A stretch of 40,148 nt of DNA from an uncultured Alphaproteobacteria bacterium (GTDB lineage: Bacteria; Pseudomonadota; Alphaproteobacteria; Geminicoccales; Geminicoccaceae), in the NCBI GenBank assembly GCA_902826935.1, contig CADEGR010000029.1, forward strand, positions 1 through 40,148, written 5' to 3'. Below are positions 1-40,148 of this stretch, piece by piece (position 1 is the stretch's first letter; each line of letters opens with the position of its first letter). The translations under genes were made by a program, and so were the position numbers. Below the pieces are notes generated by a model. The model did not search any database and had not been told where the DNA came from. It was given only the letters and a program-made list of their open reading frames with translations.

Positions 1-2
1 CG

Positions 3-392
3 ACCCTTGCTGCGGCTTGCCCTCCGAAGACCTTCGGCACGGCTGTTCGGGCTCCCGCCGATTTCTTCGGCCATTTCAAAGGCGACTCCTGGAGCAGATT
101 TCCAACAGCCACCGCCTTTGTGCGATTGAAGTCTGGCCAAGGCCCGCAAGATGCGCATTTCAGCTATTTCAGCCATGCAGCTCCACCAGAGAACAACTGG
201 AATCACGGCGCTCGTGGCGAGCAACGGATTGCTCGCTCCGGTCGGCGCGATGAGTGGCTGACCCTGTTCTATGAAGCCAGCCTGCAGCATCTCGGGCGGC
301 TGCATTCTTCTATGAATCAGGCGCCTGCTTCGAAACTATTCAAGGCTGGCTTCTTGACATTGAGCTTCGATGGACTTGTGAGTCTTCCATAG
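3..392 (+). other. Open partial reading frame at the window edge, unrecognised
   Basis: One forward frame stays open from the window edge to a stop at 390-392, giving about 129 codons with no start inside the window. It could be the 3' end of a gene beginning upstream. I recognise no family. Codon use is less GC-rich at third positions than in the genes to the right, and other frames here are open too. It may be decayed or non-coding sequence. The following 110 bases, 393-503, are AT-richer and presumably hold the promoter of the radical SAM gene; no convincing sigma-70 pair is visible. Confidence 0.15.
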
Positions 393-503
393 AAGCACAG
401 ATTGACTAGTGTAGTTGCCAATACACAGACAAAAAATACTTGCCAGACGACCGAATCCCAGTAACGCTTTGTCCCCTTCGGTACTTGCTGGGGCAAAAGG
501 CTT

Positions 504-1445
504 ATGACTGTTAACGCTGCATTGCCAGCTGATATCGCCGATGATCGTGGCGCGGTCTTGACCTTTATCGTTCCAGCGCCTTCAGGCTGTGACCTTGCTT
601 GCTCGTTCTGCTACATCCGCCAGCGCGGCGAGGATCGCTCCGCGACGCTGCTCCGGCCCGACGACTATGCCCGCTTCATCCGCGAGGCGGCCGCGGCTGG
701 ACCGGTCGCCGCGATCTGCATCCAGGGCTATGAGCCGCTCCTGGATGATGCCTGGCCGTGGACGCTCTCGATCCTGAGCACCGGGCAGTGGCTCGGGATT
801 CCGACCAGCCTGGTCACCAACGGCACCCATCTGGCCAAGCGGGTCGCCGATCTGCGCCAGCTGCGCATCGGGCGCGTCGCGGTGAGCCTGGATGGCGCGG
901 ATGCTGCGTCGCATGAGCGCAGCCGGCGCGTCGCTGGCGCATTCCATGCGACGCTGGCCGGCCTCGAGGCCGCGGTCGCGGGCTTCGCCCCCACAACCGA
1001 GCTCGCCGTCACCTCCGTCCTCCTGCCCAAGCGCCGCGCCCAGCTGGACGCCATGCCCAAGCTCTTGCAATCCCTTGGGATTCGCCGCTGGGTCATCAAC
1101 GCCCTCCTCCAGGTCAGCCAGGATTCCAGCCAACTCGGCGGCCCCGCCGGCCCGCGCGCCGCCATCTTCCGCGATCTCCTGGCCCTGGACCGGGCCGCGC
1201 GCGCCGCCGGCATCGAGCTGACCGTCGACGACGAGTTCGGCCGCCTGGCCGAGGCCGACCAGGCGCTCACGCCGCCTGAGATTTTTGCGTTGCGAATCAA
1301 GCGCTTGCAGCGGCCAGACGGGATCATCCGCCTGGTCCCGGATGGCCGCTACAGCACCGGCCCCGCCCTCCTCCAGCGCCTCCCGGACGACGCGCCCCGC
1401 TGGCAGCCCGGCCAATCGCACGCCGCCACCCTCCTTGCGCCTTAA
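504..1445 (+). CDS. Radical SAM domain protein
   Basis: This 313-residue protein carries the radical SAM signature CDLACSFC (C-x3-C-x2-C) near residue 29, whose cysteines bind a 4Fe-4S cluster that cleaves S-adenosylmethionine. Downstream are IQGYEPLL, which replaces the usual GGEP-like SAM-binding motif, a TSLVTNGT strand and VSLDGAD, as in SPASM/Twitch-type radical SAM enzymes. The C-terminus has no clear cysteine-rich SPASM cluster, so it is a compact single-cluster form. The substrate cannot be told from sequence. It converges on the beta-barrel gene with an 18-base gap and has no operon partner on its strand. The ATG follows a GGGG-rich stretch that may act as ribosome-binding site. It is not a standard XrtA-locus component. 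Confidence 0.85.
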   Translation: MTVNAALPADIADDRGAVLTFIVPAPSGCDLACSFCYIRQRGEDRSATLLRPDDYARFIREAAAAGPVAAICIQGYEPLLDDAWPWTLSILSTGQWLGIPTSLVTNGTHLAKRVADLRQLRIGRVAVSLDGADAASHERSRRVAGAFHATLAGLEAAVAGFAPTTELAVTSVLLPKRRAQLDAMPKLLQSLGIRRWVINALLQVSQDSSQLGGPAGPRAAIFRDLLALDRAARAAGIELTVDDEFGRLAEADQALTPPEIFALRIKRLQRPDGIIRLVPDGRYSTGPALLQRLPDDAPRWQPGQSHAATLLAP

Positions 1446-1463
1446 GCTATTGAAAACGCTACC

Positions 1464-2735
1464 TTAGTAGGCGACACCCAGGCCCACCAGGATCTGGTTG
1501 CGGTAGTACTCGTCGGCCGCGTCGTCGGAGAGCCGCCGGCTGAAGCGGTAGCTGGCGTTCAGGCTGAGATGCTCCGACAGCCGCCTGGCATAGCCGATGC
1601 TCGCGCCCAGATCGTCGTCCGAGCGCTCTAAGTCGTTGAAATCGCTATGCCGATAGTCGGCGCCGAGCGAGACGGTGGCGGCGCTGCCGACCTGGCGGCT
1701 CAGCGTGGCGCCCAGCGCCGTCACCGTGCGCGAGGAGGCTTCGGCCAGCGTCGTGACCTGCAGGCTGCGACTGGCATTCAGGCCCAAGCGCGTGGCGCTG
1801 CCCAGCCGGAAGGCGAGGCCCGCATTGCCGATCAGGCTGCCGGCATCGTCCTGGTCCGGATCGTCGAACCGGGTCCGGGCATAGCCAATCGAGCCCGACG
1901 CCTGGACCGCCTCGCTGACCCGGTAGCTGGCGCCGATCGAGGCGGAGATCTGGTCCGAATCGCGGCCTTCGCCATCGGCCGCCACCGCCTCGTCATAGGC
2001 GGCGTGGGCAAAGCTCGGCCCGGCGAACAGCGCGAGGCGGTCCGACAGCCGGTAGCTGGCGCTGGCTTGCAGGCCATAGATCGTGCGGTCGAGCTCCGCG
2101 AAGGCGGCCTCCTCGGCCTCGGTCCGGGCCAGCGTGCCGCCCAGATGCCAGCCGATCACCTGGCCGCGATAGTCGTAGCCGAGCCCGCTGCTGATCTGGT
2201 CGATGGTGGCATCCGGCCCGTCGATGGCATTGGCGTCCTGGCGCTCGCGGGTATAGCCGAGATTGCCGCCCAAGCTGCTCTGACGGCTCAGATCGAGCCG
2301 GCCATCCGCGCCGATCACCCAGTCCAGCAGATCGTCGGCCTGGCTCTTGATGCCGGTCGCGGCCGTGGTGCTGCCCGAAAAGCCCAGCGCGTGGCGGGCA
2401 TAGAGCGATTGCGCCCGCAGGCCCGCGGTCAGACCGAGCAGGACATCCTCGTCGCGCGCCTGATCGGCGGCATTGACATTGTCGTCGTAGAGCGCGCTCG
2501 CCGAAGCGCTCGGCCGGATCGCGAAATTGCCGACCCGCAGGCCAGCGCTTTCGACCAGCTCTGGCGGCATGGCGGCAGCACTGAAGATGGCGCCGCGCGC
2601 CGTCGCCGGCGGCGGCGCTGGCAACAATGGATCGACCGGCGGGGGCGGCTCCTCGGCAAGCACCGCTGAGGGCGCCACGCTGAGCAGCGCCAGGAGCAGC
2701 CCAGCGGCCGGCCTCGGGTCGAAGGTCCTGATCAT
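1464..2735 (-). CDS. Outer-membrane beta-barrel protein (BBP2-like), EPS-associated
   Basis: The 423-residue product begins with a signal peptide (hydrophobic core about residues 10-26, likely cleavage after AVLA), then a proline-rich linker. From about residue 50 it shows repeated amphipathic strands such as SASALYDDNVN, LGYTRERQDAN and SYRFSRRLSDD. It ends in an aromatic-alternating strand, QILVGLGVAY, typical of outer-membrane barrels. This matches the putative beta-barrel porin-2 type found in exopolysaccharide loci; a PEP-CTERM-associated barrel protein of similar size occurs in XrtA clusters. A role in passing polymer or anchoring the secretion system at the outer membrane is inferred. 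It is divergent from prsK across a 449-base intergenic region and convergent with the radical SAM gene. Confidence 0.8.
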   Translation of the reverse strand: MIRTFDPRPAAGLLLALLSVAPSAVLAEEPPPPVDPLLPAPPPATARGAIFSAAAMPPELVESAGLRVGNFAIRPSASASALYDDNVNAADQARDEDVLLGLTAGLRAQSLYARHALGFSGSTTAATGIKSQADDLLDWVIGADGRLDLSRQSSLGGNLGYTRERQDANAIDGPDATIDQISSGLGYDYRGQVIGWHLGGTLARTEAEEAAFAELDRTIYGLQASASYRLSDRLALFAGPSFAHAAYDEAVAADGEGRDSDQISASIGASYRVSEAVQASGSIGYARTRFDDPDQDDAGSLIGNAGLAFRLGSATRLGLNASRSLQVTTLAEASSRTVTALGATLSRQVGSAATVSLGADYRHSDFNDLERSDDDLGASIGYARRLSEHLSLNASYRFSRRLSDDAADEYYRNQILVGLGVAY

Positions 2736-2878
2736 GATTCATCAACCATAGGTAAGTCTCGGAGCATTCAAAGCGGCCGCCTGCGGCCTGGATAGCGCAA
2801 CCCTCGGCGGCTGGAGAGCTGGTCGTTGACGCAACCCACAAATTCCGCCTTCATTCGCCATTCGACCCTTTTTCATAG

Positions 2879-2890
2879 TCTGCATGCAGA
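2879..2890. promoter_or_regulatory. 12-bp perfect palindrome, candidate operator
   Basis: The sequence TCTGCATGCAGA is a perfect palindrome. Its left part, TCTGCATG, recurs at 2936-2943, 57 bases downstream. It lies about 295 bases upstream of the prsK start and 145 bases upstream of the beta-barrel gene start, where a dimeric regulator could control either gene. No regulator is assigned. Confidence 0.35.
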
Positions 2891-3024
2891 TGAACGTCTG
2901 ACTTCATCGTCGTCAAGCTCCAATCTATATTTGCTTCTGCATGTTTTTCTACCATTATTGTTTATCAAGAATGGCCACTCAACCAACTTAATGCTGCTCT
3001 GATCGATTCGCAGGTTGGTTCTAT

Positions 3025-3040
3025 CGCCGCACGAGCGGCG
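3025..3040 (+). promoter_or_regulatory. GC-rich hairpin in the prsK leader
   Basis: CGCCGC-ACGA-GCGGCG forms a perfect 6-bp stem with a 4-base loop, followed by TATTTCGC. It lies about 145 bases upstream of the prsK ATG in otherwise AT-rich sequence. It could be a weak terminator or attenuator, or a protein site. The trailing T tract is poor, so a strong intrinsic terminator is unlikely. Confidence 0.3.
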
Positions 3041-3184
3041 TATTTCGCAAAAAGACTATGGATAGCAAACGTTTTAGGTGATACTCAGGCTTGCGATTGG
3101 CGATGCCGCGCGGGCGACGCATACCGTCGGTTGCGGGCTGGCGCGCCGGAAAGCAGCGTCGGCTGTTGCAAACTTAGGGTGGAA

Positions 3185-5233
3185 ATGGCGGTCATTATCC
3201 CAGTGGCGTCCGGCAGCTATGCGATCGCCGGGCTGGCCTATGCGGCGCTCACAGCCGTGCTGCTGATCGGCCGCGGTCGGCGCTCCTGGCCGCTGCTCGC
3301 CTTGGCCGGCGTCGGCCTGGTCTGGGCCGGCCTCGGCGCCCAGGCAGCCTGGCTGGGCCAAGCCAGCGCGCCAGCGCGCCTGGCCGATCTGCTGCGCCAG
3401 CTCAGCCTGCTCGCGGTCGCCAGCGCCGCGCTGTGCCAGATCGCCGGCATGACCTTCGGGCAAGCGCTGCGAACCGGCATTGGGGCGCTGCTGCTGGGCG
3501 GCGCGCTCGGCGGTTCCGCGCTGGCGCTGAGCGACGGCTGGGCGGACGGCGGCCCCAGCCAGGTCGCCCTGCTCGGCCAGGTCTGGCTCGCCGTGACCGG
3601 GCTGGTGCTGGTCGAGAACCTGTTCGCCGCGAGCCGGCCGAGCGCGCTCTGGCAGACCAAGCATCTGGTGCTCGCCATCGGCAGCTTGTGCGCCTTCGAT
3701 CTCTTCCTCTACGCCGACGCGCTGCTGTTGCTACGCCTGGATGAGACCATGCGCTTGGCTCAACCAATGGTAGCAGCATTGACGGTTCCGCTGATCCTGA
3801 TCGGCGCCCGCCGCCTCCGCCAGCTGCCGGGCGCTCTGCCGGTCTCGCGCGCTTTCGTGCTCAGCACCACGGCGCTGCTCGCCTCCGGCATCTACTTCCT
3901 GCTCGCCGCCCTGATCGCCTACCTCATTCGCGGCCTGGGCTGGGGCTGGGGCCCGACGCTGCAGCTGGTGTTCCTGATCGGCGCCGGCCTGGTGCTGCTC
4001 ACCCTGTTCGGCTCGACCGCGCTGCGGCAAAGCGGCCGCCGCCTGCTCGAGCGCAACCTCTTCACCCTGGCCTACGACTATCGCCGCGAATGGCTGCGCC
4101 TGGTCGCCGGCATGGCCGATGGCGCAAGTGGTCGCCGGCCCGACCAGCGGGCGATCAAGGTCGTGGCCGACCTGCTGGACGCCGAGGGCGGGGCGTTGTT
4201 CCTGACCACGCCGCAGGCTGCCTGCAACTACGCCGCCAGCTGGCAATCGGCGCTGTCCGGCAGCCTGCCGGCCGCGGTGCCGGCAGCACTGCTGGACCAG
4301 CTCGGCCCGGCGCAGCCGCTGCTGCCGCTGCCCCCCGAGCCCTCTCCCGACCCCACAATCACGGCCTGGCTCGCTGGCTTCAACGAGCCTTGGTTGCTGC
4401 TCGGGCTGCACGCCAGTCAGCAGCTGCAGGGCGTGATCGTGGTCACCAAGCCGCGCTTTCGCCGGCCGCTCACCTGGGAGGATCGCGATCTGCTGGCGAT
4501 CTTCGCCAACCAGATCGGCAGCTATCTCGCGGTCGAGCAGCTCGCCCACAGCCTGGCCGAGGCCGAGCATTTCGAGCGTTTGCACAAGCAGGTGGGCTTC
4601 ATCGCCCATGACCTGAAGACCCTGATCAGCCAGCTGTCGCTGATCCTGCAGCAGGCCAGCCGCCATGGCGACAACCCGGCCTTCATTCAGGATTCGTTCC
4701 TGACCATTCGCGAGTCCGTCCAGAAGATGACCGACCTCATGCAACGCTTGCGGGCCGGTGCCTCGACCGGCGACAGCGCGCTCGTCGACCTCAGCAGCCT
4801 GGTGCTGCGCCTGCATGAGCGCGGCCGGTGCAACGGCCTGGATGGCTGGGCGCCGGGCGTGCTGGTGCGCGCCGACCCGGCCGCTCTGGCGATGGTGCTG
4901 GAGCATCTGCTGGACAATGGCCGGGCTGCCTGCGGGCCGGCCGGCCGGGTCGCGCTCGCCTTGCGGCAGGAGCAGGACCAGGCGGTGCTGGAGGTCATCG
5001 ACAGCGGCGTCGGGATGAGCCGCGAGTTCATCGAGACCACCCTGTTCCGGCCGTTCGCCTCGACCAAGGCGACCGGCTTCGGGCTGGGCATGTACCAGTG
5101 CCGCGACTGGATCGAGCGCTGGCAGGGCCGGCTTGCGGTCGACAGCCGGGAAGGCCACGGCACCACCATGCGCATCCTCTTGCCGCTGGCCCTGGCTGGT
5201 GCGCCGGCGGCCGCCAGCCCGCGCGCCGCATGA
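3185..5233 (+). CDS. prsK: PEP-CTERM system sensor histidine kinase PrsK
   Basis: This 682-residue membrane histidine kinase matches the XrtA-locus PrsK family in length and layout. It has a hydrophobic N-terminal half with about seven or more membrane segments (residues 1-270), a GAF-like region (about 310-450), a phosphoacceptor helix with FIAHDLKTL (His near 475), and a catalytic domain with N box LLDNGRAA, G1 box DSGVGMS and G2 box GFGLGM. It should phosphorylate PrsR, encoded next with a 4-base ATGA overlap. I chose the ATG at 3185 because AGGGTGG sits just upstream and the product then starts at the first hydrophobic stretch; an in-frame ATG at 3131 would add 18 polar residues. Its signal is unknown. 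Confidence 0.93.
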   Translation: MAVIIPVASGSYAIAGLAYAALTAVLLIGRGRRSWPLLALAGVGLVWAGLGAQAAWLGQASAPARLADLLRQLSLLAVASAALCQIAGMTFGQALRTGIGALLLGGALGGSALALSDGWADGGPSQVALLGQVWLAVTGLVLVENLFAASRPSALWQTKHLVLAIGSLCAFDLFLYADALLLLRLDETMRLAQPMVAALTVPLILIGARRLRQLPGALPVSRAFVLSTTALLASGIYFLLAALIAYLIRGLGWGWGPTLQLVFLIGAGLVLLTLFGSTALRQSGRRLLERNLFTLAYDYRREWLRLVAGMADGASGRRPDQRAIKVVADLLDAEGGALFLTTPQAACNYAASWQSALSGSLPAAVPAALLDQLGPAQPLLPLPPEPSPDPTITAWLAGFNEPWLLLGLHASQQLQGVIVVTKPRFRRPLTWEDRDLLAIFANQIGSYLAVEQLAHSLAEAEHFERLHKQVGFIAHDLKTLISQLSLILQQASRHGDNPAFIQDSFLTIRESVQKMTDLMQRLRAGASTGDSALVDLSSLVLRLHERGRCNGLDGWAPGVLVRADPAALAMVLEHLLDNGRAACGPAGRVALALRQEQDQAVLEVIDSGVGMSREFIETTLFRPFASTKATGFGLGMYQCRDWIERWQGRLAVDSREGHGTTMRILLPLALAGAPAAASPRAA

Positions 5234-6717
5234 TGGCCGAGATGCGCGCGCAACCCGACCAGCCCCCGGCCGCCGAGCACCCGGCCGACGATCACCTGGC
5301 CGCCGGCCGCGCATGCCTGCTGCTGGTCGATGACGACCCGGCGATCCTGCGCCAGCTGAAATGGTCGTTCGATCGTTATGAGGTCCTGACCGCGACCGAC
5401 CGGGCGAGCGCCCTACGCCTGGTGCGCGCCCACCGACCGGCGGTCGTGTCGCTCGATCTCGGCCTGCCGCCGGCGCCGGCCGGCGCCACCGTCGGCCTGG
5501 CGCTCCTGCAGGAGATCATGACGGTGGCGCCGACCACCAAGGTGATCGTGGTTTCGGGCAGCGAGGATCGGGCCGATGCCCGGGCGGCGATCGCGCAGGG
5601 TGCCTGGGACTTCTATCAAAAGCCGATCGACGCTGGCGCCCTCGGCCTGATCGTCGAGCGCGCCTTCCATGTCGCCCGCCTCGAGGCAGAGACCCGCGGG
5701 CTGCGGCCGGTTGCGGGGCAGCCGCTGGCCGGGCTGATCACCGATGATGCCGGCATGCTGGCGGTGGCGCGCATGGTCGAACGCGTCGCACCGACGCCGG
5801 TCAGCGTGCTGCTGCTGGGCGAGAGCGGGACCGGCAAGGAGCTGCTCGCCCGCGGCCTGCACGAGCTGAGCCAGCGCGCCACCGGCCCGTTCGTCGCGAT
5901 CAATTGCGCCGCGATCCCCGAGACCCTCCTGGAAAGCGAGCTGTTCGGCCACGAGAAGGGTGCGTTCACCGGCGCCAGCCAGCAGGTCAAGGGCAAGATC
6001 GAGCTGGCCCATGGCGGCACCTTGTTCCTGGACGAGATCGGCGACATGCCGGTCGCTCTCCAGGCCAAGCTGCTGCGCTTCGTCGAACAGCGCCAGATCG
6101 AGCGCCTGGGCGGCCGGGTGCCGATCGACGTCGACGTCCGGATCGTCTGCGCCACCCATCAGCCGCTGGCCGTCAGGATCGCCGAGGGCCGCTTCCGCCA
6201 GGACCTGCTCTATCGCCTGGCCGGCCTGACCATCGAGCTGCCGCCGCTGCGCGCGCGCGGCGACGACGTAACCCTGCTCGCCCAGCATTTCGCCGACGCC
6301 CAGGCGGCCAAGCAGGGCAAGCCGCCGCCTCGCTTTGCCGCCGACGCGCTGACGGCGCTGCGCGCCCATCCCTGGCCCGGCAATGTCCGCGAGCTGGCCA
6401 ATGTCGTGCAGCGGGCGGTGATCCTCGGCAATGGCGCCATGATCGGGGCGGCCGAGCTCGGCCTTGGCACCTTCCTCGCGGTGGCGAGCGGACCGGCGCC
6501 CGAGCCGATCCTGCCGGCGGCCCTGCCGGTGCCGGCCTTGAAGCTGGTGCGCGAGCAGGCCGAGCAGCGCGCCGTGGCGGCCGCGATCCGCCATGCCCAG
6601 GGCAATCTGACCCACGCCGCGAAGCTGCTCGGGATCAGCCGGCCGACCCTCTACACCATCCTGCGCCGCAGCGAGCTCGAAGCGCAGGCGACCATCGAAC
6701 CAGGGGCCGCGCCATGA
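5230..6717 (+). CDS. prsR: PEP-CTERM system sigma-54 response regulator PrsR
   Basis: This 495-residue NtrC-type activator has a receiver domain (about 28-145) with acidic triad LLVDDDP, phosphoacceptor Asp76 in SLDLGLPP and the conserved Lys in YQKPID. Its AAA+ domain has Walker A GESGTGKE, the sigma-54 contact loop GAFTGA and Walker B GTLFLDEIGD. A Fis-type helix-turn-helix lies at the C-terminus (NLTHAAKLLGISRPTLY). Such proteins open sigma-54 promoters from distant upstream sites. In other bacteria PrsK, PrsR and RpoN have been linked to transcription of PEP-CTERM genes (from memory). The start overlaps the prsK stop as ATGA; a second ATG follows at once. The N-terminus is about 20 residues longer than a minimal receiver. 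A likely target is the promoter at 18362-18377. Confidence 0.93.
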   Translation: MMAEMRAQPDQPPAAEHPADDHLAAGRACLLLVDDDPAILRQLKWSFDRYEVLTATDRASALRLVRAHRPAVVSLDLGLPPAPAGATVGLALLQEIMTVAPTTKVIVVSGSEDRADARAAIAQGAWDFYQKPIDAGALGLIVERAFHVARLEAETRGLRPVAGQPLAGLITDDAGMLAVARMVERVAPTPVSVLLLGESGTGKELLARGLHELSQRATGPFVAINCAAIPETLLESELFGHEKGAFTGASQQVKGKIELAHGGTLFLDEIGDMPVALQAKLLRFVEQRQIERLGGRVPIDVDVRIVCATHQPLAVRIAEGRFRQDLLYRLAGLTIELPPLRARGDDVTLLAQHFADAQAAKQGKPPPRFAADALTALRAHPWPGNVRELANVVQRAVILGNGAMIGAAELGLGTFLAVASGPAPEPILPAALPVPALKLVREQAEQRAVAAAIRHAQGNLTHAAKLLGISRPTLYTILRRSELEAQATIEPGAAP

Positions 6718-9551
6718 GCCGCAGCGCGCCGGCCCAGCCTTTTGTGACGGCTCTGAGCTTGCGACGGAGTGCCAATTTGACTGCCGCCTTGCCGCCTTTG
6801 TCCCGTCTGCTGCGCGCCACCTGCCTCGCGGGCGGCCTGATCCTGGCCGCGGGCTCGATTCCGGCCGTGCCTGGGCCGGCCATGGCCGAGACCGCCCAAG
6901 CCGACGGCCTCCTGGCCGACGCCGAGGCGCAGATCCAAAACGGCCAGCCGCGCGCCGCCATGATCCAGCTGCGCAACGCGCTCCAGGCCGACCCGCAGAA
7001 CTGGCGGGCACGCCGGCTTTTGGGCGAGCTCTATCTGAGCGGCGGCCGGGCGGCCGAGGCTGAGAAGGAGCTGCGGCGCGCGTTCCAAGGACAGGCCGAG
7101 CCCGCCACCGGCCTGCTGCTGGCGCAAGCGCTGCTCAGCTTGGGCAAGCCGGCCGAGGCGCTGGCGCTGCTCGAGCCGCTGCGGCTCGAGGATGCGGCCG
7201 AGGCGAGCAGCCTGCCGCTGCTCAAGGCCGAGGCGCTGCTCGCCTTGGGCCGGCCGGAGGAGGCTGAAGCGACGCTGGCGCCGGTGCTCGCCGCCAGCCC
7301 GCTGAACGAGGCCGCCAGCCTGCTCGATGCACGGATCGGCCTCGCCGAAGGCGATCTGGGCCGGGCCGGGACGCGGATCGAGCGCGCGCTCGAGGTCGAT
7401 CGCAGCTCCGTGCCGGCCTGGCTGCTCAAGGCCCAGCTCGCGACCGCCGCGGGCAGCTACGATGCGGCGCTGGCGGCGATCGACCGGGCAGCCGAGCTGG
7501 CGCCGGACAATCAGCAGATCCGGGTCAGCCGCGCCGAGCTCCTGACCCGCCGGGCGCAGTATGACGAGGCCGAGCAGATCCTGCGTGCGGTCCTGGCGAG
7601 CGAGCCCAAGAACATCGCGGCCAATTACTTCCTGGCCACGATCCAGACCAGCCGCGGCCAGCTGGCCGACGCCGATGCGACCTTGCGCCAGGTCGGCGAT
7701 CTCGGCCGCGACGTCGACGAGCTGACGCTCCTGGCTGGGATCGTCAAGCTCGGCCTGAAGCAGGACGGCCAGGCCGAAGCGCTGCTCGGCAAGTACCTGG
7801 CCCGGGTGCCCGCCAATCTGACCATCCGCCGCCTCCTGGCAGCGCTCCAGATCCGGACCGAGCGGCCGCGCGCCGCGATCGACACCATGGCGCCGGTGAC
7901 CGGCGCGGCTGCCGCTGATGCGACCAATCTGCAGCTCTTGTCGAGCGCGGAGCTGCGCGCCGGCGAGACTGAAGCCGCCAAGGCGACGCTGGCGCGCCTG
8001 GTGACGCTGGGTGCTGCGCCCGGCAAGCAGGCAGCGGCGATGCTGGCGGTGCTCGATCCCAAGAACAGCAAGCTGCCGGCAGCGGCCGGACGCGAGACCG
8101 CGCTGGTGCTCGACCAGCTGCGCAGCGGCGAGGGCGCCAGGGCGCGCGACGCGGCCAAGGCGCTGACCGAGCGCTTTCCGAGCAACCCGATCATCCTCAA
8201 CCTGGCCGGCCTGACCATGATTGCGGCCGGCGACGACGAGCAGGCCGCGCAGGCGCTGTTCGAGCGGGCGAGCACGCTCGATCCGAGCTACCCGGACCCG
8301 CAGCACAATCTCGACCGGCTGGATATCCGCGCCGGCCGCTTCGATGCCTTGGAGAGCCGGCTGCGCGCCCGGCTGGTCCAGGGCGCGGACGCCGAGACCA
8401 GCGCGGTCCAGCTGGCCGAGCTGCTGAACGGCCGCGAGCGCCGGAACGAGGCGCTCTTGCTGCTGCGCCAGGCGGCCGCGGCGGCGCCCAAGTCGATCGC
8501 ACTCCGCCAGGCGCTCCTGATCGTCACCAGCCAGGCGGGCCTGCAGCCCGAGGCGAGCGCCGTCGCGCAGGAGCTGCTGGCGCTGGGCGCCGCCGGCCTG
8601 CCGCTCGGCTACAGTGCCGCCGGCGACTACTACTATCGGGTCGGCGACTATGCTGCGGCGCTGGACAGCTATCTGAAGCTGAAGTCGGTCCTCCCGGACC
8701 AGCCGCCGCTCCTGGTCGCGATCGCGCAGACCCAGTACCGCACCGGCGATCGGGATGCCGCGCGTGCGACCCTAGCCGAGCTGCGCGCGCTCCGCCCGAC
8801 CAGCCCGATCGCCAATAACAGCCTGGTCGACCTCGATTTGCAGGCCAAGGACTATGGCAGCGCCCTGGCCCTGACCGAGCAGCTGCAGCCGGAGGCGCCG
8901 GAGCAGGCGGCCCGGCTGCGCAGCAAGGTGCTGCTGGCCAAGAACGAGCCCGCCGCGGCCGAAGCTACCCTGGTCGAGGCGCTGGCGCGCACGCCGAGCT
9001 CGGACCTGGCGCGCGAGCTGTTCCTGCTGCGCCGGCAGCTGGGCCGACACGAGGTCGCCATGCAGGGCCTGCGCAGCTGGATCGCCAAGCATCCGGCCGA
9101 CGTGGCGGCGATGGATACCATGGGCGACGCCCTGGTCGAGCGCGGCGACTACGAAGCGGCGCTGGGCGTCTTCGAGCGGGCCAACCAGCTGGCCCTGAAC
9201 GATCCGATCCTGCTCAACGATCTGAGCTGGGTGCGCCACAAGCTCGGCCGGCCCGGGGCCAGGGAGCTGGCGCAGCGCGCCTATCAGATCACGCCGGCGC
9301 CCGAGATCGCGGACACGCTCGGCTGGATCATGGTCAACGAGGGCAAGGTCGAGGCGGGGCTGCCGCTGCTGCGCGAGGCCTATCAAGCCCGCCAGGACAA
9401 TCCCGACATCCGCTATCACCTGGCCTTCGCGCTCGATCGGACCGGCGATGCCGCGACCGCCCGCAGCCTGCTGGCGCCGCTGGACGGGGTGACGACGCCG
9501 TTCATGGAGCAGCAGCCGGCCCAGGCGCTGCGCGCCAAGCTCGGCTCCTGA
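6714..9551 (+). CDS. prsT: PEP-CTERM system TPR-repeat protein PrsT
   Basis: The 945-residue product begins with an N-terminal hydrophobic segment (about 35-57, possible cleavage after AMA). Almost its whole length is then degenerate 34-residue tetratricopeptide repeats, with A-x3-L-x2-A-L patterns, from about residue 65 to the end. Length and position directly after prsR fit PrsT, the large TPR protein of XrtA/EPS loci. It is expected to be secreted or membrane-anchored and to scaffold polymer secretion or PEP-CTERM proteins; its molecular role is not established. It overlaps prsR by the 4-base ATGA junction, so the three genes are translationally coupled. Confidence 0.9.
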   Translation: MSRSAPAQPFVTALSLRRSANLTAALPPLSRLLRATCLAGGLILAAGSIPAVPGPAMAETAQADGLLADAEAQIQNGQPRAAMIQLRNALQADPQNWRARRLLGELYLSGGRAAEAEKELRRAFQGQAEPATGLLLAQALLSLGKPAEALALLEPLRLEDAAEASSLPLLKAEALLALGRPEEAEATLAPVLAASPLNEAASLLDARIGLAEGDLGRAGTRIERALEVDRSSVPAWLLKAQLATAAGSYDAALAAIDRAAELAPDNQQIRVSRAELLTRRAQYDEAEQILRAVLASEPKNIAANYFLATIQTSRGQLADADATLRQVGDLGRDVDELTLLAGIVKLGLKQDGQAEALLGKYLARVPANLTIRRLLAALQIRTERPRAAIDTMAPVTGAAAADATNLQLLSSAELRAGETEAAKATLARLVTLGAAPGKQAAAMLAVLDPKNSKLPAAAGRETALVLDQLRSGEGARARDAAKALTERFPSNPIILNLAGLTMIAAGDDEQAAQALFERASTLDPSYPDPQHNLDRLDIRAGRFDALESRLRARLVQGADAETSAVQLAELLNGRERRNEALLLLRQAAAAAPKSIALRQALLIVTSQAGLQPEASAVAQELLALGAAGLPLGYSAAGDYYYRVGDYAAALDSYLKLKSVLPDQPPLLVAIAQTQYRTGDRDAARATLAELRALRPTSPIANNSLVDLDLQAKDYGSALALTEQLQPEAPEQAARLRSKVLLAKNEPAAAEATLVEALARTPSSDLARELFLLRRQLGRHEVAMQGLRSWIAKHPADVAAMDTMGDALVERGDYEAALGVFERANQLALNDPILLNDLSWVRHKLGRPGARELAQRAYQITPAPEIADTLGWIMVNEGKVEAGLPLLREAYQARQDNPDIRYHLAFALDRTGDAATARSLLAPLDGVTTPFMEQQPAQALRAKLGS

Positions 9552-9600
9552 GCCGCAAGCGGCGCGGCCGGCCGGCACTGCCCATGCGAGCAGCTTGACC

Positions 9601-11478
9601 ATGTGCGGCATCGCCGGCTTCGCGCCGGTGCCCGATCGCCCGCTGCAGGATGCCGGCACGCTGGCCCGGATGACGGCGGCGCTGGCCCATCGCGGTCCGG
9701 ATGCGGACACGATGCTGCTCGACCGCGGCTTCGGCCTCGGCCACCGGCGCCTGGCGATCATCGATCGCGCCGGCGGCGACAACCCGCTCGAGGATCCGGA
9801 CCGGCAGGCGGCCTTGGTGTTCAACGGCGAGATCTACAATCACCGGGCGCTGCGCCGGGAGCTGGAGGCAGCCGGCGCCCGGCCGCTAAGCGGCAGCGAC
9901 GGCGAGGTCATCCTGCATGGCTACCTGGCCTGGGGCCTGGAGCCGATGCTGGCCCGCCTGCGCGGCATGTTCGCCTTTGCGCTTTATGACCGGCGCGAGC
10001 GGACGCTGCATCTGGCCCGCGACCCGTTCGGCATCAAGCCGCTGTTCTATGCCGAAACCCGTGATGCCTTGCTGTTCGGCTCCGAGATCAAGGCGATCCT
10101 GGCGGCCTTGCCCGAGCGGCCGGCGGTCTCGCCGGATGGCCTCGCCCAATATGCGGCCTTGGGCTATGCGCTCGCACCCGCCACGATCTACCGGGGCGTC
10201 CTCTGTCTGCCAGCCGGCCATCGCGCCAGCTGGCAGGCGGGCCGGCTGCGCGTCGCCCGGCATCACCAGCTGCAGTTCACGCCCGGCACGGTGGCGGCCG
10301 ATCCGGAGCGGCTGTGGCGGGCGCTCTGCACGGCGGTCGAGAGTCATCTGATGAGCGAGGTCCCGCTCGGCGCCTTCCTGTCCGGCGGGCTCGATTCCTC
10401 CGCGGTGGTCCGGGCGATGTGCGCGGTCGGCGATGGCCCGGTCGATGCCGTGGTGGTCGGCATCGAGGCCGGTGGGCTGGACGAGCGGCCCTACGCCCGC
10501 ACGGTCGCCGCGAGCCTGCCGCAGGTCCGGCTGCATGAGGCGGTGGCCGGGGTCGACCTGGCGGCACTCCTGCCGCGGATCGCCTGGCACCATGACGGCC
10601 CGTTCGCCGACAGCTCCGCCGCGGCCACCTGGCTGGTCTGCAAGGCGGCGCGCCGGCAGGTGACGGTGGCGCTCTCGGGCGATGGCGGCGACGAGAACTT
10701 CGCGGGCTATCGCCGGACCCGCTACGACCTCCTGGAGGACCGGGTGCGCCGGCTGCTGCCGGGCCGGCTAGGGCGGCGGCTCGCGGGCTCGCTCGGGCGC
10801 GCCTGGCCGCGCTCGCCGCGACTGCCGCAGCCGCTGCGTGCCGGCACCTTCCTCGCCAATGTCGCCGAGGATTGGCTCGGCGCCTATATCCGCTCGCTCG
10901 CCCGGATCGATCAGGCGACGGTGCGCCGGCTGATCCGGCCGGAGCTGCTGCCCGAGGCGCCGCTGCGCGCGGCCTTCGAGCCCCAGGCGCAGGCGGTTGC
11001 CGGGCTGGATCCGCTGAGCCGGGTCCTGGCCATGGACTTCGCCACCTGGCTGCCCGACGACATCCTGGCCAAGGTCGACCGGATGTCGATGGCGCACGGC
11101 CTGGAGGTCCGGGTGCCGTTCCTGGACACCGATTTCGTGGCCTATGCCGCGGGCCTGCCCAACCACGCCAAGCTCCGGCACGGCCAGGGCAAGCGGCTGC
11201 TGCGCCAAGCCCTGCGCAGCCGGCTGCCGGCCGCCGTGCTGGCACGGCGCAAGCAAGGCTTCCATCTGCCGGTCGGCACCTGGCTGAAAGGGCCGCTCCG
11301 GCCGCTGCTGGAGCGCTTGACCGGCCGGCCCGCGGGCGGGATCGCCGACTATCTGGAACCTACTTTCCTAGCCCGCTGCGCCCAGGAGCATCTGGCCGGC
11401 CAGCGCGACCGCACGACGGTCCTGTGGTTCGCTTTGATGCTGGATGCGTTCCTCGCAGCCGAAACGGCCGCCGCCTGA
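9601..11478 (+). CDS. Exosortase-A-associated amidotransferase, asparagine-synthase-like
   Basis: The 625-residue protein starts MCGIAGF, so removal of Met exposes the catalytic Cys of a class II glutamine amidotransferase; this fixes the start at the ATG at 9601 rather than an in-frame TTG six bases upstream. The N-terminal Ntn domain has RGPDAD and FNGEIYNH. The C-terminal synthetase domain has the ATP-pyrophosphatase loop SGGLDSSAV near residue 262 and LSGDGGDENFAGY. It belongs to the asparagine-synthase-like family common in XrtA loci (amidotransferase 1 type). It probably transfers glutamine-derived ammonia to a sugar carboxylate or another EPS precursor; ManNAcA made by WecB/WecC is an obvious but unproven acceptor. 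The next gene overlaps it by one base. Confidence 0.9.
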   Translation: MCGIAGFAPVPDRPLQDAGTLARMTAALAHRGPDADTMLLDRGFGLGHRRLAIIDRAGGDNPLEDPDRQAALVFNGEIYNHRALRRELEAAGARPLSGSDGEVILHGYLAWGLEPMLARLRGMFAFALYDRRERTLHLARDPFGIKPLFYAETRDALLFGSEIKAILAALPERPAVSPDGLAQYAALGYALAPATIYRGVLCLPAGHRASWQAGRLRVARHHQLQFTPGTVAADPERLWRALCTAVESHLMSEVPLGAFLSGGLDSSAVVRAMCAVGDGPVDAVVVGIEAGGLDERPYARTVAASLPQVRLHEAVAGVDLAALLPRIAWHHDGPFADSSAAATWLVCKAARRQVTVALSGDGGDENFAGYRRTRYDLLEDRVRRLLPGRLGRRLAGSLGRAWPRSPRLPQPLRAGTFLANVAEDWLGAYIRSLARIDQATVRRLIRPELLPEAPLRAAFEPQAQAVAGLDPLSRVLAMDFATWLPDDILAKVDRMSMAHGLEVRVPFLDTDFVAYAAGLPNHAKLRHGQGKRLLRQALRSRLPAAVLARRKQGFHLPVGTWLKGPLRPLLERLTGRPAGGIADYLEPTFLARCAQEHLAGQRDRTTVLWFALMLDAFLAAETAAA

Positions 11479-12608
11479 TGCCGCCGCTCGCCGTGCCGCG
11501 CACCATCTTGCATGTGTTTCCGTCCTTCACCTTCGGCGGCGCCCAGCGGCGGATGGCGGAGCTGGCCAACAGCGTGCTCGCCCAGCACCGCCATGTGATC
11601 GCGGCGCTGGACGGCCAGTTTGCGGCTGCCACCTTGCTGGCGCGGCCGGTCGAGCGGCAGCTGATGCCGTTCACCTGCCAGCCCACGCGCGGCCTGTCGC
11701 TCGGCAATCTCACCCGCTTCCGGCGCTTGATCGCCCAGACCCGCGCGGACCTCCTGATCACCTATAATTGGGGCACGCTCGAGGCGGCGCTGGCGCAGCG
11801 CTGGTGGCCGCTTTGCCGGCATGTCCATTTCGAGGACGGCTTCGGCCCGGAGGAGGCCGGCCGCCAGCTGCGCCGCCGGGTCTGGGCGCGGCGCATCGCC
11901 CTGGCCGGGCACAGCCGGGTGATCGTGCCGTCCCGCAAGCTGGAGCGGATCGCCCGCAAGATCTGGCGCCTGGCGGCCGAGCGGGTGCATTACATCCCGA
12001 ACGGCGTGGACTGCGAGAGCCTCGCCAAGCCTGCCGGCAATGCCGGCGCCGGCTGGCGCCAGACGCCGGACGAGCTGCTGATCGGCGCGCTCGGCAGCCT
12101 GCGGCCCGAGAAGAACTTCGCCCGGCTGCTCCGCCTGATCGCCCAGCTGCCGGCGAGCCCGGCCACGCGGCTGGTGATCCTCGGCGACGGGCCGGAGCGG
12201 CCGGCGCTGGAGGCCATGGCCGCCGAGCTCGGCATCCGGCCGCGGACCGTCTTCGCCGGCGCCTCGGCCGCCGCTGCGGACCAGCTGGCGGCGCTCGATC
12301 TGTTCGTCCTGACCTCCGACACCGAGCAGATGCCCTATTGCCTGCTGGAGGCGATGGCGGCCGGCCTGCCGGTGGTCGCGACCGATGTCGGCGATGTCCG
12401 GGCGATGCTGCCGGTCGCCAGCCGCAGCTATTGCCGCCCGCCGGCGGACGAGCCGGGCCTGCTGCGGGCGTGCCTCGAGCTGCTGCGGGCACCAGAGCAG
12501 CGGCGGAGCATCGGTGCTGCCAATCAGCAGCATGCCCGTCGCAATTTCGACCGTGCCGCCATGCTCGCCCGCTACCGCACCCTGTTTCAGTCCCTCCTGT
12601 CCGGTTAG
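11478..12608 (+). CDS. Family 4 glycosyltransferase (GT-B)
   Basis: The 376-residue GT-B protein has an N-terminal glycine-rich acceptor loop, FTFGGAQRR, a linker with IPNGVD, and the donor-binding C-terminal half with GSLRPEKNF, LVILGDGPERPAL and the E-x7-E-like segment TEQMPYCLLEAMAAGLPVVATDVG. It should transfer a nucleotide sugar to the lipid-linked repeat unit in the cytoplasm. The ATG at 11478 overlaps the preceding stop (TGATG), so it is coupled to the amidotransferase. It resembles the EpsH1/PEP-CTERM-associated sugar transferases, but I cannot assign the exact subfamily. Donor and linkage are unknown. Confidence 0.88.
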   Translation: MPPLAVPRTILHVFPSFTFGGAQRRMAELANSVLAQHRHVIAALDGQFAAATLLARPVERQLMPFTCQPTRGLSLGNLTRFRRLIAQTRADLLITYNWGTLEAALAQRWWPLCRHVHFEDGFGPEEAGRQLRRRVWARRIALAGHSRVIVPSRKLERIARKIWRLAAERVHYIPNGVDCESLAKPAGNAGAGWRQTPDELLIGALGSLRPEKNFARLLRLIAQLPASPATRLVILGDGPERPALEAMAAELGIRPRTVFAGASAAAADQLAALDLFVLTSDTEQMPYCLLEAMAAGLPVVATDVGDVRAMLPVASRSYCRPPADEPGLLRACLELLRAPEQRRSIGAANQQHARRNFDRAAMLARYRTLFQSLLSG

Positions 12609-12617
12609 ACCCGCGCC

Positions 12618-13466
12618 ATGTCCCTGTCGGTCGTCGTGCTCTGCTACAACTCGGCTGCGGTCATCGGACCTTGCCTGCGCTCCTTGATCAAGGTCGAGCG
12701 GCTGACTGCCGAGGACGCCCAGATCCTGGTGGTCGACAACGGCTCGAGCGATGCCAGCCGGGCGGTCTTGAGCGACCTGGAGCAAGCCTTTCCGGGCCTG
12801 GTCGAGCCGATCTATCTGCCGCGCAACCTGGGCACCACGCTGTCCCGCAACCTGGCGCTGCAAAAGGCGCGCGGCGAATTTCTGCTGCTGCTCGATTCCG
12901 ACATCCTGTTCGAGCAGCCGGTGCTCGGCCAGCTGCGCGCCCGGCTGGAAGCCGCGCCGCAGATCGGGATTATCGCGCCGCGGCTGGTCTTCCCGGATGG
13001 CCGGCCGCAGCTGTCGACCGACGTGTTCCCGACCTTGCAGCGCAAGCTCCATCGGCTGCTCCGGCTGCGCCAGATCGAGCGCGCGGCCGGACCGGGCAGC
13101 GACGAGCAGCGGCCGGTCGACTACGCGATCTCGGCGTTCTGGCTGCTCCGGCGCGACATGCTGGAGCAGGTTGGCTTTCTCGATCCACGGATCTTCTACG
13201 CGCCCGAGGACGTCGATTACTGCCTGCGCTGCTGGCTGGCGGGCTACCAGGTGGTCCATGCCCCGGATCTGCGGGTGGTCCACGCCGCCCAGGAGCGCTC
13301 GCGCCAGCTCGGTGGGCTGGCCTTCAGCCTGCGCCATCTGCTGGGCCTGGGCTATCTGTTCGCCAAGCACCGCTATCTGTGGAGCAGCCGGCGCCTGCGC
13401 CTGCGGATCGCGGCCCAGGCGGACGATGCCGGGCTGCAGCGGCCGCTGCCCCAGGGCCAGCCCTGA
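12618..13466 (+). CDS. Family 2 glycosyltransferase
   Basis: The 282-residue GT-A protein opens with the family signature SVVVLCYNS and VVDNGSSD. It has the metal/nucleotide motif LLLLDSDI, and an acceptor region, RRDMLEQVGFLDPRIF, followed by EDVDYCLR, which matches the catalytic ED motif of rhamnosyl/galactosyl-type GT2 enzymes. No membrane segment is obvious, so it is cytosolic and acts on the lipid-linked precursor. It starts 9 bases after the previous stop and ends 2 bases before the FemAB gene, consistent with one operon. Substrate unknown. Confidence 0.9.
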   Translation: MSLSVVVLCYNSAAVIGPCLRSLIKVERLTAEDAQILVVDNGSSDASRAVLSDLEQAFPGLVEPIYLPRNLGTTLSRNLALQKARGEFLLLLDSDILFEQPVLGQLRARLEAAPQIGIIAPRLVFPDGRPQLSTDVFPTLQRKLHRLLRLRQIERAAGPGSDEQRPVDYAISAFWLLRRDMLEQVGFLDPRIFYAPEDVDYCLRCWLAGYQVVHAPDLRVVHAAQERSRQLGGLAFSLRHLLGLGYLFAKHRYLWSSRRLRLRIAAQADDAGLQRPLPQGQP

Positions 13467-13468
13467 GG

Positions 13469-14545
13469 ATGGCGCTGGCACGGACCCTTCCGGCTGAGCC
13501 GGAGGTCGCGGTCGCCAGCGCGGCAGATGGGGCCGCCTGGCAGGCCTGCGCGGCACGGCTGGCGCCGGATCGCCATGAGCTCGCCTGGCCGTGGCGCCAG
13601 GTCCTGCAAGCGAGCTTCGGCCATCGGCCGCATTTTCTGCTGGCCCGGCACGGCGAGCGGGTCACCGGCGTCTTGCCGCTGGTCGAGGTCAGGAGCCGGC
13701 TGTTCGGCCGGGCGCTGATCTCGCTGCCGCACTTGAATGGCGGCGGCCTGGTGGCGGAGGATGCGGCCACGGCGGCAGCGCTGGTCATGACCGCTGGCGA
13801 GCTGGTCACGGCCGGCGGCTACGCCTATGGCGAGCTGCGCCAGGGGCTCCCGCTGGCAGGCGCCGAGGGGCTGACCTGCCGTTGCCGCAAGGTCGCCATG
13901 CGCCTCGCGCTCGAGCCGGATCCGGCGCGCCTGTTCGGCCGCTTCCCCGCCAAGCTGCGCAGCCAGATCCGGCGGCCTGGCAAGGCCGGCGCCTCGGCCG
14001 AGCTCGTGCTGGGCAACAGGGCGACCTCGGGCCAACTCGCGGCGTTCTATCGGGTGTTCGCGGAGGCAATGCGCGATCTCGGCACGCCGGTCAGCCCGCT
14101 GGCTTTGTTCGAGGCGACCTTGCGCGGCTTCGGCCAGCGGGCGGCGCTGTGCCTGGTCTGGCTGGCTGGCCAGCCGGCGGCCGGCGGCCTCCTGGTCGGG
14201 CAAGGCGGGCGGATCGAGATCATCTGGGCGGCAGCGCGCCGCCGCTACAATCCGGTCGCGGTCAACATGCTGCTCTATTGGACCGCGATCGAGGCGGCCT
14301 GCCGGCAAGGCTACCGGGTCTTCGATTTCGGCCGCAGCACGCCCGGGAGCACGACCTTCCGCTTCAAGGCGCAATGGGGCGCCGAGCCGACGCCGCTGCC
14401 CTGGTACTACCTGCCGGGCACCGGCGATCTGCCGGAGGTCAGTCCCGACCATCCGAGGTTCCGCCTGGCAGTCCGGGCCTGGCGCCATCTGCCGCTGGCG
14501 CTGGCCAACCGGCTGGGACCGCTGATCGCGCCGAGCCTGCCCTAG
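13469..14545 (+). CDS. FemAB-type acyltransferase, XrtA/PEP-CTERM-associated
   Basis: The 358-residue protein has the double GNAT/FemAB fold: an N-terminal half with HRPHFLLARHGERV and VLPLVEVRS, then a second half with FPAKLRSQIRR, FYRVFAEAMRDLGTP, VNMLLYWTAIEAA and FDFGRSTPGS-TFRFKAQWGAEP, the terminal signature of the PEP-CTERM-associated FemAB family. FemAB relatives transfer amino-acyl or acyl groups; in XrtA loci the substrate is unproven but probably an amino sugar of the EPS. It closes the forward operon that starts at prsK and converges on the reversed glycosyltransferase with a 13-base gap. Confidence 0.88.
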   Translation: MALARTLPAEPEVAVASAADGAAWQACAARLAPDRHELAWPWRQVLQASFGHRPHFLLARHGERVTGVLPLVEVRSRLFGRALISLPHLNGGGLVAEDAATAAALVMTAGELVTAGGYAYGELRQGLPLAGAEGLTCRCRKVAMRLALEPDPARLFGRFPAKLRSQIRRPGKAGASAELVLGNRATSGQLAAFYRVFAEAMRDLGTPVSPLALFEATLRGFGQRAALCLVWLAGQPAAGGLLVGQGGRIEIIWAAARRRYNPVAVNMLLYWTAIEAACRQGYRVFDFGRSTPGSTTFRFKAQWGAEPTPLPWYYLPGTGDLPEVSPDHPRFRLAVRAWRHLPLALANRLGPLIAPSLP

Positions 14546-14558
14546 CTGGCGCCCCGGC

Positions 14559-15749
14559 TCAGGCGGCGGCCCGCAGCTCGTGGCCGAGCAGGTGCCGGAA
14601 CAAGGCAAGCTGGCCCTCGGTGGTCGCCTGCCAGGAGAACTGCTCGGCGTGGCGCCGCACCGCCGCCCGGTCCGGCGGCTGGGCCAGCATCGCCCGGATC
14701 GCGCCGGCCAGGGCGTCCGGGCTGCGCTGGTCGACCAGCCGGCCGGCGGCGGGCGTGGTCACGATCTCGGGCGTGCCCCAGTTGCGGGTCGCGATCACCG
14801 GCGTGCCGCAGGCCAGCGCTTCGAGCAGGACATTGGGCCAGCCCTCCCGGCTCGAGGCCAGGACCAGCAGATCGGCCGCGTTGTAGAGCGTCGCCAGCTC
14901 CTCATGGCCGACCACGCCCAGAAACCGCACCCGGTCGCGCACGCCCAGGCTCTCGGCCAGGCGCTGCAGCCGCGCCCGTTCCGGGCCGTCGCCGGCCAGG
15001 ACCAGCTCGACGCCCGGCAGGCGGGCCAGGGCCTCGACCACCAGATGGTGCCCCTTGCGCTCGATCAGATGGCCGACCGAGGCGAGCGTCGGCCGCTCGA
15101 TCCCGAAGCGGCGGCGGGCGGCACCGCGCGGCTGCGGCTGGAAGGTCTGCAAATCGACCCCGTTGCGCAGGACATGGACCCGCTCCCGGGGTGCCCCCAG
15201 CGCCATCAGCGGTGCTGTCAGCGCCTGGCAGACCGTGATCGAGGCGTCGACCCGGCGCGCGGTCGCCGCGATCAGGCGGCGCACCAGCGGATAGCGCTCG
15301 GGGTAGAGGTTGAGATCGGTGCCGCGCGCGGTCACCACGACCGGCTTGCCCAAGGCCTGCGCCAGGAGAGCGGCCGCGACCCCGTCCGGATAGTAGACAT
15401 GGGCGTCGATCAGATCCGGCTCGAACTCGGGCAGGATGTGGCGCCGGACGTGGCTGAGGAGGCAGCGATAGAGCAGCCAGGGTGCTGCCAGCATGCCGGC
15501 CTTGGGGATGTGGCCGTAGCGCGGATGGCTGATCGGGATGCCATGGCGCAGCTCCACCGCTGGCACCCGGGCGAGCGCGCCCAGCCGGCCGAAGCGCTTG
15601 CTCGGCGAGGGGAACCACGGCACCGGCGCCACCACCCGCAAATCGACCGCCCGGGACATCGCCAGGTGGCGCAAGCGGTTCTCGATGAACACGCCGAAGG
15701 TCGGCGCCTCGCGATTTGGGTAGAGGGTCGTCACCGAGAGAATCTTCAC
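14559..15749 (-). CDS. Family 4 glycosyltransferase (GT-B)
   Basis: The 396-residue protein begins VKILSVTTLYPNREAPTFG, typical of GT4 enzymes in EPS loci. It continues with LIDAHVYYPDGVAAALLA, VTARGTDLNLYP, VLRNGVDLQTF, the nucleotide-binding SVGHLIERKGHHLV, LVLAGDGPERARL and the active-site stretch SSREGWPNVLLEALACGTP. I place the start at the GTG at 15749 because AGGAGCGG lies 10 bases upstream; an in-frame GTG at 15773 would add eight residues. It is cytosolic; donor and acceptor are unknown. It is a lone reverse gene between two forward acyltransferase genes, so it is transcribed separately, presumably from the AT-rich 15750-15827 region. Confidence 0.87.
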   Translation of the reverse strand: MKILSVTTLYPNREAPTFGVFIENRLRHLAMSRAVDLRVVAPVPWFPSPSKRFGRLGALARVPAVELRHGIPISHPRYGHIPKAGMLAAPWLLYRCLLSHVRRHILPEFEPDLIDAHVYYPDGVAAALLAQALGKPVVVTARGTDLNLYPERYPLVRRLIAATARRVDASITVCQALTAPLMALGAPRERVHVLRNGVDLQTFQPQPRGAARRRFGIERPTLASVGHLIERKGHHLVVEALARLPGVELVLAGDGPERARLQRLAESLGVRDRVRFLGVVGHEELATLYNAADLLVLASSREGWPNVLLEALACGTPVIATRNWGTPEIVTTPAAGRLVDQRSPDALAGAIRAMLAQPPDRAAVRRHAEQFSWQATTEGQLALFRHLLGHELRAAA

Positions 15750-15814
15750 GGGCTGGCCGCTCCTGGCAAACACCCGGCATGGCCGGCGTACTTCAATTTA
15801 AAGTCGAACATCTT

Positions 15815-15825
15815 TATCATATAAT
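15815..15825 (+). promoter_or_regulatory. Overlapping -10 elements just before the GNAT gene start
   Basis: TATCAT (15815-15820) overlaps a consensus TATAAT (15820-15825), two bases before the ATG at 15828. No convincing -35 is seen; the best candidate is TTTAAA near 15797. Transcription from TATCAT would begin at about 15827, giving a leaderless or nearly leaderless mRNA. This fits the complete lack of a Shine-Dalgarno sequence. Confidence 0.45.
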
Positions 15826-15827
15826 TC

Positions 15828-16970
15828 ATGTTAAAGTTGTCTATTCCCAATCCGCCGCCGGCCGCTATCGGGGTCACGATCGAGCCGCTGCCGGAGCTGG
15901 CCGGGCTGCAGCCGCTGTGGTGCGCGCTCGAGACCCGCGCCGAGGCTAGCTTCTTCCTGTCCTGGCATTGGATCGGCCCCTGGCTCGCGACGCTCACCCG
16001 GCCGCCTGCCCTCCTGGTCGCGCGCCATGCCGGGCAGGTGGTGGGGCTGGCGCTGCTCCGGGTCCGCACCCTGCTCCGCCATCGCTTCTTGCCGGTGCGC
16101 ACGCTGTTCCTGCAGCAAACCGGCGAGCCCGATCAGGACGTGGTCACGATCGAGTACAACGACATCCTGGCAGATGCGGCTTTGGCCGATGCGGTCCGGC
16201 GGGCGGCGCTGGAGCATCTGCTGCGCGAAGGTGTGGTCGCCGGGCAGCGCTTCGACGAGCTGGTGCTAGGCGGCATCACGACCGCCACTGCTGCCAAGCT
16301 CGGCGCTCTGGGGCGGCCGACGCGCGAGCTGGCCGCCGCCGGCTCGGCCCAGGTCGACTTGGCGGCGCTGCGCCAGAGCGGCCAGGGCTATCTCGCCACC
16401 TTGCGGCCGAACTGCCGCGCCCAGATCAGGCGCAGCCTGGCGCTCTATCGGCGGGCCGGGCCGCTCAGCCTGGAGCGGGCGCGCGATCCAGCCGAAGCGC
16501 TCGACTTCTTCGCCGCCGCAGGAGAGCTTCATCAGGCGCGCTGGACCGCGCGCGGCCGGCCGGGGGCCTTTGCTTTTCCGTTCTACGTCGCCTTCCACCG
16601 CCGCCTGATCGCGGCCGGCCAGCCGGCGGGCGTGGTCGAGCTGGCGCGCATCCGGGTGGGCGCGACCCCGATCGGCTATCTCTACAATTTCTGCTATCGC
16701 GGCCGGGTCTACCATTATTTGAGCGGCTTGCACTACGAGCCCGACAACCGGCTGAAGCCGGGCCTGGTTAGCCACGTCTTGTGCATCGAGCGGCACCTGG
16801 CGGAAGGCATGCAGGTCTACGACTTCATGGCCGGTGACCAGCGCTACAAGACCAGCCTCGGCCAGCCCGGACCGCGGCTGGTCAGCATCGTGCTGCAGCG
16901 GCCCAATCTCTGGCTCGCGGCCGAGCGGCCGCTGCGCCGGCTGAAGCAGGCGCTGGCCCGCAGCGGCTGA
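15828..16970 (+). CDS. GNAT-fold acyltransferase (BcsL/CelD-like)
   Basis: The 380-residue protein resembles the CelD/BcsL group of GNAT-fold acetyltransferases found in cellulose and EPS loci. Visible features are FFLSWHWIGPWLA, RFDELVLGGI, YLATLRPNCRAQIRRSL, LHQARWTARGRPGAFA, then RIRVGATPIGYLYNFCYRGRVYHYLSG split across a beta hairpin, and VYDFMAGDQRYKTSLG near the end. It probably acylates a sugar in the cytoplasm. The start codon has no Shine-Dalgarno; the first codons ATG-TTA-AAG-TTG are AT-rich and merge with promoter-like DNA, so translation may be leaderless. It converges on wecB with only 7 bases between stops. Confidence 0.85.
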   Translation: MLKLSIPNPPPAAIGVTIEPLPELAGLQPLWCALETRAEASFFLSWHWIGPWLATLTRPPALLVARHAGQVVGLALLRVRTLLRHRFLPVRTLFLQQTGEPDQDVVTIEYNDILADAALADAVRRAALEHLLREGVVAGQRFDELVLGGITTATAAKLGALGRPTRELAAAGSAQVDLAALRQSGQGYLATLRPNCRAQIRRSLALYRRAGPLSLERARDPAEALDFFAAAGELHQARWTARGRPGAFAFPFYVAFHRRLIAAGQPAGVVELARIRVGATPIGYLYNFCYRGRVYHYLSGLHYEPDNRLKPGLVSHVLCIERHLAEGMQVYDFMAGDQRYKTSLGQPGPRLVSIVLQRPNLWLAAERPLRRLKQALARSG

Positions 16971-16977
16971 GCCGTTG

Positions 16978-18099
16978 CTAGCCTTGCTGCTCCAGCAAAG
17001 CCTGGACGATCCGGCCGCTCGCCTGGCCGTCGCCATAGGGATTATGCGCCCGGCTCATGGCGCGATAGGCCGCCGGATCGTCGAGCAGCCGGCCGGCCTC
17101 GGCCAGAATCCGTTCGGGATCGGTGCCGACCAGCTTCGCCGTGCCGGCCGCCACGCCCTCCGGCCGCTCGGTGGTGGCCCGGGTGACCAGGACCGGCTTG
17201 CCGAGCGCCGGCGCTTCCTCCTGGATCTCGCCGGAATCGGTCAGGAGCAGATAGGCGCGGCTCATCAGATAGACGAAGGGCAGGTAGTCCTGCGGCGGCA
17301 GCAGATGGATATTGGCGATGCCGGCCAGCGCCGCCGCGACCGGTTCTCGCACCTGCGGATTGGGATGGACCGGGTAGACGATCTCGACATCCGGCCGGGC
17401 CGCCAGTCGGCGGAGCGCTGTGCAGATCCGCTCGATGCCGCCCGCGAAATTCTCGCGGCGATGGCCGGTCACCAAGATCAGTCGGCGGTCCGGCGACAGC
17501 CAGCCGAACTGGGCGGCAAAGCCCCGCTCGAGCGCCGGGTCCTCGGCGAAGCGTGCCTGGAAGTGGCGAAGCGCATCGATCACGGTGTTGCCGGTGACCA
17601 AGACCGAGGCCGGCGGCGCGCCTTCGCGCAGCAGGTTGGCGCGCGCCTCGGGCGTGGGCGCGAAATGGAGCGCCCCCAGCACGCTGATGCAGCGCCGATT
17701 CGCCTCCTCCGGGAAGGGCTGGCCGAGGTCGCCGCTGCGCAGGCCCGCCTCGACATGGGCGACCGGGATGCGGGCATAGAAGGCGGCCAGCGCGGCGGCA
17801 AAGGCGGTCGTGGTGTCGCCCTGGACCAGGAGCCAGTCGACCGGCCGGGCGGCCAGGACCTCGGCCATGCGCGGCAGCACGCGGGTGGTGATGTCGGTCA
17901 GCGATTGGCCAGGCGTCATCACCGCGAGGTCGATCGAGGGCGCGATGTCGAACAGGGTCAGGACCTGCTGCAGCATCTCGCGATGCTGGCCGGTCACGCA
18001 GACCGACAGCTCGAGCGCCGGCTGGCGGGCCAGAGCCTTGATCACCGGCGCCAGCTTGATCGCTTCCGGCCGGGTGCCGAACACGGTCATGACATGCAT
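16978..18099 (-). CDS. wecB: UDP-N-acetylglucosamine 2-epimerase (non-hydrolysing)
   Basis: The 373-residue product has the full signature of WecB-type epimerases: VFGTRPEAIKLAPVIKAL at the N-terminus, CVTGQHREML, LVQGDTTTAFAAALAAFY, VAHVEAGLRSGD, PFPEEANRR, VTGHRRENF, YPVHPNPQVR and the LTDSGEIQEEAPALGKPVL segment. It interconverts UDP-GlcNAc and UDP-ManNAc in the cytoplasm. WecC, encoded at 25523, can oxidise the product to UDP-ManNAcA, so the polymer probably contains ManNAcA. Start chosen at ATG 18099, with AGGA about 10 bases upstream. It is divergent from the PEP-CTERM gene across a 320-base region rich in inverted repeats. Confidence 0.95.
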   Translation of the reverse strand: MHVMTVFGTRPEAIKLAPVIKALARQPALELSVCVTGQHREMLQQVLTLFDIAPSIDLAVMTPGQSLTDITTRVLPRMAEVLAARPVDWLLVQGDTTTAFAAALAAFYARIPVAHVEAGLRSGDLGQPFPEEANRRCISVLGALHFAPTPEARANLLREGAPPASVLVTGNTVIDALRHFQARFAEDPALERGFAAQFGWLSPDRRLILVTGHRRENFAGGIERICTALRRLAARPDVEIVYPVHPNPQVREPVAAALAGIANIHLLPPQDYLPFVYLMSRAYLLLTDSGEIQEEAPALGKPVLVTRATTERPEGVAAGTAKLVGTDPERILAEAGRLLDDPAAYRAMSRAHNPYGDGQASGRIVQALLEQQG

Positions 18100-18202
18100 G
18101 GACGGCAGTTCCTGTGGGCGGCACGGGGGTGGGCATGACCCGGCCAGCGTTGGCAGCCCGCCCGAGCCGGCGGGGCGCGCTTCCGATAGCGCGCGGACCG
18201 GA

Positions 18203-18231
18203 GCTTGTCCAGCCGGCGCACCGGGACAAGC
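18203..18231. promoter_or_regulatory. 8-bp perfect inverted repeat between wecB and the PEP-CTERM gene
   Basis: GCTTGTCC (18203-18210) and GGACAAGC (18224-18231) form perfect 8-base arms around a 13-base spacer. The centre lies about 170 bases upstream of the predicted sigma-54 transcription start and 118 bases upstream of the wecB start. It could bind a regulator, or form a hairpin in the wecB leader. It shares no sequence with the larger dyad next to it. Confidence 0.4.
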
Positions 18232-18238
18232 CAGGGTT

Positions 18239-18286
18239 GTAAAGCCGCCGATACAGCCCGCGGCCGCGAGTGTCGGCGCATTTTAC
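18239..18286. promoter_or_regulatory. 48-bp nested dyad, candidate PrsR upstream activator site
   Basis: Three nested symmetric pairs share nearly one centre, about 18262-18263: outer GTAAA (18239-18243) with TTTAC (18282-18286), middle CGCCGA (18246-18251) with TCGGCG (18273-18278), and central palindrome CGCGGCCGCG (18259-18268). The centre is about 100 bases upstream of the -24 element, the usual distance for activator binding by NtrC-type proteins. PrsR is the obvious candidate ligand; that is inference. CCGCGGCCG in the centre recurs at 18290-18298, 32 bases on, about three helical turns. Confidence 0.45.
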
Positions 18287-18361
18287 GGACCGCGGCCGGC
18301 GCGGCCCTACCGTTTTAGTCAACCCTTTGGCAAGTCAGCACTTTAGCCATGAGCGGCATGC

Positions 18362-18377
18362 TGGCACTAATATTGCA
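18362..18377 (+). promoter_or_regulatory. Sigma-54 (-24/-12) promoter of the PEP-CTERM gene
   Basis: TGGCAC-TAATA-TTGCA matches the sigma-54 consensus: the invariant GG (18363-18364) and GC (18375-18376) are separated by exactly 10 bases. Predicted transcription start is about 18388, 32 bases before the ATG at 18420, with AAAGG as ribosome-binding site in between. Sigma-54 promoters need an NtrC-type activator, and this locus encodes one, PrsR. It is the only good match I found in the intergenic regions of the window. Confidence 0.85.
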
Positions 18378-18419
18378 GTTGAATTATACGATAGGCTTTG
18401 ATCTCAAAGGTTCTGTACC

Positions 18420-19133
18420 ATGCAGCTGTCCTACCGTCGGTTTTTCGGAAGTGCGCTGGCCGCGCTGATCGGCGCTGTCGCCGCCGCTTCGCCGGTCCAA
18501 GCCGCGTTCACCCTGTCGCTCAGCGATGGCATCAATCCGAGCATCACGGTCGCCGACGAGGTGGCCGGCGACGCCAATCTCGGCACGCCGGGCTCGGTGG
18601 TCGCGATCCGGAACATCGGCGCCTGGAGCACGATCGTCTCGACCGGCACGTCCAAGCCCGAGTTGGGCGGGCCGTCCCTGATCGACCTCAACTCCTCCAA
18701 CACCAGCCGCGGCCCGGGCACGCTGACCCTCGAGCTGGTCGACACCAATTTCCTCAACCCGGCATCGGGCTTGGCCTTCCGGATCGGCGGCACGACCGAC
18801 GGCACGGTCTCGTTCGAGGCCTTCGTCAACACCGCCAACGCCGATCCCTTCCTGGGCACCAGCATCACCGGCGGGCCGGTCTCGACCTTGCCTGGCCCGG
18901 CCTCCAAGCCGTTCCTCGCCGACCGCCTGTTGTCGCTCGATCTGGATGGCACGGTGCCCTATGCGCTCGGCATCCGGGTCACCACGGTCCATACCCGCAG
19001 CGGCCGGAGCATCACCAGCTTCGACGGTGCGATCGTGGCAGTGCCGGAGCCAGGCACCCTCGGCCTGCTCGGCACCGGCCTGGTCGCGGCCGGCCTGCTG
19101 TTCCGGCGCCGGCAGCAGCCGGGTGCCAGCTGA
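18420..19133 (+). CDS. PEP-CTERM sorting-domain protein, XrtA substrate
   Basis: The 237-residue protein has a signal peptide (hydrophobic about 9-28, likely cleavage after VQA), a Ser/Thr/Gly-rich, Cys-free beta-rich body and a C-terminal sorting signal: VPEPGTLGLLGTG from residue 208, a hydrophobic helix, then FRRRQ. XrtA is expected to cut at the PEP motif in the membrane, releasing or transferring the protein to the surface. The body matches no enzyme family I know, as is usual for PEP-CTERM proteins. It is monocistronic: sigma-54 promoter at 18362, intrinsic terminator at 19163. It is the only PEP-CTERM gene I found in the window, placed beside the secretion genes and probably activated by PrsK/PrsR. 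Confidence 0.92.
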   Translation: MQLSYRRFFGSALAALIGAVAAASPVQAAFTLSLSDGINPSITVADEVAGDANLGTPGSVVAIRNIGAWSTIVSTGTSKPELGGPSLIDLNSSNTSRGPGTLTLELVDTNFLNPASGLAFRIGGTTDGTVSFEAFVNTANADPFLGTSITGGPVSTLPGPASKPFLADRLLSLDLDGTVPYALGIRVTTVHTRSGRSITSFDGAIVAVPEPGTLGLLGTGLVAAGLLFRRRQQPGAS

Positions 19134-19162
19134 CCGATCTCTTCAGCCCGCGCCTTCCGCGG

Positions 19163-19190
19163 ACGGCGGCCTTCGGGCCGCCGTTTTGCG
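19163..19190 (+). terminator. Intrinsic terminator of the PEP-CTERM gene
   Basis: ACGGCGGCC-TTCG-GGCCGCCGT forms a perfect 9-bp stem with a UUCG tetraloop (19163-19184), followed by TTTGCGTTCT. It lies 30 bases after the stop codon and should isolate this gene from the cassette downstream. Confidence 0.85.
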
Positions 19191-19200
19191 TTCTATCTCT

Positions 19201-19277
19201 TTAAAGTTGCTTTAATAGATCTTCATACTCTCAAAACGTTAATAATCCTTGACCTGATAGGTTTATGATCCTATAGA
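19201..19277 (+). promoter_or_regulatory. Promoter region with two dyads before the phage-like cassette
   Basis: A sigma-70-like pair, TTGACC (19249-19254) and TATAGA (19272-19277), has the ideal 17-base spacing. Two dyads accompany it: TTAAAG-TTG-CTTTAA (19201-19215), and ATAGG-TTTATGAT-CCTAT (19257-19274), which covers the spacer and -10 and would suit a repressor. A transcript would start near 19284 and carry a 7-bp hairpin (19309-19315 with 19321-19327) in its leader. No sigma-54 site is seen, so control appears to differ from that of the PEP-CTERM gene. Confidence 0.5.
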
Positions 19278-19289
19278 AGGACAGCTTTC

Positions 19290-19364
19290 ATGCCCTCTGC
19301 TTCGCCGGCGGCGCCGCTTTGGCGCCGTGCCGCTTCGCTGCACCGCCCAGGGAGCCTGCGATGA
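19290..19364 (+). CDS. Possible 24-codon leader ORF coupled to the next gene
   Basis: A short ORF encodes 24 residues (MPSASPAAPLWRRAASLHRP then four more). Its TGA stop overlaps the next gene's ATG (19361) as ATGA. A good Shine-Dalgarno, AAGGA (19277-19281), lies 8 bases upstream. However, the predicted -10 at 19272 would start transcription after that Shine-Dalgarno, so both cannot be right unless transcription begins further upstream. It may be a coupling peptide or chance. Confidence 0.25.
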   Translation: MPSASPAAPLWRRAASLHRPGSLR

Positions 19365-19774
19365 CCAGCGCGATCGACCCGACCAAGCCCGCCGATGGGC
19401 TGCCCGCCTCCAAGGCCGAGCTGCGCGCCAATCTGCAGGCCGCCAAGGCCGAGATCGAGGCGTTGCAGACGGAGCTCGTGGCCCAGGGTCGGCTCACGAT
19501 CAGCAACCGGACCAGCGCCACCGTCACGCTCGCGACCCTCGACGAGCGCAGCTACCTCGTGCTGCAGGCCGGCGTCGCCAGCCTGGCGGTGCCGACGGGG
19601 CTGGCGCTGGGCGCCATCATCAACGGCGTCAACGAGAGCGGCGGCACGGTCGCCGTGGTCGCGACGCCGGTCGGCTCGACCCAGTTCGCCGGCCCGACCG
19701 CGATCCCCAACGACGTGCCCTTCTCCCTGATCAAGACCGCCAGCACCAAGGTTCGCATCATCGTTGGAGGCTGA
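19361..19774 (+). CDS. Phage-particle-like small structural protein
   Basis: The 137-residue product begins MTSAIDPTKPADGLPASKAE, a style of N-terminus I associate with phage tail or particle proteins (SIDPTKP-x-DG-x-PA-x-KADLRANL). A short helix (residues 17-45, AKAEIEALQ) is followed by a compact beta-rich domain with TISNRTSATVTLATLD and LGAIINGVNESGGTV. There is no signal peptide or membrane segment. Start chosen at ATG 19361, with GGGAG seven bases upstream. It ends two bases before the ATG of the large lyase-like gene, which has its own GGAGG. It may be a trimeric base or adaptor for the large protein, as in tail-spike systems; that is inference. Confidence 0.7.
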   Translation: MTSAIDPTKPADGLPASKAELRANLQAAKAEIEALQTELVAQGRLTISNRTSATVTLATLDERSYLVLQAGVASLAVPTGLALGAIINGVNESGGTVAVVATPVGSTQFAGPTAIPNDVPFSLIKTASTKVRIIVGG

Positions 19775-19776
19775 CC

Positions 19777-22197
19777 ATGGTCGTGGCTGCAGGCTATCTC
19801 GGCGCCCTGATCGGCGCGCGCAAATCGTCGACCAGCGGGCTCTTGCACAGCATCACGCTGGCCGACACCAGCGGCGGCGGCTCGACCGGCTTCTTCCGGC
19901 TGGGCCTGGCCTTCACCAAGGGCGACGTGCCGAGCGGCAGCCGCCTGAAGGTGCAGCTGCCCGATGGCACGCCGGTCCGGGCGGCGCTGCTGGAGCCCAG
20001 CCGCTGGTCCGACGGCTCGCTCCGGCATTGCGTGCTGGCCGGCGAGGTCGTGGGCGGCGTGATCGGCCAGGTGACCTTGCAGGTGAGCGCGCAGGCTGGC
20101 AGCCAGCCGACCAGCGGCCTCGATCCCTGGGCCTATCTCGCCGCCAACAGCGACCTGCGGGTCGAGATCAGCGCCCATAGCGGCTCGCAGAGCGGCGCCC
20201 TGCCCGATCGCAGCTATCGCCTCAACGCTGCCGCCGCGGTCACCACCCGCCGCCGGCTCCAGGCCGACACGGCCGTCTGCCTGCGCCTGTTCGCCTGGGG
20301 CCATCCGAGCGGCGAAAAGCATCTGATGTGCCTGCACTATGTCGATCTGTGGCTGGCCGCCAGCGGTGCCGTGGCCGCGATCGAATGGACGCCGGTGCTC
20401 TCGCAGCATTGGTGGATCGACAATCCGTTCGGCGACGGCGCCCAACCCAAGGAGCTGCGCAGCTACGCCGCGAGCGTCCGGGACGGTGCTGCCACGCTTG
20501 CCAGCTATGCCGGCCTCGAGCATGCCTATTACTGCCAGTGGGCAGCCCTGCGCACGGCCGATGACGACCAGCACGCCAAGCGCTTGTGGCTGTCCAAGGG
20601 CACCGCCATGCCGACCTTGGCGGTGACCTACAGCCTGGCCAGCAAGCAGCGCATGATGCGGGCTGGCTACCTGCCGCCGCTTGATCAGGCGACCAGCTAC
20701 AACGTCACCTATGGCGCTGCCTACGAGCCGCTCGGCCTGAACAACCATCGGGCCGCGATCAACGGCACAGGCGGCTATCCCGGCCGCGGCCTGATCACCA
20801 ACATGGATTCGGTGGCCCTGGTCAACCAGACGCCGGCCAACTGGCGGGTGGCCCGGGTCAGCGCCCAGGCGACGCTCTCGGTGCATCATCACATCAAGGA
20901 CCATCGCGCGGCCGGCGGCGATGTCAGCCTCGGCCTGATGCCGCTGCCGATCACGCGCCTGGGCGCCCAGAGCTATCCGGGCCTGGCCGCCGAGACGATC
21001 GCGGTCACCGGCACCGGCGCCACCTTGCCGGACGTGGCGCCGGTCGGCGGCAGTGGCGCCTTCAGCAACTGGGACGACGCGCACCACACGGTCTACGCCT
21101 ATTTCATGGCGTTCATCGAGGGCGAGCGCTATCTGGCCGACGCCGTGCTCGACCAGTATGGCTACTTCCTGCAGGCGGCGAACTGGGACGGCTTCGGCCG
21201 CAACCCGCCCCATGTCTGGGGCCTGGACGCGCCGCGCCGGGACCTCACTGGCATCCCCTACACCAGCCAGTTCTTCGGCGCGATCGGGCTCGGCCACCGC
21301 CAGGAGCGCAGCTATTGCTGGACCCAGCTGAGCTGGGATCACGCCTATGCGCTCTTGCCGGACGGCGACCGCCATCTGCCGTACTTGCGCAACCTGATGG
21401 ACAATGCCAGCACGTGGCTGGCCCAAAGCGCCGGCTTCTTCCCGGCCAGCAACCTCGCCTTCGGCGGCTGGTGGTTCCGCAACCCGCCGGCGCTGAACGT
21501 CTGGATGCAGTCGCTGACCTCGCTCGCCTTCATGCGCCATCAGCTCCTGACCGAGAACGGCCATGCCGGGCACGGCACGGTGATCGGGCTGATCAATAAG
21601 ATGCTGGTCAACCTGTTCGACCATCATCCCTACGCGCTGCACGAGGCGGTCCATGCGGTCACGACCGATGACACGGTCGCGCTCGCCTTCCTGCCGCCCA
21701 ACGAGATCTTCGTCCAGCACCAGCCGGACATCGTGAACAGCGTGCTCACGCTCAGCAACAACAAGCGCCTGCTGCCGCAAAACGGCGACCAGGTGATGTT
21801 CACCCAGCTCCTGGATCAGGTGCCGCCGCCCCAGGTGGTGGTCGGCCAGCGCTACTACGTCGTGCAGCAGGCCCAGGTGAACGCCACCACCGCGACCTTC
21901 CGGATCGCGGCCACGCCCGGCGGCGCGCCGTTGACGCTCGGCGACGTCGCCAATTGCCGGACCCTGTTCAAGATGGCGGCCTACAGTCAATTCCCGGTGA
22001 TCGGTGCTGGCGGCTCGCCGATCCCGGCCGACGACGAATTCATGTTCATGGCCCAGGCCGCTTGCGAATATGCCTATGGCAGCGGTCGAAGCGAGCTGCC
22101 TTTGACTAAAATTCAATCAATTAGAGCGTTTACATCACCCAAGACATTTAGTAATTTCGCGAACTGGAACTTCGACGGCGACATCATCCGCTCGTAG
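19777..22197 (+). CDS. Large glycan-lyase-like protein with a phage-tail-like segment
   Basis: The 806-residue protein has a strong ribosome-binding site (GGAGG, 6 bases before ATG). Residues about 35-110, with FFRLGLAFTKGDVPSG, LKVQLPDGTPVRA and SRWSDGSLRHCVL, resemble the N-terminal RIFT-barrel domain of PcRGLX/YetA-type exo-rhamnogalacturonan lyases. The middle (about 200-640) is rich in Trp, Tyr and His (for example LSQHWWIDNPFGDGAQ and FSNWDDAHHTVYAYFMAF) and looks like an alpha-toroid catalytic domain. Near 685-725, VVVGQRYYVVQQ and ATFRIAATPGGAPLTLGD match a segment common in phage tail proteins. No signal peptide is seen. A polysaccharide-cutting or polymer-binding role, perhaps in EPS turnover, is inferred. 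The last 35 codons are unusually AT-rich. Confidence 0.75.
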   Translation: MVVAAGYLGALIGARKSSTSGLLHSITLADTSGGGSTGFFRLGLAFTKGDVPSGSRLKVQLPDGTPVRAALLEPSRWSDGSLRHCVLAGEVVGGVIGQVTLQVSAQAGSQPTSGLDPWAYLAANSDLRVEISAHSGSQSGALPDRSYRLNAAAAVTTRRRLQADTAVCLRLFAWGHPSGEKHLMCLHYVDLWLAASGAVAAIEWTPVLSQHWWIDNPFGDGAQPKELRSYAASVRDGAATLASYAGLEHAYYCQWAALRTADDDQHAKRLWLSKGTAMPTLAVTYSLASKQRMMRAGYLPPLDQATSYNVTYGAAYEPLGLNNHRAAINGTGGYPGRGLITNMDSVALVNQTPANWRVARVSAQATLSVHHHIKDHRAAGGDVSLGLMPLPITRLGAQSYPGLAAETIAVTGTGATLPDVAPVGGSGAFSNWDDAHHTVYAYFMAFIEGERYLADAVLDQYGYFLQAANWDGFGRNPPHVWGLDAPRRDLTGIPYTSQFFGAIGLGHRQERSYCWTQLSWDHAYALLPDGDRHLPYLRNLMDNASTWLAQSAGFFPASNLAFGGWWFRNPPALNVWMQSLTSLAFMRHQLLTENGHAGHGTVIGLINKMLVNLFDHHPYALHEAVHAVTTDDTVALAFLPPNEIFVQHQPDIVNSVLTLSNNKRLLPQNGDQVMFTQLLDQVPPPQVVVGQRYYVVQQAQVNATTATFRIAATPGGAPLTLGDVANCRTLFKMAAYSQFPVIGAGGSPIPADDEFMFMAQAACEYAYGSGRSELPLTKIQSIRAFTSPKTFSNFANWNFDGDIIRS

Positions 22198-22279
22198 CAA
22201 CTCAGCCCATAGCGCCAGACTTGACGACGCTCGCAAGCGTGGGCGCGCGAGCCCTACTGCTCGACCGATAGGGAGACCC
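22198..22279. other. Short gap between the lyase-like gene and the orphan gene
   Basis: This 82-base gap contains inverted repeat GCTCGC (22230-22235) with GCGAGC (22248-22253), without a T tract, so terminator function is doubtful. TAGGGAGA (22269-22276) is the ribosome-binding site of the next gene. No clear promoter is seen, so read-through from the lyase-like gene is likely. Confidence 0.4.
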
Positions 22280-23122
22280 ATGGCGACGACCGGACCGCTG
22301 GAGGCCGCCTTCAAGACCGGCCGCGGCAATTGGCAGGCCTGCACCCTGCCCCTCCAGACCATGCTTGACGCGGCCCAAGGCTGGGCCGACCGTTTGGCCG
22401 GCATTGACCGCCCCTGGCTATGTTGGAGCGTGCATTCCGACTGGTCGCTGCTGCAGCAGCGCCTGGTCGCCTCGGTCGGCTGGACGCCGGTCGTGGGCTT
22501 CGACCCGCGCTTCGGCCGGCCCGCCACGATCGCGGCGGCCGTGCCGGTGGACTTCAACGAGCAGCTCGGCCTGCCGGTGCTGTTCCCCCATTTCGTCCTG
22601 GAGTTCGCGTTCCTGTTCGCCAAGCGGCTGGCCTTTTGGCACTCGGATCTGCTGCTCCGGCCATCGGACATGGCGAATTTCGCGGAACAGTTCGCCGCCC
22701 TCGAGGATGGCGAGATGGCGGCGGTCCGCTCGCCCGGCGGCTGGCGCGGCTGGTTCGCGGGCCGGACCCGGCGCTGCTGGGAGCTGCTCGGCTGCACCAC
22801 GCAGGGCGCCTCGCGCGATCAGTTCGAGCGCGGCTGCGGCTGGTGGATGCATTTCGAGCATCATCCGAACTTCAGCGGCCCGCCCGGCTTCCATCCCCAT
22901 TGGGAATATGGCTGCGGCATCTGGCACTGGCGCAGCCAAGGCGGCCGCGTGCACGATCTGAGCGAGCGCCACGTCGCCTATGGCCACTTCTCCCGGACCC
23001 GCAATGCCGCCTACGAGGCCAGCACCGCCAACAACGTGTTCCGCAATCTGAACCGCGACATCATGCAGAACTACAAGCTGACGGATTGCGCCCACGAGCT
23101 GGGCCTGTCCGCCTACTTGTGA
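22280..23122 (+). CDS. Orphan 280-residue protein, possibly glycosyltransferase-like
   Basis: I do not firmly recognise this protein. It has no signal peptide or membrane segment and is rich in aromatics and Cys. Visible features are SVHSDWSLLQQRLVASVGWTP early on, FAFLFAKRLAFWHSDLLL mid-protein (a possible DxD-like site at HSD), and a C-terminal block with GCGWWMHFEHHPN, FHPHWEYGCGIWHW, VHDLSERHVAYGHFSR and a helical tail. The pattern of a WHSD-like loop, a GGG-x-W region and a late Y-x-HF motif is reminiscent of small GT-A-like glycosyltransferases of unknown specificity; this is weak inference. The ATG follows AGGGAGA. It overlaps the next reading frame by GTGA, so the two are probably coupled. 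Confidence 0.75.
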   Translation: MATTGPLEAAFKTGRGNWQACTLPLQTMLDAAQGWADRLAGIDRPWLCWSVHSDWSLLQQRLVASVGWTPVVGFDPRFGRPATIAAAVPVDFNEQLGLPVLFPHFVLEFAFLFAKRLAFWHSDLLLRPSDMANFAEQFAALEDGEMAAVRSPGGWRGWFAGRTRRCWELLGCTTQGASRDQFERGCGWWMHFEHHPNFSGPPGFHPHWEYGCGIWHWRSQGGRVHDLSERHVAYGHFSRTRNAAYEASTANNVFRNLNRDIMQNYKLTDCAHELGLSAYL

Positions 23123-23136
23123 GCGGCTGGGCCAGC

Positions 23137-23844
23137 ATGAGCCGGCTGCGGCGCTTCCTCGCCAGCCTGCAGGGCGCGCCCGCGCTGGCGGCCGCCCAGA
23201 AGGCGGCGGACACCCGGGCGCTGCAGATCCTGCAGCGGCTCGATATCGGCCTGGACTTCGTGCCCTGGACCCGCTCGGCGATGCGGCCGAGCACGGTCGT
23301 GCATATCCTCAACGACATCGCGATCAACCGGCGCAGGGCCATCCTGGAGCTGGGTGCTGGGATCTCGACCCTGTATCTGGCCTGGGCGGCGCGCCGGCAT
23401 GGCGCCAGCTTCCTGTCGATCGAGGAGGATGAGGGCTGGGCCGGCCAGGTGGCCAGCTACCTGACCATGGCTGGCCTCGCCGCCAACGCCCGGCTGCTGG
23501 TCTGCCCGCGGCTGGTCACGACCGGCGGCAGCAGCGTCGGGCGCTGGTACGATCCGCAGCTGGTCAAGCAGGCCCTGGGCGACCAGCGCTTCGATCTGGT
23601 CGTGATCGATGGTCCCGCCGCCTTTCGGCCCGGCGACGGGCAGGCGCGCGGACCGGCCCTGGACCTGCTGCACGATCATCTGGCGGAGCGCTGCGCGCTC
23701 TTCCTGGACGACGCCGTGCGGCCGGGCGAGCGCCAGATCGTGGCCGAATGGGCGCGCCAGCTGCAGGTGACCGCCCTGGTCGACGAGATCGAAGGCGGCC
23801 ACGCCTACTTCGCACGCGGGCCGCGCTTCTTTTCGGCCAACTGA
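23137..23844 (+). CDS. Class I SAM-dependent methyltransferase-like protein
   Basis: The 235-residue protein has a helical N-terminus, then motif I ILELGAGISTLYLA near residue 70, an acidic loop LSIEEDEGW (motif II), FDLVVIDGPAAFRPG (motif IV region) and ALFLDDAVRPGE (motif V/VI). This is a class I methyltransferase fold of the Methyltransf_24 kind, acting on an unknown substrate, probably a sugar or glycan intermediate. Two starts are possible: GTG at 23119, overlapping the previous stop as GTGA, or ATG at 23137; I list the ATG, but coupling favours the GTG. It converges on the flippase gene with a 7-base gap. Confidence 0.8.
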   Translation: MSRLRRFLASLQGAPALAAAQKAADTRALQILQRLDIGLDFVPWTRSAMRPSTVVHILNDIAINRRRAILELGAGISTLYLAWAARRHGASFLSIEEDEGWAGQVASYLTMAGLAANARLLVCPRLVTTGGSSVGRWYDPQLVKQALGDQRFDLVVIDGPAAFRPGDGQARGPALDLLHDHLAERCALFLDDAVRPGERQIVAEWARQLQVTALVDEIEGGHAYFARGPRFFSAN

Positions 23845-23851
23845 CGGTCCC

Positions 23852-25342
23852 TTAGTCGACACCCGGCAGCGGTGCCCGCTGCCGCAGCCATGGCCGCGGC
23901 AGCGCATCGCGCAAGGTGCGCTCCAGGCCCGGCGGCTGGCCGGCCAGATACCAGGCGAGCGCGATCGAGGCGAGGTAGATCGCGGCACAAGCAGCGCCCT
24001 TGGCCAGCAGGACGGGGAGCGGATCGCCCAGCCGCTCGAGGCCGAGCCAGGGCACCAGCAGCAGCATTGCCAGCCCGGCCACCGCCGGCCGCCAGAGAAC
24101 GCCAAGGATCGCCGGCCAGGTGACCGAGGTCGCCAGGCAGAGTGCCGCCAGGATCGGCGGCCAGGCGAGCGCTGCCGCGATCGTGGCGCCGATCGGCACG
24201 CCGGCCATGCCCGCCAGCCAGGCGCCGGCGCTGACCGCCACCAGGAGCAGCCCGCCCCGCAGCCACATCAGCGCCGCCGCCAGATGCTCCCGGCCAAGTG
24301 CCACCAGGATCTGCGAGCTGAGCAGATGGTTCAGCGCCGCGATCAGGCCATAGACCGCCAGCCACTGGAAGATCGGGATCGCCGCCAGCCATTGCGGGCC
24401 CAGGCAGACCTGGACCAGCTCGCGCGCGACCAGCACCAAGCCGAGCGCGATCCCGAAGCATAAGGTGGCGAGCGTGCCGACCATCGAGGTGAAGGCGATG
24501 GCCAAGGCTTGCGGCTGGTCGCGCAGCCGGACCAGGTTCGGATACAGGCCGCGGCCGCTCGCGACCACCACCTCCTTGGTCAGCATGGCGGTGATCTCGG
24601 AGGCCAGATTGTAGACGCCCAGATCATGGGGCGCGCCGACCCGGCCGGCGACCACCACGTCGACCTTGTCGGCGAACCAGCGGCCGATATTCATCGGGAT
24701 CACCGCCAGCGAGAAGCGGCCGTACGCGCGGGCATGGGCGAGCGAGAAGCGCGGCCGGTAGGGGTGCGCCAGATAGCTGATCGCGACATTGGCGCCGGCG
24801 GCGGCGATGCTGGCATAGACCAGCGCCCGGTAGTCGCCAAGCAGCCAGGCCGCGAGCAGCGTCAGCAGGAAGGCGGCGAGGCGCTGGCTCAACAGGAAGC
24901 GGCTGTCGGCGGCAAAGCGCAGCTCCCTTTGGAAATGCACCACGCCGATGTTCTCGAAGCCCTGGATCAGGGCGACCAGGCTCAGGAGCTGCATGATCGC
25001 CACCACCCGCGGCTCGCGGAAGTACCAGGCGGCAGGCTCGGCGATGGCATAGGCGAGCAGCGCGATCGCGACGCCCTGGAGGATCTTGACCGTCCAGGCG
25101 GTGTCGGCCTGGGCGCGGTCCTGGGTCGCGCTGCGGATCAGGAGCAGACCGGTGCCGAGCTCGGCGAAATTGGTGATCAGGCTGATCGCCAGCCAGGCCA
25201 TCGCAACCAGGCCGAAATCCTCAGGGGTCAGGAGGCGCGCCAGGATCATGGTGCTGAGCACGCCGATGGCGCGCATCGCCCAGCGCATCAGCAACGTCCA
25301 GGCGGAGCCCTTGAGCATGGACCGGTAGGCCTGGCCGGGCAT
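23852..25342 (-). CDS. Wzx-type polysaccharide flippase (MOP superfamily)
   Basis: The 496-residue protein has about twelve to fourteen hydrophobic segments and the N-terminal motif of oligosaccharide flippases, ILARLLTPEDFGLVAMAW (residues 34-51), followed by ELGTGLLLIRS. Mid-protein it has ADKVDVVVAGRVGAPHDLGVYNLA, a hallmark of the Wzx/TuaB/MOP polysaccharide transporter group. It should flip the undecaprenyl-linked repeat unit across the inner membrane. It is a lone reverse gene, divergent from wecC over a 180-base AT-rich and then GC-rich region. The ATG follows a poor Shine-Dalgarno. Substrate is presumably the unit built by the glycosyltransferases of this locus. Confidence 0.9.
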   Translation of the reverse strand: MPGQAYRSMLKGSAWTLLMRWAMRAIGVLSTMILARLLTPEDFGLVAMAWLAISLITNFAELGTGLLLIRSATQDRAQADTAWTVKILQGVAIALLAYAIAEPAAWYFREPRVVAIMQLLSLVALIQGFENIGVVHFQRELRFAADSRFLLSQRLAAFLLTLLAAWLLGDYRALVYASIAAAGANVAISYLAHPYRPRFSLAHARAYGRFSLAVIPMNIGRWFADKVDVVVAGRVGAPHDLGVYNLASEITAMLTKEVVVASGRGLYPNLVRLRDQPQALAIAFTSMVGTLATLCFGIALGLVLVARELVQVCLGPQWLAAIPIFQWLAVYGLIAALNHLLSSQILVALGREHLAAALMWLRGGLLLVAVSAGAWLAGMAGVPIGATIAAALAWPPILAALCLATSVTWPAILGVLWRPAVAGLAMLLLVPWLGLERLGDPLPVLLAKGAACAAIYLASIALAWYLAGQPPGLERTLRDALPRPWLRQRAPLPGVD

Positions 25343-25420
25343 CAGCGGGGCGCAACCGCCAGCATCGACGGATCCTCTTCTGGTATTGCGTAACCAGAGA
25401 AATTCAATCTAGAAGTTATG

Positions 25421-25430
25421 CAACCTTAAG
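25421..25430. promoter_or_regulatory. CAACCTTAAG element shared with the assembly operon promoter
   Basis: This 10-mer, in the AT-rich part of the flippase-wecC intergenic region, recurs exactly at 40054-40063 upstream of the initiating sugar transferase. Relative to the reverse genes the copies lie 79 bases (flippase) and 61 bases (transferase) upstream of the starts, in the same orientation. Near-matches occur at 2983, 15794 and 40132. A shared regulator or promoter part is possible. Confidence 0.35.
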
Positions 25431-25447
25431 TTTTGCAGCCGCCCGGC

Positions 25448-25488
25448 GCAAGCCTTCGGCGGGGTCGCTGGCAGGCTTGCAGGCGACC
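25448..25488 (+). promoter_or_regulatory. Interleaved inverted repeats in the wecC leader
   Basis: GCAAGCC (25448-25454) pairs with GGCTTGC (25474-25480), and GGTCGC (25463-25468) pairs with GCGACC (25483-25488). The arms interleave, so the RNA could form two mutually exclusive hairpins, or a pseudoknot, although only two bases join the last two arms. It ends 34 bases before the wecC ATG. A leader-level control of wecC is possible. Confidence 0.35.
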
Positions 25489-25522
25489 GGCGGCGCCCTT
25501 CGCTTTTTGAGGATCCGACAGC

Positions 25523-26722
25523 ATGACGCCAAGCATCTGCGTGCTCGGCCTTGGCTATATCGGTCTGCCGACCGCGTCCTTCCTGGCGACCAAGGGCTGC
25601 CAGGTGATCGGCGTCGACATCTCGGCCGGCGTGGTCGACGCGATCAATCGGGCGGAAGTGCCGATCAAGGAGCCGGAGCTGGATGTCCTGGTCCGCTCGG
25701 CAGTCCAGTCCGGCAATCTCGTGGCGCGCACCCAGGTCGGCCCGGCCGACATCTTCATCATCGCCGTGCCGACCCCGATCCGGCCGGACAAGTCACCGGA
25801 TCTGAGCGCGGTCGAGGCGGCGGTGGCGGCGATCGCGCCGCATCTGGCGCCCGGCAATCTGGTGATCCTGGAGTCCACCTGCCCGGTCGGCACTACCGAC
25901 GGGCTGGTCGCAGGCATCCTGCGCCAGCACGACATCGAGGTCGGCCGCAGTGTCCATCTGGCGCATTGCCCGGAGCGGGTCCTGCCCGGCCGGATCCTCA
26001 CCGAGCTGGTCCAGAACGACCGGATCGTCGGCGGCGTCACGCCCGCCTCGACCGAAGCGGCGGCCGCGTTCTATCGCCAGTTCGTGAGCGGCGAGGTGCT
26101 CGAGACCAGCGCGCGGCTGGCCGAGATGGCGAAGCTCGCCGAGAACACCTTCCGCGACGTCAACATCGCGCTCGCCAACGAGCTATCGATCATCTGCGAC
26201 CACGCCGGCATCGACGTCTGGGAGCTGATCCGCCTCGCCAACCGCCATCCGCGGGTCGCCATCCTGAAGCCGGGCCCCGGCGTGGGCGGCCATTGCATCG
26301 CGATCGACCCGTGGTTCATCGTGGCCCAGGCGCCGGAGCATGCCCGGCTGATCCGGACCGCCCGCCAGGTCAACGACGCCAAGCCCGACTGGGTGCTGGC
26401 CAAGGTCCGCGACAAGGCGGCGCGCTTCAAGCACCCGACCATCAGCTGCCTGGGCCTGACCTTCAAGGCCGACGTCGACGACCTGCGCGAGTCGCCGGCG
26501 TATCAGATCGCGCGGCGCCTGCAGCAGGAGGAGCTGGGCCAGATCCTGGCCTGCGAGCCGCATCTCGACCGGCTGCCCGAGCTGCCGCTGGTCGGGCTGG
26601 AGGAGGCGATCACGCTCGCCGACATCATCCTGGTCCTGGTCGATCACCGGGAGTTCCGCCGGCTGCAGCCGCATCAGCTGCAGGAGAAGATCGTGATCGA
26701 CACCCGCGGCCTGCTGCGCTGA
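25523..26722 (+). CDS. wecC: UDP-N-acetyl-D-mannosamine dehydrogenase
   Basis: The 399-residue protein is a UDP-sugar 6-dehydrogenase. It has an N-terminal Rossmann NAD site VLGLGYIGLPTA, substrate-domain motifs AVPTPIRPDKSPDLS, LESTCPVGTT and AHCPERVLPGR, helix LAEMAKLAENTFRDVNIALA, and the catalytic Cys258 in PGVGGHCIAIDPWF. The C-terminal domain has LGLTFKADVDDLRESPA. The VGGHCIAIDPWF version and VLPGRILTEL favour UDP-ManNAc over UDP-Glc as substrate. With WecB it would supply UDP-ManNAcA. It is forward, alone, with its own promoter region shared with the divergent flippase gene, and converges on a small membrane-protein gene with a 22-base gap. Confidence 0.93.
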   Translation: MTPSICVLGLGYIGLPTASFLATKGCQVIGVDISAGVVDAINRAEVPIKEPELDVLVRSAVQSGNLVARTQVGPADIFIIAVPTPIRPDKSPDLSAVEAAVAAIAPHLAPGNLVILESTCPVGTTDGLVAGILRQHDIEVGRSVHLAHCPERVLPGRILTELVQNDRIVGGVTPASTEAAAAFYRQFVSGEVLETSARLAEMAKLAENTFRDVNIALANELSIICDHAGIDVWELIRLANRHPRVAILKPGPGVGGHCIAIDPWFIVAQAPEHARLIRTARQVNDAKPDWVLAKVRDKAARFKHPTISCLGLTFKADVDDLRESPAYQIARRLQQEELGQILACEPHLDRLPELPLVGLEEAITLADIILVLVDHREFRRLQPHQLQEKIVIDTRGLLR

Positions 26723-26744
26723 GCGGCCGCCGGCGGAGGCCGCC

Positions 26745-26951
26745 TCAGCCGCGGGCGCGCCGGCGCAGGCTGGAGCGCCAGCCGGGACGGCGCGGGGCCG
26801 CCGACGGCGCAGGCGCGCTTGGCTCAGGCTCGATCATCGCGAGCAGGCCGGTGGTGCGGCCGGCGTCGCCGACCCGGTCATTGCGCCAGGCCCAGGCGAA
26901 CAGCACCGCTAGGCCGATGAACTGCAGGACCAGGAACACGCTCTCGACCAT
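26745..26951 (-). CDS. Small single-pass membrane protein, unrecognised
   Basis: This 68-residue product has one hydrophobic segment (about residues 4-22, VFLVLQFIGLAVLFAWAW), then a polar stretch NDRVGDAGRTTGLLA, a proline/alanine linker and a very basic end with RRPGWRSSLRRRARG. The N-terminus should sit in the membrane with the basic tail in the cytoplasm. It is divergent from the O-ligase gene, starting 39 bases away, and converges on wecC. Small membrane proteins beside polymerase or ligase genes can be assembly partners, but I know no named family for it. Short length in GC-rich DNA leaves some risk that it is not a gene. Confidence 0.55.
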   Translation of the reverse strand: MVESVFLVLQFIGLAVLFAWAWRNDRVGDAGRTTGLLAMIEPEPSAPAPSAAPRRPGWRSSLRRRARG

Positions 26952-26990
26952 CGGCTGTCCGCTCGCTCCTAGTGGGGGCCCTGCCGGCTG

Positions 26991-28328
26991 ATGCGTGACG
27001 CCCTGTTCCTGCTCGGCTTCGTGCCGCTGCCGCTCTTGGCCCTGGCCTCGCCGTGGCTAGGCCTCCTGGCCTGGGGCTGGATCGCGTTCCAGCAGCCGCA
27101 CCGCGCCTTATGGGGCTTCGCCGCCGACCTGCCCTACAATCTGATCATCGCCGGCGCCACGCTGCTCGGCTGGCTGCTCAGCCGGGAGCGCAAGGCACCT
27201 CAGCTCGATCTGACCAGCCTGCTGCTGCTTCTATTCGGCGCCGCGATCGCCCTGTCAACGACCTTCTCCCTGGCGCCCGAGCTGTCCGCCAAGCCCGCCA
27301 GCGAGTTCGGCAAGAACCTGGTGTTCCTGCTGCTGCTCGCCAATCTCCTGACCACCCGGGCGCGGCTCCACGGCTTCGTCTGGCTGCAGGCCTTCTGCCT
27401 TGGCTATTACGGCCTGATGGGTGGCGCCCTGTTCATCCTGACCGGCGGCCAGCACAACTTCACCGGCCCGAGCGGCACGGCGATCGGCGATCGCAACAAC
27501 CTGGCGCTGGCCTTGCTCCTGGCCGTGCCCTTGATGAACTACCTGCGCCTGCACAGCCGGCAGCGCTGGCTGCAGCTGGCCCTGATCGGCGCCATGCTGA
27601 TGACCGTGCTGGCAGTGCTCGGCACCTATTCCCGCGGCGGCTTCGTCGGCCTGTTGGCCATGGGCGCGGTGCTGTGGTGGCGCAGCCGGCGCCGCCTGCT
27701 GGCCCTGGCTGCGATCGGGCTGGTCGCCGCCAGCCTGGCCGCCGTAGCACCCGACAGCTGGAAGCAGCGCATGGGCACGATCGAGCAGGCCCACGAGGTG
27801 GACAATTCCTTCAAGCTGCGGCTGCAGAGCTGGTACGCCCATCTGAACGCCGCGCGCGACCGGCCGCTGGTGGGGGCGGGTCCCTACGCCCTCCAGACCG
27901 CGCCGGTCTACTTCCACTACGCGCCGGATCAGGACGTGGTCGCGGTGGTCAACGACCGGCCGCGCGCGGCGCATAGCATCTACTTCCAGGTCCTGGGCGA
28001 GCTTGGGCTGACCGGCTTCCTGCTCTATGCCGGCCTGCTGCTGACCGCGGCGCGCAATGCGCGCTGGGTCGAGCGGCACAGCCGGGCGCGGCCGGAACTC
28101 GCCTGGCTGCACGATCTGGCGCGCATGCTGCAGGCCAGCCTGGCCGCCTTCCTGGTCGCCGGGGCGGGGTTGTCGATGGCCTACTACGACTACTTCTTCG
28201 CCCTGACGATCGTCCTGGCGGCCCTCCGGCGCAAGCTGGCGGCGGTCCTGGCGGACGCGCCAGCGGCCGGCCATGAGCCTCTGCACCGCTGGTCGGCCGG
28301 GCGCGTCCAGCCGGTGCGTCGGTTGTAG
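26991..28328 (+). CDS. Exosortase-A-associated O-antigen ligase/polymerase-like protein
   Basis: The 445-residue membrane protein has about ten to twelve hydrophobic segments and fits the 'probable O-glycosylation ligase, exosortase A-associated' family (DUF5935 N-terminal part plus Wzy_C domain). Early motif LASPWLGLLAWGWIAFQQPH is typical. The Wzy_C core has GDRNNLALALLLAVPL, LGTYSRGGFVGL, a large loop with VDNSFKLRLQSWYAHLNAA, GAGPYALQ and AAHSIYFQVLGELGLTGFLL. It should polymerise or ligate undecaprenyl-linked glycan on the periplasmic side, possibly onto PEP-CTERM proteins; which reaction is unproven. It is transcribed alone; the next gene starts 127 bases on. Confidence 0.9.
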   Translation: MRDALFLLGFVPLPLLALASPWLGLLAWGWIAFQQPHRALWGFAADLPYNLIIAGATLLGWLLSRERKAPQLDLTSLLLLLFGAAIALSTTFSLAPELSAKPASEFGKNLVFLLLLANLLTTRARLHGFVWLQAFCLGYYGLMGGALFILTGGQHNFTGPSGTAIGDRNNLALALLLAVPLMNYLRLHSRQRWLQLALIGAMLMTVLAVLGTYSRGGFVGLLAMGAVLWWRSRRRLLALAAIGLVAASLAAVAPDSWKQRMGTIEQAHEVDNSFKLRLQSWYAHLNAARDRPLVGAGPYALQTAPVYFHYAPDQDVVAVVNDRPRAAHSIYFQVLGELGLTGFLLYAGLLLTAARNARWVERHSRARPELAWLHDLARMLQASLAAFLVAGAGLSMAYYDYFFALTIVLAALRRKLAAVLADAPAAGHEPLHRWSAGRVQPVRRL

Positions 28329-28455
28329 ATTCTCTACCTAAAGCTTATTGATATTTACTGTAAAAAACGTCATAGTTGTATCATGACGATGGCCCTATCA
28401 GCATGATTGTGATGGCAGCCAGTCCCGGCGCAGAGCGTCCGGCGGCTGACCGACG
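28329..28455 (+). promoter_or_regulatory. AT-rich promoter region of the deacetylase/xrtA operon
   Basis: The first half of this gap is sharply AT-rich. It contains the 11-base dyad TTTAC-T-GTAAA (28354-28364), flanked by TTGATA (28349-28354), the best -35 candidate. A clear -10 at 17 bases is lacking (CATAGT or TATCAT are possible). A 24-codon ORF (28403-28477) ends in ATGA over a second in-frame ATG (28474) of the next gene, hinting that the real start could be 28474. Confidence 0.45.
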
Positions 28456-30918
28456 ATGGGCGGTCGCACAACCATGATCACGGCCGAGGGTGAGCTCGAC
28501 GGCGAGCCGGAGCCGGCTGGCCAGGCCGCGGCCGGCCCGGGGCTGCGCTGCCTCCTGGTCACGTGGTATTTCCCGCCAGCCAACACCGTAGCCGCCTTGC
28601 GGCTCGGCAAGATGGCGGCCTATCTCGAGCAGGCCGGCCATGAGCTGACCGTGCTGACGCCGGAGCCAGCCGGCGCCGACCGCTCGCTCCCGGTCGAAGT
28701 CAAGGCCGGCACGGTCCTGCGCACGCCCTATCTCGATCTCGACCGCCATCTCACCGGCCGGCCGCATCGGGGCGGTGACGCAGGCCTGGCCGGATCGAAC
28801 TCCGGCCAGGTCTGGCAGAGTGCCCGGCGCCGGCTCGGCCGCCTGTATCGCGAGGTCGTGCTCTATCCCGATCGTCGGGTCGACTGGCTGGTCTCCCTGC
28901 TGCCGGCGCTGGCCCGCCAGCTGCGCCGCCAGCGGCCGGATCTGATCATCGTCAGCGGTCCACCCTTCTCCACCTTTCTGGCGGTGGCGCTGGCGGCCGG
29001 CTGGCATCGGCTGCCCTGGCTGGCCGAGCTGCGCGATCGCTGGACCGACGACCCCTATGGCCAGCCGCCCCGCTGGCGGCAGCAGCTGGATCGCTGGCTG
29101 GAGCAGGCGGTGCTCCGCCGTGCCGCCGGCATCGTCACGGTGTCCAGCCGCTGGTCGGACTTCTACGCTGACCGCTACGGCCTGCCGACCGAGACCGCGA
29201 TGAACGGCTACGATCCAGCCGACTTTACGCAGCAGGCGCCACCCAGCCCCGGCCTCCCGCTGCGCCTGCTCCATGCCGGCACGATCTATCCCGGCCGGCG
29301 CGATCCACGCGCCTTGTTCGAGGCGCTCCGCCACCACGGCTTCCGGCCGGACGAGGTCCAGGTCGCCTTCTACGGCCGCGAGCTGGCCGAGATCCGGGCG
29401 CTGACCGAGGCCTATGGCCTGGGCGCCTTCATCGAGATCAAGGACGCGGTGCCATATCGCCAAGCGCTGGCACTGCAGCAGCAGGCCGACATCCTGCTGC
29501 TGCTGCAGTGGAACGATCCGGCCGATCGCGGCAACGTGCCGGCCAAGCTGTTCGAATATCTGGCGACCGGGCGGCAGATCCTGGGCCTGGGGCCGCTAGA
29601 TGGCATCCCCGCCCAGCTGGTGGCCGAGCGCCAGGCCGGCCTGTTCTGCAACGAGCCAGCCGGAATCGCCCGCCAGCTGCGCAGCTGGATCGAGGCGAAG
29701 CGGACCACCGGGCAGGTGGCGCCACCGCCAGCCAATGCCGCCGCCGGTCTCGATCGCGCCAGCCAGTATCGCCGGCTGGAGCGGTTCTGCCAGGCGGTGG
29801 TCCGGGAGCGTCAGGCGAGCGCGGCGCCGCCGCGCCCGGCGCTGGCGGAGGTCCTAGCCAGCCCCCGCTTCGCGCCGGTCGAGGCGGCACTGGACCGCCC
29901 GATCCTGTCCGTGATCATCGACACCGAGGCCGAGTTCGACTGGTCCGGCCGCTTCGCCCGGGACGGCCATCGCACCGACGCGATGCTGCAGCAGGAGCCG
30001 GCCCAGGCGATCTTCGCCCGCTACCAGGTCACGCCGACCTATCTGATCGACTACCCGGTCGCGAGCGATCTCCAGGCCTGCGCGATCCTGGCCGACTTTC
30101 TGGCACGTGGCCGGGCCGCGCTCGGCATCCAGCTGCATCCCTGGACCAACCCGCCGTTCGCGGAGCTGCTCTGCCGGCGCAACTCCTTCCCCAGCAGCCT
30201 GCCGGCAGCCCTCCAGGCGGCCAAGATCGAGCGCCTGATCGAGACCGTGGAGCGCAATCTCGGCCTCGCGCCGAAGATCTTCAAGGCCGGCCGCTATGGC
30301 TTGGCCGATCCGACCGCCCGGCTGCTCGAGCGCTATGGCGTGGAGGTCGACACCAGCGTCGTGCCGTTCACCGATTTCAGCGCCGAGGGCGGCCCCAGCT
30401 TCTATGGCTGCCCGGATGCGCCCTTCTGGTTTGGCTGGCAGCGGCGGCTGCTGGCGCTGCCGGTGACCCGCAGCCTGTGCGGCCGGCTGCCCAAGCCGCT
30501 GGCCGGCGCCCTGGTGCCGCTGCTGCACAGCCCGTGGGGCGAGCGCTGCCACGCGCCCGGCATCTTCGCCCGCGCCGGCTTGGTCGACCGGCTGACGCTG
30601 ACCCCCGAAGGGCTGGAGCTGGCCGACCTGCGGCGCCTGACCCGGACCCTGCTCGCCCGCGGCCAGCGGATCTTCACCCTGCTCTTCCACAGCCCCTCGC
30701 TGGCGCCCGGCAACACGCCTTACGTCCGCGATGCCGCCGAGCTGGGTCAGTTCCTCGGCCGGATCGAGGGCTATCTGCGCTTCTTCACGGAGGAGCTGGG
30801 CGGCGAGAGCCTGGATGCGCTGGCTCTCAAGCAGCGGCTCGAAACGGCAGCACCGGCAGCCAGCGCGCTTGGCCAGCGCGCGCCGGCGCTGACCCGCTCG
30901 CCGGCGCAGCTCTCCTAG
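28456..30918 (+). CDS. Glycosyltransferase-polysaccharide deacetylase (WalW-like) fusion
   Basis: This 820-residue protein joins two enzymes. Residues about 30-440 are a GT-B glycosyltransferase: LLVTWYFPPANTVAALRLGK, LIIVSGPPFSTFLAVALA, AELRDRWTDDPYG, GIVTVSSRWSDFY, LLHAGTIYPGRRDPRALFEA, and FEYLATGRQILGLGP in place of the usual E-x7-E. After a linker, residues about 485-790 are a WalW-type polysaccharide deacetylase: IIDTEAEFDW, IQLHPWTNPPFAELL, IFKAGRYGLADPTARLLERY and LLFHSPSLAPGNTPYV. No signal peptide is seen, so both parts look cytosolic, suggesting sugar transfer and de-N-acetylation of the same lipid-linked precursor. The start could be 28456 or 28474; neither has a strong Shine-Dalgarno. 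It heads the operon with the second deacetylase and xrtA. Confidence 0.87.
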   Translation: MGGRTTMITAEGELDGEPEPAGQAAAGPGLRCLLVTWYFPPANTVAALRLGKMAAYLEQAGHELTVLTPEPAGADRSLPVEVKAGTVLRTPYLDLDRHLTGRPHRGGDAGLAGSNSGQVWQSARRRLGRLYREVVLYPDRRVDWLVSLLPALARQLRRQRPDLIIVSGPPFSTFLAVALAAGWHRLPWLAELRDRWTDDPYGQPPRWRQQLDRWLEQAVLRRAAGIVTVSSRWSDFYADRYGLPTETAMNGYDPADFTQQAPPSPGLPLRLLHAGTIYPGRRDPRALFEALRHHGFRPDEVQVAFYGRELAEIRALTEAYGLGAFIEIKDAVPYRQALALQQQADILLLLQWNDPADRGNVPAKLFEYLATGRQILGLGPLDGIPAQLVAERQAGLFCNEPAGIARQLRSWIEAKRTTGQVAPPPANAAAGLDRASQYRRLERFCQAVVRERQASAAPPRPALAEVLASPRFAPVEAALDRPILSVIIDTEAEFDWSGRFARDGHRTDAMLQQEPAQAIFARYQVTPTYLIDYPVASDLQACAILADFLARGRAALGIQLHPWTNPPFAELLCRRNSFPSSLPAALQAAKIERLIETVERNLGLAPKIFKAGRYGLADPTARLLERYGVEVDTSVVPFTDFSAEGGPSFYGCPDAPFWFGWQRRLLALPVTRSLCGRLPKPLAGALVPLLHSPWGERCHAPGIFARAGLVDRLTLTPEGLELADLRRLTRTLLARGQRIFTLLFHSPSLAPGNTPYVRDAAELGQFLGRIEGYLRFFTEELGGESLDALALKQRLETAAPAASALGQRAPALTRSPAQLS

Positions 30919-30936
30919 TCGCCGATCGGTACGCTC

Positions 30937-31821
30937 ATGGTGCACGCCCGTGTCCCCGCCGCTACCGTGCCGCCGGCCTTCGCGCTGTCGGTCGACGTCG
31001 AGGAGTATTTCCACGCCTGGGCGCTCTCGCCGGTGATCAAGCGCGCCGACTGGTCGGCTTGGCCGTCGCGGGTCGAGGCGCAGACCGAGCGCACGCTGGA
31101 GCTGCTGGCGGCGGCCGGCGTCAAGGCGACCTTCTTCGTGCTCGGCTGGGTCGCCGAGCGCCAGCCGGCGCTGGTGCGCAAGCTGGTGGTGGCCGGCCAT
31201 GAGCTGGCCAGCCACGGCTATCACCACGACAAGGTGGCCGACCTGACCCCGGCCGAGTTCTTCGAGGACGTCCGCCGGACCCGGCTGCTCCTGGAGGACC
31301 AAAGCGGCGTCGCCGTGCTGGGCTACCGCGCCCCATCCTTCTCGATCGACCAGCGCTGCTGGTGGGCGTTCGACTGCCTGGCTGCCGCCGGCTACCGCTA
31401 CAGCTCCAGCCTGCATCCGATCCGCCACGACCATTACGGCATGCCCGATGGCCCGGTCTCGCCGTTCCAGCCGACCCGCTCCGACTTCCTCGAGCTGCCG
31501 GTCGCGACGATCGAGCTATTAGGCCAGCGGGTGTCCTGCGCCGGCGGTGGCCACTTCCGGATGCTGCCTTATGCCTGGTCGACCTGGTGCCTGAACCGCC
31601 TGGCCGGCCATGCCGGCCGGCGCGCGATCTTCTACTTCCACCCCTGGGAGCTCGACCCTGGCCAGCCGCGCGTGCCGGGCCTGCCCTGGCGCTCGCGCCT
31701 GCGCCACTACACCCGGCTGGAGGCCATGGCCGGCAAGCTCGAGCGCCTGCTCCAGGCCTATCGCTGGCAGCGCATCGACCAGCTGTTCGAGCTGCGGCCA
31801 GCGACCCGGGCCGCGGCATGA
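30937..31821 (+). CDS. XrtA-associated polysaccharide deacetylase (DUF3473)
   Basis: The 294-residue protein fits the PEP-CTERM/XrtA-associated deacetylase family. The NodB domain shows LSVDVEEYFHAW (metal Asp and partner), VKATFFVLGWVAER, HELASHGYHHD (metal-binding His pair), LGYRAPSFSID and LPVATIELLG. The C-terminal DUF3473 part has GGGHFRMLPYAW and AIFYFHPWELDPGQPR. It removes N-acetyl groups from a glycan of the EPS. No classical signal peptide is visible. It overlaps xrtA by a 4-base ATGA junction, so deacetylase and exosortase are translationally coupled. Confidence 0.93.
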   Translation: MVHARVPAATVPPAFALSVDVEEYFHAWALSPVIKRADWSAWPSRVEAQTERTLELLAAAGVKATFFVLGWVAERQPALVRKLVVAGHELASHGYHHDKVADLTPAEFFEDVRRTRLLLEDQSGVAVLGYRAPSFSIDQRCWWAFDCLAAAGYRYSSSLHPIRHDHYGMPDGPVSPFQPTRSDFLELPVATIELLGQRVSCAGGGHFRMLPYAWSTWCLNRLAGHAGRRAIFYFHPWELDPGQPRVPGLPWRSRLRHYTRLEAMAGKLERLLQAYRWQRIDQLFELRPATRAAA

Positions 31822-33344
31822 GCGCGAGCCTGCCCGGCCGCCTGCGCGACGGGCCGTGGCTCCGGGCGTCGCTCGCCTTCGGGCTGCTGACGGCGCTCCT
31901 CATCGCCGCCACCTTCGACACGCTGCAGAGCATGGTCACGGTCTGGCACGCGACCACGACCTACCATCACTGCTTCCTGGTCCTGCCGATCAGCCTGGCC
32001 CTGATCTGGCGCCGGCGGGCGCGCCTCCGGCGCTATCTGCCGCACCATTCGCCGGCAGCGCTGCTCGGCCTGCTCGGCTTCGGCGCGCTCTGGCTGATCG
32101 GCCTGGCCGGCGACCTCAGGCTGTTCCAGCATGTCGCCCTGATCGGCCTCCTGGTCAGCCTGTTCGTCGCCGTGTTCGGCAGAGGCATCGCGCGCGAGAT
32201 CCGCTTCCCGCTCGCCTTCCTGGCCTTCATGGTGCCGGCCGGCAACGTCCTGATCCCTCACTTGCAGAGCTTCACGGCGGAGTTCGCCGTGCGGCTGCTG
32301 CGCCTGGCCGCGGTGCCGGTCTTCCAGGACGGCATCATGATCGAGACGCCGGCCGGCGTCTTCGAGGTCGCCGAGGCCTGCGCCGGCGTCCGCTTCCTGA
32401 TCGCGAACATGATGGTCGGCGCGCTGTTCGCCCATCTGGCGCTCAGCGGCTGGCGCAAGCGTATGGCCTTCCTGGCGGTCGCCGCCGCCTTGCCGATCAT
32501 CGCCAATGGCCTGCGCGCCTTCGGCATCATGTACCTGGCCCAGCTGACCGGCCACGCCCAGGCCGCGAGCGTCGATCATCTGCTCTATGGCTGGATCTTC
32601 TTCGCGCTGGTCATGGTCGCCTGCCTGGCGCTCGGCAGCCGGTTCGCCGATTGGCCGGTCCTGGTCCAGGATCCCGGCCCCCGCCTGATGCCGATCCGGG
32701 CACCCTGGCGCGTGGTCCACATGCTGCCGGTCGTCCTGCTCCTGGTGGCACCGCAGATTTACGCCCGTACGATCATGGCCAGCGGCGCCAAGCCGTTCGC
32801 CAGCGACCCAGGCAGCATGCTGGCGCTCGACCTCGATTGCCTGAAGGGCCCGCCGAGCACTGCCGACTGGAGCCCTCGCTTTGCCGGCGCCGATGTCACG
32901 CTGGCAGAGAGCCTGGCCTGCCGGGGCCAGACCGTCGATCTGTTCGTGGCGCTCTACGCCCGTGAGACGCAAGGCGTCGAGCTGGTCAACCACGCCAACC
33001 GGCTTGACGACGGGGTCACCTGGAAGCGGGTGGCGAGCGGCTGGTACGACCCCAAGATCGCCGGCCTGCCGGCCAAGGTCCGGCTCGAGCAGCAGCGCGG
33101 CCCAAACGGGTTGCGCGTGGTGCTCGCCTGGTACTGGGTCGGCGGCCATGTCACGGCGCAGGCCTGGCAGGCCAAGCTCTGGCAGATCGGTCGCACGCTG
33201 ACCGGCCGCGCAGCACCGGCAGCCCTGATCGCGCTGAGCGCGCCGGTCGAGGACGTGCCGAATGCCACCTTGGCGACGCTGCGGCCGCTGCTGCGCCAGC
33301 ATCGCGAGATCGAGCGCTTTCTGAGCGCGCTCGCGGCCTCCTAG
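31818..33344 (+). CDS. xrtA: Exosortase A fused to EpsI
   Basis: The 508-residue protein is the transmembrane cysteine protease that cleaves PEP-CTERM proteins. The N-terminal half has about eight membrane segments and the catalytic triad expected of the family: Cys188 in VAEACAGVRFL, Arg233 in IANGLRAFGIM and His254 in SVDHLLYGWIFF. After a last membrane segment (about 300-315), residues about 320-505 form the EpsI domain, with LFVALYARETQGVELVNHANRLDDG split by typical spacing, then VRLEQQRGPNGLRVVLAWYWVGG. Fusion of EpsI to XrtA is the known form in many proteobacteria. The ATG at 31818 overlaps the deacetylase stop. The substrate at 18420 lies 13 kb away. Confidence 0.95.
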   Translation: MSASLPGRLRDGPWLRASLAFGLLTALLIAATFDTLQSMVTVWHATTTYHHCFLVLPISLALIWRRRARLRRYLPHHSPAALLGLLGFGALWLIGLAGDLRLFQHVALIGLLVSLFVAVFGRGIAREIRFPLAFLAFMVPAGNVLIPHLQSFTAEFAVRLLRLAAVPVFQDGIMIETPAGVFEVAEACAGVRFLIANMMVGALFAHLALSGWRKRMAFLAVAAALPIIANGLRAFGIMYLAQLTGHAQAASVDHLLYGWIFFALVMVACLALGSRFADWPVLVQDPGPRLMPIRAPWRVVHMLPVVLLLVAPQIYARTIMASGAKPFASDPGSMLALDLDCLKGPPSTADWSPRFAGADVTLAESLACRGQTVDLFVALYARETQGVELVNHANRLDDGVTWKRVASGWYDPKIAGLPAKVRLEQQRGPNGLRVVLAWYWVGGHVTAQAWQAKLWQIGRTLTGRAAPAALIALSAPVEDVPNATLATLRPLLRQHREIERFLSALAAS

Positions 33345-33365
33345 ACCCGGCGGCGGAGGGCTTCC

Positions 33366-34655
33366 ATGCGGGTGCTGCACATCCTCGATCACGCGCTGCC
33401 GACCCAGGACGGCTATGTCTATCGCACGCTGGGCCTGCTGCAGGGCCAGCGGGCGCTGGGCTTCGAGACCTATCATCTGACTTCGCCGCGGCAGACGGGC
33501 CAGCCGGCGCCGACGGCCGGCGCGAACGCGCTGCGCTTTGCGCCGACGCCGGCGGTCGGCGCCGGCTGGCCCGCTGGCTTGGGCGAGCTGGCCGAGATGC
33601 GCGCGACCGCGCGCCGCCTCGACGCCTTGTGCCGCCGGCTCCGGCCGGACCTCCTGCACGCCCATTCGCCGCTCCTGAACGGCTACCCGGCGCTCTGGGT
33701 CGGCCGCCGGCGCCAGCTGCCGGTGGTCTACGAGATCCGCGCCTTTTGGGAGGACGCCGCGGTCGAGCAGCGCAAGCAGACCGCCTGGGGTGCTCGCTAT
33801 CGCGCGACGCGGGCGCTCGAGACCGCCTTGTGCCGCCGGGCCGACGGCGTCGTCACGATCTGCGAGGGCCTGCGACGCGACCTGATTGCGCGGGGGATTG
33901 CACCCGACAAGCTCACCGTCGTGCCGAACACGGTCGATCTGCCGGCGGCGCTGCCGGATCCGGCCGCCATTGCCAGCACCCGTCAGCGGCTCGGGCTGGA
34001 TGGCTGTCTGGTTCTGGGCTTCATCGGCTCGTTCTATGACTATGAAGGCCTGGCGCTCCTGATCGGCGCCCTGCCACGGCTGCTGGCGGAGCACGGGCGC
34101 CTGCGCCTGCTGCTGGTGGGCGGCGGCGAGCAGGAGGCGGCGCTGCGGGCGCAGGTCGCGGCCCTGGGCCTGGCGCGCCAGGTGATCTTCGCCGGCCAGG
34201 TGCCGCACGGCCAGGTGGCGGCGCTCTATGGTGCCATCAATCTCTGCCTCTACCCGCGCCTGCCCTGCCGCCTGACCGAGCTGGTGACCCCGCTCAAGCC
34301 GCTGGAAGCGATGGCCCATGGCCGACTGGTGCTCGCCGCCGACCTGGGTGGCCATCGCGAGCTGATCACGCCCGGCGAGACCGGCCTGTTGTTCACCGCC
34401 GGCCAGGTTGATGCGCTGATCGAGTGCGTCGATGGCGCGCTCAAAGCGCCCGAGCGCTGGCCGGCGCTGCAGGCGGCCGGCCGCCAGTTCGTCGCCGCGC
34501 GGCCCTGGCCGACGGTGGCCGCCGCCTATCGCACGCTGTTCGAAGCCGTGGCGCGCCGCGGCACCGCCCGCGCGCAGCCCGATGCCGACGCGGCCGCGTC
34601 GCATCTGGGCGCCGTCTTGGCCGATCCGGCCGATCTGTCCAGCCCGCGTCCATGA
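33366..34655 (+). CDS. Exosortase-A-associated family 4 glycosyltransferase
   Basis: The 429-residue protein starts MRVLHILDHALPTQDGYVYR, the hallmark of the PEP-CTERM/exosortase A-associated GT4 family (Daro_2409 type), and continues RALGFETYHLTSPRQ. It has LLHAHSPLLNGYPALWVGRR, VYEIRAFWEDAAVEQ, VVPNTVDLPAAL, FIGSFYDYEGLALLI, LLVGGGEQEAALR and the active-site stretch KPLEAMAHGRLVLAADLGGH. It acts in the cytoplasm on the growing lipid-linked oligosaccharide. GGAGGG lies 5 bases before the ATG. Its stop overlaps a possible start of the methyltransferase gene (ATGA). Confidence 0.92.
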   Translation: MRVLHILDHALPTQDGYVYRTLGLLQGQRALGFETYHLTSPRQTGQPAPTAGANALRFAPTPAVGAGWPAGLGELAEMRATARRLDALCRRLRPDLLHAHSPLLNGYPALWVGRRRQLPVVYEIRAFWEDAAVEQRKQTAWGARYRATRALETALCRRADGVVTICEGLRRDLIARGIAPDKLTVVPNTVDLPAALPDPAAIASTRQRLGLDGCLVLGFIGSFYDYEGLALLIGALPRLLAEHGRLRLLLVGGGEQEAALRAQVAALGLARQVIFAGQVPHGQVAALYGAINLCLYPRLPCRLTELVTPLKPLEAMAHGRLVLAADLGGHRELITPGETGLLFTAGQVDALIECVDGALKAPERWPALQAAGRQFVAARPWPTVAAAYRTLFEAVARRGTARAQPDADAAASHLGAVLADPADLSSPRP

Positions 34656-35452
34656 GAAGGACCACCGCCCCGATGTCCTGCCTCGCACCGACCTTGAGCG
34701 ACCTCGAGCATACCTTTGCCGACAAGTACATGCGCCAGGACGGCCTTGGCTGGGGGCCGCAGCTGCGGCGGCGCTTTGCCTATTTCACGCCCGACGACTA
34801 CTACGAGGCGCTGGTCGACAAGCTGGTCCGGCCGGGCTGCCGCTGGGCCGATATCGGCTGCGGCCGGGACCTCTTCCCGGCCAATCCGCGCCTGGCCGGG
34901 CGCCTGGCCGAGCGCGCCAGCCGGGTGTTCGGCATCGATCCGGACCCGGGCGTGCTGGCCAATCCCTTCCTGACCGATCGCTACCACGGCCGGCTCGAGG
35001 ATTGCCCGACCGAGCTTGGCTTCGACGTGGTGACCTTGCGCATGGTGGCCGAGCACATCAAGACGCCCGACCAGGCGGTGGCGCGGCTCGCCCGGCTGAC
35101 CCCGCCGGGCGGCGTGGTCGTCGTCTACACGCCCTATCGCTGGTCGATCGCCAGCCTCGCCGGCCAGCTGATCCCGACCCGCTGGCACCCGTCGGTCAAG
35201 CGCATCCTGCGCCAGCCCGAGGCACCCACGGCCGGCCCCGCCTACTACCGGCTGAACACGCGCCGCGACCTTGGCCGCCATTTCGGCCGCCATGGCTTCC
35301 AGGAGCTGCTGCTCAAGAAGATCGACGATTGCCGCGTGACCGGCGCCTATAAGGCGCTGAACCAGGTCGAGCTGAGCCTGCAGACGCTCTGCCGGCGCCT
35401 GCATCTGGCCTATCCCGAGAGCTGCCTGATCGGCGTCTACCGCCGGCTCTGA
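34652..35452 (+). CDS. Class I SAM-dependent methyltransferase
   Basis: The 266-residue protein has motif I WADIGCGRDLFPANP, acidic loop FGIDPDPGV, then LGFDVVTLRMVAEHIKTPDQ (motif IV) and LTPPGGVVVVYTPYRW (motif VI), a standard class I methyltransferase. The C-terminal region YYRLNTRRDLGRHFGRHGF resembles glycan-locus methyltransferases of the Methyltransf_11/23 kind. It probably O-methylates a sugar or lipid-linked intermediate. I start it at ATG 34652, overlapping the previous stop as ATGA; ATG 34673, with AAGGA 12 bases upstream, is an alternative. Its 3' end overlaps the convergent kinase gene by 16 bases. Confidence 0.85.
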   Translation: MRRTTAPMSCLAPTLSDLEHTFADKYMRQDGLGWGPQLRRRFAYFTPDDYYEALVDKLVRPGCRWADIGCGRDLFPANPRLAGRLAERASRVFGIDPDPGVLANPFLTDRYHGRLEDCPTELGFDVVTLRMVAEHIKTPDQAVARLARLTPPGGVVVVYTPYRWSIASLAGQLIPTRWHPSVKRILRQPEAPTAGPAYYRLNTRRDLGRHFGRHGFQELLLKKIDDCRVTGAYKALNQVELSLQTLCRRLHLAYPESCLIGVYRRL

Positions 35453-36303
35453 GGCGCGCTCTCCCTACCATAGCCATAGTTGCCGTACTGGGCGGCCCGG
35501 TCGGAAAAGACCGCGCGGTTGAGCAGCAGGCTGACCCGATCGATCACATGCTCGAGCAGGTCGAGCGAAGCGGCGATCTGCCGGCGATTCGCCATGCCGG
35601 CACCGACCACCAGGACCACCTCGGTGGCATGCGGCACCAAGGCGGCCGCCTCGGTGGTGGCCAGGAGCGGCGGGCCGTCCAGGACCAGCACGTCATGCTC
35701 GCCGGCGTTGGCCATGCGGCTCAGGAAGTCGGCCATCGGCCGGCCGCCCAGGAGGCTGGCCGGCGCCACCGTGGCATGGCCGGCCGGCACGATGGTCAGC
35801 GGCAGCTGGCTGACCGGAATCTGGATCTCCAGATCGTTATCCAGGGCACCGGTCAGGCGGTCGAACAGGCCGGGAAAATCGGGCGCGTAGCCGAACACCA
35901 CTGGAATGCTGGGCTTGGCGAGATCGGTATCGATCAGCAGCACCCGCAGCTGATCCTCGATCGCCAGGCTGAAGGCCAGATTGATCGCGCTGAAGGTCTT
36001 GCCCTCGCCGGGATTGCCGGAGGTGACCAAGACCGTCGGCGCCGTCGCCTCGGGGCGCGGCTTGCGCTGGAAGAAGTCGAGCCGGCGGAACAGCCGCCGC
36101 TTGACCGCGCTGAAATCGCGGGCGAGATCGCGGCCGAGCCGGCTCGGCGTGATGAAGCCCAGCTGCTCCAGATGATCGAAGTCGAGCGCGATCTTCCCTG
36201 GCCGCTCGCTGGCCGAGGCGGGCGCCGCCTTGGTCCAGGGCGGATTGACATAGGCCGAGGCCGAAACGCTGTCCTCGCGACGATAGTCCCAAACCAGAGC
36301 CAT
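35437..36303 (-). CDS. XrtA-associated BY-type tyrosine kinase (CpsD/CapB family)
   Basis: The 288-residue P-loop ATPase has Walker A SGNPGEGKTFSAINLA (about residue 95), Walker A' VLLIDTDLAKPSIP and Walker B VLVLDGPPLL, the layout of bacterial tyrosine kinases of the Wzc/CpsD type and of the PEP-CTERM-locus kinase family. The C-terminal Tyr cluster is short: YGNYGYGRE near the end gives three tyrosines. It is the stand-alone cytoplasmic partner of the chain-length protein encoded 11 bases upstream, and phosphorylation cycles should control polymer length and export. It is last in the reverse assembly operon and overlaps the convergent methyltransferase gene by 16 bases. Confidence 0.9.
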   Translation of the reverse strand: MALVWDYRREDSVSASAYVNPPWTKAAPASASERPGKIALDFDHLEQLGFITPSRLGRDLARDFSAVKRRLFRRLDFFQRKPRPEATAPTVLVTSGNPGEGKTFSAINLAFSLAIEDQLRVLLIDTDLAKPSIPVVFGYAPDFPGLFDRLTGALDNDLEIQIPVSQLPLTIVPAGHATVAPASLLGGRPMADFLSRMANAGEHDVLVLDGPPLLATTEAAALVPHATEVVLVVGAGMANRRQIAASLDLLEHVIDRVSLLLNRAVFSDRAAQYGNYGYGRESAPQSRR

Positions 36304-36314
36304 GGCTGCTGCAG

Positions 36315-37868
36315 CTATCCGAGCAATGAGGGGAAGTGGCCAAGGGTTGCGGCCGCCTGCGCGGCGCGCAGCTGAAAGGTCAGCCAGAGCAGCAGGAACA
36401 GGCCGAGCAGCAGCATTGCCCCGCCCGGCAGGCCGTATTGCCGCAGCACCGGCGGCAGATGCGCGTCGTCGCCATTGGGTCCGCCGACCTGGGCGACACC
36501 GCCCAGGACCGGCAGATCGAACTCGCGGGCCAGGGTCTGGCTGGTCAGGAAGCTTTCGCTCGCCATCTGGCGCGCGATCGCGAAGGCCGCGCCGCCGGCC
36601 AGCCCGAGCAGCAGGACGGCGGTCAACAGGATGCCGCGCGGCGGCCCGCTCGGGCGCAGCGGCACGCTCGGCGGATCGACCACCCGGTACTCGATCCGGC
36701 TGGTGTCGGTATCGAGATCCTTGGCGAGATGGGCCGATTCGCGCCGCTGAATGAGCTTCTCGTATTGCGCCAGGAGGACATCGTAGTCGCGGTTGAGACG
36801 GGCGCGATCGGCCTCGATCTCGGGCGTCTGCGCGACCTTGCCGGCGAGCTGGTTCTGCTCCTCGCGGGTCAGCTGAATCCGCCGCTGCAGGTCATTCAGC
36901 GAGACCTCGACGACCTGCAGCTGGTTGCCGAGCTCGGCGCGCACGGGATTGGTGATCCGACTACCATCGCCGCCGCGGCGGACCTCGGCGCTGGCGCGCG
37001 CCACGGCCGCGCGCAGGGCGATCACGTCGGGATGCTCGTCGGTATAGATCCGCTGCTTGTTGGCGAGATCCTGGCTCAGCGACTGAAGGCGCAGCTGGGC
37101 GGGCGACAGGCCGCCCAGCGTGGTCTCGCCGACGCTCACGGTCTTGGGCGTCTGATCCAGCTGCGCCTTGATCTGATCGCGCCGCCAGGTCGCGGATTCC
37201 AGCTCGGCCTGCAGCTGGCGCAGCTCGGTCTCGGTCTGCTCGAGATTGCGCAGATTGCGATCGACCCCGCCCAGCTCCTCGGCATGCGCGCGCCGGAACT
37301 CGGCCAGCTTCAGCTCGGCCGCGCGCAGCTTGCCTTCATAGTCGGCGATCTGCTTGTCGATGAAGGCGCGCGCCGTCTCGACGTCGCGCTGCGAGTGGCC
37401 GAGATTCTGCTCGACGAAGATCTGCAGGATCGTGTCGACCACCCGATAAGCGAGCTGCGCGTCGCCCGCTGTGTAGGTTAGCTGGAACAGATTGGGGCCG
37501 GAGTTCTTCAGCTCGATCGCCTTGATCAGGCTCTGCATCAGGTCCGCCCGCTCGAGATCGCCCTCGACCGTGTAGTCGAGGTCGGTCCGGCGCATCAGCT
37601 CCTCCATGTTGGGCACGGAGAGCAGCGTCTGGCGCATCATCTGAACCTGCCGGTCGAAGTCCGGCGTGACTGCCAGGTCCTTCATCAGCGGGCCCAGGAT
37701 CGTCTCGGTGTCGACGAACAGCCGCGCCGTCGCGGTGTAGCGATCGGGCAGCATGGCGATCATCACCCAGCCGGCGAGACAGATCAGCCAGGCGGCTGCC
37801 AGCGCCGACCAGCGATGCCGCCACAAGGCCGCGAGATGCGGCTCGATCAGATCCTGCAGATGCGGCAT
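36315..37868 (-). CDS. XrtA system polysaccharide chain-length determinant (Wzz-like)
   Basis: The 517-residue protein has an N-terminal Wzz domain (about 5-95) with a membrane helix near 20-38 and YTATARLFVDTETILG after it. A long periplasmic coiled coil (about 150-400) is rich in Glu, Gln and Arg, with FRRAHAEELGGVDRNL and LQSLSQDLANKQRIYTDEHP. Then come RIEYRVVDPPSVPLRPSGPP, the proline-rich motif before a second membrane helix (about 425-445), and a final hydrophobic helix near 485-503. It lacks a kinase domain, which is supplied by the adjacent gene, as in other XrtA loci. It sets polymer length and couples the inner-membrane machine to the export lipoprotein. Confidence 0.93.
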   Translation of the reverse strand: MPHLQDLIEPHLAALWRHRWSALAAAWLICLAGWVMIAMLPDRYTATARLFVDTETILGPLMKDLAVTPDFDRQVQMMRQTLLSVPNMEELMRRTDLDYTVEGDLERADLMQSLIKAIELKNSGPNLFQLTYTAGDAQLAYRVVDTILQIFVEQNLGHSQRDVETARAFIDKQIADYEGKLRAAELKLAEFRRAHAEELGGVDRNLRNLEQTETELRQLQAELESATWRRDQIKAQLDQTPKTVSVGETTLGGLSPAQLRLQSLSQDLANKQRIYTDEHPDVIALRAAVARASAEVRRGGDGSRITNPVRAELGNQLQVVEVSLNDLQRRIQLTREEQNQLAGKVAQTPEIEADRARLNRDYDVLLAQYEKLIQRRESAHLAKDLDTDTSRIEYRVVDPPSVPLRPSGPPRGILLTAVLLLGLAGGAAFAIARQMASESFLTSQTLAREFDLPVLGGVAQVGGPNGDDAHLPPVLRQYGLPGGAMLLLGLFLLLWLTFQLRAAQAAATLGHFPSLLG

Positions 37869-37884
37869 GGCTCGCTCCGCGCCG

Positions 37885-38529
37885 CTAGAGCAGGCTCTTC
37901 GGCACGACGATCATGTCGCCTGGCCGGAGCTTGGCGTTGGCCTCGATATTGCCGTCGCCGATCAGCTCCTGCAGGCGCAGCCGGTAGATCGTCTCCTGGC
38001 CGCTCACCTTGCGGATCAGCTTGGCGTCATTGCCGGCCGCGAACTCGGTCAGGCCCTCGGCCGCGACCAGGACGTCGAGCACGCTCAGATCCGGCCGGAA
38101 CGGAATGGTGGTCGGCCGCTTGACCTCGCCGATCACCTTGACGGTCTGGTCGGCATAATCGGCGAACGACGCCATGACCACCGATACCTTGGGCTGCTTG
38201 ACGAAGCGCTGGAGCGCCGCCTCGATGTCGCGGGCGAGCTTGGTCGGCGTCCGGCCGGCCGCCGGCATGTCCTCGATCAAGGGGATCGTGATCCGCCCAT
38301 CCGGCCGCACCGGCGCCGTGACCGACAGCTCCGGCGCCTGCCAGACTGAGACCTGCACGGTGTCGAGCGGGCTGATCACATAGTCCGGCGTGGCGCCGAT
38401 CTCGTCCGCGGCCAAGGGCGGCGGCGGTGGTGGCGCCACCGCGCCGCAGCCAGAAAGCGCCGCCATGCCAGCGAGCAGCAGCCCGCCGCCCAGCCTCAGC
38501 CCGATCCGTTCCTGCCGCCAGCCTGTCAT
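37885..38529 (-). CDS. XrtA system polysaccharide export lipoprotein (Wza-like)
   Basis: The 214-residue product has a lipoprotein signal: a hydrophobic core, then lipobox MAALSGC around residue 28, and a proline run. The Poly_export domain follows, with YVISPLDTVQVSVWQAPELS, VRPDGRITIPLIEDMPAAG, a SLBB-like repeat QTVKVIGEVKRPTTIPF, and LRPGDMIVVPKSLL at the end. It should form the periplasmic/outer-membrane export channel for the EPS. I start it at ATG 38529 because the lipoprotein signal begins there; an in-frame ATG at 38598 would place 23 extra residues before it. The chain-length gene follows after 16 bases. Confidence 0.92.
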   Translation of the reverse strand: MTGWRQERIGLRLGGGLLLAGMAALSGCGAVAPPPPPPLAADEIGATPDYVISPLDTVQVSVWQAPELSVTAPVRPDGRITIPLIEDMPAAGRTPTKLARDIEAALQRFVKQPKVSVVMASFADYADQTVKVIGEVKRPTTIPFRPDLSVLDVLVAAEGLTEFAAGNDAKLIRKVSGQETIYRLRLQELIGDGNIEANAKLRPGDMIVVPKSLL

Positions 38530-38607
38530 GCCCAGATCACCCAAGAATGCTTGTCCGCTCGTCAGTCGCTGGCGCCATCCACCCGCCTCGCCTGCCATCG
38601 CCCAAGG

Positions 38608-39993
38608 TCACCGCGCGCCGAAGCCGCTGAGCGCAATCCGCGCGGTGTGGAACAGGATCAAAAGGTCCAGGAAGGTCGAATGGTTCTTGATGTAGTAGAG
38701 GTCGTATTCGAGCTTGACCTTGGCGTCCTCGACCGAGGCGCCGTAGTGGTAGTTGATCTGCGCCCAGCCGGTGATGCCCGGCCGCATGCAGTGCCGCTCG
38801 GCGAAGAAGCGGATCTCGCGGGCCAGCTCGCGCGTGAACTCGGGCCGCTCGGGCCGCGGCCCGACCAAGCTCATCTCGCCCTTGAGCACGTTCATGAACT
38901 GGGGCAGCTCGTCCATCCGCGAGGCCCGCAGCAGCCGGCCGACCCGGGTGACCCGGTGGTCGGCAGAGCCGGCCCAGCGGGCGCGGCCATCGGCTTCCGC
39001 ATCGGCCCGCATGCTGCGGAACTTGTAGATCTGAAACAGCTGGCCGTTCAGCCCGACCCGGTCCTGCCGGTAGAGCACCGGCCCGCGCGAATCCAGCTTG
39101 ATCGCCAGCGCGATCAGCGGCAGCAGCGGCAGGAGCAGCGAGACAGCCAGGGCGCTCACCAGAACATCCACCAGGCGCTTCAGGCGCTTGCGCCACAAGG
39201 CGCGGCGGAAGCCGGGCGAGAAGATCAGCCAATGGGGATCGAGGAGGTCGAGATTGATCCGGCCAAGCTCGCGCTCGAGGAAGGAAGCGGCGTCAAAGAT
39301 CGCGATGCCGTTCAGCCGGCAGGAGATCAGCTCCTGCTCCGGCAGGGGCCGATGGCTGGCATCGCGCGCGATCACGATCTCGTCGATCCGCTCGGCGGCG
39401 ACGAAGGCGGCGAGGCTGCCCGGCAGCGCCAGAACCTTGCCGGTCGGCAGGCTCGGCGAGCGGTGGTCGTGGTCGTAGCTGACGAAGCCGCACAAGCCGC
39501 AGCCGGCGGCCGCACCCTGGCGCAGCGCCCGCCACAGGTCGGCCGCCTGGTTGCCCGCGCCCAGCACCAGCGTGCGCGGCTTGAGCCGGGCGCGCAGGCT
39601 CGGCAGCTGGCGGCCGGCCAGGCGCAGGAGGAAAGCCAGGAAGCAGCCGGCCAGCACCGGCCCCGCGATCATGCCGAGGGAACCACCGGCGCTCGGCGCG
39701 AGCTGCCGGCCGAGAATGATGCAGGCAACGCTGGCAATGGCGCCTAGGCCCAGGCGCCAGGCCATGGTCGGCACGTTCTGCCAGGCGCTCCGGTCGTAGC
39801 TGCCGATCGCCATCAGGCAGAGCAGCATCATGCCGACCGGCATGAACACCGACTGGGCGAGATCCGGCCGGCCGAAGCCGCCATCGACCAGCATGGTCTC
39901 GGCAAACAGCAGGAAGACGAGACAGAAGATGGCTGTCTCGATCGTGGTCAGAACGACGGTGATCCGACGGATATGATGCCCAAACAGCGTCAT
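38608..39993 (-). CDS. XrtA system initiating sugar transferase (undecaprenyl-phosphate type)
   Basis: The 461-residue protein begins with four to five membrane helices (about 10-125), a CoA-binding-like Rossmann region (LVLGAGNQAADLWRAL), then the bacterial sugar transferase domain from about 265. There, KRLVDVLVSALAVSLLLPLL is the membrane-entry helix, followed by VLYRQDRVGLNGQLFQIYKF, KFRSM, LLRASRMDELPQFMNVLKGE and MSLVGPRPERPEF. It transfers a sugar phosphate from a nucleotide sugar to undecaprenyl phosphate, starting the repeat unit. It fits the PEP-CTERM/XrtA system glycosyltransferase family. GAGGG lies 7 bases before the ATG. It heads the reverse assembly operon. Confidence 0.93.
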   Translation of the reverse strand: MTLFGHHIRRITVVLTTIETAIFCLVFLLFAETMLVDGGFGRPDLAQSVFMPVGMMLLCLMAIGSYDRSAWQNVPTMAWRLGLGAIASVACIILGRQLAPSAGGSLGMIAGPVLAGCFLAFLLRLAGRQLPSLRARLKPRTLVLGAGNQAADLWRALRQGAAAGCGLCGFVSYDHDHRSPSLPTGKVLALPGSLAAFVAAERIDEIVIARDASHRPLPEQELISCRLNGIAIFDAASFLERELGRINLDLLDPHWLIFSPGFRRALWRKRLKRLVDVLVSALAVSLLLPLLPLIALAIKLDSRGPVLYRQDRVGLNGQLFQIYKFRSMRADAEADGRARWAGSADHRVTRVGRLLRASRMDELPQFMNVLKGEMSLVGPRPERPEFTRELAREIRFFAERHCMRPGITGWAQINYHYGASVEDAKVKLEYDLYYIKNHSTFLDLLILFHTARIALSGFGAR

Positions 39994-40148
39994 CGCCGAC
40001 CCTCGTACCGCGCCCGCCTAAAAACTATAAAGCGAAGACGCTTTGATTAAGAACAACCTTAAGGAGCATAGAGGCGCAAAGAACACGAAATTTTCGCTAA
40101 AGTCAATGAGGATATACTCTTAACACATACTCAACTTAAAGGTTTATG
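39994..40148 (-). promoter_or_regulatory. AT-rich upstream region of the assembly operon
   Basis: The last 155 bases hold no gene. The region contains hairpin AAAGCG-AAGA-CGCTTT (40029-40044), CAACCTTAAG (40054-40063, identical to 25421-25430), an 11-base dyad CGAAA-T-TTTCG (40086-40096) and a related CAACTTAAAGG (40132-40142). On the reverse strand TTGACT (40102-40107) is the best -35 candidate, but no good -10 follows at 17 bases. The promoter of the sugar-transferase operon should lie here. Confidence 0.5.

Follow-up and report, generated by a model that had tools for sequence, protein, structure and literature searches.

Why does an exosortase EPS locus of a member of the Geminicoccaceae contain two adjacent genes that resemble parts of phage tails, and what would their products do there? 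The window, i.e. the whole stretch of 40,148 nucleotides that was analysed, is an entire contig of a 4.77-Mb genome that is 94.7% complete. Within it, P0001 (positions 19361–19774, forward strand) encodes a protein of 137 amino acids and is followed after a gap of 2 bases (junction TGACCATG) by P0002 (19777–22197, forward strand), which encodes 806 amino acids; both genes start with ATG and have no internal stops. We lean towards the view that P0001 and P0002 are a domesticated phage-tail-type pair which is used on the polymer of its own EPS locus.

The gene pair in its EPS locus

By its gene content the contig is an EPS locus of the exosortase type, with genes for an exosortase, Wzy, Wzx, Wzz, Wza, an initiating sugar transferase and a polysaccharide deacetylase, together with glycosyltransferases, an asparagine synthase, a GNAT/FemAB-like protein and a PEP-CTERM protein. 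The latter (18420–19133, forward strand) is located immediately 5' of the pair. The exosortase with DUF3485 (31824–33344, forward strand) lies 9.6 kb from P0002; position 31824 is no start codon and the true start lies further 5', close to the preceding gene or in overlap with it. A 280-amino-acid protein without family match (22280–23122, forward strand), for which no Pfam, PHROG or phage homologue was found, and a methyltransferase-like protein (23137–23844, forward strand) are likely encoded in the same transcription unit as P0001 and P0002. Because the locus also encodes a UDP-GlcNAc 2-epimerase (16978–18099, reverse strand; product UDP-ManNAc) and a UDP-ManNAc dehydrogenase (25523–26722, forward strand; 544 bits at a cut-off of 459) that forms the uronic acid donor UDP-ManNAcA, a uronic acid is probably among the sugars of the EPS.

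The GC content of P0001 (0.705) and P0002 (0.674) as well as their codon usage fall inside the range of the neighbouring genes, in support of the first-pass annotation, which had read a neighbour-like GC content as the sign of an old transfer. The pair had also been described there as host-owned and placed among EPS genes, and this was borne out. No other open reading frame in the 40-kb window matched the phage ORF set, with which prophage controls gave dozens of matches; a prophage remnant was rejected on this basis, and no recognisable prophage surrounds the pair.

The particle families Terminase_6N, Phage_portal, sheath and GTA_TIM were not found in the 94.7% complete genome, while they were detected in the controls, and a GTA, tailocin or prophage as partner of the pair was rejected on these grounds. 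The same result bears on the idea that the pair serves in trans as a tail component for a gene transfer agent, a tailocin or a phage. Precedent exists in TspA of RcGTA, a tailspike of phage origin that depolymerises EPS, is retained by its host and has its gene at a locus apart from the GTA cluster (PMC13420450). However, TspA is reported essentially only alongside Rhodobacterales GTAs, and it has a β-helix, a β-sandwich N-terminus and co-regulation with its GTA (PMC13420450), whereas no such GTA was found in this genome. Taken together, we consider a supply in trans very improbable.

P0001 carries a phage-type head

P0001 consists of a phage-type virion head (residues 1–36) and a small β-rich C-terminal part. 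The head, with the motif MTSAIDPTKPADGLPASKAELRANLQAAKAEIEALQ (19361–19468, forward strand), matches 75 viral contigs, which confirms the phage-structural N-terminus that had been noticed in this protein; the identity to L040 is 73% over 37 amino acids. A helix is predicted for residues 18–41, and the structural model is confident for the helix-bearing N-terminal part only. For the C-terminal part the model is poor and no convincing relative was found. The protein gp38 of ESV1 looked alike by eye but was rejected as a counterpart of P0001 at an hhalign probability of 0.5%.

A Thiohalocapsa phage encodes a virion-module protein in which an N-terminus matching the P0001 head is fused to a weak PIG-L deacetylase match. 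This gene (L024:10001–11065, Thiohalocapsa phage g24) might encode a tail deacetylase.

The predicted fold of P0002

P0002 alone gave no Pfam, NCBIfam or PDB sequence match. Its AlphaFold2 model, built from 21 sequences (mean pLDDT 55.8, pTM 0.69), has a β region followed by paired helices. The N-terminal β region is RIFT barrel-like and spans approximately residues 22–250 (19840–20526, forward strand), and the modelled helical (α/α) region covers approximately residues 287–790 (20635–22146, forward strand), its second half with low confidence. The four best PDB matches of this low-confidence model were all PL26 PcRGLX (E 5e-4 to 3e-3, probability 0.98–1.00; TM 0.15–0.34), and nothing else came close. 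The two best matches among viral models include a protein of an uncultured Caudovirales phage. PcRGLX (PDB 5XQG, 5XQ3, 5XQO and 5XQJ; PF19501) combines a RIFT-barrel N-terminus with a helical toroid, which the low-confidence P0002 model resembles. It is, however, a fungal pectin enzyme, namely a PL26 exo-rhamnogalacturonan lyase, whereas the relatives of P0002 are EPS-locus and phage proteins.

In contrast to P0002 itself, which has no significant Pfam match, two relatives exceed the cut-off of 22.1 for PcRGLX_1st (PF19501), the viral protein L158 with 34.1 bits and gp39 of EBPR siphovirus 1 with 23.3 bits. Together with the best matches of the model, these scores sustain the PcRGLX-like N-terminal domain that had been assigned to P0002. 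Among the aligned relatives, His436, Arg511 and Trp515 show no variation and Tyr442 is conserved to 98%. P0002 keeps all four of these family-conserved residues in a putative active-site stretch (21082–21330, forward strand), whereas the Arg that is invariant in the other aligned relatives at position 518 is replaced by Leu518.

As judged from its best matches, the predicted fold of P0002 is PL26-like and of a glycan-active type. It is not the classical trimeric β-helix tailspike fold. With PcRGLX as best match, the fold is not one unrelated to glycan-active or tail proteins, which would have spoken against the first-pass reading.

Relatives of P0002 in phages

Close relatives of P0002 were not found by peptide patterns in genomes or viral contigs. 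A class-wide search with P0002 yielded weak matches, among which three (L013, L014 and L016) are related proteins of similar architecture; the matches L011, L012, L015 and L017–L019 resembled noise or translations in a wrong frame and were set aside. One of the three related proteins matches EBPR siphovirus 1 gp39 (27% identity, E 9e-32), whose gene is located between terminase and head genes. In an alignment-based search of IMG/VR the family comprised 45 viral loci on 43 contigs. Against the iterated family profile, residues 23–550 of P0002 score 96 bits, and the closest viral protein is L158 with 42.5 bits. EBPR siphovirus 1 gp39 and the IMG/VR members belong to the same family as P0002 and to a late phage module, whereas P0002 is part of an EPS locus of a bacterium, in which no further phage genes were found.

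Three phage contigs (L145, L146 and L148) have a tail-fibre gene with the P0001-type head one gene 5' of the P0002-family gene, and thus both components co-occur in phages. The YYVVQQ...AATPGGA segment of P0002 (residues 693–717; 21853–21927, forward strand), previously called phage-tail-like, resembles by eye a segment that is similarly placed in L158.

The PL26-like family in other exosortase loci

In a class-wide profile search of 385 genomes, the P0002 family turned up in 15 genomes other than the source, where many members have RTX repeats or hydrophobic N-termini and are located among EPS genes. Flanks were extended for ten genomes, and eight of these have an exosortase homologue 10–22 kb from the family gene, in loci that also contain Wza, Wzz and deacetylase homologues. 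The choice of these ten favoured long contigs and, in most cases, EPS-like surroundings, so that the proper denominator is all 15 genomes, of which at least 8 have the association. This is still far above the approximately 1% expected by position, although the members are related and therefore do not count independently. The same kind of UDP-ManNAc dehydrogenase is encoded in two of these loci (G330 and G241). The finding is more general than first stated: a lyase-like family is common to phage tails and exosortase loci. The earlier assertion that no such pair is described for XrtA loci stands for the combination of head and giant protein, which has so far been seen only here, but not for the headless PL26-like family, which recurs in at least eight others. 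A literature search, which had most subscription papers outside its scope, found no prior description of such a pair.

The PL26-like proteins of these alphaproteobacteria (L192–L202), with RTX repeats or signal peptides, share with P0002 the family and the kind of locus with an exosortase 10–22 kb away. They differ from it in that they mostly have export signals, lack a phage head and cluster separately in the best tree, whereas neither a signal peptide nor RTX repeats were recognised in P0001 and P0002 by simple inspection and hydropathy. In this tree, 13 EPS-locus members fall into one group, while P0002 groups with the phage protein L158 and the TAT-type protein L206 (SH-aLRT 96, with long branches). 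The P0002 family is absent from all other genomes of the order (32 genomes including the source), and P0002 was thus most simply acquired horizontally.

The direction of this transfer could be read differently, with P0002 as a divergent bacterial EPS-locus lyase and only the head gene derived from phages, or with phages having taken both from bacteria. The occurrence of the same family near exosortases in at least eight other alphaproteobacteria agrees with such an origin, and in the AU test a position of P0002 within the EPS-locus clade was not rejected (p 0.33). The best tree, however, joins P0002 to L158 and L206, and P0002 has a phage-type neighbour and neither RTX repeats nor a signal peptide. 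We regard these alternatives as improbable.

Giant proteins that combine RTX repeats with a PL26-like domain are encoded in two exosortase EPS loci. One of them (L192:2107–10734, reverse strand) has 2875 amino acids and many cadherin-like domains, the other (L195:10362–17300, reverse strand) has 2312 amino acids.

Head-bearing proteins in other Geminicoccaceae

The head found in P0001 is carried by 4 of the 32 genomes of the order, each belonging to another genus. In the source genome it also opens a 619-amino-acid protein with a pectate-lyase/tailspike β-helix match, which is encoded on contig C86 between GT4 and GT2 genes and near NeuB. A head-bearing protein of 510 amino acids in G021 is tailspike-like (PHROG 2234, E 1e-17) and encoded between a GT4 gene and a flippase gene. 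A tailspike-like head protein of 547 amino acids in G003, apparently split across two contig ends, is followed by GT4. The GT4 proteins beside the spikes of G003 and C86 are 64% identical and the spikes 31% over 487 amino acids; the synteny of spike and GT4 is conserved between these two loci. G002 has two small head proteins near two large, mutually related proteins, one of which matches chondroitinase B. A methyltransferase and a putative glycosyltransferase are encoded nearby, but housekeeping genes adjoin as well, which makes this the weakest EPS assignment among the four genomes. Phage tailspike depolymerases (PHROG 2234 and others) are matched by the sister head-bearing proteins, whereas P0002 has no β-helix.

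Beyond the order, a class-wide draw of 385 genomes contained one further genome with the head, there in a prophage. A scan of 84,980 species genomes for the head pattern gave 8 loci, of which two are those of G003 and G021 and the others are phage-like. Head matches outside the Geminicoccaceae (L033, L034, L035, L037–L039 and L162) were set aside because of their prophage or viral contexts, in the case of L033 and L039 as judged by eye. When the ORFs of the Geminicoccaceae loci were compared with the phage ORF set, only the head-bearing ORFs and P0002 matched, in comparison to dozens of matches in the prophage controls. Proteins with this head, most of them tailspike-like, are encoded next to sugar-polymer genes in four genera of the Geminicoccaceae and outside prophages.

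This recurrence, once with conserved synteny, also argues against an old prophage leftover or phage-borne cargo that drifts without function in the EPS locus, as do the intact ORFs, the host-like codon usage and the lack of any other phage gene in 40 kb. Drift would nevertheless explain why both proteins have phage relatives and no evident secretion signal, why one invariant Arg was lost and why only this genome among the 32 of the order has a P0002 relative. We consider it rather unlikely.

In G003, the contigs C78 and C63 (L161 and L160) both end within one head-bearing gene, as if the assembly broke there. The two large proteins of G002 (L009:7765–15526; 598 and 1006 amino acids) are 43% identical over 547 amino acids, and the two head-only proteins near them have about 80 amino acids.

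Possible function of the pair

As a domesticated pair, P0001 would provide a short coiled-coil-like head, of the kind with which phage tail fibres and spikes begin, and a small β part, and P0002 would be its glycan-active partner, with a RIFT barrel and an α/α region related to PL26 lyases. Polysaccharide lyases act by β-elimination next to a uronic acid. Due to this need for a uronic acid and the formation of UDP-ManNAcA by the locus, the EPS is a plausible substrate of P0002. From fold and gene content we infer that P0002 probably acts as a lyase on ManNAcA-containing EPS. It would cut, or at least grip, the strain's own EPS and might thereby trim, release or remodel the polymer. We also infer a partnership of P0001 and P0002 as well as their export, which would need the lysis of some cells, as discussed for the release of TspA (PMC13420450), or another route.

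Several observations count against this reading. So far a single genome has this exact pair, both proteins are without evident export signal, in contrast to most EPS-locus relatives, and P0002 has Leu518 in place of the invariant Arg, with TM values to PL26 of at most 0.34 at a mean pLDDT of about 56. A possible loss of catalysis through Leu518 would leave a binding protein, as expected for a decoy at the cell surface, or an EPS binder, that would shield the strain from phages with this EPS as receptor. The guard against capsule-targeting phage that had been suggested at first is not supported as stated, and we give the decoy very little credence.

On a wider scale, we tentatively propose, as a possibility short of a probable one, that Geminicoccaceae keep spike-type proteins, with phage heads and interchangeable glycan-active bodies (β-helix, chondroitinase-B-like or PL26-like), as particle-free parts for polymer processing in EPS loci, and that alphaproteobacterial exosortase loci and phage tails use one PL26-like lyase family, so that a common enzyme would serve both the EPS producers and the phages that infect them. 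If so, tail spikes would be parts that bacteria adopted for their own capsule-making, beyond their role as anti-capsule weapons, and exosortase EPS loci would gain a candidate polymer-cutting enzyme with a fold common to phages. ManNAcA-containing EPS would be a testable substrate, and the family a source of new EPS depolymerases.

A minor observation concerns genes adjoining the family in viruses. On viral contig L142 (7390–8034, forward strand), a PEP-CTERM protein ending in VPEPVSMAALGVGLLGLGLVRRKSL is encoded immediately 3' of the P0002-family gene, and PEP-CTERM-like proteins take the same place on three other viral contigs (L155:7003–7668, L154:3934–4647 and L159:3326–4018). Phage-borne PEP-CTERM proteins adjoining a lyase-like tail gene would be unusual.
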